The translations under genes were made by a program, and so were the position numbers. A model generated the notes under the pieces. That model did no database searches and had not been told where the DNA came from. It saw only the letters and a program-made list of their open reading frames with translations. From contig JAPYSM010000005.1 in NCBI GenBank assembly GCA_029936485.1, positions 1 through 33,250 of the forward strand: a stretch of 33,250 bases of DNA, read 5' to 3'. Numbering within the stretch: position 1 is the first letter of the stretch; every line of letters begins with the position of its first letter. Below are positions 1 through 33,250 of this stretch, piece by piece. The DNA is from Dehalococcoidia bacterium (GTDB taxonomy: Bacteria > Chloroflexota > Dehalococcoidia > Lucifugimonadales > Lucifugimonadaceae).

Positions 1-258
1 GCGCCGTTCAAGTCTTTGTATTTCCTGCCGTTCGGCTCGGATTCCCGCTTCTGCAGCGGCTCTGGTCCTATTTCCTTCTTCTTTGGCTTCGAGCAGTATT
101 TCCCTGCTCCGTGCGTCAGCTCGGCGAATCTGTTGTTCTGCCGCCGCCCGTGCAGCTTCTTGCCGACGGGAGTTCAGTGCGCTACGGAGGTAGGTAATAC
201 CACCTGCCAGTGCGCTGACCAGTAGAGCCGTTATTACGGCAGTCAGGGCGAGGTCCAT
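1..258 (-). CDS. rny: Ribonuclease Y, N-terminal part (runs off left edge)
   Basis: The reverse strand from an ATG at 258 reads without a stop to the window edge (86 codons). The protein opens with a single hydrophobic segment (residues 3-21), then a charged Ala/Glu/Arg-rich coiled coil containing REILLEAKEEGNRTRAAAEA and ending RQEIQRLERR. This membrane anchor plus coiled coil is the characteristic start of RNase Y, the membrane-bound endoribonuclease that initiates mRNA decay. The KH and HD catalytic domains would lie beyond the left edge, so they cannot be checked. A strong ribosome site GAGGAGG (264-270) sits 5 nt before the ATG and fixes the start. The gene is divergent from the membrane protein at 478. 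Confidence 0.85.
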   Translation of the reverse strand, partial: MDLALTAVITALLVSALAGGITYLRSALNSRRQEAARAAAEQQIRRADARSREILLEAKEEGNRTRAAAEAGIRAERQEIQRLERR

Positions 259-477
259 GAGTACCTCCTCGACCGTCCTGCCTGGGGTTGACGAGCCGTT
301 TTTTGAGGTAGGCTCGCCGACATTTCCAGTACGGTCATACTAGAGTGGCCCTAATTACCAGTCAACACGACACACGGTCTCGGATAGAACTCTTGGGCAT
401 GTTGATTGTCATGCGAGAGCACTTATTTCAACATCACCGACGCGACGAAGAAGCCTCCAGAGGGCAATCCCGTTCTG

Positions 478-993
478 ATGGACGACTACTCGACTACATA
501 CGAAGAGAAGCTGGAAGCGCCCAAATGGCTGCGCTGGGTTTTACTTGCCGCGCCATTGCTGACAATCTCATCTATCGGAGTACGGATAGGCGCCGGTACT
601 GCTGGAGGCGCTGATGGTTTGTTTGCATGGATCGCCGCTGTCGTGTCGACCGCTGCGTTTTTGTTTGCGTATATGAATTTCTTGACGCTCCGTACAAATG
701 TCTCTAACGGTAAGTTCACCTTCAGGTATGGGGTGGTCCGCCACAGTGTTGTTATCGATCAGATCCAGTCGATAGAGGTCGATGGGTACCGATGGGCGCG
801 ATATGGCGGGTGGGGTTACAGCCGGGGGCCACTGGGGCGCAGGGCGTGGAGCATGCCGGGCGTTTCGGCGGGCGTTATGGTGGTGCTGCAGGAGTCAGGT
901 AAGCGACGAGAGTATTTCGTGTCGTCGCACGCGCCGTTGAGGTTGGAAGCGGCGATTCAGGCTGGGATGGTTTCGAGTAGCGACAACGCGTAG
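478..993 (+). CDS. Small membrane protein with PH-like (bPH) domain
   Basis: This 171-residue protein has two membrane segments near the N-terminus (about 17-37 and 46-68). A soluble beta-rich part follows with the pattern LRTNVSNGKFTFRYGVV, then IDQIQSIEVDGYRWARYGGWGYS, then a VVLQESGKRREYFVSSHAPLRLEAAI ending. This resembles bacterial PH-domain membrane proteins, in which a YGGWG-type motif precedes a final strand and helix. The role is unknown. I prefer the ATG at 478; the same frame opens further upstream at a TTG (406), but that extension looks non-coding and neither start has a convincing ribosome site. The stop codon lies inside a GTAGGGGCG repeat. Confidence 0.65.
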   Translation: MDDYSTTYEEKLEAPKWLRWVLLAAPLLTISSIGVRIGAGTAGGADGLFAWIAAVVSTAAFLFAYMNFLTLRTNVSNGKFTFRYGVVRHSVVIDQIQSIEVDGYRWARYGGWGYSRGPLGRRAWSMPGVSAGVMVVLQESGKRREYFVSSHAPLRLEAAIQAGMVSSSDNA

Positions 994-1037
994 GGGCGGT
1001 GCTTGCTTCGCCTGAGGGTATTGCTGTACGCCCCTGC
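990..1037. repeat. GTAGGGGCG-type intergenic inverted repeat, copy 1
   Basis: GTAGGGGCG (990-998) is followed 30 nt later by CGCCCCTGC (1029-1037), its inverse with one mismatch. The left arm contains the stop codon of the preceding gene. Related palindromes occur at about 2800-2845, 4519-4546 and 5763-5821. It could serve as a terminator hairpin, but no T-run follows. Confidence 0.45.
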
Positions 1038-1083
1038 GGCATCTCCGTTTTCAGATCAAACTGGTTGCAAACCTGCGACCTTA

Positions 1084-1138
1084 TACCCCTCACGCCTGCT
1101 GCACTTAGGCCTCTCTCGCTCTGGGGAGAGGGAGCAAT
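1084..1138 (-). repeat. CTCTCCC-type dispersed intergenic repeat, copy 1
   Basis: Read on the minus strand, this has CCCTCTCCCC, a short spacer, GAGAGAGG, about a dozen variable bases, then GCGTGAGGGG. The same layout (CTCTCCC hairpin, then GGTGAG...GGGG) occurs at 15426-15470, and its hairpin core occurs at 12884-12902. It lies between the convergent ends of the PH-like gene and the M81 gene. Repeats of this appearance are common between genes in many bacteria. Confidence 0.5.
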
Positions 1139-1162
1139 TTGATTTTGTACAAGTACCCTGAA

Positions 1163-2761
1163 TTACTGGTCACAATCCCCAAGACGCGACCCCGGATCGT
1201 ACGTCGCCTCTTCAAACGGGTATAGCGGGATTCGGCGTCGCTCGTAGGTGAAGGTTTCCAGATCTGCCGTTGTAACGCCGGGGGTGTTTACGAGGATCAC
1301 TTCTGCGGCGATGGGCTGGTATGCCGGGCGGGGCGACACGACGCCCTTGGCCACGATCACCCGATATTTCTCCGGCCAGATTCCGATGTGATACATCTGC
1401 TCGCGGCTGGTGTTGCCGCTCCGGCGACCTGTGAGGAGAATGGTGTGGTCGTCGGTGGTGTCCAGTCGAATACATGTTCCTGCCGAGAAGTATCGATAAC
1501 CGCCGTGGATCGGGCGTGTCTCCTCGAAATCGCCGTCGGAGATGGCCCGGACCTGGCCCGTTACCAGAACCGGCTCGCCATGCATATCGTCCGTCTTGCC
1601 GCCGACTTCAAACGTCATCTCAGCGCCGACGCCCGCTGCAACACAGGCTTCAACGGCTTCCGGGTCGTATAGCGACAACAACATCCCCTTCACGCCCATC
1701 TGCTTTGCCTGAGCCAGGATAAATGTGGAGTCCGCAGACGAGCCGCCGCCGATGTTGTCGCCGACATCCATCAGTACGATGGGACCTAAGTGGGAGTGCT
1801 CGTTATCGGCTACCGGCGCCGCCAGGGCGCTGCCGTCTGCGGGCACGAAGTTCGTCACGCCCTCCGGCTTGGGGCCTACGTACAGGTCTTCGGCCGTCGT
1901 CAGCGCGTCGATGATGCTAGGAACGGGCACATTCAGCTCAACCCGCTGATCCCATGCGCGAACGGCCATCCATCTAGCGGCCTCACGGGCTGCCGCCAGG
2001 TCATCGTCCGCTATCGCGATGAAGCTCATGCCCATCTCTGCGACATCGGCGTACGGGTAGCCCTCGGCAACGCTGGTGTCCAGGATTCCGGGTCGTTCGT
2101 TGGCGGTGATGGCGTCATCCACAAGCCCCTTCATCGGCTCCTCGCCGGTGAACTGCCGCACAATGTTGACGAGCACCGGGGGCGTCTCGATCCACTGGAC
2201 CGGCTTTGTCTTGCCCAGCGCGGCATCATAGATCAGATCGGCGGTCTTACGGCCGCGGATGCGCGTGTCAAGGTGAGGATTGGTGCGCCAGACAACACAC
2301 GCCGTTGTGCGTTCGATCAAGTCACGCGAGATGTTGGAGTGCATGTCGAGCGTGATGCCCACAGGGATGTCCGGGCCGACGATTTCACGTATCGCGCGGG
2401 CGAACTCAGCGTCCATGTCCGGGAACTCTTCGGAGACTGCGGCGCCGTGATTCGCTATCAAGACAGCGCCCCACGGGCCCTGGTCGCGCAGCATCCCCAA
2501 CATCTCGCCTGCGAGCCTGTCGTATGCGTCTTTCGTGATGGTGCCGATCGGTCCCGTGCGGGCGAACATCAGCGGGACGAGCTCAAAGTCCAATTCTCGG
2601 GACGCCTCTAAATAGCCGGCGATCGTGTAGTTAGAGTCCCCATGACGCTCGATGATCTCTGCGCCGCGAAGCAGCTCGACCTCCACAAACTTGTCGTACT
2701 CGGCAGGCACCCGTGAGAAGGTGTTGGTCTCATGGGAAATGCCCAGGGTGGCGATGCGCAT
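1163..2761 (-). CDS. M81 family metallopeptidase, MlrC-like
   Basis: This 532-residue protein matches the MlrC/M81 family across its length. The start MRIATLGISHETNTFS carries the family HETN motif (10-13). HGAAVS (105-110), DMHSN (139-143) and NPHLD (161-165) are likely metal-binding motifs. The C-terminal domain has DVGDNIGGGSSADST (332-346) and ends with GVVSPRPAY and PLYPFE. MlrC acts on linear microcystin, but most relatives have unknown substrates, so the family is safer than the reaction. The ATG at 2761 is preceded by AGGACA. It lies downstream of the enolase cluster on the same strand but more than 500 bp away, so co-transcription is uncertain. A long open frame on the opposite strand (1790-2611) is a coding shadow. 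Confidence 0.9.
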   Translation of the reverse strand: MRIATLGISHETNTFSRVPAEYDKFVEVELLRGAEIIERHGDSNYTIAGYLEASRELDFELVPLMFARTGPIGTITKDAYDRLAGEMLGMLRDQGPWGAVLIANHGAAVSEEFPDMDAEFARAIREIVGPDIPVGITLDMHSNISRDLIERTTACVVWRTNPHLDTRIRGRKTADLIYDAALGKTKPVQWIETPPVLVNIVRQFTGEEPMKGLVDDAITANERPGILDTSVAEGYPYADVAEMGMSFIAIADDDLAAAREAARWMAVRAWDQRVELNVPVPSIIDALTTAEDLYVGPKPEGVTNFVPADGSALAAPVADNEHSHLGPIVLMDVGDNIGGGSSADSTFILAQAKQMGVKGMLLSLYDPEAVEACVAAGVGAEMTFEVGGKTDDMHGEPVLVTGQVRAISDGDFEETRPIHGGYRYFSAGTCIRLDTTDDHTILLTGRRSGNTSREQMYHIGIWPEKYRVIVAKGVVSPRPAYQPIAAEVILVNTPGVTTADLETFTYERRRIPLYPFEEATYDPGSRLGDCDQ

Positions 2762-2799
2762 TTAGTGTCCTGTCAGAGCTTGATGAGTTGTCAGGTTTG

Positions 2800-2845
2800 G
2801 GGCGGTTCTTGGCCCGCCCAAAAGTGGTCTGTTGACCGCCCCTAC
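2800..2845. repeat. GTAGGGGCG-type intergenic repeat, copy 2 (rearranged)
   Basis: GGGCGG (2800-2805) and CCGCCC (2814-2819) form one stem. Next comes GGTCTGTTGACCGCCCCTAC (2826-2845), which differs by one base from the right half of the palindrome at 4519-4546. This shows that the two are copies of one element with a changed left arm. Confidence 0.55.
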
Positions 2846-2961
2846 TGCGTTATCGACGAGTCGAGCGTTCAGCCTTCATAGACATACTTTCCCCCGACCG
2901 ACCTGCAAATGTCGCCTTTAACCCTAGTACATAACACGAGTGTGTAATGGATTTCGGAATA

Positions 2962-3270
2962 ATGCCGAAACGGAAAGCTTCTTGGGCGATCATCGTATGG
3001 ACTGCGCTGATGGCGATATGAATCTCCGGTGGAATATCAGACCGTGCTGCTCAAGATTGCCCAACCGGAGACGAGTTATGTGTTGGCGCTTCTGACGTTG
3101 GGACCGCTATCGGCGTAACACTACTTTTCGTTTTATGGTTCATGGGATTTGTGGTGACGTCGTTGATTTGGTTTATGTCACGTCCCCGGCATCGAGTTTG
3201 CCCGTAATGTGGTACTAATGTGAAGCCCGGATTAACGGTCTGCCCTAGCTGTCACTATGACTTCGCCGCC
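2962..3270 (+). pseudogene. Relic of a small zinc-ribbon membrane protein (two in-frame stops)
   Basis: One frame reads MPKRKASWAIIVWTALMAI, a TGA stop (3019-3021), then ISGGISDRAAQDCPTGDELC, a hydrophobic segment (TLLFVLWFMGFVVTSLIWFM), SRPRHRVCP, a TAA stop (3205-3207), and CGTNVKPGLTVCPSCHYDFAA. The frame never shifts. The first stop falls where Trp would fit in an N-terminal membrane segment. The second falls inside the first CPxCG knuckle of a two-knuckle zinc ribbon whose second knuckle, CPSC, is intact. I read this as a recently inactivated gene for a protein of roughly 100 residues with two membrane segments and a C-terminal zinc ribbon. The original end is not clear; the open frame continues into the 3' end of the next gene. 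Confidence 0.6.
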
Positions 3271-3314
3271 GTGTTGAACAGTTCTGCTTGGCACCGGTCA
3301 CCGGACCTCACAGA

Positions 3315-4481
3315 TTACCCGTTGTACGCGTGCTTTTCGGCGGCCGCTTCGTTGAGATCACAGCCCCAGCCGGGACCGTCCGGGATTGTCATGTAGCCAT
3401 CCTTAAGCTCGGGTACGGCGGTCGTTAGTTCGTCACGCCAGGGTGATGAATCGATATCGGTCTCCATGATCCGCACGTTCGGCACCATCGCCGTGAACTG
3501 GAGGCTCTGGAACGTCGCCAGGTGTGACGTGTAGTTGTGCGGGGCAATGTTCATCTCGTACAACTCGGCGAGGTCGGCGACTTTTTTCGCCTGGCTGAAA
3601 CCCTGCCACGGCACGTCTATCTTGACGGTGTCCATCGCCCGGAGATCGAAGAAACGCTTGTACTCACGTACTCCTAGAAGTTGCTCGCCTGTGCAGATGG
3701 GGGTGCGTGTCGACGACCTGATCTCGGCCAGCGGCTCCGGCTCAAATCGATCAAACTCCAGCCACATCAGGTTGTATGGCTCAAGCGCCCGCGCAAGCCT
3801 GATAGCGGCTTCCGTCTTGAACTCGTAGTGGATGTCGAGTGCGATACCGACTTTCGGTCCGGCGGCTTCCCTCATGACGGAGATCTGCTGGACGGCATGG
3901 TCGATCAAGTTCTGGTCGGCGTTCTGATCGAAATCGCCGGCGAACACGTCTCTCATCCTCCGGGAGGGATCGCCCGGGAAGATAATGTTTGATTTGAACG
4001 CGCTGAACCCGGCGTCGGTGGCTTCCCTTACACAGTCGGCGACATCGTCCCAGGTTCGGAGTGGTGCGACGCCCAGCTCTCCCGCCCGTTGGGCACGGTA
4101 GGACGCGAGGTGGGACCAGTACACCTTCTGGCGCTTCCTGAACGGCCCGCCGAGAAGCTCATATACGGGCTTCCCGGCCTCCTTGCCCTTGATGTCCCAG
4201 AGGGCCAACTCGATCCCGGCGATTGCCATCGATGTAGCACCACCGGACACCTGCGCCGTCTTGCGATACATGTCGAGATAGTGGCGCTCCACCGGGGCCG
4301 GGTCTTTGCCAATGAGCGTTGCGCCGATATCCTCAACCAGCCCAACCTGCCCCTTCGGGTAGGAGCCGGAGCCGAACTGGCTGTAACCAGTGATCCCGGC
4401 GTCTGTGCGTACGATGCCGAAGAGCCAGGGTCCGCCTCCACCGGTGTCTACAACTCGGGTTTCGATTGCGGTGATTTTCAT
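3315..4481 (-). CDS. Enolase-superfamily (MR/MLE-type) enzyme, paralog 5 of 5
   Basis: This 388-residue member of the mandelate racemase/muconate lactonizing group has the N-terminal capping domain (MKITAIETRVVDTGG) followed by the barrel. Expected catalytic residues are visible: FKSN (Lys163, Asn165), metal ligands Asp216 in ALDIHYEF, Glu242 in WLEFD and Glu266 in CTGEQLLG, and His315 in APHNYTSH. The K-x-N motif and D-x-H are like galactonate dehydratase, so dehydration of a sugar acid is the best guess; the substrate is unknown. It is the only one of the five with His218 (DIH), the others having Asn. It is last in transcription order, 87 bp after its neighbour. The weak ribosome site is GGAT, 9 nt before the ATG. 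Confidence 0.93.
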   Translation of the reverse strand: MKITAIETRVVDTGGGGPWLFGIVRTDAGITGYSQFGSGSYPKGQVGLVEDIGATLIGKDPAPVERHYLDMYRKTAQVSGGATSMAIAGIELALWDIKGKEAGKPVYELLGGPFRKRQKVYWSHLASYRAQRAGELGVAPLRTWDDVADCVREATDAGFSAFKSNIIFPGDPSRRMRDVFAGDFDQNADQNLIDHAVQQISVMREAAGPKVGIALDIHYEFKTEAAIRLARALEPYNLMWLEFDRFEPEPLAEIRSSTRTPICTGEQLLGVREYKRFFDLRAMDTVKIDVPWQGFSQAKKVADLAELYEMNIAPHNYTSHLATFQSLQFTAMVPNVRIMETDIDSSPWRDELTTAVPELKDGYMTIPDGPGWGCDLNEAAAEKHAYNG

Positions 4482-4518
4482 GGGGAATTATCCGTTCGTT
4501 GGGTATTGGCGAAAGGCC

Positions 4519-4546
4519 GTAGGGGCGGTCTGTTGATCGCCCCTAC
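4519..4546. repeat. GTAGGGGCG-type intergenic palindrome, copy 3
   Basis: GTAGGGGCGGTC (4519-4530), a TGTT loop, then GATCGCCCCTAC (4535-4546). The arms are 12 nt with one mismatch that would still wobble-pair. It sits in the 87-bp gap between two enolase genes, where it could act as an mRNA-stabilising or attenuating hairpin. Confidence 0.75.
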
Positions 4547-4568
4547 ACGTTTATTGAACGAGAATCGT

Positions 4569-5735
4569 CTAACCCGTATAGGCGTACTTTTTCAGGGCCA
4601 ATTCGTCCAGGTCGCAGCCCCAGCCTGGCTCCTGCGGGATGGCCATGTAGCCGTCTTTTATATCCGGGAGCACGGTCGTCAGCTCGTCACGCCACGGCGC
4701 TGCGTCCACGTCCGATTCCATGATCCTGACGTTCGATACCGAGGCGGTCAGGTTCAAGCTCTGGAAGCTGGACAGGTGTGATCCATAGTTGTGCGGGGCG
4801 ATGTTCAGGTCGTAAGTCTCGGCGAGGTCCGCCACCTTCTTGGATTGCGAGAATCCCTGCCACTGCACATCCACCTTCACCGTGTCCATTGCGTGGCGCT
4901 TGAAGTAGGGCTGGTACTGTCGCACGCCGAGGAGCTGCTCCCCTGAGCAGATCGGCGTAGTGGTCGATGCCTTAAGCTGGGCCAGCGCCTGCGGATCCTG
5001 GTTGTCGATCTCCAGCCACATCAGATCGTGTGCCTCAAGCTCGCGTGCGATGCGGATGGCGCCTTCTGTTTTGAAGTTGTAGTTGATGTCCAGCGCTATG
5101 CCGATATCAGGGCCAACGGCCGACCGCATCGCGCCGATCTGTCCTTCGACGTGATGAACCAGTTCCGTGGTCGCGTTCTGGTCGTCAGCCTGGAAGAATC
5201 CCTGGTTGATTGCGCTCGATTTTTCGCCGTGGAAGATGATGTTCGTCTTGAACGCCGTGTAGCCGCGTTCAACTGCCTCGGCTGCGCAATCAGCAACGTC
5301 TTCCAGCGTTACCAGCGGTGTGCCGCCGTAGAACTCGGCGTTACCAGCGCGATACGTCGCGAGATGGGACCAGTAGACGCGTTGCCTATCCCGGTGCGGG
5401 CCGCCAACGAGCTGGTGGACCGGCACGCCGTAGCGCTTGCCCTTGATGTCCCAGAGGGCGAGCTCGATTCCTGCAATCGCCATCGCGTTGGCGCCGCCGG
5501 ACATCGAACGTGTTTGCCGGTACATGTCCATGTAGAACTTTTCGACCGGGTCCGGGTCTTTGCCGATCAGCCAGCCGGACAGGTCTTCAATGATCCCCGG
5601 AAGGCCCTTCGATAGCTTGCCCTCACCGAACTGGCTGTATCCGGTGATGCCCTCGTCCGTCCGCACGGCGCAGAAGAGCCATGCTCCCCAACCGCCGGAC
5701 TTGACTGCAAAGGTATCGATTGCGGTGATCTTCAT
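4569..5735 (-). CDS. Enolase-superfamily (MR/MLE-type) enzyme, paralog 4 of 5
   Basis: This 388-residue protein aligns without gaps to its downstream neighbour at 3315. Catalytic positions: FKTN (Lys163, Asn165), Asp216 in ALDINYNF, Glu242 in WLEIDNQ, Glu266 in CSGEQLLG, and His315 in APHNYGSH. It has Asn218 where the last paralog has His. The conserved block FKTEGAIRIARELE follows the first metal ligand, and AMDTVKVDVQWQGFSQSKK precedes the His315 loop; both blocks are close to invariant among the five. Divalent-metal-dependent proton abstraction from a carboxylate substrate is the family chemistry; the specific acid is not predictable here. The ATG at 5735 has GGACAA about 6 nt upstream. 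Confidence 0.93.
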   Translation of the reverse strand: MKITAIDTFAVKSGGWGAWLFCAVRTDEGITGYSQFGEGKLSKGLPGIIEDLSGWLIGKDPDPVEKFYMDMYRQTRSMSGGANAMAIAGIELALWDIKGKRYGVPVHQLVGGPHRDRQRVYWSHLATYRAGNAEFYGGTPLVTLEDVADCAAEAVERGYTAFKTNIIFHGEKSSAINQGFFQADDQNATTELVHHVEGQIGAMRSAVGPDIGIALDINYNFKTEGAIRIARELEAHDLMWLEIDNQDPQALAQLKASTTTPICSGEQLLGVRQYQPYFKRHAMDTVKVDVQWQGFSQSKKVADLAETYDLNIAPHNYGSHLSSFQSLNLTASVSNVRIMESDVDAAPWRDELTTVLPDIKDGYMAIPQEPGWGCDLDELALKKYAYTG

Positions 5736-5762
5736 GTGATGTTGTCCAATTGGAGGTTGGTA

Positions 5763-5821
5763 GTAGGGGCGTATGGCAATACAACCTCTTGCGTGTCAAC
5801 CATGGGCGTATTGCCATACGC
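5763..5821. repeat. GTAGGGGCG-type long inverted repeat, copy 4
   Basis: GCGTATGGCAATAC (5769-5782) and GTATTGCCATACGC (5808-5821) are perfect 14-bp inverted arms separated by 25 nt. The left arm is preceded by GTAGGG, making it a variant of the family at 4519. It occupies most of the gap between two enolase genes and ends 8 nt from the 3' end of the upstream one. Confidence 0.75.
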
Positions 5822-5829
5822 GTCTTTGT

Positions 5830-6996
5830 CTAACCCTTGAATTCGTACTTCTTCGCTGCGACTTCATCCAGCTCGGTGCCCCATCCGGGAGCCGTCGGGA
5901 TGGTCATGAAACCGTCTTTGATTTCCGGGACGTTTGTGGTGATTTCGTCGCGCCACGGCGCTGAGTCCACGTCCGATTCCATGATGCGCACGTTGGATAC
6001 AGCGGCAGTCAGGTTCAGGCTCTGGAACGAGGACAGGTGTGAGTTGTAGTTGTGCGGAGCGATGTTCATCTCGTACACCTCCGCCAGCTCTGCGACCTTC
6101 TTAGCTTGAGAGAAGCCCTGCCACTGCACATCCACCTTGACGGTGTCCATGGCGTGCTTCCGGAAGTAGGGCTGGTACTGGCGCAAGCCAAGAAGCTGCT
6201 CGCCTGTTGTGATCGGAGTGCGCTGCTGCATCTTGAGCTGCAGAAGAGCGTCCGGGTCCTGGTTGTCAATCTCCATCCAGTACAACTCGTACTCTTCAAG
6301 CGCCCGGCCGATAGCTATCGCGCCCTCTGTTTTGAAGTTGTAGTTGATGTCCAGGAGGATATCGATGTCCGGCCCAACAGCCTCGCGCATCGCACCGATC
6401 TGCCTCTTGGTGTGCCTGACAAGGTCGGTCGGGGCGTTCTGGTCGTTAGACCCCGCAAACATGTTGCCGATCATCGACGGGTTCTCACCAGGGAAGATGA
6501 TATTGGTCTTGAACGCCGTGTAACCGGCGTCCACGGCCTCTCGCGCGCAGTCGGCCAAGTCATCCATAGTGCGCAGCGGCGGCGTGCCCATCTCTGCGGA
6601 TCGACGTGTCCTGTAGGTGGCTAGGTGTGACCAGTAGACGCGCTGCTTCTCGCGGAACGGGCCGCCAACAAGGCTGTACACCGGTACTCCGTGGTATTTG
6701 CCCTTGATGTCCCAGAGCGCCAGCTCGATACCGGCCATCGCCATCGCGGTCGCCCCACCGGTCTCGGCGCGCCTGTGGCGGTACATGTCCATAAAGATCT
6801 TGTCGACCGGAAGCGGGTCCGTCCCGATAAGGCTTCGGCTCAGGTCTTCTATCAGCGCCGGGAGACCACGGTAAAGTGCGCCCTGTCCGTACTCGCCGTA
6901 TCCCGTGATACCGGCGTCCGTCCGGATGGCGCAGAACAACCACGGGCCGCGACCACCGCTGTCGACAAGGAAGTTCTCGATTGCTGTGATTTTCAT
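5830..6996 (-). CDS. Enolase-superfamily (MR/MLE-type) enzyme, paralog 3 of 5
   Basis: The protein has 388 residues, again gap-free against the two downstream paralogs. Visible active-site residues are Lys163/Asn165 (FKTN), Asp216 (LLDINYNF), Glu242 (WMEIDNQ), Glu266 (TTGEQLLG) and His315 (APHNYNSH). The segment QLKMQQRTPITTG replaces the usual QLKxSTxT of the siblings, and the capping-domain loop (about 38-46, QGALYRGLP) also differs, which is where MR-type enzymes usually read their substrate. The ribosome site GGACAAACACAA-ATG matches the spacing at the neighbouring paralog. It starts 45 bp after the preceding gene in the cluster. Confidence 0.93.
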   Translation of the reverse strand: MKITAIENFLVDSGGRGPWLFCAIRTDAGITGYGEYGQGALYRGLPALIEDLSRSLIGTDPLPVDKIFMDMYRHRRAETGGATAMAMAGIELALWDIKGKYHGVPVYSLVGGPFREKQRVYWSHLATYRTRRSAEMGTPPLRTMDDLADCAREAVDAGYTAFKTNIIFPGENPSMIGNMFAGSNDQNAPTDLVRHTKRQIGAMREAVGPDIDILLDINYNFKTEGAIAIGRALEEYELYWMEIDNQDPDALLQLKMQQRTPITTGEQLLGLRQYQPYFRKHAMDTVKVDVQWQGFSQAKKVAELAEVYEMNIAPHNYNSHLSSFQSLNLTAAVSNVRIMESDVDSAPWRDEITTNVPEIKDGFMTIPTAPGWGTELDEVAAKKYEFKG

Positions 6997-7041
6997 TTGT
7001 GTTTGTCCGATCCGTTAATGAGGGATGCGCAGATGCGGTAG

Positions 7042-8208
7042 TTATTTATTCCAGGCGTATTTCTTCAGCGCGTCCTCGTTGAGGTCGCATCCCCATCCGG
7101 GGGTGGTTGGAACCATCATGTAGCTGTCAATCACCTCTGGTCGTTCGGTGAACAGTTCGAATCGCCACGGAACACCCTCAGGGTCGCTCTCCATAATTCG
7201 GACATTGGAGACCGAAGCGCACAAATGTACCGACTGGAAGCTGGCTAGCTCTGATGCCGGATTGTGCGGTGCGATATTCAATTCGTAGGTCTCGGCCAGG
7301 TCGGCGACCTTCTTGGAAACGCCGAATCCTTGCCACTGCACGTCTACCTTGACCGTGTCCATGGCGTGGGCCTCGAAGTAAGGCAGGTACTCACGCATCG
7401 TGAAGTGCTGTTCGCCGGAGCAGAGCAACGTGGAGGTAGACGCCTTCAGTTGCGCCAGCGCCTCCGGGTCTTCGTTGTCATGCTCAATCCAGAACAGGTT
7501 GTACGGCTCTAGAGCACGGGCAACCCTGATGGCGCCTTCAGTTTTGAAGTTGTAGTTGATGTCCAGAAGGATATCGACGTCGTCTCCGACCGCGTCACGC
7601 ATTACTTCGATCTGTTTCGTGGCGTGCCGTACCACGTCCGTGTCTGCGCGCTGGTCGTGGCTCTTGCCGTCACGGCTTTGTGAGATAGCCCGAGGGGTCT
7701 CGCCCGGCCACAGGATGTTGGTTTTGAACGCCGTGTATCCCGCCGCAGGGACCTCCTGCGCCGCGGCCGCCACTGCGGCCCAATCCTTTAGAGGCTTGTC
7801 GGGAGCCAACGTCGGGTCGCCCGCGCGAGCGCTGGCGAGGTGACTCCAGTAGACACGCTGCTTGTCCCGGTACGGCCCTCCCAGCAGGTTGTTGACCGGC
7901 ACGCCCATCGCCTTCCCCTTGATGTCCCAGCACGCCAGCTCGATCGCAGCGATGCCCATGTTCACAAGGCCACCCGGGGCCTGTCGCATCAGGCGGTACA
8001 GGTCAAAGTAAAGCTTCTCGACCGCCTCGGGGTCTTTGCCGATCACATGCGGCTTGAAGTCCTCGATCAGCCCGACCAGCGCGTGCGATGCGACGCCCGA
8101 TCCGAACTCACCGTATCCGGTAATACCGGCGTCAGTGCGCACGGCGGAGAACAGCCAGGGTCGGCGGCCTCCATCGACTACAAATATTTCTACATCTGTG
8201 ATCTTCAC
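7042..8208 (-). CDS. Enolase-superfamily (MR/MLE-type) enzyme, paralog 2 of 5
   Basis: I place the start at a GTG (8208), giving VKITDVEIFVVDGG and exactly 388 residues like the siblings. AGGACGTAAGAAC just upstream provides the ribosome site. The frame stays open to a TTG at 8310, but that stretch has no homology to the family start. Catalytic residues are Lys162/Asn164, Asp216 (LLDINYNF), Glu242 (WIEHDNE), Glu266 (CSGEQHFT) and His315. It is the most divergent copy: the loop after His315 is HNPASE rather than HNYxSH, so the second histidine (320) is Glu, and the insert at 172-188 is rich in charged residues. With the paralog at 8322 it forms a subgroup with a one-residue deletion near 17 and a compensating insertion near 180. 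Confidence 0.92.
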   Translation of the reverse strand: MKITDVEIFVVDGGRRPWLFSAVRTDAGITGYGEFGSGVASHALVGLIEDFKPHVIGKDPEAVEKLYFDLYRLMRQAPGGLVNMGIAAIELACWDIKGKAMGVPVNNLLGGPYRDKQRVYWSHLASARAGDPTLAPDKPLKDWAAVAAAAQEVPAAGYTAFKTNILWPGETPRAISQSRDGKSHDQRADTDVVRHATKQIEVMRDAVGDDVDILLDINYNFKTEGAIRVARALEPYNLFWIEHDNEDPEALAQLKASTSTLLCSGEQHFTMREYLPYFEAHAMDTVKVDVQWQGFGVSKKVADLAETYELNIAPHNPASELASFQSVHLCASVSNVRIMESDPEGVPWRFELFTERPEVIDSYMMVPTTPGWGCDLNEDALKKYAWNK

Positions 8209-8321
8209 GTTCTTACGTCCTATCGAATGCTTCCGGCAATTTGTCTCTAACGAGTACGGCAATACGCTCGAAGATCGGCGTGCCCTGAGGCTCTCAAAGG
8301 ATCGCCTCAAATAAGCACTCC

Positions 8322-9488
8322 CTACTTGTTCCAGGCGTGCTTCTTCGCCACCTCTTCGTTCAGGTCTGTGCCCCAGCCGGGACCCTGTGGGATGTCGATG
8401 TAACTGTTCTTTGGCTCAGGTACCACCGTCACCAGCTCGTCCTTCCACGGAATTGCGTCGGGGTCTGACTCCATGATCCTCACGTTGGAAACGGAAGCGC
8501 ACAGGTTCAGGCTCTGGAAGGTCGACAGGTGGGAGTTGTAGTTGTGCGGAGCGATGTTCAGCTCAAAGGTCTCGGCCAGATCGGCGACCTTCTTGGCGTT
8601 GCCAAAACCCTGCCACTGCACGTCTACCTTCACCGTGTCCATCGCCCGTAGATCAAAGAAGGGTTGGTACTGACGCATCGTGACCAGTTGCTCGCCGGAA
8701 GTTATCGATGTCCGGGTCGATGTCTTCAGTTGCAATAGTGCCTCGGGATCCTGATTGTCTATCTCCAGCCAGAAGAGCTTGTACGGCTCAAGCGCACGGG
8801 CGACGCGGATCGCACCCTCTGTTTTGAAGTTGTAGTTGATGTCCAGACAGATATCTATCTCAGGCCCGACGGCATCACGCATTACCGAAATCTGCTTCAC
8901 CGCTTGGTTGATAATGTCCGACTCGGCAAGCTGGTCGTGCGTCTTCCCATCACGACCCTGGGTGATGGCCCATGAGGGGTCGCCAGGGAACAGGATGTTC
9001 GTCTTGAACGCCGTGTATCCCTTATCGACCGCCTCCCGGGCGCAATCGGCGACGTCGTCCCAGGTCCGAAGTGGCTTCGCGCCCCAGAGTTCGGGGTCCC
9101 GCGCACGGTATGTCCCCAGGTGGGACCAGTACACGCGCTGCTTCTCCCTGAAGGGGCCACCCACGACGCTGTGTACCGGCAATCCAAGCGCCTTGCCTTT
9201 TAGATCCCACAGCGCCAGCTCGATGCCAGCAATCGCCCACGCCGTAACGCCGTAAGGCGTACCCCGGTATGCGCGATACAGATCAAAGTAGAGTCGCTCC
9301 ACGGGCGTCGGGTCCTTGCCAATCAGCCAGGAACTCATGTCCTGCACAAGGCCCTGCAGGCCGTGGGTCACGCCGCTCTCGCCGAACTCGCCATAGCCGG
9401 TGATCCCGGCGTCGGTTCGTATGGCGACGAAGTGCCATGGTCGTGCCCCGCCATCAACCGCGAACGTATCTATCCCGGTGATCTTCAT
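8322..9488 (-). CDS. Enolase-superfamily (MR/MLE-type) enzyme, paralog 1 of 5
   Basis: The 388-residue protein starts at an ATG (9488), giving MKITGIDTFAVDGG, with AGGAG 10 nt upstream. A longer open frame reaches 9566 but does not resemble the family. Active-site residues are Lys162/Asn164 (FKTN), Asp216 (CLDINYNF), Glu242 (WLEIDNQ), Glu266 (TSGEQLVT) and His315 with His320 (APHNYNSH). It shares the short N-terminal loop and the QGRDGKTHDQ insert with the paralog at 7042. It is the first enolase gene after the transporter, 77 bp downstream of it, so the transporter and all five enolases plausibly form one transcript. Confidence 0.93.
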   Translation of the reverse strand: MKITGIDTFAVDGGARPWHFVAIRTDAGITGYGEFGESGVTHGLQGLVQDMSSWLIGKDPTPVERLYFDLYRAYRGTPYGVTAWAIAGIELALWDLKGKALGLPVHSVVGGPFREKQRVYWSHLGTYRARDPELWGAKPLRTWDDVADCAREAVDKGYTAFKTNILFPGDPSWAITQGRDGKTHDQLAESDIINQAVKQISVMRDAVGPEIDICLDINYNFKTEGAIRVARALEPYKLFWLEIDNQDPEALLQLKTSTRTSITSGEQLVTMRQYQPFFDLRAMDTVKVDVQWQGFGNAKKVADLAETFELNIAPHNYNSHLSTFQSLNLCASVSNVRIMESDPDAIPWKDELVTVVPEPKNSYIDIPQGPGWGTDLNEEVAKKHAWNK

Positions 9489-9565
9489 TCGGCGAGCACT
9501 CCTATTTTGAGATGTCAGAGTCGGCTTGGAATCTATTGGGCGGCGCCACTGTACACCCGGGATCA

Positions 9566-10825
9566 CTAGTCGGGGGTCTCGGCACTAACCGGCCCTTCAG
9601 ATAATTCTTGTGAGAGTTTGCTATCGCGGCGGCCGGCAAGCACAAGCAGACATAGCGCGGGAACCAGAGCAGTTGCACCAACAGCAAGCCCGAATCGGAT
9701 CGATCTGATGGTGGCGATGATGCCGATAACAGGCCCAAAAGTGACCTGTCCAAGGGAATCACCCTGTGAGTGCATCGAAATAACGGTCGCTCGCACCGAC
9801 GGATCGAGCCCCCGGTTTATCCACGTCAGCACCACCGGCCGACTTGAGTGATGGAGGGCGACCACAACCCAGTAGGTTATGACCAGCGCAAGAAGTGATG
9901 AAGTGAAGGCGAAAGCGAAGAGGGTCACCGTCAGTAGAGCTGTCAAAACCGCAAGCGTACGCGTAGGCCCTGTCCTGGTGGTCACGGCACCGGTTTTCCC
10001 GACGACCCCCGTGATACCCGCGCCGAGAAGCAGCCCCCCGGAGGCGATGACAGCAAACCAGACAAGTGGATCCAGCCCGGCTAACTCTGGAAGATTCACC
10101 TGTTGCAACAGGTGCGCGGGCCAGAGTCGATCAAAGGCCTCATACGACGCCCCGAATATAGCGACAACGGCCAGCGTGAATACTATCGCAGCACGTCCCC
10201 GAATTGCGCTCGCGCTCGAGCGTAACGTGACCTTGATGCCCCCGAACACGCCGTCGACGCTTCCGGCCGGTTTGAAGTTACGTTCCGCCATGAACACGAA
10301 TAAGAACCCAGACAGGAACAAAAACAGTATTCCGGACACGAAGAACGGAATCTGAAGATCAACTATCGCCAAGGAGACCCCGACGAAGATCCCGAGAAAG
10401 GCCGCCAACTGGCCGATCTGAGCCGATCGCAGAAATACGGCCCCAACACTATCGTCACCAACCTCGTCGGCGATCCACGCCTCTTGCGCACCGCTCGTGA
10501 AGGTGAAGCCAAGCGCCCAGAACACCTGTGCAATGAGGATCATCCACAGGTTAGGCACGGACGCCCAGACCAGAAATCCGATCGCCAGGATGGCGTATCC
10601 GATAATGACGGACCTTCTCCGTGAGAAAGCGTCCGCAACGATCCCGGTCGGCACCTCGGTGATCAGCACACTTCCCTCAAGCACTGCTCCAACCAACAAC
10701 AACTGGAACGGGTTCAGCCCTACTTCCACGATCGCGTAAACCGATGACGTGGTGAAGGTGACGTGGAACGCGAACTGGGTCCATGCATGAAGAGAGAGAT
10801 ACGTTGTGCGCGGCTGGAGTTGGAT
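9566..10825 (-). CDS. MFS transporter, start codon non-canonical or lost
   Basis: This is a major facilitator superfamily protein with multiple hydrophobic segments. The loop between helices 2 and 3 reads EVPTGIVADAFSRRRSVIIG, the MFS signature. The first usual start is a GTG at 10729, but that would remove helix 1. The same frame continues upstream as QPRTTYLSLHAWTQFAFHVT and TTSSVYAIVEVGLNPFQL, the expected first helix, with no ATG, GTG or TTG before a stop near 10883. An ATC codon at 10825 lies 9 nt after AGGA and is my preferred start (about 419 residues). The gene heads the enolase cluster, so the likely cargo is its substrate. Drug-efflux function cannot be excluded. Confidence 0.85.
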   Translation of the reverse strand: MQLQPRTTYLSLHAWTQFAFHVTFTTSSVYAIVEVGLNPFQLLLVGAVLEGSVLITEVPTGIVADAFSRRRSVIIGYAILAIGFLVWASVPNLWMILIAQVFWALGFTFTSGAQEAWIADEVGDDSVGAVFLRSAQIGQLAAFLGIFVGVSLAIVDLQIPFFVSGILFLFLSGFLFVFMAERNFKPAGSVDGVFGGIKVTLRSSASAIRGRAAIVFTLAVVAIFGASYEAFDRLWPAHLLQQVNLPELAGLDPLVWFAVIASGGLLLGAGITGVVGKTGAVTTRTGPTRTLAVLTALLTVTLFAFAFTSSLLALVITYWVVVALHHSSRPVVLTWINRGLDPSVRATVISMHSQGDSLGQVTFGPVIGIIATIRSIRFGLAVGATALVPALCLLVLAGRRDSKLSQELSEGPVSAETPD

Positions 10826-10885
10826 CGGCCACTGTCCTGCACTTATGACGTGATGTAGGCCACATACGACCGCTTTTGGCCTCGG

Positions 10886-10898
10886 CTGTCAATGACAG
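10886..10898. promoter_or_regulatory. Palindrome in the divergent MFS/GGT promoter region
   Basis: CTGTCA-A-TGACAG is a perfect 6+6 palindrome in the 177-bp interval between the upstream start proposed for the transporter and the GGT start. It could be a repressor operator controlling the enolase cluster. No regulator gene is adjacent and no clear -35/-10 pair was found, so this is tentative. Confidence 0.25.
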
Positions 10899-11002
10899 AT
10901 GCCGCTGAACCGGGACGAGTCGACCGGTCGGTCGTAGAATCGCCGTCGCTGAAGGAAACAGACTCGGCAATATGCTCGACCGCGCTGGCGCAAAGGAAAC
11001 CT

Positions 11003-12715
11003 ATGTATACGTCCCGCCCGATCCTCGCTCATGAAGAGATCCGCTCACGACAGGGAATGGTCGTGGCGCAGCATCCTCTGGGTGCGGAAGTCGGGCTGGA
11101 GTCCCTGAAGCGTGGCGGGAACGCCGTCGACGCCGCCGTCAGCACTGCCTTCGCGATGGGCGTTTTACAGCCCCTCATGAACGGCATTGGCGGCGGCGGC
11201 CTTATGACGGTCTACATGGCGGCCGGTGGCGGTGGAGCTATCGACTACGGCATGCAGGCCCCTGCTAGAGCGACGACCGATGAGTACCCGCTTGAGGGCG
11301 GTATGGAGGACATGGACACGGGCTCGTCCCGCTACTCTCGCAACTTCGCCTGGCCGAAGGTAAAGGACGACATGCTGTCGTCCGGTTACAAGTCGATCGC
11401 TATACCGGGAACGGTCGCCGGGCTGAGTCGTGCGCTTGAAGAGTGGGGGACGATAAGCCTTTCGGACGCGCTGCAACCGGCGATCAAGCTCGCAGAAGAG
11501 GGATTCACTGTAGGGGCGCACTTCACCCTTTCCACCGTGGCCCGCCGAGACCTGTTCCTGCGTTTTCCGGCCACGACCGAAATCTACTACCCAGACGGAT
11601 ACCCGATACCGGTGGGCGGAAAGTTGATCCAGAAACAGCATGCTGCGACGTTGCGCACGCTGGCCTCGGGTGGACCCGACGCTTTCTATAAAGGTGAGAT
11701 CGCCGAGAAAATATCCGCCGACGTTCAGGCAAATGGAGGGCTACTGGAAGTATCCGATTTCGCTCAGTACACGCCCTTTCTACATCGACACGGCATGCTA
11801 GGCGAATACCGTGGCTACGAGGTGATGGGGCTCCCTGGCCCGACTTCCGGCCCGACGGTGATGGAAACGCTCAACATTCTTTCGACGTTCGAACTTAACG
11901 GGACCAATCACGGCGACCCGGCCGTACTCCATCTGATCGTCGAGGCGATCAAGTTGGCCGCATCAGACCGTTTTACTTGGATGGGAGACCCGGAGATTAC
12001 CGGGGCTCCGATCGCTGCGCTGACGGTACCCGCGTACGGCGCGGAACGTGCGAAATCTATCGACCGAGCAAAGGCAGGACCGGCGTGCGCTGGCAATCCC
12101 TGGCCCTATGAAGGCCGAGAGAAGCCCGATGACTTCCCTGGTCCTGCGGGTGCGGCGGCGGACGATGGGACGACCCACATTTCGGTCGTGGACAAGGACC
12201 GTAACGCCGTGGCGCTGACGCAAACAAATCTGGCCTACTCCGGCGTCGTGAACCCGGGGGTAGGTGTGATGATGAACAATGGGATCGGCTGGAGCTGCCC
12301 GCTACCTGGAACCGTGAACACCATCGTCCCACACGCCCGTGCTCTCAACAACATGACGCCCTTGATCCTGCTCAAAGACGGACAACTTAGTGGGGTTCTT
12401 GGCTCGTCGGGCGGGCGTCGAATCTGGACATCCGTCATACAGACCCTTATCCACCATATCGATCAGGGTATGTCGCTACAGGAAGCAGTTCAGGCACCAC
12501 GCATCCACGTCGAGGATGGAGACGTGATGGTGGATGGCCGTTTCGGATACGACACGATCAACGGATTGGCGTCACGAGGTCACGAGGTCGCGATAGTCGA
12601 CCCGAGGTTCGATGTAGCTCCATACGCAGAACCCAACGGAATTGCAGTTGACGGCGACGCACTACGAAGCGCCGTATACCCGGTAGCCAAGCCGACGCAG
12701 GCGGCGGGCTACTAG
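11003..12715 (+). CDS. ggt: Gamma-glutamyltransferase family Ntn hydrolase
   Basis: The protein has 570 residues from the ATG at 11003, which has AAAGGA 5 nt upstream; an open extension to 10892 lacks family similarity. The N-terminal half contains GGNAVDAAVSTAFAMGVLQP and GIGGGGLMTVY, typical of the large subunit. Self-cleavage is expected before Thr390 in DDGTTHISVVDKDRNAVALT, and GSSGGRR completes the active site downstream. The family cleaves gamma-glutamyl amides such as glutathione, or transfers the glutamyl group; related acylases process other amides. There is no signal peptide at the chosen start, unlike the periplasmic E. coli enzyme, suggesting a cytoplasmic location. It is divergent from the transporter and followed after 214 bp by an epimerase-like gene. 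Confidence 0.92.
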   Translation: MYTSRPILAHEEIRSRQGMVVAQHPLGAEVGLESLKRGGNAVDAAVSTAFAMGVLQPLMNGIGGGGLMTVYMAAGGGGAIDYGMQAPARATTDEYPLEGGMEDMDTGSSRYSRNFAWPKVKDDMLSSGYKSIAIPGTVAGLSRALEEWGTISLSDALQPAIKLAEEGFTVGAHFTLSTVARRDLFLRFPATTEIYYPDGYPIPVGGKLIQKQHAATLRTLASGGPDAFYKGEIAEKISADVQANGGLLEVSDFAQYTPFLHRHGMLGEYRGYEVMGLPGPTSGPTVMETLNILSTFELNGTNHGDPAVLHLIVEAIKLAASDRFTWMGDPEITGAPIAALTVPAYGAERAKSIDRAKAGPACAGNPWPYEGREKPDDFPGPAGAAADDGTTHISVVDKDRNAVALTQTNLAYSGVVNPGVGVMMNNGIGWSCPLPGTVNTIVPHARALNNMTPLILLKDGQLSGVLGSSGGRRIWTSVIQTLIHHIDQGMSLQEAVQAPRIHVEDGDVMVDGRFGYDTINGLASRGHEVAIVDPRFDVAPYAEPNGIAVDGDALRSAVYPVAKPTQAAGY

Positions 12716-12883
12716 GGCGACGACGATAGCCCCCTCTGAGAATAGGAGGGGCAAGCCGTGGTTAAGTAACTGCCGAACCGTGATGTTGTCATCCCAATTC
12801 TTCTCCGGAAGGACGAGAGACATGCACCGGCGAACTGTTAAGTAAAGGAATACTGATAGAGCGGAGACCTCCAATAACCTTCC

Positions 12884-12902
12884 CCTCTCCCCGGGGGAGA
12901 GG
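12884..12902. repeat. CTCTCCC-type intergenic palindrome, copy 2
   Basis: CCTCTCCCC-G-GGGGAGAGG is a perfect 9-bp inverted repeat 27 nt before the next start codon. It corresponds to the hairpin core of the repeats at 1084 and 15426. Confidence 0.6.
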
Positions 12903-12929
12903 AAACTCGAACAACGAACCGAGGACGAT

Positions 12930-13721
12930 ATGACAGACAAACGTGTACTTGTGACAGGTCTCAGCGGTGCAGTTGGATCGGCCATCCGACCGGAACTTGA
13001 GAAGCGATATGAGATTGCGGCGCTGTCGCGTTCCGGCGTGGACGGCGTCCCGGACGCACTCAACTTCCGCGGAGCCGTCCAAGACGCGTCGGCCATCGCA
13101 CCGGCGTTCATCGGCGTGGACACCGTGATCCACCTAGCGGCTGACGGCGGAGCGCACAGCACTGATGGCATGAACGCTGGCTGGGATTCCATGCTCAACA
13201 ACAACGTCGTCGGTGCTTACAACGTGTTTGAAGCTGCACGCGTAGCGGGCGTGAAACGGGTCATCTTTGCCAGTACCGGCGCGACCGTCATTGGCTACGA
13301 GCAGGAATCGCCGTGGAGCGAGCTGGTATCGGAAGACGACTCTGAAACACCGGTATCGTGGCCCAACGTCACCGGTGATTCGGAGCCAAAGCCACACAGC
13401 CTCTACGGCGCAAGCAAGCTCATGGGCGAAGATCTTGCCCGTTACTTCGTGAACACGTCCGATATGTCCATCATCTGCCTGCGCATCGGGGGTGTAGGCG
13501 CACAGGACGTGGTGAACGGAGTGCGTGGCCGATCGATCTACTGCAGCCACGCAGACATGGCGCAGATGGCGGTGAAGTGCGTCGAGGCACCGGCATCGGT
13601 GCGCTTTGATATCTTCTACGTGGTCTCAAACAACAAGTACGGCTACCGGGATATCGATCACGCCCGAGAAGTGGTTGGATTCCAGCCGACGGGAAGTGCA
13701 GAGACGGCACCTAAGGCTTGA
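12930..13721 (+). CDS. NAD-dependent epimerase/dehydratase (uronate dehydrogenase-like)
   Basis: This 263-residue extended-type SDR has the nucleotide-binding VTGLSGAVGSAIR (TGxxGxxG, 9-16), the HLAADGG loop (68-74), FASTGA with catalytic Ser115, and Tyr159-x3-Lys163 in LYGASKLMGEDLARYF. Its size and motifs fit uronate dehydrogenases, which oxidise glucuronate or galacturonate to aldarolactones, and also small nucleoside-sugar epimerases. With nearby dehydratase-type enolases an acid-sugar role is attractive but unproven. The start is supported by GAGGA 5 nt before the ATG. Confidence 0.8.
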   Translation: MTDKRVLVTGLSGAVGSAIRPELEKRYEIAALSRSGVDGVPDALNFRGAVQDASAIAPAFIGVDTVIHLAADGGAHSTDGMNAGWDSMLNNNVVGAYNVFEAARVAGVKRVIFASTGATVIGYEQESPWSELVSEDDSETPVSWPNVTGDSEPKPHSLYGASKLMGEDLARYFVNTSDMSIICLRIGGVGAQDVVNGVRGRSIYCSHADMAQMAVKCVEAPASVRFDIFYVVSNNKYGYRDIDHAREVVGFQPTGSAETAPKA

Positions 13722-13854
13722 GTATTGTTTGGCGTCTAACGGATGTCCCTGGTACTTGGAGATCTCCCTTGTCCTGGCCCTGGTCCGAGTGAAAAAGCCC
13801 AAGTGTCCAAAGCATGAGAGCAGTTTCATTCCCAGTCACGACCATGGGCCTGAT

Positions 13855-14595
13855 TCAACCACCAGTCTCGTCCCACAGCCGACCGCGCTCGTCATCCGCC
13901 ACATCCGCAATCGAAACACTGGCTCCAGCAAGTTCTTCCGTGCGTCTGATTCGATCCCGATATCGCAGCGCCTCAGCTCGAAGCGCTACCTCCGGATCGA
14001 TCCCCGACGCCTGGATACGAGCCACTACCTCAAATAGCTGGCGACCGGCTACTGCCTCTTGCTCCACTTCGTCGGCCCCGTTTAGCACGCCATCGCCACT
14101 CGGCACCGGTAACCCGGCGCGTCCCGCGCGTCGCTGTAACGCGCCAGCGTACGCCAGTGCCGGCATCCCGGTTGGAAGGCCGTTGGTTATCGAATCCCGG
14201 CCCGGCTCTTTGCTCTTCAGTGCATCCCATTGCTGCGACACCTGCTCCGCCGTCTCAAGCCTCCGGCCACCTTCCAGGAACACATGTGGGTGACGGCGGA
14301 CAAGCTTGTCGATCACCCCTCCGACCACATCTGCCATCGTCCACTCGCCAGCGCGTCTTGCTATATCTGCGTGGAATGTCACCTGGACCAGCAGGTCGCC
14401 CAGCTCTTCTTCCAGTGCGTCAGCATCGCCGAGGTCCAACGCTTCTAATACCTCGTAAGATTCCTCCAGCAAGTTGGGCCGCAACGAGGCATGGGTCTGC
14501 TCCCGGTCCCACGGGCAACCGCCAGCGTCTCGTAGCCTCTCAACCACGGCCAGAAGGTCTTCCACAGTGCGGGACGGTGTATCAGGTCTGGGCAT
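13855..14595 (-). CDS. mazG: MazG family nucleoside triphosphate pyrophosphohydrolase
   Basis: This 246-residue protein begins MPRPDTPSRTVEDLLAVVERLR. It has the MazG signature CPWDREQTHASLRP (27-40), the metal-binding helix EESYEVLEAL, then EELGDLLVQVTFHA (63-76), and KLVRRHPHVF (98-107). MazG hydrolyses (d)NTPs to monophosphates for pool cleaning or ppGpp control. The C-terminal part carries the second, degenerate MazG-like helical repeat. The ATG at 14595 has AGGAG 10 nt upstream; an upstream open extension to 14706 overlaps the divergent gene and is discarded. It is convergent with the epimerase gene and divergent from the DUF1461 gene. Confidence 0.93.
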   Translation of the reverse strand: MPRPDTPSRTVEDLLAVVERLRDAGGCPWDREQTHASLRPNLLEESYEVLEALDLGDADALEEELGDLLVQVTFHADIARRAGEWTMADVVGGVIDKLVRRHPHVFLEGGRRLETAEQVSQQWDALKSKEPGRDSITNGLPTGMPALAYAGALQRRAGRAGLPVPSGDGVLNGADEVEQEAVAGRQLFEVVARIQASGIDPEVALRAEALRYRDRIRRTEELAGASVSIADVADDERGRLWDETGG

Positions 14596-14672
14596 AGATG
14601 TATCTCCTGGGTGATCGAACGCGCGCTGAACAAGGCACGGAAACGAGACGTTGCAACGTACCATAGGAGCCG

Positions 14673-15395
14673 ATGAACAATCTCCGTAACAACGACCGGT
14701 TGGCATCGTCCTTCGGGTTCCGTATCGTCGTAATCGTCCTGCTGGCGATCAGCCTTCCGCTTTTCTTCATCTCGTTAAACGTGCGGGTGCTCACCAACTA
14801 CCAAACGTTTTATGAGTGGGGATTCGGCGCCAATAACGTGGAGCGGCGCACCGGATTGGATGACTCGGCTCTGACCAGCGCTGCGAGCCAGATCATCGAT
14901 TACTTCGGTAACGACAAGGAGTTCCTCGATCTGCGTGTCGATTTCGAAGGCCGTAAGATCGAGCTGTTCAACGAGCGCGAGATCACGCATATGGCTGACG
15001 TGAAAGACGTGATGAATGTGATGTTCAACGCCGTCTGGGTCACCGGAGCAATGGTAGTGATCGTGGTCGCTGGTGGCTTTTTCTTGCTTGGCCGCGGATT
15101 CCTGCCGATGTTGCGCTCCGGGATCGTGTGGTCGACGATCGCCGGGTTGTCGGTCGCTGCGCTATTTGGATTGGCTACGTTGATCGACTTCAACACGACG
15201 TTCCGACTGTTCCACGAGGTGGTGTTCAGGAACGATTTCTGGAAGTTAGACCCGTCCCAGAGCCTGCTGCTACGCCTCTTCCCGCAGGGATTCTGGTTCG
15301 CAGCCACGTTGCTGCTCGTCGTGATCACGGCAGTGCAGCTGGGGATCGTGTACGGCGCGGCGTGGTTGGCGTCACGGGCGCGCGGCGCCGATTAA
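14673..15395 (+). CDS. DUF1461 / TIGR01906 integral membrane protein
   Basis: The protein has 240 residues with four hydrophobic segments (about 17-37, 118-140, 150-171, 205-232). The extracytoplasmic loop contains LFNEREITHMADVKDV (98-113), and the second loop contains FHEVVFRNDFWKLDP (180-194) followed by LRLFPQGFW. These three blocks are the hallmarks of the DUF1461 family. The function is unknown. AGGAG lies only 3 nt before the ATG, an unusually short spacing. The start is 77 bp from the divergent mazG start. Confidence 0.85.
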   Translation: MNNLRNNDRLASSFGFRIVVIVLLAISLPLFFISLNVRVLTNYQTFYEWGFGANNVERRTGLDDSALTSAASQIIDYFGNDKEFLDLRVDFEGRKIELFNEREITHMADVKDVMNVMFNAVWVTGAMVVIVVAGGFFLLGRGFLPMLRSGIVWSTIAGLSVAALFGLATLIDFNTTFRLFHEVVFRNDFWKLDPSQSLLLRLFPQGFWFAATLLLVVITAVQLGIVYGAAWLASRARGAD

Positions 15396-15425
15396 TCACC
15401 CCGCGTGTGCCGCAATAACGCCCCC

Positions 15426-15470
15426 GTCTCCCGGCGGGAGAGGCCGGACGCACTCGGGGTGAGAGAGGGG
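15426..15470 (+). repeat. CTCTCCC-type dispersed intergenic repeat, copy 3
   Basis: TCTCCC-GGC-GGGAGA (15427-15441) forms a hairpin and is followed by GGCC, a variable stretch, then GGGGTGAGAGAGGGG. The layout matches the minus-strand copy at 1084-1138. It lies between the convergent DUF1461 and HAD genes; nothing else coding is seen in 15396-15614. Confidence 0.6.
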
Positions 15471-15614
15471 CAGAGGTCTTCACGAGAATTGGTTTAGTTC
15501 GACAGACGCCCTTCTAGTAAAGGTCCCTCGGCTAGGCTCGGGATCACAATTATCGTTCAAGACATCGTGGAAGCGTGGGCATATGCCCGACCGCGTCTCT
15601 CTTAGGAGCAAGAT

Positions 15615-16364
15615 TCAGCGGTTCAGCCAGTTATCAACCACCACCGGTAGTTCGTCCAGTCCTGAGATGGTGAAGTCCGGTTGAACGCGTGGCTCACGAT
15701 CGTCGTAGCCCTGTATCCACACCGCCGACATCCCGACGTCTTTGGCTCCGCCGACATCGGCGTGAAGGTTGTCGCCTACGTGCAAAGCGTTCTCTGGCGC
15801 AACTCCAAGTTTTTCAAGCGTATGGGTGAACATCTTCGCCCCCGGTTTCGCCGACGCTATCTCGTTTGAGAAGGTCAGGTATTCCAGGTACTGGCTGATC
15901 CCTTCTCTGTCCAGGTAACGCCGGTAGACACCGGGCGAGGTTGAACCGACGTTCGAGATCAGCGCCGTGCGAACTCCCATCTCTCTGATGGCACTCAGCA
16001 CGCTCTGCGCGGTCGGGTAGATAGTCGGTGAATGGGCGAGGAAAGGCTCGTCGATGGCGCGTGAGAAGGCCTCGAATTGTTCACTATTGATCGACACGCG
16101 GGCATTGGGATCGGCGGCGTCCAAGATCTGTTGCATGCGCTCGGTGGAGGTCCTGTCAAAGCCGCGGTCGTGATCCGCGCTGGTTTCTCTACCGACCGTC
16201 CTGATGGCATCGCCGAGTTTCTTCGGAGGAATCATGATCCCTGCGTTGCTCAGCGCCTGCACGCCTTCTCTGACTCGCAGTTCGTGGCGGCCTGTGCTTT
16301 CTTCGAACATCAGGGTTAACCAGAGGTCGAATGTGACTGCGCGTGGTGGGTGTTGGGGTGGCAC
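15615..16364 (-). CDS. HAD superfamily hydrolase with DxW motif
   Basis: This 249-residue protein has the HAD motifs: motif I TFDLWLTL (nucleophile Asp13), motif II ISNVG (Ser137), motif III Lys173 in SAKPGAKMF, and motif IV HVGDNLHADVGGA (Asp198, Asp203). The second motif-I aspartate, the usual general acid of phosphatases, is replaced by Trp15, so the chemistry may differ from a standard phosphatase; haloacid dehalogenases also lack it. The GTG start at 16364 has GAGGAG 5 nt upstream. It is 40 bp downstream of the CoA transferase gene on the same strand and probably co-transcribed. Confidence 0.87.
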   Translation of the reverse strand: MPPQHPPRAVTFDLWLTLMFEESTGRHELRVREGVQALSNAGIMIPPKKLGDAIRTVGRETSADHDRGFDRTSTERMQQILDAADPNARVSINSEQFEAFSRAIDEPFLAHSPTIYPTAQSVLSAIREMGVRTALISNVGSTSPGVYRRYLDREGISQYLEYLTFSNEIASAKPGAKMFTHTLEKLGVAPENALHVGDNLHADVGGAKDVGMSAVWIQGYDDREPRVQPDFTISGLDELPVVVDNWLNR

Positions 16365-16404
16365 TCGTTCTCCTCGGTGGAGTGGTTTTGTAATTGAGGA
16401 AAGC

Positions 16405-17622
16405 CTACGTTTTTGTCCCAGCGCCCGGGCCTGCTACTCCGGTTGATGTGAGTTCTTCAATCTCTTCCGGGGTGTAGCCGGCGAACTCCAGTATCTCGTC
16501 GGTGTGCTCGCCCAGCATCGGCGCCGCTGATTCGATTCGCCCCGGGGTGCCGTGCATCTTTACGGCGATCCCGATGTTGTGGACGGGTCCTGCAACCGGG
16601 TGTTCGGTTACGACGTCCATGTCCCTTGCGATAACCTGTTCGTTTGCCCATACCTCGTCCATCTCAAATATCGGACCGGCGGGCGTCCCTGCTTCGTCGA
16701 GGATCGGCAGCCACTCGGCGGTGGTCTTCGTTTGGAACGTCGCGTCCAATTGCTCGCGGAGCGCTGCGACGTTCTCGAGCCGTGACGCGTTGCTGTCGAA
16801 TCGGGAATCTTCAAGCAGATCTGAGCGCCCGATGGCGTTCGCCAATCTCACCCAGTTGTTCTGGTTGGCTGCGCCGACATTCATGTGCCCGTCTTTCGTG
16901 GCGAAGGACTGGTACGGCGCTATGAGTCGGTGCGTGGAGCCGATGCGTGGCGGCACCTCTCCGGTCGCGAAATAGAAAGCAGTCTCCCAGACGGTGTATG
17001 CCAGGCCTGCCTCAAGTAGTGATGTCTCCACGTGCTGGCCTTCACCCGTCCGTAGCCTTCGGATGTAGGCGGCCTCGATCGCGTGGAGCGCAAACATGCC
17101 GGCGTTGAGATCTGCGATGGGCACGCCGACTTTGAGCGGTGGCCCGCCAACATCGCCATTAATCGCCATCTGTCCGCTCATGCCCTGGGCGATCAGATCA
17201 AATCCCGGCCGGGACGAGTACGGACCGGTCAATCCGAAGCCCGATATCGAGCAGTACACGATCGCCGGGTTCACCGCCGATATGTGTGAGTAGCCGAGCC
17301 CGAGCCTATCCATAGCCCCAGGGCGCCCATTCTCGATCAGGATGTCGGACTTCTCGGCAAGCCGCTTGAAAGTTTCTTTGCCCTTGTCTGCCCGGAGGTC
17401 CAGAACGATGCTGCGCTTATTGCGATTCAGCTGTAGGAACGCCGCAGATTCGCCGTTTATGAACGGCGGGCCGATGCGCCGGGTGTCATCCCCGCCGCCG
17501 GGTTTTTCCACCTTGATGACGTTCGCACCCATGTCTGACATGTGCATCGTGCAAAATGGGCCGGCTAGGATCTGTGTCGCATCGAGCACTGTGACCCCAT
17601 CCAGGGCGCGTGGCTTTGGCAT
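16405..17622 (-). CDS. Class III CoA transferase, CaiB/BaiF family
   Basis: The 405-residue protein begins ALDGVTVLDATQILAGPFCTMHMSDMGANVIKVEKPGGGD, the family start. LNRNKRSIVLDLRADKG (65-81) and ISGFGLTGPYSSRPGFDLIAQGMSG (126-150) are conserved, and Asp171 in GVPIADLNAGMFA is the expected catalytic aspartate that forms the acyl anhydride. The enzyme moves CoA between carboxylic acids, usually activating a substrate for degradation. The ATG at 17622 has AGGAG 5 nt upstream. The substrate cannot be read from the sequence; formyl-CoA, carnitine and 2-hydroxyacid types are all possible. Confidence 0.93.
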   Translation of the reverse strand: MPKPRALDGVTVLDATQILAGPFCTMHMSDMGANVIKVEKPGGGDDTRRIGPPFINGESAAFLQLNRNKRSIVLDLRADKGKETFKRLAEKSDILIENGRPGAMDRLGLGYSHISAVNPAIVYCSISGFGLTGPYSSRPGFDLIAQGMSGQMAINGDVGGPPLKVGVPIADLNAGMFALHAIEAAYIRRLRTGEGQHVETSLLEAGLAYTVWETAFYFATGEVPPRIGSTHRLIAPYQSFATKDGHMNVGAANQNNWVRLANAIGRSDLLEDSRFDSNASRLENVAALREQLDATFQTKTTAEWLPILDEAGTPAGPIFEMDEVWANEQVIARDMDVVTEHPVAGPVHNIGIAVKMHGTPGRIESAAPMLGEHTDEILEFAGYTPEEIEELTSTGVAGPGAGTKT

Positions 17623-17693
17623 CTTTTCTCCTGATCTCGCGAGCGTTTAATGGCGGAGCAATGTTATCCGCTTGGGGCGCTTCCCGGTTAGTT

Positions 17694-17705
17694 ATCTCAT
17701 GAGAT
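17694..17705. promoter_or_regulatory. Palindrome in divergent CoA-transferase/SDR region
   Basis: ATCTCATGAGAT is a perfect 12-bp palindrome in the 176-bp divergent interval. CATAAT (17717-17722) lies 11 nt further along and would be a fair -10 element for the plus-strand SDR gene, putting the palindrome over the -35 region, where an operator would sit. Tentative. Confidence 0.3.
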
Positions 17706-17798
17706 TTTCTGGCAGGCATAATGCGGTCCCCTGATACGGCTTGATCATCGAGCTATTTCCCGCACGAACTCATCCAGATAAGAAAGGTTTGGCCTCCC

Positions 17799-18569
17799 AT
17801 GGCAAGCGCACCCTTCGATCTATCAGGCAAAGTAGCGCTGGTCACCGGCGGAAACGGCGGGATAGGTAAAGGCATCGCGATCGGACTTGCCCGGGCGGGC
17901 GCCAACATCGCAGTAGCGGCGCGCAACCAGAACAAGAGCGCCCGGGCGGGCGCCGACCTTGAGGCTCTTGGAATCCAGGCGGTCAGCATCCGTTGCGACG
18001 TGACGGACGGCGACGACGTGGACGCTGCGGTCGCAGCCTGCGTCGAACGATTTGGCGGGCTGGACATCGTGGTCAACAACTCGGGCATCAACGTACGCAA
18101 ACTGCCGCATGAACTCGACCTCGCAGAGTGGCAGACCGTTATCGACGTGAACCTGACGGGCGTTTTCCTTATGTCCAAAGCCGCGTACCCGGAGATGGTG
18201 AAACGTGGCGGCGGAAAGGTGATCAACATCGGCTCGATGATGTCGGTCTTCGCCCACGAGACACTCGCCCCATACGCGGCCAGCAAGGGCGGAGTTGTTC
18301 AGTTCACGAAGGCATGCGCATCGGCGTGGGCGAAGGACAATATCCAAGTGAACACCATCATGCCGGGCTGGATAGCGACGGACATGACGGAAACGCTACG
18401 GATAAACATGCCAGAGAGGTACGAGACGATCAGGGCCCGTACCCCAGCGCAGCGATGGGGTCGGCCGGATGAACTTGCAGGGACCGCCGTTTTCCTTGCC
18501 ACATCGGCATCGGATTTCGTGACGGGAACGGCGATCCCGGTCGACGGGGGTTACTCGATCCAGTCGTAA
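17799..18569 (+). CDS. SDR oxidoreductase, gluconate/KDG dehydrogenase-like
   Basis: This 256-residue classical short-chain dehydrogenase has the cofactor motif TGGNGGIG (16-23), NNSG (93-96), catalytic Ser146 and Tyr159-x3-Lys163 (YAASKGG), and the C-terminal DFVTGTAIPVDGGYS. The pattern resembles gluconate 5-dehydrogenase and 2-deoxygluconate 3-dehydrogenase (KduD) relatives, but SDR substrate calls from sequence are weak. AAAGG lies about 12 nt upstream of the ATG. The gene is divergent from the CoA transferase and precedes the SelA-like gene by about 290 bp. Confidence 0.88.
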   Translation: MASAPFDLSGKVALVTGGNGGIGKGIAIGLARAGANIAVAARNQNKSARAGADLEALGIQAVSIRCDVTDGDDVDAAVAACVERFGGLDIVVNNSGINVRKLPHELDLAEWQTVIDVNLTGVFLMSKAAYPEMVKRGGGKVINIGSMMSVFAHETLAPYAASKGGVVQFTKACASAWAKDNIQVNTIMPGWIATDMTETLRINMPERYETIRARTPAQRWGRPDELAGTAVFLATSASDFVTGTAIPVDGGYSIQS

Positions 18570-18861
18570 CCGCAGATAAGTTTCGAGGCAGCAACGATCA
18601 CCGATTCGACACGAACTACTCTTGCATCCTCCCACGGAACCGGATAGCGGAAGCGTGTAACCGGCGGAGGACCGGGCCCGCCGTATGTACGAGGAAAACT
18701 GGCACAGGAGAGACTTGACGCTTTCCCGACTCTTATCCGGTATCCGGGGGGATACACGGTTTCCGAAAGATCGGTCCATCCCCGGATCATCGCGGCGACT
18801 CTTCGGCGTAAACTCACCTCTTCTTCGCCCTGTCCACAATTCTTTGGAGTAGGTGACAAGT

Positions 18862-20106
18862 ATGGGTAGTTCAGACCGGAGGGGTCGCACAGTGACGTCG
18901 TCTCAGGTGCCGGGTTCATCACATGCCGGACGTGCTCTTGGCAATTCCATTCCTGGCGTGTATGCACGGCTTGGAGTGAGGCCCATCATCAACGCCGGAA
19001 GCTGGCTCACCGCGCTTGGCGGCAGCCTGATGGCACCGGAGGTCCTTCGGGCGATGGAGGAGGCCTCCACGGCATTCATCGATCTGCGGGCGCTTCAGGC
19101 CGCGGCCGGCGAGGTGCTTGCGCGAGCGTGTGGAGCCGAGGCCGGGTTTGTCACGGGCGGCGCGGCTGCATCAAATGTCCTAATGGTCGCGGCGTGTATG
19201 GCGGGTGATGATCCCTCAAGAATCGACCGGCTGCCGGACTCGAATGGGATGAAGAATGAGGTCGTACTCTTCAATGGTCATGAGAATCACTACGACAGTA
19301 ATTACGAGGTCGCCGGGGCCACAATAGTCCGCTGGGGTCCCTCTCGTCCTGAGCATTCAGGGGATTCCGCAACAGACAGCATCCAGGCCCAACTTGAACA
19401 GGCGTTCAGCGATCAGACCTGTGCTATGGCATGGATCTCGGCACCGTTTATGCGCGATCCAATGCCGTTCAACGAAGCCGCAACGATCGCCCGCGAGCGC
19501 AACATTCCGGTCATCGTGGACGCAGCGGCCGAGGTGCCTCCGGCGGAAAATTTGACGCGCTTTATTAACGACGGCGCTGACATGGTCGGATACAGCGGAG
19601 GTAAGGGGATCGGCGGGCCCCAAGGCTCAGGCATTCTTGTCGGGCGCGAAGACCTCGTTCTGGCGGCTTACGAGAACCATCTGAACTCACGTGGGACGCG
19701 CGCCGGGATCGGCCGCTCCGCAAAGGCGTCCAAAGAGGACATAGTCGGCCTCGTGACGGCGCTCCAGATTTTTACAGACGCGGATCACGAAGCTGTCTGG
19801 GCGGGCTGGCGTGCCGGGGCCGAACACATCGTCGAGCGTCTGAAGGGCATCGATGGATTGCGGATCGCTCTTGAGGACGGCGATCCCAACCGTCAGGGGC
19901 CCCAGGCGGTGATCTATTTTGATAACGTCTGGGATGGTCCCAATCCGGGCGAGGTACGTGCGGCGCTACTTGCCGGCGATCCAGCGATCCATGTCGGCGA
20001 GGGCGGGTACGGCGACGAGATTAATATTGTTATGGTGAATGTCCAGTCGGGTGAAGAGCGAATAATCGCCGACCGCCTGGAAGAAATCCTGGTCGAAGAA
20101 AACTGA
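18862..20106 (+). CDS. SelA-like PLP-dependent enzyme (aminoacid/aminosugar-acid lyase-like)
   Basis: The 414-residue fold-type I PLP protein contains YARLGVRPIINAGSWLTALGG near the N-terminus, VTGGAAASNVL (98-107, cofactor phosphate loop), IVDAAAE (219-224), and GYSGGKGIGGPQGSG with the Schiff-base Lys248. This is the SelA-like branch that includes D-glucosaminate-6-phosphate ammonia-lyase, not clearly true selenocysteine synthase: it is shorter than SelA, and the neighbour is a hydroxyacid dehydrogenase. An eliminating or lyase role on an amino or hydroxy acid is the best inference. I choose the ATG at 18862, which has AGGTGA 5 nt upstream; a GTG at 18853 is the alternative. It is followed after 43 bp by the dehydrogenase gene. 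Confidence 0.85.
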   Translation: MGSSDRRGRTVTSSQVPGSSHAGRALGNSIPGVYARLGVRPIINAGSWLTALGGSLMAPEVLRAMEEASTAFIDLRALQAAAGEVLARACGAEAGFVTGGAAASNVLMVAACMAGDDPSRIDRLPDSNGMKNEVVLFNGHENHYDSNYEVAGATIVRWGPSRPEHSGDSATDSIQAQLEQAFSDQTCAMAWISAPFMRDPMPFNEAATIARERNIPVIVDAAAEVPPAENLTRFINDGADMVGYSGGKGIGGPQGSGILVGREDLVLAAYENHLNSRGTRAGIGRSAKASKEDIVGLVTALQIFTDADHEAVWAGWRAGAEHIVERLKGIDGLRIALEDGDPNRQGPQAVIYFDNVWDGPNPGEVRAALLAGDPAIHVGEGGYGDEINIVMVNVQSGEERIIADRLEEILVEEN

Positions 20107-20149
20107 CCAACACACGGCAACCGATGATTTGAAATCGAGGGAGCACCCA

Positions 20150-21097
20150 ATGAAAGTTATCCTCGCAAGCGATCACCTTGGCGTCGAGTTCGTGGGGCGA
20201 TTGCGTGACACGTTCCCGGACACGGAGTTCGCGCTGGCGCTTTCCGAAGAAGAGATGATCCGAGAGGTGGCGGACGCAGAGGTTTTTCTCGGCTGGCCGA
20301 GCAAGAAAGTGTTCAGTGCGGGGGCCGGGTTGAAATGGGTGCACTGCATCGGCACAGGAATCGACAACGTTGAAGCGCTCGGAGATATCGAGGCGTCCGG
20401 GATTCCGATCACCAACGCACGCGGTCCGCACACGGAGCCGATGGCGGATCACACGATGCTGTTCCTCCTGTCTCTAGCGCATAACGCGAAGAAGATGCTA
20501 GATGACCAGGCGAAGGGCGAATGGGACACCAACGGGTATGATCACGTCGAGGTGTCCGGAAGTGTCATGGGCATCTACGGCTTCGGGATGATCGCCCGCG
20601 CGATCGCCCGCCGGGCGCTTGGATTTGGCATGAAGGTGATCGCCGTTGATCCCGGACCGGACGATGATGTCCCGGGAGTAAATATCTGGGGGCTCGACCG
20701 GCTGGACGATCTGTTCCGTGCCTCAGACTGGTTGGTGGTGGCGTGTCCGCTCTTGCCGGAGACACACATGACCGTCGACGCCCGGCGGATCGCGCTGCTG
20801 AAATCCACTTCGTCATTGATCGTCATCTCACGTGGCGGGATCGTCGACGAGGGTGATCTGTCGGATGCGCTGATCGCCGGAAACCTAGCCGGGGTCGCCC
20901 TGGACGCAACCGATCCGGAACCTCCCGCCGCCGACAGTCCGTTCTGGAGCCACCCCAACGCGCTGATCTCTTCGCACTCATCCGCGCTCACGCCAGAGAT
21001 GTACGAGGGACGCCGTCAGATCGTTGTCGACAACCTTCGTCACTACCTGAACGGCGAGGAGTTGATACACCAGGCTGATGCCGGTAAGGGTTACTGA
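20150..21097 (+). CDS. D-2-hydroxyacid dehydrogenase, NAD-binding
   Basis: The 315-residue protein has the catalytic triad of the family: Arg228 in VISRGGIVDE, Glu257 in DATDPEPP, and His276 in ISSHSSAL. The nucleotide-binding turn is GIYGFGMIARAIA (141-153), followed by VIAVDP, where Asp suggests NAD preference. Such enzymes reduce 2-oxoacids or oxidise D-2-hydroxyacids, for example glyoxylate/hydroxypyruvate. The ATG at 20150 follows GAGGGAGC; a start at 20129 lacks support. It is co-directional with and 43 bp after the SelA-like gene, so the two probably act in one pathway, such as handling the 2-oxoacid made by the lyase. Confidence 0.93.
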   Translation: MKVILASDHLGVEFVGRLRDTFPDTEFALALSEEEMIREVADAEVFLGWPSKKVFSAGAGLKWVHCIGTGIDNVEALGDIEASGIPITNARGPHTEPMADHTMLFLLSLAHNAKKMLDDQAKGEWDTNGYDHVEVSGSVMGIYGFGMIARAIARRALGFGMKVIAVDPGPDDDVPGVNIWGLDRLDDLFRASDWLVVACPLLPETHMTVDARRIALLKSTSSLIVISRGGIVDEGDLSDALIAGNLAGVALDATDPEPPAADSPFWSHPNALISSHSSALTPEMYEGRRQIVVDNLRHYLNGEELIHQADAGKGY

Positions 21098-21241
21098 TCC
21101 CGAGAATTGAGACACGGGCAGGCAACTCTCCCCAGGAAGTCCAGCGGGCCGTGCGCGGGACACGAAAGCTCGACGTAAACTTGAAGAAGGACGGCCAGCG
21201 CTCGATGGTGCGCGGCCTAAACCGACTTCTCAGGAGAGGGA

Positions 21242-21622
21242 ATGCTTAAGGGAGCATTGATCGGGTTCGGGATCATGATCGGTTCGATTGCGATCCCGGG
21301 GTTTCACTGGGTAACGATCTGGTTTGGGCCGTTCGTTGCCGGTTATTTTGGCGGCGGGATCGCGAAGGCTGACGAGGACAAGATCGTCAAGTTTGGCCTG
21401 CTGGTCGCCGGCATGATGCTGCTGCCGGTAGCCATCGCGCTGATCGCCCTGTATATATTCGACGTCGGCGGATTCGTTCGTTTCTTTTTGATTGTTATGG
21501 CGATCGTGATTGTGCCGTACACGTGGTTTGGCGTGACCCTCGGGGCGCTATTTAGCTACCTCTCACGTAAGAAAGCGGCCGAAAAAGCAGCCGTCTCGGA
21601 AGCCGAAGCCGCCTCTTTGTAG
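21242..21622 (+). CDS. Small multi-pass membrane protein, unknown
   Basis: This 126-residue protein has about four hydrophobic segments (about 3-22, 24-40, 49-73, 81-107) rich in Gly, Ile and Val, and a charged Lys/Ala/Glu tail (RKKAAEKAAVSEAEAASL). I do not recognise a named family; the arrangement resembles DUF5518-like four-helix membrane proteins. The ribosome site AGGAGAGGGA abuts the ATG. It stands alone, with 144 bp before it and a gene-poor region after it. Confidence 0.7.
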   Translation: MLKGALIGFGIMIGSIAIPGFHWVTIWFGPFVAGYFGGGIAKADEDKIVKFGLLVAGMMLLPVAIALIALYIFDVGGFVRFFLIVMAIVIVPYTWFGVTLGALFSYLSRKKAAEKAAVSEAEAASL

Positions 21623-22376
21623 ACACCTACCCCGTTTGCGACGTTACGTAAATTCAGGAACAGGAGCATCCACATGTGTTTTCAACACGTGGTCCCTCAA
21701 TGACCTGATTATGCTCGGGATCGGGCGGCCCTGCTCATGGACCATGTAAAGGCTCCGAATGAAGCGCAATTCCGCGACGCGTATTTCAACGATCCGGGCG
21801 GCGCCATGTCGCTCCAGTGCCCGTCTGGTGACGAATTCCACACGAAGTTTCATCTCAAAACGCTGCATCTGGCGTGTGACTCCGGGCTGTGTGACGCCTG
21901 TTCTGCGCGCCGCAGGGGTCAGACTTCCGGTCTGTATGAGGCGGCACAGGACACATGTGGTGAGTTACGCAACGTTCATACCCACATGACCAACCGTTAT
22001 GCCAACGACGAATACTGGAAACGCAATTTACAATTCTGCCTGCATTACTCATGGCGAATGAAAAGTCCGTCGGGAAACATTCCCGGCGTCGGTTCATCTG
22101 TCGCAATGTTCCACATTTTGTTGACCATAATAATTGTCGCCAGATAGCACACGACAATTACGGAGTTCGCGGTACTTTCAGAGTGTTTCCGTCGGGAGTT
22201 CATGGGCTTGAAGTACGGTCGTTTCACGACCCGCGTGCTCTTACGTAATCGCCTAGTATATTCTCGGCCGGTCACCTGTTGGAAATGGGATACAGCTGTT
22301 CGCCCGGCAAAGGTAGTACTTATTGCACGCTGGCTGAAACGTTCCAATAAATGATTACAATTTGAAGGTGAATAGA
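21623..22376. other. Gene-poor interval
   Basis: No convincing gene was found over 750 bp. Base composition shifts towards A+T to the right. A plus-strand frame at 21737-22147 (136 codons) lacks recognisable domains and a good ribosome site. A short minus-strand stretch (21868-21644) encodes RRALERHGAARIVEIRVAELRFIRSLYMVHEQGRPIPSIIRSLRDH, vaguely like the middle of a serine recombinase, but too weak to call. Confidence 0.5.
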
Positions 22377-22404
22377 TTGACTAAAATTAAGTAGCTGCGA
22401 TAAT
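22377..22404 (+). promoter_or_regulatory. Sigma-70-type promoter for the small basic protein
   Basis: TTGACT (22377-22382), a 16-nt A/T-rich spacer, then GATAAT (22399-22404). This is the best match to a housekeeping promoter seen in the window. Initiation would be near 22411, giving a leader of about 50 nt before the ATG at 22464. Confidence 0.7.
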
Positions 22405-22463
22405 CTTTCGATGTCGTTACGAATTGCTGACGATGATATTTATCTTAATTGACGGAGTTAAGA

Positions 22464-22757
22464 ATGCGAATCGAAGAAGCCGATCTAAATACGCTGAAGA
22501 CGGCTCAACGCCGCGGACGAGTTCGCTCGCCCGAGACGCAAGAGCTGATCGAAGCGATTGATTCGCTGGTTCCAGGCGCTGCTAAGTCGGTAGTGGTTGA
22601 GCCGGGACAGACCTCGCAGAAAGTCCGGGCCAGCGTAATGTATGCCGGGAAGGCGGCCGGGAAGAAACTCCAGGCTGCTATCTCCGGGAACAAAGTGCTG
22701 TTCGCTCTCAAAGAAGAGAAACGACGACCGGGGCGCCCGCGCAAGAACCCTGTTTGA
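22464..22757 (+). CDS. Small basic protein with C-terminal AT-hook-like motif
   Basis: This 97-residue protein begins MRIEEADLNTLKTAQRRGRV and ends KEEKRRPGRPRKNPV. The final RPGRPRK is an AT-hook-like minor-groove binding motif, and the middle (KVRASVMYAGKAAGKKLQAAISGNKVLFALKEE) is basic and predicted to be mixed helix and strand. A DNA-binding or nucleoid-associated role is inferred; no named family is recognised. GGAG lies 6 nt before the ATG. The gene is an isolated transcription unit with its own strong promoter and a terminator, suggesting high expression. Confidence 0.75.
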   Translation: MRIEEADLNTLKTAQRRGRVRSPETQELIEAIDSLVPGAAKSVVVEPGQTSQKVRASVMYAGKAAGKKLQAAISGNKVLFALKEEKRRPGRPRKNPV

Positions 22758-22775
22758 TCTTTGATCTGGTGATAC

Positions 22776-22807
22776 AAAAAGGGGAGCGCAATGCGCTCCC
22801 CTTTTTT
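22776..22807. terminator. Bidirectional Rho-independent terminator
   Basis: GGGGAGCGC (22781-22789), loop AAT, GCGCTCCCC (22793-22801) and then TTTTTT; AAAAA precedes the left arm, so the reverse strand also has a U-run. It separates the convergent small basic protein gene and the redoxin gene. Confidence 0.93.
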
Positions 22808-22827
22808 GTACCGGCCTATACAAGTTG

Positions 22828-23331
22828 TTATTTATTCTGCCTCGACAACATCATTCTTCGATTGATTCGGTAATTGACTCCATTGATGGCCTCTTTTACC
22901 GCCATTCGACCAATGGGACCGGATGCGTACATTGAAGCATAAACGGTTCCACCCCGGCTGATTAGGAACTCCATTGGCTGAATGAAATGACCGTGCTCGT
23001 TATTCCCGTGCCAGGCATCAAACCTCGTTACTTGAGCCTCAGTAACGCCGTACGCTATCGGCATCGTAAGTCCCAACTCACCGGCCATATCGACGGTGGT
23101 ATCCCTGTCGTCGGACGTCGCAGCGATTACGGTAACTTCAAGTTCAGTTAGTTCATCCTTTTTCGCTTCATAGCTGGCTAACTGCCGACGACAGTACGGT
23201 CACCAGTTACCGCGATAAAAGAGAAGCGCCACGTACCTCGTCGGCATTTCGTCCGGCAATGTGATCGATCGGCCATCAATCAGATTGAATGTGATCTGCG
23301 GAAGTTTGTCGCCCTGTACAAGCTTGGCCAT
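22828..23331 (-). CDS. Redoxin (peroxiredoxin-like) selenoprotein with in-frame UGA as Sec44
   Basis: One uninterrupted frame runs from the ATG at 23331 to TAA at 22828 except for a single TGA at 23202-23200. The 167-residue product begins MAKLVQGDKLPQITFNLIDG and continues LPDEMPTRYVALLFYRGNW, then UGA, then PYCRRQLASYEAKKDELTELEV and VIAATSDDRDTTVDMAGELG. In the AhpC/TSA-type redoxin family this site reads FYRGxWCPxC, so the UGA replaces the peroxidatic or first CxxC cysteine and leaves the second Cys47. Homology continues on both sides, arguing against a pseudogene. The likely function is thiol-dependent reduction of peroxides or disulfides in the cytoplasm. The gene lies 38 bp after the old yellow enzyme gene on the same strand. 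selA, selB and selC must exist elsewhere for decoding. Confidence 0.85.
23173..23189 (-). promoter_or_regulatory. Candidate bacterial SECIS hairpin downstream of the UGA
   Basis: On the mRNA, 10 nt after the UGA, GUCGGC-AGUUA-GCCAGC can fold with five pairs (one G-U) and one C-A mismatch. The loop holds the GU pair characteristic of SelB binding, about 17 nt after UGA as in E. coli fdhF. An alternative stem, ACUGUC-GUC-GGCAGU (23195-23181), competes with it. Bacterial SECIS elements vary, so this is suggestive only. Confidence 0.4.
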
Positions 23332-23369
23332 GTAGTTATATCGCCTTTCCCGTGGGACACACGGTCCGG

Positions 23370-24443
23370 TTAGAACCCTGGCTTTGATCGGGCGTACTGA
23401 TCCGGCCACTCCACGTCGTCGCCAAGTTCTATCGCGGCGTGTAGCGGCCAGTATGGATTGCGCAAGAGTTCCCGCGCCAGGAAGATCACGTCCGCCTTGC
23501 CGGAAGTAAGCACCTCTTCTGCCTGCGCCGATTCCGTGATCAAGCCCACTGCGCCTGAAGGCACCCCTGCGCCAGAGCGGACGGCATCGGCGAACGGTAC
23601 CTGATAGCCTGGCCGGAGCGTCATCTGCTGATGGGGCGAAACTCCTCCGGAGGAGCAATCGACCAGATCAACCCCGTGCCTTTTCAAAGACTTCGAGAAC
23701 TGGACCGCGTCGGGCACGTCCCAACCACTGCCTTCGACCCAATCCGTGGATGAGATGCGGACTAGAAGCGGGAGGTTCTCCGGCCACACTTCGCGTACTG
23801 CGTCTACGATCCTCAACGGGAAGCGTGCACGATTTTCGGCGCTGCCGCCGTACGAGTCTTCGCGATGGTTCGAAAGCGGTGATAGAAACGTGTGAGCAAG
23901 ATAGCCGTGTGCGAAGTGCAGTTCTACGACCTTAAACCCGGCGTCGAGGCTGCGTTGCGCTGCGTCGCGCCAGTCATCAACGAGGGCATCGATATCTGAT
24001 TCGCTCAGTTCGTCCGGCGTCGCCCAACCCTCGTCAAACGGTACCGGTGAAGCGCCGACCGGCTGCCATCCACCGTCCTCGGCACCTACCAGACCGCTGC
24101 CGCGCCACGGCGCTTCACGTGAGGCCTTGCGACCGGCGTGGGCGAGCTGTACGCACGGAACCGAGCCATTCTCGGAGATGAAATTCGTGATCGGCTTCCA
24201 GGCTTCGGCCTGTTCGTCGTTCCAAATACCAGCGTCCGACGGACTGATACGTCCCTCCGGATTTACCGCAGCCGCTTCGGTCATCACCATCCCGGCGCCC
24301 CCAACGGCCCGGGTTCCAAGGTGGACCATGTGCCACTGATTCGGCATGCCGTCCTCGCACGAGTACTGGCACATAGGCGCGACGAAGAGCCGATTCGGGA
24401 ACTCTACGTCCCGCAATTTGTATGACGAAAAGAGCTGACTGAT
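23370..24443 (-). CDS. Old yellow enzyme, YqjM-type NADH:flavin oxidoreductase
   Basis: This FMN-dependent ene-reductase-type barrel has PMCQYS (regulatory Cys25 and Tyr27), QLAHAGRKA (99-107), LHFAHGYLAHTFLSPLSNHR with substrate-binding His176 and His179 and Tyr181, and late DVIFLARELLRNPYWPLHAA for FMN phosphate binding. The first usual start is a TTG at 24416, which deletes the start of the first strand. The frame continues upstream as SQLFSSYKLRDVEFPNR, matching the family start (LFTPITIKDMTLKNR in YqjM). The codon where Met belongs is ATC (24443), 7 nt after AAGGA. I therefore extend to 24443 (357 residues). It reduces activated C=C bonds, with unknown native substrate, and is followed by the redoxin gene. 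Confidence 0.9.
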   Translation of the reverse strand: MSQLFSSYKLRDVEFPNRLFVAPMCQYSCEDGMPNQWHMVHLGTRAVGGAGMVMTEAAAVNPEGRISPSDAGIWNDEQAEAWKPITNFISENGSVPCVQLAHAGRKASREAPWRGSGLVGAEDGGWQPVGASPVPFDEGWATPDELSESDIDALVDDWRDAAQRSLDAGFKVVELHFAHGYLAHTFLSPLSNHREDSYGGSAENRARFPLRIVDAVREVWPENLPLLVRISSTDWVEGSGWDVPDAVQFSKSLKRHGVDLVDCSSGGVSPHQQMTLRPGYQVPFADAVRSGAGVPSGAVGLITESAQAEEVLTSGKADVIFLARELLRNPYWPLHAAIELGDDVEWPDQYARSKPGF

Positions 24444-24577
24444 TTTGCTGTCCTTAGTGGCTAGAGGCCGTATTAGGCGGAGCTATTGATACAAAATCGC
24501 CCGTGGCGATACACGTATTTGCTAATTTATTTAGAGGTGCACGCCATCATTCGGCCCGCATCCTAATCCCGTTGGGA

Positions 24578-24596
24578 CAAAACCGGTAATTACCGG
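24578..24596 (-). terminator. Probable terminator after the SDR gene
   Basis: CCGGTAATTACCGG (24583-24596) is a perfect 14-bp palindrome, followed on the minus strand by TTTT. It lies 18 bp after the stop of the SDR gene at 24615. The short stem makes it weak, or it may be an operator for the downstream old yellow enzyme gene. Confidence 0.45.
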
Positions 24597-24614
24597 CGAT
24601 CCGGAAGTCTCGGA

Positions 24615-25355
24615 TCAGAGGGTCATTCCGCCATCAATCACCTGCACTGAGCCGGTGATGTACTCCGTCTCGTCTGATCCCAGGTATACGGCCAGGGATG
24701 CAATCTCTTCTGGATTGCCGAGTCTCCCCATCGGTTGGCGGGCGATGAAGTCTTTCCGGGCCTGCACAGGATCCGGCGAGGCGTTGATGCGGTCATCAAG
24801 CGACGGCGTCTGGACCGTGGCAGGGGCGATGGCGTTGACCCGGATGCCCTGGCCGATGAAGTCGGCGGCAACCGACTTGGTCATACCGAGAACAGCGGCC
24901 TTACTTGCACTGTACACAAACCGGTTTACGACCCCCTGCAGACTGGACGCGACGGACGACATGTTGATGATGCTGCCGCCGCCTTTCTCGACCATTCCAG
25001 GCAGCACGGCCTGCATCATGTGGAACATCGCACGTACATTCAGGTTGAACGAGAAGTCCCAGTCTTCATCCGAGCATTCCATGATGTTGCCGGCGGCGAC
25101 AAATCCCGCACAGTTGAACAGGATGTTCGGGGTTCCGAGCTCATCAATGATTGCTCGGACGGCATCGGTGTCGGTGACATCAAGGACCCGGGTCGTGATC
25201 CCCCGGGTGGAATCTAACGACCCCAGCGTTGACGGGTTGATGTCGGTCGCCCAGACGGTAGCCCCTTCGTCTGCATAAGCCAGCGCCGTGGCCCAACCAA
25301 TGCCCTGTCCTGCCGCGGTGATGAGCGCCGTTTTACCAGTAAGTCTGCCTGCCAA
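24615..25355 (-). CDS. SDR oxidoreductase, ketodeoxyfuconate dehydrogenase/DHRS6-like
   Basis: This 246-residue SDR has AAGQGIG (14-20), an NAD-selecting Asp38 (ATDIN), NCAG (81-84), Ser134, Tyr148-x3-Lys152 (YSASKAAVLGMTKSVAADF), and Arg145 in the NRFVYS segment. RVNAIAPATVQTPSLDDRI and RQPMGRLGNPEEIASLAVYL are typical of the subgroup containing human DHRS6 (BDH2) and 2-keto-3-deoxy-L-fuconate dehydrogenase, which use an Arg before the Tyr to hold a carboxylate. A hydroxyacid or ketodeoxy-sugar-acid substrate is thus likely. The TTG start has AGGAG 6 nt upstream. It begins 75 bp after recG. Confidence 0.88.
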   Translation of the reverse strand: MAGRLTGKTALITAAGQGIGWATALAYADEGATVWATDINPSTLGSLDSTRGITTRVLDVTDTDAVRAIIDELGTPNILFNCAGFVAAGNIMECSDEDWDFSFNLNVRAMFHMMQAVLPGMVEKGGGSIINMSSVASSLQGVVNRFVYSASKAAVLGMTKSVAADFIGQGIRVNAIAPATVQTPSLDDRINASPDPVQARKDFIARQPMGRLGNPEEIASLAVYLGSDETEYITGSVQVIDGGMTL

Positions 25356-25430
25356 GGGTTGCTCCTGTATGCCTAAATGGTCACTCTGAATTTGCTGCGG
25401 TAAAAAGCGAATAATCCGTTACGTACTCGG

Positions 25431-27986
25431 TCAAGAGAACTCGGTGACGCGGCCGCTCAGGATGCGGTCCAGCTCTCGACCCAGTGCCTCGTGACCGGGG
25501 TCTTCAAGGCCCGGGTCCGCTGCTATCACGTCGACCGCCTCGGCCCGCGCCATCGCCAGCAGATCGGCATCTGTAAGCGAGGCGATGACCAGGTCTGCGA
25601 AACCGCTCTGGCGTGTGCCGATATAGTCGCCCGGTCCACGCAATCTCAGGTCCTCTTCGGCGAGATCGAAGCCGTCAGAGGTCCGCTCGATGATGCCCAT
25701 TCGCTCTCTGGCATCCGCGCTAGGTTCGTCTGAAAGAAGGATGCATTGGCTGGCGTACCCGCCTCGCCCGATTCGCCCACGCAACTGGTGGAGTTGCGAC
25801 AAGCCGAAACGCTCTGCTCCCTCGATCAGCATTACGGTGGCATTCGGGATATCGATGCCGACCTCGATCACCGGAGTGGCAACCAGAACGTCAATCTCCC
25901 GCTCCCGGAATCGGTCCATCACCTGTTGCTTCTCGGCCAAAGGCAGACGGCCATGCAGCAATCCCACGTTCAGGTCAGCGAAAGGGCCGTTTGAAAGGTA
26001 CTCGTACTCCTCCACGGCCGACCGGGTACGGACCTCCTCCGACTCATTGATCAGCGGGCAGACGACGAATACCTGTCGTCCCGCGGTCACTTCGTCGATT
26101 ACGAGCTTGTGTGCGTCTGATCGCTGCCCAGCCGTGCGCGCCCATAGTGTTGTTATCGGTTTCCGGCCGCCGGGTAGCTGGCGAAGCGTCGTCAGGTCCA
26201 GGTCTCCATATACGGTCAGCGCCAGCGTGCGTGGTATCGGGGTTGCGGACATACCGAGTAGATGTGGGCGCGGGCTCTGATCTGCAAGGATGGCCCGTTG
26301 CGCGACGCCGAAACGGTGCTGCTCGTCCACGACGGCGAGACCGAGCGCCTTGAACTGCACCGACTCCTGTATCACGGCGTGGGTGCCGACGATGATGTCG
26401 ATCTCGCCAGACGCGATCTTCGCCTGCACATCGCGCTTCACTCGCGCCGTGTGGCTGCCGATCAACAATCCTATTCGCATCGGCGAGTCCAAACCCGGGA
26501 CCTGCGCCTCCATGACGGGGTCGCCACCGTGCCGTTGCTGGCTTCCGGAATCCGGCTCATCCGGTTCAAGCATCGACGCTTGTTCTCCAGCGATCGGCAC
26601 GGCATTAAACAGGGTGCGCAGTGACAGGTAGTGCTGCTCCGCCAGCACTTCTGTCGGTGCCAGCATCGCTCCCTGTTGTGCGGAGGTTACCGCCGCAAGC
26701 AACGAAATCACCGCGATGATGGTTTTCCCGCTGCCCACCTCGCCCTGGAGGAGACGGCCCATCGGTACTTCGGCCGAGATGTCGGAAAGCACGGTCTTCA
26801 GCGCCACGGCCTGATCTGATGTGAGCTCGAACTCAAGCGTCTCAAGGAACGATTTCAGAACGTCGTGGTTCGGTTTGATCGACACACCGCCTGCCCGTTC
26901 ACGCCACTCGCGTTTCCGGCGCTGAACGGCAAGCTGGTTGATGAAAAGTTCGTCAAACGCAAGCCGTCTCCGGGCTTCATGCCACTGCTCCATCGAGTCC
27001 GGGTGGTGCATCCACTGGACAGCATCTCGTAACCCGGGAAGCACGTTGCGCTTGCGGACATCCGGATCGAGATGTTCCTCCAGGAGGGTCAATCCTGAGT
27101 CCAGTGCATTCCTAGTCGCGGTACGCAGAGTTCGCTGATACATCCCCTCGGTGGATGGATAGATCGGCAGAAGGTTTCCGGCATGGGTCAGGTTGTCTCC
27201 CCGGATAATCTCGTACTCTGGGTTTTGGAACTGCACCTGTTCTCTGTACGTTTCAACCTTCCCGCTGATAATGATCCGTGTGCCCGGCCTTAGTTGTTGT
27301 GCGAGGTAGGGCTGTCCAAACCATGTAATCCCGACGGATCCAGTATCGTCACGGGCGGTGATGCGCGCCGAGCCGCGCCTGCCGATGTTAGCGGAGGATG
27401 CCGACGTGACGGTGACAACCACGCTCATCTCTTCGCCGTAGACGAGGTCGATCACATCGCCGATCTTGGAGTAATCCAGGTGCCGGGCCGGGTACATCCG
27501 GAGCAGCCCGCGCAGGTCCACCACTCCGAGTCGCTTGAACCGGGAGTGGTTGGTCTTTGTGATGAATGGGAGGTCTTCGATAGACGTGTCCAGGGTGACG
27601 GGACCTATCGGAACTTTTTTGGGGGCTGGTTTTTTACGCGCCCGAGTTGCCGGCTTTTTTGCACTTTTGGCTGGCCGAGCCGTGGGGTATGTGGTTTGTT
27701 TCGGCTTTGAGGGAGGCGGTTCGTTATCGCCCTCGGCTGGCTGGCTGGCCTCGACCGAAGCGCGAGCCGACTTCGCCCACTCTTCCCGTTTCTTCACGGA
27801 AAGTGATGCGTAGGACTTCGGAATGTCCAGGGGGCCAAGCTCGGCCTGGTTGGCTTCCAGAAACAGGTCCAGACCGCCCGCGACTGCTGCGTCCTCAAAG
27901 TCGCGCTTCGCCTCCAGCTCCAGAATACGCAGCAGCGATTCACGGGCGTTGCGCTGCGGACGCGGTGAGCGGGCTCGTAGAGGCAC
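25431..27986 (-). CDS. recG: ATP-dependent DNA helicase RecG
   Basis: This 851-residue protein has an N-terminal extension (LLRILELEAKRDFEDAAVAGGLDLFL), then a Lys/Ala/Pro-rich linker (about 90-127), the wedge/OB domain (about 130-265), and the SF2 helicase core with GEVGSGKT (415-422), APTEVLAEQH, DEQH (554-557), SATPIPRT and the C-terminal QLRGRIGRGG. RecG remodels stalled forks and Holliday junctions. It is longer than the roughly 690-residue E. coli protein because of the N-terminal part and an extra low-complexity insert at about 466-503, between motifs Ia and II. The GTG at 27986 is 5 bp after the degV stop with little ribosome site, suggesting translational coupling. Confidence 0.97.
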   Translation of the reverse strand: MPLRARSPRPQRNARESLLRILELEAKRDFEDAAVAGGLDLFLEANQAELGPLDIPKSYASLSVKKREEWAKSARASVEASQPAEGDNEPPPSKPKQTTYPTARPAKSAKKPATRARKKPAPKKVPIGPVTLDTSIEDLPFITKTNHSRFKRLGVVDLRGLLRMYPARHLDYSKIGDVIDLVYGEEMSVVVTVTSASSANIGRRGSARITARDDTGSVGITWFGQPYLAQQLRPGTRIIISGKVETYREQVQFQNPEYEIIRGDNLTHAGNLLPIYPSTEGMYQRTLRTATRNALDSGLTLLEEHLDPDVRKRNVLPGLRDAVQWMHHPDSMEQWHEARRRLAFDELFINQLAVQRRKREWRERAGGVSIKPNHDVLKSFLETLEFELTSDQAVALKTVLSDISAEVPMGRLLQGEVGSGKTIIAVISLLAAVTSAQQGAMLAPTEVLAEQHYLSLRTLFNAVPIAGEQASMLEPDEPDSGSQQRHGGDPVMEAQVPGLDSPMRIGLLIGSHTARVKRDVQAKIASGEIDIIVGTHAVIQESVQFKALGLAVVDEQHRFGVAQRAILADQSPRPHLLGMSATPIPRTLALTVYGDLDLTTLRQLPGGRKPITTLWARTAGQRSDAHKLVIDEVTAGRQVFVVCPLINESEEVRTRSAVEEYEYLSNGPFADLNVGLLHGRLPLAEKQQVMDRFREREIDVLVATPVIEVGIDIPNATVMLIEGAERFGLSQLHQLRGRIGRGGYASQCILLSDEPSADARERMGIIERTSDGFDLAEEDLRLRGPGDYIGTRQSGFADLVIASLTDADLLAMARAEAVDVIAADPGLEDPGHEALGRELDRILSGRVTEFS

Positions 27987-27991
27987 CGTAA

Positions 27992-28840
27992 TTAGCCGGA
28001 TTTCTTGCGAATGAATCCCACGCCAAGGGATCCCGGGCCCGCGTAGGTACCAACAACAGCGCCGATCTGCGAGATCATCACCCCGGCCTCAGGCGCAAGG
28101 TGCGCAAGATCCGCAGCAAGCCTCTCAATCTCTTCGGGTTCGGTCGAGTAGTGCATAGCGAGCTGATCCAACGGAGCTGCCTCTTCGACGAGCTCTTTGA
28201 GCTTTGTGAGCGCCTTACGACGCGTACGCGGACTCGTCACCGGTGAGGATTCGCCATCTTCAAGCGTGATGATCGGGGTAACTTTCAGCAGACCGCCGAT
28301 AAATCCCTTGGCACGGCCGATTCGGCCGCCCTTTACTAGGTATTCAAGCGTATCAACCATTCCGTAGAACCGGGCTCGACTCATGGCGTCATCGACAGCC
28401 TCAACAACCCCTGCCAGGTCGGCACCGGATGCGGCGGCATTCGCTGCCTCGATCACGATAAGCCCCAGGGGAATCGTTGCCTGACCGGTATCGATCGTCT
28501 TTATCTTCTCACCATCACTGTCTACGTCACGTGCGCCCTGGACGGCGGAATTGATGGTCTGACTTAGCTTGCCTGAGATGTGGATCGAGACGATACCGTC
28601 ATGTTCTGCGATGAGGGATCGGTACACCTCTGAGAAATCTCCGAGTGAGGGCTGTGAAGTGGTCGGGAGGTCGGATTCGATCTGTAGGCGGCGATAAAAC
28701 TCATCGTTGTCGATATCGATTCCGTCTTTGAACTCTTCCATCCCGAAGTGGACATTCAGGGGTACCACGGTAATTCCGTGCTTTTCGACCACGTCTTTCG
28801 GGAGATCGGCCGTGCTGTCCGTGACGATAGCGATGCTCAT
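27992..28840 (-). CDS. DegV family fatty-acid-binding protein (FakB-like)
   Basis: The 282-residue protein begins MSIAIVTDSTADLPKDVVEKHGITVVPL and has TTSQPSLGDF (60-69), SGKLSQTINSA (89-99), and VEYL-type DTLEYLVKGGRIGRAKGFIGGLLKVTPII, all DegV hallmarks. FakB proteins hold a fatty acid for phosphorylation by FakA; the FakA gene lies just upstream on the same strand, supporting that role. The ATG has AGGA 4 nt upstream. A short repeated block (GATTCAGCG at 28850 and 28878, CGATCG at 28857 and 28871) lies directly upstream of the start, of unknown meaning. Confidence 0.93.
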   Translation of the reverse strand: MSIAIVTDSTADLPKDVVEKHGITVVPLNVHFGMEEFKDGIDIDNDEFYRRLQIESDLPTTSQPSLGDFSEVYRSLIAEHDGIVSIHISGKLSQTINSAVQGARDVDSDGEKIKTIDTGQATIPLGLIVIEAANAAASGADLAGVVEAVDDAMSRARFYGMVDTLEYLVKGGRIGRAKGFIGGLLKVTPIITLEDGESSPVTSPRTRRKALTKLKELVEEAAPLDQLAMHYSTEPEEIERLAADLAHLAPEAGVMISQIGAVVGTYAGPGSLGVGFIRKKSG

Positions 28841-29057
28841 ACAGTCCTCGATTCAGCGATCGGATTTAAACGATCGGGATTCAGCGGCGGACGAGGTGAG
28901 CAGATTCAGGTCTCATGTCAGCGTCAGCCATAGGAATCACGCACAGGTTATCGCGCCACAGGGGGAACGGCGACCCGTGTGTCGTATTGCTGAGTCGTTA
29001 TCCCCTCACTTCTGCAATCCCGGACGGGCAATGAAACGATCCTCAGGGCGCCACCGA

Positions 29058-30752
29058 CTACTCAAACGCTATAAGAAAATCGTAATGCGGCTGTCCTCCA
29101 CTGACGAGTTCCACCTCCGCCTCTCCCGCCACCTCTTGCACCGCATCGAGCGCCCTCTCGGCGTCTGAGACGGGTAGCTCGCCGCCGGTGTAGATGGTGA
29201 TCAGCCCTGCGTCTTCCGTGGACTGCTGAATCATCTGTACGAGTGCCGATACTGGATCGTCCGCTTTCGCGATAAGTTTTCCGTCCAATAGCGCCATCAC
29301 ATCGCCGTTCTTTATCTCCTGGCCCGACACCACAGCGTCACGCACGGCGCGTGTCACAGAGCCCACACGCACGTCGATGGCGGCATCGGTCATGGCGGCG
29401 ACGTTAGCGTCAAGATCGGCGGTCGCGGAGAAGGCGAATACCGCTGTGATTCCGGCCTGTACCGACCGGGTCTGGACCACCCGGACGTCCTTGCTCGTAA
29501 GCGCAGGAACCTGCAACGCCGCGGCGACGATGTTGCCGTTGTTGGGGAGCAGGAGAACCTGATCTGAAGGCGCAGCTTCCACGGCGCTCAGCAAGTCTTG
29601 GACGCTGGGATTCATCGTGTCCCCGCCCTGTATTGACGTGCAATGGCCCATCCCGGCCTGAGCGAAAATCGTCTCCAGCCCGACTCCTGCGCATACAGCG
29701 ATAATGGCCGTTTCCAGCCGCCGGGCATCGGGATCAGGAGTGCCAGAGCCGTTCGACCGCCGGTCGGCCGCCCACTCCATCGTCTGTTCATCCATGTTGA
29801 GGATCGTTATACCCGCCAGTGTGCCCAACCCTGCGCCGTATGACATCACGGGGCCGGGGTCCAGGGGATGCAGGTGGATTTTGACGGCGGTGGCGTCTCC
29901 CGCGACAACCGCCGACTCACCAAAAGTTGTCACCATGTCGCGGATAGCGACCACGTCCAGCTCTTCTCCCTCGATCAAGAATACGGTGCAGTACCCGAAG
30001 ATCTCTTCCCGCACTGCATCCATGAATTCGATCCCCACCCCGGTATCCGAGCGCGCATCGGGGTCGACGCCGATCGGCTCCGGTGAAGGAAACACCGTCG
30101 CGCCATCGCCTCGCTCCTGCGCCATCTCAAGCGCGCCCGCCAGAAACACCGAAAGGCCGTATCCACCTGAGTCGACCACCCCGGCTTCCATGAGAACGTC
30201 GAGCTGGGTTGGAGTCAGCGCAACCGCCGCGACCGATGCTTCCACTACCGCTTCGAGTACCTCGGCGATATCGGCTCCCGTTTCTGCGCGCTCGATTGCT
30301 ATATCCGCAGAGACGCGCATCACGGTGAGCATGGTGCCCTCGCGTGGGTTCGGCACGGAGTCGTATGCGGAGATCGCCCCAGCAACCATGCCTTGAGCAA
30401 ACTCAGATGGAGTGATGCGTTCACGCCCGGTGGAGACGCCTGCCATCCCGCGGAAGAGCTGGGCAAAGATGAGGCCACTGTTGCCGCGGGCTGCGAGCAG
30501 GGCGCTTCTGGCCATACGTTGCGCCGCATCACCGGCGTGGAGGGTGGGCTGAATGGCAGATTCTTCCTCTATGGCGCGCAGCGTGAGGCTCATGTTGGTC
30601 CCTGTGTCACCGTCCGGCACAGGGAACACGTTCAAGGCGTTGATCTGATCACGGTTTGTTTCCACCGCGCGGCTGCCTGCGGCGACAAGCGCGCAAAGAA
30701 CCACGCCGTCGATCCACTCCCCGTTGTCGTGCCCTGATTCTGAACAGGTCAA
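29058..30752 (-). CDS. fakA: Fatty acid kinase FakA, DAK2/DhaL domain protein
   Basis: The 564-residue protein has the DhaL kinase domain: NVFPVPDGDTGTNMSLTL (41-58, Asp47 and Asp49 bind Mg-ATP), LLAARGNSGLIFAQLFRG (85-102), EGTMLTV, and VVDSGGYGL. The middle (EIFGYCTVFLIEGEELDV) and C-terminal regions match the YloV/FakA family. It phosphorylates fatty acids bound by FakB. The start is a TTG at 30752 with a poor ribosome site (GAAGAGAG); the family core begins near residue 13, so an internal start is possible. It is divergent from rpmB and 217 bp before degV. Confidence 0.93.
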   Translation of the reverse strand: MTCSESGHDNGEWIDGVVLCALVAAGSRAVETNRDQINALNVFPVPDGDTGTNMSLTLRAIEEESAIQPTLHAGDAAQRMARSALLAARGNSGLIFAQLFRGMAGVSTGRERITPSEFAQGMVAGAISAYDSVPNPREGTMLTVMRVSADIAIERAETGADIAEVLEAVVEASVAAVALTPTQLDVLMEAGVVDSGGYGLSVFLAGALEMAQERGDGATVFPSPEPIGVDPDARSDTGVGIEFMDAVREEIFGYCTVFLIEGEELDVVAIRDMVTTFGESAVVAGDATAVKIHLHPLDPGPVMSYGAGLGTLAGITILNMDEQTMEWAADRRSNGSGTPDPDARRLETAIIAVCAGVGLETIFAQAGMGHCTSIQGGDTMNPSVQDLLSAVEAAPSDQVLLLPNNGNIVAAALQVPALTSKDVRVVQTRSVQAGITAVFAFSATADLDANVAAMTDAAIDVRVGSVTRAVRDAVVSGQEIKNGDVMALLDGKLIAKADDPVSALVQMIQQSTEDAGLITIYTGGELPVSDAERALDAVQEVAGEAEVELVSGGQPHYDFLIAFE

Positions 30753-30917
30753 TCTGGTGCGCTCTCTTCAAAACTATCTGCTGGACCTGCGACTGTTACG
30801 ATTAGGTGATCAAACTCGGCCCCAATCTGTTCGTAAATGTTGTTCTAGGTAGTCTGCGGATGGTAACTTGTAGGTCTGGCGCAAGCCAATTCTTGATTTT
30901 TTCTTACCACCTGGATG

Positions 30918-30952
30918 CGTGCGTCCGACGCACGAACATGTGGCGACGCATC
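30918..30952 (+). promoter_or_regulatory. rpmB leader with two mutually exclusive hairpins
   Basis: CGTGCGTC-C-GACGCACG (30918-30934) is a perfect 8-bp palindrome in the leader of rpmB. Overlapping it, GATGCGT (30914-30920) is complementary to ACGCATC (30946-30952). The two pairings share 30918-30920, so only one can form. This may be a ribosomal-protein leader control element. Confidence 0.35.
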
Positions 30953-30980
30953 TGCTCGATTTAATTGGGGTACTCCTGAC

Positions 30981-31163
30981 ATGGCCAAGTGCAACACCTG
31001 CGGCAAAGGCCCGCAGTTCGGTCACAACCGCAGCCACGCGATGGGGGCGACGAATCGGATGTTCAAGCCGAACCTGATCCGACGGAAGACGCCGGACGGT
31101 CCCAAGAGCCACGAATACGTTTGCACTCGCTGCCTCCGGACAGAGGTCAAGGCGAAGCGCTAA
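30981..31163 (+). CDS. rpmB: 50S ribosomal protein L28, zinc-ribbon form
   Basis: The 60-residue protein reads MAKCNTCGKGPQFGHNRSHA and then NRMFKPNL with YVCTRCLRTEVKAKR at the end. The two CxxC pairs mark the zinc-binding C+ type of L28. The ATG at 30981 is the natural start; the frame stays open to 30915, which is not conserved. It is divergent from fakA. rpmB beside fakA is also seen in Bacillus. Confidence 0.97.
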   Translation: MAKCNTCGKGPQFGHNRSHAMGATNRMFKPNLIRRKTPDGPKSHEYVCTRCLRTEVKAKR

Positions 31164-31191
31164 ACGCTTCTGCCGGCTCCAGACTGCACTG

Positions 31192-31216
31192 CGCACGCCG
31201 ATCAAGGCGTGCGTTT
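31192..31216 (+). terminator. Terminator-like hairpin after rpmB
   Basis: CGCACGCC, loop GATCAA, GGCGTGCG, then TTT, beginning 29 bp after the rpmB stop. The 8-bp GC-rich stem is strong but the T-run is short. Confidence 0.6.
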
Positions 31217-31231
31217 ACGCGTTCGGGCCTA

Positions 31232-31256
31232 GCCTGATTTAAGGCGCGAATCAGGC
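31232..31256. terminator. Inverted repeat at the 3' end of rpe
   Basis: GCCTGATT (31232-31239) and AATCAGGC (31249-31256) are perfect 8-bp arms with a 9-nt loop. It spans the stop codon of rpe and lies between the convergent rpmB and rpe genes. No T-run follows on either strand, so RNA end protection or a weak terminator are both possible. Confidence 0.35.
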
Positions 31257-31952
31257 CTCGGCCACACCTATTGCTTCTCGTAGCGCCGTGATCCCCGAAA
31301 TCACGCCGTCTGGGTGATTGAATATGCCGGTGCCCGAGATGAGTAAGGACGCGCCCGCCTCGACGCATCCGGGCGCTGTGTCCGCCTTGACCCCACCATC
31401 GACGGCGAGATCTGCGCCATCTGCCCTCCAGGGCAGTCGGCCTGCAATCGCAGCGATCTTGGCAAGTTGGCCCGTTATGAACTGCTGGCCACCAAATCCC
31501 GGGTTGACGGTCATGACCAGCACGCGATCGATGTCCGGGAGGATCTCGTCCAGCACCGACGCCGGCGTCCCCGGGTTAAGCGCCACGCCGACCTTCATGC
31601 CGGCCGCCTTGACCGACTGCACGGTCGCGTGCAGATGTGCGCATGCCTCTACGTGGACGGTGAAATAGTCCGCCCCGGCCCGTGCAAAGTCGTCCACAAA
31701 TCGCCCCGGCTCCTGGACCATCATATGGATGTCTACCGGGAGGCTTGTCAACGGACGTATCCACTCAAGGACGGGCGCGCCAAACGTGATGTTCGGTACG
31801 AAAGTGCCGTCCATCACATCGAAATGGATCTCGTCGCAGCCGCCATCGTTCAGGGACCTGATGTCGCGCCCGAGCTGCGAGAAGTCTGCAGCGAGAATTG
31901 ATGCCGCTATCCGTACCTGATGTTTCTGTGGATTCCCGGATTCTGAAGTCAC
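31251..31952 (-). CDS. rpe: Ribulose-phosphate 3-epimerase
   Basis: This 233-residue TIM barrel has AASILAADFSQLG (16-28), HFDVMDGTFVPN (43-54) with catalytic Asp46, VDIHMMV (73-79, metal-binding His76), VNPGFGGQ (149-156) and AVDGGV (183-188) with the second catalytic Asp185. It interconverts ribulose 5-phosphate and xylulose 5-phosphate. The GTG start overlaps the argH stop as GTGA, so translation is coupled to argH. An N-terminal tail of about a dozen residues precedes the conserved start. Confidence 0.96.
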   Translation of the reverse strand: MTSESGNPQKHQVRIAASILAADFSQLGRDIRSLNDGGCDEIHFDVMDGTFVPNITFGAPVLEWIRPLTSLPVDIHMMVQEPGRFVDDFARAGADYFTVHVEACAHLHATVQSVKAAGMKVGVALNPGTPASVLDEILPDIDRVLVMTVNPGFGGQQFITGQLAKIAAIAGRLPWRADGADLAVDGGVKADTAPGCVEAGASLLISGTGIFNHPDGVISGITALREAIGVAEA

Positions 31953-33250
31953 TCCCCGGCCTCCTTGAGTCGTCTTTTCGCCTCTTCCAGCGCTGCCTTC
32001 ACCCTGCCCGGAGCGGTGCCGCCATGCACGTCACGTGACGCTATCGAAGAGTCGATCCCGATGTCCATCACGTTCCGTTCAAATAGCGGGGACGCTGCGT
32101 AGTATTCGTCAAACGACAGGTCCTTGAAGTACCTGCCACCATCGATCAAACGGTCCGAAAGTGCGGAAACGATGACGTGCGCCTCACGGAATGGCATGCC
32201 TTTACCGACCAGGTAGTCAGCGATGTCGGTCGCTAGGACATAGCTGGACTCAGTGGCCCCACTCATACGATCTGCGTTGAAGTTGGCTCCCTCGACCATT
32301 CCGGCGGACACATCGAGGGTGGCCAGCAGCGTGTCGACGCTGTCGAACAATCCTTCTTTATCTTCCTGAAGGTCACGGTTGTAGGTCAGCGGAAGGCCCT
32401 TGAGGGTAGTCAGCATTGCAAACAGGTTGCCGTAGACACGGCCGGTCTTGCCGCGGGCCAACTCCGCAAAGTCCGGGTTGCGCTTCTGCGGCATGATGCT
32501 GGAGCCGGTGGTGTAGTTTTCCGGGAGCGACAGGAATCCGAACTCCTCAGAAGACCAGATCACGAACTCTTCGGCGAGACGTGACAGGTGCATGGCGCTT
32601 ATTGCTGCCGCGCTCAAGTACTCGAGCGCAAAATCTCTGTCAGACACGCCATCCATGGAGTTTGCCGTGATGCCGGAGAAACCCAGTTCCTTTGCGACGA
32701 ATTCGCGGTCGATCGGGTAAGGCACTCCGGCCATCGCGCCGTTGCCAAGGGTTAGTACGTCAGCCGAAGCCTGCGCTGCGGCAAAACGTGTGGCGTCACG
32801 GTCGAACATCTCGAAGTAGGCGAGAAGGTGGTGCGCAAGTAGAACCGGCTGTGCCCGCTGCAGGTGCGTGTAGCCGGGGACGACCGTGGTGAGGTTGGCC
32901 TGCGCCACAGTCACGAGCGCTCCCTGAAGAGTCCTGAGCGCGCCGATGGTATCCGCACAGGCCTGCTTCATGTAGAGGCGCGTGTCCGTGGACACCTGGT
33001 CGTTCCTTGACCGGGCAGTGTGGAGTCTCCCGGAGACATCACCGATCAGATCGAACAGCCGGGACTCCACGTTCATGTGGATGTCTTCAAGCTCCGGCTT
33101 CCACGGGAAGTCCCCGGACTCGATCTCGATCTGGATTTTCTCGAGACCGTCGATGATCTGGTTGGATTCGTCTTCGCCGATGATGCCCTGCCTGCTCAGC
33201 ATGCGGGCGTGCGCGATCGACCCGGCGATGTCCTGCCTGTACATGCGCTG
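31949..33250 (-). CDS. argH: Argininosuccinate lyase, 3' part (runs off right edge)
   Basis: The frame is open to the window edge; the visible part begins QRMYRQDIAGSIAHARML, which is internal to ArgH. HMNVESRLFDLIG and GRLHTARSRNDQV are substrate-binding blocks, and GSSIMPQKRNPD is the fumarase/ArgH signature with the catalytic Ser loop. It makes arginine and fumarate from argininosuccinate. The 5' end of the gene lies beyond 33250; about 30 residues are probably missing. Confidence 0.97.
   Translation of the reverse strand, partial: QRMYRQDIAGSIAHARMLSRQGIIGEDESNQIIDGLEKIQIEIESGDFPWKPELEDIHMNVESRLFDLIGDVSGRLHTARSRNDQVSTDTRLYMKQACADTIGALRTLQGALVTVAQANLTTVVPGYTHLQRAQPVLLAHHLLAYFEMFDRDATRFAAAQASADVLTLGNGAMAGVPYPIDREFVAKELGFSGITANSMDGVSDRDFALEYLSAAAISAMHLSRLAEEFVIWSSEEFGFLSLPENYTTGSSIMPQKRNPDFAELARGKTGRVYGNLFAMLTTLKGLPLTYNRDLQEDKEGLFDSVDTLLATLDVSAGMVEGANFNADRMSGATESSYVLATDIADYLVGKGMPFREAHVIVSALSDRLIDGGRYFKDLSFDEYYAASPLFERNVMDIGIDSSIASRDVHGGTAPGRVKAALEEAKRRLKEAGE

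Follow-up and report, generated by a model that had tools for sequence, protein, structure and literature searches.

A probable AUC start codon in an efflux-type transporter gene and further putative conserved AUH starts in one genus of marine bacteria

Translation starts at AUA, AUC or AUU codons (together AUH) have been described in several bacteria. In Listeria monocytogenes, rnhC (ATC) and infC (ATT) are called experimentally confirmed, four more conserved genes are reported with a fixed non-canonical start, and fewer than 0.3% of the core ORFs are reported to have rare or flexible start codons (PMC13068326). AUH starts described in Staphylococcus aureus are those of cvfC1 (AUU), ccpN and citZ (both AUA) and infC (AUA); there, AUU and AUA reporters gave about 10% of the AUG level in poor medium, and such starts are thought to hold expression low (PMC13009471). 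The infC and pcnB genes of Escherichia coli start with AUU (PMC1780047), and ATT is also reported for infC in Xanthomonas (PMC5559785) and Yersinia (PMC3091656). On the mechanistic side, IF3 is reported to favour strong codon–anticodon pairs in a cell-free system (PMC10158994), and in mycobacteria an ATC combined with a Shine–Dalgarno (SD) sequence is reported to give low but above-background initiation (PMC4633059). The AUC start is thus already known from Listeria rnhC, and what is new in the genus considered here is the number of such starts and their conservation. The open literature library that was searched yielded no report of AUC starts in this bacterial group; unusual starts are reportedly also the subject of a study on Deinococcus deserti.

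The window, i.e., the whole stretch of 33,250 nucleotides that was analysed, belongs to a genome (G000) from a little-known group of marine bacteria, and carries a transporter gene of the MFS type with an apparent AUC start. As with Listeria rnhC, an AUC start is kept across genomes of a lineage; however, the Listeria cases described are six conserved genes of one species, whereas the present ones are four of 137 orthologue pairs compared across species-level genomes of one genus, by sequence only. With S. aureus the genus shares conserved AUH starts, which there go with a strong SD and expression thought to be kept low, but the S. aureus codons described are AUU and AUA with an extended SD, in contrast to AUC with a short SD in the MFS gene. 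The E. coli starts have in common with it a third-base mismatch disfavoured by IF3, but there two shown examples are named, against five or more genes of this genus in which an AUH start is conserved. The features of the MFS gene and its upstream region are as follows:

9566..10825, minus strand: TetA(P)-like transporter of the MFS efflux type, 419 aa when counted from the ATC (Pfam MFS_1, NCBIfam tet_MFS_P_a)
10823..10825, minus strand: ATC, putative start codon of the MFS gene, presumably read as fMet (orthologue alignment, outgroup ATG)
10835..10838, minus strand: AGGA, SD-like, 9 nt 5′ of the ATC (sequence, with SD-like tetramers in orthologues)
10889..10891, minus strand: in-frame TGA closing the MFS frame upstream (sequence)
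10727..10729, minus strand: GTG, the first legal codon in frame, not accepted as the start (lies in the first conserved block; G005 has GTC)
10887..10892, minus strand: TTGACA, −35-like element of a putative conserved promoter (5/5 genus copies)
10864..10869, minus strand: TCGTAT, −10-like element ending 38 nt upstream of the ATC (5/5 genus copies)

Read from 10825, the frame scores 60 bits against Pfam MFS_1 (PF07690), above the gathering cut-off of 33.4, which places it in that family. Its best full-length NCBIfam profiles are those of the efflux pumps TetA(P) (NF000043, 264.5 bits) and Tet(40) (NF000049, 220.6 bits). Because these scores fall well short of the curated cut-offs (750 and 800 bits, respectively), the product is best described as a TetA(P)-like pump and not as a member of TetA(P). 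A run of MR_MLE (enolase-superfamily) genes (window 4572–9566, minus strand) adjoins the transporter. An Rfam search of the window returned no family, RNA folding around the MFS start gave no special or strong structure (z +1.47), and a plasmid search yielded short unrelated matches only.

The first-pass annotation had proposed that no in-frame ATG, GTG or TTG (hereafter legal codons) occurs between the upstream stop and GTG 10729, and that an AGGA stands 9 nt 5′ of an ATC at 10825, right where the protein should begin. Both observations hold in the MFS frame (9566–10825, minus strand), with AGGA at 10838–10835 and ATC at 10825–10823; between TGA 10891–10889 and GTG 10729 the only in-frame ATA, ATC or ATT codons are ATA 10846, ATC 10825 and ATC 10732. 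The placement of the protein start at the ATC is borne out by relatives: position 8 of the NCBIfam TetA(P) profile aligns to the sixth residue when the ATC is taken as the first, and the same position is indicated by the orthologues, by the ATG of a homologue from another genus and by the substitution pattern.

The MFS gene is present in five of eight genomes of the genus (G000, G001, G003, G005 and G006), in 6/76 genomes of the family (E 1e-20) and in 16/250 genomes of the order (E 1e-30). The G003 copy is decayed, with an internal deletion, stops and ACC at the codon in question; hence, among the genomes examined, the start-codon comparison uses only the four non-decayed copies. In the alignment of orthologues suggested earlier as a check, all four have ATC at the same aligned codon, preceded by an SD-like tetramer (AGGA at 9 nt in G000 and at 8 nt in G001, GGAG at 8 nt in G006, GAGG at 9 nt in G005). 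From the upstream stop to codon +45 these four copies share no position with a legal in-frame codon: such codons lie at +32, +41, +42 and +43 in G000; at +32 and +41 in G001; at −116, −79, −67, −58, −13, +21, +42 and +43 in G005; and at −23, −13, +21, +32, +41 and +43 in G006. The frame is open over its full length in G000, G005 and G006, while the G001 copy is split between contig C156, with the 5′ part, and contig C52, which has a near-identical 3′ part, and is not seen whole. Since the same ATC recurs in contigs of G005, G006 and G001 (C156), a base-calling error at this codon is very unlikely.

Beyond the genus, the homologue in G020, a member of another genus, has ATG in exactly the ATC column of an ungapped alignment. 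Among the homologues of family f6 (L066–L070), four of five (L066–L069) have GTG or TTG three codons upstream of that column, and all five f39 homologues (L071–L075) have ATG two codons downstream of it; a sixteenth, more distant MFS locus without its 5′ end (L035) was left out of the count. The remaining f6 homologue, L070 of G158, shows no legal start near the conserved N-terminus, and has a CTG four codons before the ATC column with an AGGA 9 nt upstream.

The onset of coding constraint was located by counting pairwise differences at codon positions 1/2/3 among the four non-decayed genus copies. Before the ATC the differences are evenly spread, at 46/47/51 of 60 for codons −20 to −11 and a flat 35/37/38 of 60 for codons −10 to −1. 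After it they turn to the third position, with 3/10/36 of 54 for codons +1 to +9, 6/6/27 of 66 for +10 to +20, and 3/3/32 of 66 for +21 to +31. Coding constraint thus sets in with the ATC rather than at 10729. The third-base C of the ATC is weak evidence when taken alone, since six of the eight columns with isoleucine in all four copies are ATC throughout. The MFS gene combines the lack of a legal codon at its conserved start, an AUH codon at SD spacing and an onset of constraint at that codon, which is the pattern of an AUH-initiated gene. We place the start of translation at AUC 10825 with a probability of roughly 0.9, the position following from the comparative evidence and initiation itself being what we infer from it.

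Several other readings compete with a start at AUC 10825. Translation might begin at a GTG at 10832, which lies 7 nt upstream in another frame with plausible first codons (VADPTPA...), and pass into the MFS frame by a one-base frameshift, either programmed or due to an error in the contig sequence. We regard this as quite improbable: an equivalent out-of-frame start is absent from that place in G005, G006 and G001, in G006 a TGA terminates the nearest out-of-frame reading from an ATG, and in the ATC frame the codons from the ATC onward show conservation at the protein level. The same conservation bears on GTG 10729, which as the first legal codon would give a transporter without its first transmembrane helix. 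However, codons 0 to +31, which such a start would leave untranslated, are under protein-level constraint (pairwise differences 12/19/95 of 192), and 10/11 homologues of other genera and families have a legal codon within three codons of the ATC column. The possibility raised by the first-pass annotation, that orthologues might start at the position of 10729, also fails, the codon there being GTC in G005; a start at this GTG thus has a very slight probability.

About as little weight falls on the gene being a pseudogene that has lost its start. The decayed G003 copy, with ACC in place of the ATC, speaks for it, but the open full-length frames of G000, G005 and G006 have a strong third-position bias, and the same ATC, SD and promoter are common to four genomes. 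The near-cognate ATA 10846 is in frame upstream in G000 and could be the real start, which would make the ATC an ordinary isoleucine codon; however, no ATA occurs at that place in the other three copies, codons −10 to −1 are without a coding pattern, and the AGGA would then fall inside the gene, so that this alternative, too, is extremely unlikely. AUC 10825 remains the preferred start.

Upstream of the MFS gene, TTGACA-N17/18-TCGTAT is found in all five genus copies, including the decayed one of G003, and reads as a putative promoter. The distance from the end of the −10-like element to the ATC is 38 nt in G000, 53 nt in G005, 39 nt in G006 and 94 nt in G001. Judging from the spacing in the window, transcription from TTGACA-N17-TCGTAT would produce a short leader of roughly 30 nt. 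The 30S subunit would then be placed by the AGGA, and the ordinary initiator tRNA (CAU) would pair with A and U and mismatch at the third base, the protein beginning with fMet as inferred from AUU and AUA starts elsewhere. As IF3 disfavours such pairs, the start might work as a throttle, or as an IF3-sensitive tuning of a membrane pump. The AUC start probably caps or tunes expression of the pump through SD-guided, IF3-disfavoured initiation.

The components that this mechanism would use were looked for in the genomes. ARAGORN called an initiator tRNA with anticodon CAU in G000, G006 and G003, and the gene for IF3 (infC) is present and itself ATA-started. A special initiator tRNA with anticodon GAU was considered and rejected: matches to GGGTTGATRACCC occur in several genomes, and in those scanned ARAGORN did not call them as tRNAs. 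The GGGCTCATAACCC matches called tRNA-Met by ARAGORN carry CAT; locus L057, which also has GGGCTCATAACCC, was not called, possibly since it lies near a contig end (hit C49:89-101).

Further genes with AUH starts, or with a switch to one, are found in the window and in other genomes of the genus:

24441..24443, minus strand: ATC, putative start of a second window gene (NADH:flavin oxidoreductase, OYE-like); ATC in 9/9 loci
23370..24443, minus strand: OYE-like gene started at this ATC (Pfam Oxidored_FMN)
L077 12719–11829 and 11694–10687, minus strand: neighbouring folD and pyruvate dehydrogenase E1-alpha (pdhA) genes, both apparently AUH-started genus-wide
L100 1258–2040, plus strand: FAH-family gene with an ATC/ATG switch among genomes of the genus

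The OYE-like product matches Pfam Oxidored_FMN with 240.1 bits (residues 4–337 to profile positions 2–336 of 342). Its gene has ATC in all nine loci of eight genus genomes with AGGA 7 nt upstream, the window copy showing AAGGA (24455–24451) 7 nt 5′ of the ATC; the next legal codon common to all is ATG at +23, and G003 alone has an ATG at −17. Differences by codon position are 130/139/119 of 280 before the start versus 37/0/87 of 252 after it, counted on eight of the nine loci with a tandem copy (L212) dropped. The tandem copies in question (L208 and L212, contig C76 of G005) have the same ATC start and leader; their flanks overlap, and identical rows may show one copy twice.

In folD, the start column shows ATC in G000, G006 and G007, ATA in G002, and ATT in G001, G003 and G005, while G004 has an ATT four codons upstream of that column. 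The codon at that place is thus AUH in 8/8 genomes and never ATG, GTG or TTG, with a clear SD before each; upstream in-frame legal codons occur only in G003 (GTG at −17) and G006 (from −26 up). The switch in codon-position differences is sharp, from 116/115/114 of 210 before the start to 0/6/86 of 189 after it, as counted on seven of eight genomes with G004 dropped for its offset. For an outgroup, 13 genomes were searched and 12 loci examined, of which eight have ATG, GTG or TTG at the start column; G010 has an ATT preceded by GGAGG, and a GTG 18 codons upstream of it, G009 has ATC but an ATG 13 codons upstream, and G008 and G039 have a legal codon elsewhere. The swapping of folD among the three AUH codons is, by these alignments, part of what is new in the genus. 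The pdhA gene starts with ATC in seven genomes and ATT in one of eight, with GGAGG 7 nt upstream in all, and its next common legal codon is ATG at +29. Upstream in-frame legal codons (GTG at −12 in three copies, GTG at −54 and ATG at −21 in G004) include none common to all, and the switch in differences is weaker (101/84/106 of 280 before versus 53/19/83 of 252 after). In other genera pdhA has ATG at this place (G009, G010) or three codons upstream (G008).

The infC gene has ATA in 9/9 loci; in seven of them the stretch between the upstream stop and +11 is free of legal codons, the other two having ATG at −56 (L042) and at −9 (L044); differences are 90/98/99 of 280 before versus 7/14/48 of 252 after, on eight of nine loci with the divergent L041 dropped. 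The FAH-family gene has ATC in G000 and G002 and ATG in the other six of eight genomes, with differences of 171/147/147 of 280 before versus 20/29/107 of 252 after. Its flanks are near-identical between G000 (ATC) and G007 (ATG), and the ATG allele of G007 also compares closely in context with the ATC allele of G002; as aligned, the gene is a natural ATG/ATC start-codon switch. Because several other genes of the lineage appear to use AUH starts, these are, on the comparative evidence, characteristic of the group rather than a fault in a single gene.

The frequency of such starts was estimated from 403 kb of G000 (window included) against 1.175 Mb of G003. A coding-potential scan pointed to other genes that read upstream of their first legal codon, and coding-filtered orthologue scans covered 112 and then 137 pairs. 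In the larger set, 118 pairs have a shared legal start (in G000 79 ATG, 20 GTG and 19 TTG); among the 19 without one, four were assigned AUH, one reflects a UGA inside a redoxin gene, and the other 14 are apparent boundary errors or without assignment. The AUH cases are folD and pdhA (each with ATC in G000 and ATT in G003), the OYE-like gene (ATC in both) and the MFS gene (ATC in G000, decayed in G003); without the last, with which the analysis began, the count is 3/136, and folD and pdhA are adjacent, so that the cases are not fully independent. Near the boundary in these 19 pairs, the columns that agree in their first two bases and have an SD tetramer in each of the two genomes are ATN (3), GCN (1), AGN (1) and CGN (1); the AGN and CGN columns correspond to the second codons of the OYE-like gene and folD. 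SD enrichment by codon over all ORFs did not place ATC among the 22 most enriched, and the SD test on orthologue pairs gave nine AUH/AUH pairs against 9.7 expected, chance SD tetramers swamping both tests. Since these tests did not single out ATC or AUH pairs, AUH starts form a small minority class. Conserved AUH starts seem several times commoner here than reported for Listeria, the AUH share of 3% resting on four genes.

A lipoprotein candidate (L083) is not supported as an AUH gene by its orthologues, as G006 has an ATG beside the position, G005 has legal codons upstream, and G007 is cut by a contig end. In a TrkA-like gene (L076 4744–4082, minus strand), a YaaA gene (L099 14524–15327, plus strand) and a TetR gene (L101 811–119, minus strand), conservation extends upstream of the first legal codon, and further AUH or CTG starts are possible there. 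The AhpC/redoxin gene (window 23658–22831, minus strand) has an in-frame UGA (TGA 23202–23200) in the context ...GNW-UGA-PYCRRQL, with UGA also in G003, possibly encoding selenocysteine.

A bolder and rather doubtful interpretation, which we put forward tentatively, is that the genus keeps a class of AUH-started genes (those for IF3, FolD, pyruvate dehydrogenase E1-alpha, the OYE relative, the efflux pump and more, perhaps 2–3% of genes) as a translation-level regulon encoded by the third base of the start codon, the expression of which would rise and fall in concert with the state of IF3 discrimination at the ribosome. FolD provides the formyl donor for fMet-tRNA synthesis. With ATC, ATA or ATT in all eight genomes and never a legal codon at that place, folD appears to fit such a regulon best.

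The gene finders in common use generally recognise only ATG, GTG and TTG as starts, so AUH-started genes would be cut short or misread: if the next legal codon that is shared were taken instead, 29 residues would be lost from the pdhA product, up to 23 from the OYE-like protein and about 10 from FolD, and the MFS pump would be without its first helix. The lineage may thus offer a natural test bed for whether starts with a third-base mismatch act as throttles, as IF3 sensors or are neutral drift, and the FAH-family ATG and ATC alleles, in near-identical contexts, would make this question directly testable.

Follow-up and report, generated by a model that had tools for sequence, protein, structure and literature searches.

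A Prx-like UxxC selenoprotein gene predicted in a Dehalococcoidia order, with a conserved hairpin after its UGA

Known Prx-like selenoproteins and the gene of the window

Selenoproteins that combine a PF00578 (AhpC/TSA) domain with a UxxC motif, the Prx-like thiol:disulfide oxidoreductases ('Prx-like 1' of the GOS survey), form a published family whose genes carry an in-frame UGA followed at once by a hairpin (PMC1088965; PMC2398784 Table 2; PMC13188914 Table 1). The gene described here has the PF00578 domain, the motif (U44-P-Y-C47) and a predicted hairpin in the same place. Since the published family fits, the gene is a new member of a family already known, and the sequence-only reading was correct in calling UxxC an established selenoprotein pattern. 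What sets its branch apart is a signature of its own, FYRGxWUPYCxRQLA, and its occurrence in a Chloroflexota order. Chloroflexota are not mentioned in the 2026 selenoprotein review (PMC13188914), and our literature search on selenocysteine in SAR202 or Dehalococcoidia gave no report of this family. The Sec peroxiredoxins (TxxU) and PrxU have the overall fold in common with the present protein, but in them Sec replaces the peroxidatic Cys, whereas here Sec lies three residues earlier and the Cys is kept. The SelL-related redox proteins (NF040769) share the redoxin domain, with a weak profile match of 26.5 bits against a curated cut-off of 120 bits. SelL itself is a UxxU protein.

The window, namely the whole stretch of 33,250 nucleotides analysed, carries the gene at 22828-23331 on the minus strand (167 codons plus TAA). 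These coordinates had been given correctly from the sequence, and the strand, then left unstated, is minus: the minus-strand translation reads MAKLVQGDKLPQITFNLIDGRSITLPDEMPTRYVALLFYRGNW-U-PYCRRQLASYEAKK...RRMMLSRQNK, 167 residues from an initial M to the terminal stop TAA. A plus-strand reading of the same interval was rejected, as its translation is meaningless and contains no frame. As had been claimed, a single TGA interrupts the frame in the context FYRGNW-U-PYCRRQ. It is codon 44 (23200-23202, minus strand), and the frame goes on in the same phase for 123 sense codons and the TAA; one in-frame stop or fewer is found in 0.1% of base-shuffled versions of the gene. The codon of Cys47, the partner cysteine of U-P-Y-C, lies at 23191-23193 (minus strand), and this residue is invariant in 56 aligned relatives. 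The proposed homology on both sides of the TGA is borne out by the PF00578 match to the joined protein (64.4 bits, cut-off 26), which spans residues 7-131. The mechanical list of open reading frames breaks the gene at the TGA into a 152-codon frame up to this codon and a separate 86-codon piece 3' of it, so ordinary gene calling would split the gene into two short proteins, as foreseen. Inspection of the sequence 12 nt 5' of the ATG suggests a weak, possible ribosome-binding site, GGGAAAGG (23344-23351, minus strand).

Several features of the surroundings were also observed. Directly upstream on the same strand, a gene for an NADH:flavin oxidoreductase (23370-24416; PF00724, 235 bits) is separated from the start codon of the selenoprotein gene by a gap of 38 nt, and the two are possibly co-transcribed. 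On the other side, AAAAAGGGGAGCGCAATGCGCTCCCCTTTTTT at 22775-22808, between the convergent genes at 22449-22757 (plus strand) and the selenoprotein gene, resembles a terminator that would serve the two of them. Elsewhere in the window, three tandem open reading frames of exactly 388 codons each occupy 3315-6996 on the minus strand (3315-4481, 4569-5735 and 5830-6996), and are perhaps a gene family expanded in place.

Predicted fold and redox couple

The AlphaFold2 model, built with 56 relatives in the alignment, has a mean pLDDT of 95.7 and a pTM of 0.91. The closest solved folds are those of peroxiredoxins, with Bcp4 of Sulfolobus (3hjp) first (Foldseek E 1e-12; VIA Z 21.8, rmsd 2.1 over 156 residues), and we are confident in the peroxiredoxin-like fold predicted for the protein. 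In the model, residue 44 opens the first long helix, which follows the third strand; redox-active residues of this fold usually lie there. The gene would hence encode a 167-residue Prx-like protein of the thioredoxin fold with a U-x-x-C active site, in which Sec44 and Cys47 would act together as a selenenylsulfide/selenol-thiol couple, with Sec as the attacking residue, in thiol-disulfide exchange or peroxide reduction. Between these two reactions of the same couple, we lean towards a Sec-assisted thiol:disulfide oxidoreductase, with peroxide reduction as the chief alternative.

The selenoprotein could also work as a peroxiredoxin, with Cys47 as the peroxidatic residue and Sec44 as its resolving partner, and we regard this as the less probable but a serious possibility. 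The proximity of the fold to Bcp4 speaks for it, as does the alignment to the peroxiredoxin 6q5v, which matches Cys47 with the peroxidatic Cys and residue 44 with its Thr; furthermore, Cys47 is invariant, and a Ser paralogue described below keeps S-x-x-C. The PxxxT/SxxC active site of peroxiredoxins is nevertheless absent from the aligned segment RGNWUPYC, where Arg stands for Pro and Sec for Thr. Moreover, U/C-x-x-C is a motif of thiol-disulfide exchange, and Sec is normally the attacking residue.

Relatives, hairpin and decoding machinery

A homologue at E <= 1e-15 was found in 104 of the 247 genomes sampled of the same order, including all seven of the same genus. About a hundred homologues were fetched, their aligned codon was inspected, and removal of duplicates left 102 non-redundant relatives. 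The codon aligned to codon 44 is TGA in 98 of them, TGC (Cys) in three and TCA (Ser) in one, with no other stop before this site in any. With the window gene itself excluded, the identity of the TGA forms to its protein ranges from 75% down to 34%. The gene thus shows the pattern used to recognize bacterial selenoproteins, an in-frame UGA that is kept at a single codon position and has Cys in its place in other homologues, and the Cys predicted at the aligned site by the sequence-only reading is present in the three TGC forms. That reading had also reasoned that other residues in sister genomes would mark the TGA as a sporadic mutation. In all the sister genomes, the gene is present and has its TGA at this codon; the sister with Ser has it in an extra tandem copy, in which the G of the SECIS loop is lost too, and the neighbouring copy keeps the TGA.

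In the maximum-likelihood tree, the three Cys forms make up one clade nested among the Sec forms, and the Ser form stands beside the window gene; the rows of the window's genus are mosaic, so the inner branching of that genus is unsure. The simplest reading is that Sec is the old state of the group and was replaced once by Cys and once by Ser. One of the Cys-form genomes (G042, 91% complete) has neither a selB over the cut-off nor a tRNA-Sec match, and the remaining two retain selB. The near relatives with names are the Dehalococcoidia MAGs ANT-39 (apparently G119) and Arabian10_MAG_17 (apparently G218).

Selection acts on the hairpin after the UGA. Synonymous codon agreement in the 98 UGA genes was measured against that expected from the remainder of the gene, and its excess is highest at codons +5, +6 and +8, counted from the UGA. 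Codon +5 is CGG in 81 of 98 genes, codon +6 is CAG in all 97 Gln codons, as against a share of one third for CAA elsewhere, and GCC is favoured at +8. In between, the Leu at +7 is encoded by TTR (TTG or TTA) in 91 of 98 genes, compared with 17% elsewhere. Columns +29, +132 and +100 have a moderate excess and form no run. Together, codons +5 to +8 spell cGGC-AGUUR-GCC, with a 5-nt loop that has G at its second position. Synonymous constraint and covarying stem pairs are the evidence for a predicted bacterial SECIS hairpin at 23169-23193 (minus strand; nt 7-31 after the UGA). Its core in the window gene, GGC-AGUUA-GCC, occupies 23186-23176 (nt 14-24), and the loop AGUUA (23183-23179) begins 17 nt after the UGA, with 16 nt between. 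In the bSECIS model, the loop is 3-9 nt long, has a G at position 1 or 2 and lies 16-37 nt 3' of the UGA; the upper stem has 4-16 bp, and the MFE is <= -7.5 kcal/mol (PMC13188914). The loop of the window gene agrees with this model in size, position of the G and distance.

As for the stem, the frequency of pairs 13-25, 12-26 and 11-27 exceeds that in all 1000 within-amino-acid codon shuffles, in which every amino acid was kept and relatedness was left uncorrected, and pair 12-26 appears as G-C, U-A and C-G among the relatives. The window's own hairpin is weak, with 3 bp, a C-A mismatch and 2 bp (about -5 kcal/mol) in a stem with two mismatches. Its 38-nt stretch prefers another fold at -7.3, the published limit of -7.5 and an unbroken 4-bp stem are not reached, and when its 50 nt are folded alone, the conserved hairpin is not the best MFE structure. 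With the same hairpin structure, the sister G212 reaches -9.8, and a distant relative -16.4. The case for the putative element rests on comparison, not on the MFE fold of the window sequence. The hairpin motif is missing from the Cys homologues, and in the Ser copy codon +6 is CAA, by which the loop G is lost.

The genome of the window (223 contigs, 86.7% complete) contains the genes for selenocysteine decoding. selA is present in two pieces at the ends of contigs C121 and C105 (model positions 1-331 and 327-454), and selB lies on contig C108 (329 bits, cut-off 242). selD, which scores over its curated cut-off, lies on contig C122 (1497-2423) and has itself one in-frame TGA at the catalytic position (ASCAG-U-AGK), which we take to be the known Sec form of SelD. 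An Rfam search of this genome returned no tRNA-Sec with a UCA anticodon, only Ser, Tyr, Leu and other tRNAs. In the sister G212, ARAGORN calls a tRNA-SeC (tca), and this selC is identical to contig C110 of the window's genome (1-45) over 45 of 45 nt; the contig breaks off within selC, beyond the anticodon TCA. The absence of selC was rejected on finding this first half at the contig edge, and tRNA-Sec is present in seven of seven genomes of the genus. The genome thus holds selA, selB, selC (its first 45 nt only) and selD, as is characteristic of bacteria with selenoproteins. The Sec decoding that had been proposed for the lineage is upheld, and missing selB or selC, named beforehand as an argument against it, is answered by the selB found and by the 5' half of selC at a contig end.

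Across the order, selB was detected in 208 of the 247 genomes. Six genomes with the UGA gene have no selB over the cut-off; selB pieces occur in two of these (G071 and G110), and tRNA-Sec-family matches over the Rfam cut-off in five, at 62-66 bits in G071, G225 and G110 and at 53-56 bits in G120 and G214, where they could be Ser tRNAs. G199 has neither a selB piece nor such a match. Because most of the six have one or the other, the gaps in selB look mostly like incomplete assembly.

We are highly confident that the gene encodes a 167-residue Prx-like UxxC selenoprotein, with UGA 44 decoded as Sec via SelA, SelB, SelC and SelD and the downstream hairpin. The insertion of Sec is what we infer from sequence comparison; the hairpin in the coding sequence directly 3' of the UGA, with its core GGC-AGUUA-GCC, would direct the decoding. 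It is very improbable that the UGA is read by another route, through a reassigned codon, a suppressor tRNA or insertion of Cys. The aligned Cys of the three non-UGA relatives would suit the last of these, but TGA terminates 9 of the 23 main open reading frames of the window and therefore is not reassigned as a sense codon, the Sec system is present, the constraint 3' of the UGA has the form expected of a SECIS hairpin, and the Cys-form genome G042 is the one with neither selB over the cut-off nor a tRNA-Sec match. Still more improbable is a pseudogene, an ordinary Cys redoxin interrupted by a nonsense mutation or a sequencing error. The Ser of one close relative might be cited for it, but it is opposed by the recurrence of this TGA in an otherwise intact frame in 98 genes across the order, by the codon-level constraint right after the TGA and by the Sec genes of the genome.

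Tandem copies, a second selenoprotein and implications

The genome G119 has two tandem copies of the gene, copy A with TGA and copy B with TCA and a TTG start. Copy B (G119:C43:48453-48950), beside its UGA sister and with the SECIS loop G lost, encodes an S-x-x-C that resembles the peroxiredoxin motif. The upstream flank and the first ~180 nt of the window gene are ~94% identical to copy A, and the 60 nt with the UGA and hairpin equal copy A at 58 of 60 positions. Beyond nt ~180, through the end of the gene and past it, the identity is ~90% to copy B and only ~60% to copy A; on the basis of 60-nt window identities, the 3' part of the gene (22828-23150, minus strand) is related to copy B. The sister G212 has the same A-to-B pattern, with the switch near nt 360. 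The simplest explanation is a recombination loss of the stretch between the copies, twice; the events may also have followed another order, since A and B themselves resemble each other (~88%) over the first 180 nt. The window gene is probably a recombinant of the tandem paralogues A (Sec) and B (Sec to Ser), and the window species and G212 would have fused them independently at different points, both retaining the UGA and SECIS from A joined to a tail from B. If so, the independent fusions amount to an experiment by nature on how much Sec is worth at codon 44.

The genome also has one open frame (G000:C65:5416-6348, plus strand) that encodes a pair of redoxin domains in tandem. Each domain has its own UGA, in the contexts FYRGYF-U-GIC and FFRAWW-U-GSC, and the product looks as if it begins with a lipoprotein signal. 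Throughout the genus the two UGAs are conserved: in six genomes the match is a single stretch that contains two TGA codons, and in G132 and G222 it is divided into two stretches, each having one TGA. A hairpin-like CAGCUC-loop-GAGCUG lies 3' of many of these UGAs. By its sequence, this double-redoxin protein is a predicted second selenoprotein of the genome.

To conclude, our work adds a well-supported, broadly conserved selenoprotein group to a Chloroflexota (Dehalococcoidia) order, a lineage unmentioned in the selenoprotein reviews examined, and ordinary gene calling splits such UGA redoxin genes. With close Sec, Cys and Ser versions, and a hairpin whose gain or loss tracks the residue, the group lends itself well to studying what a redoxin gains from Sec.
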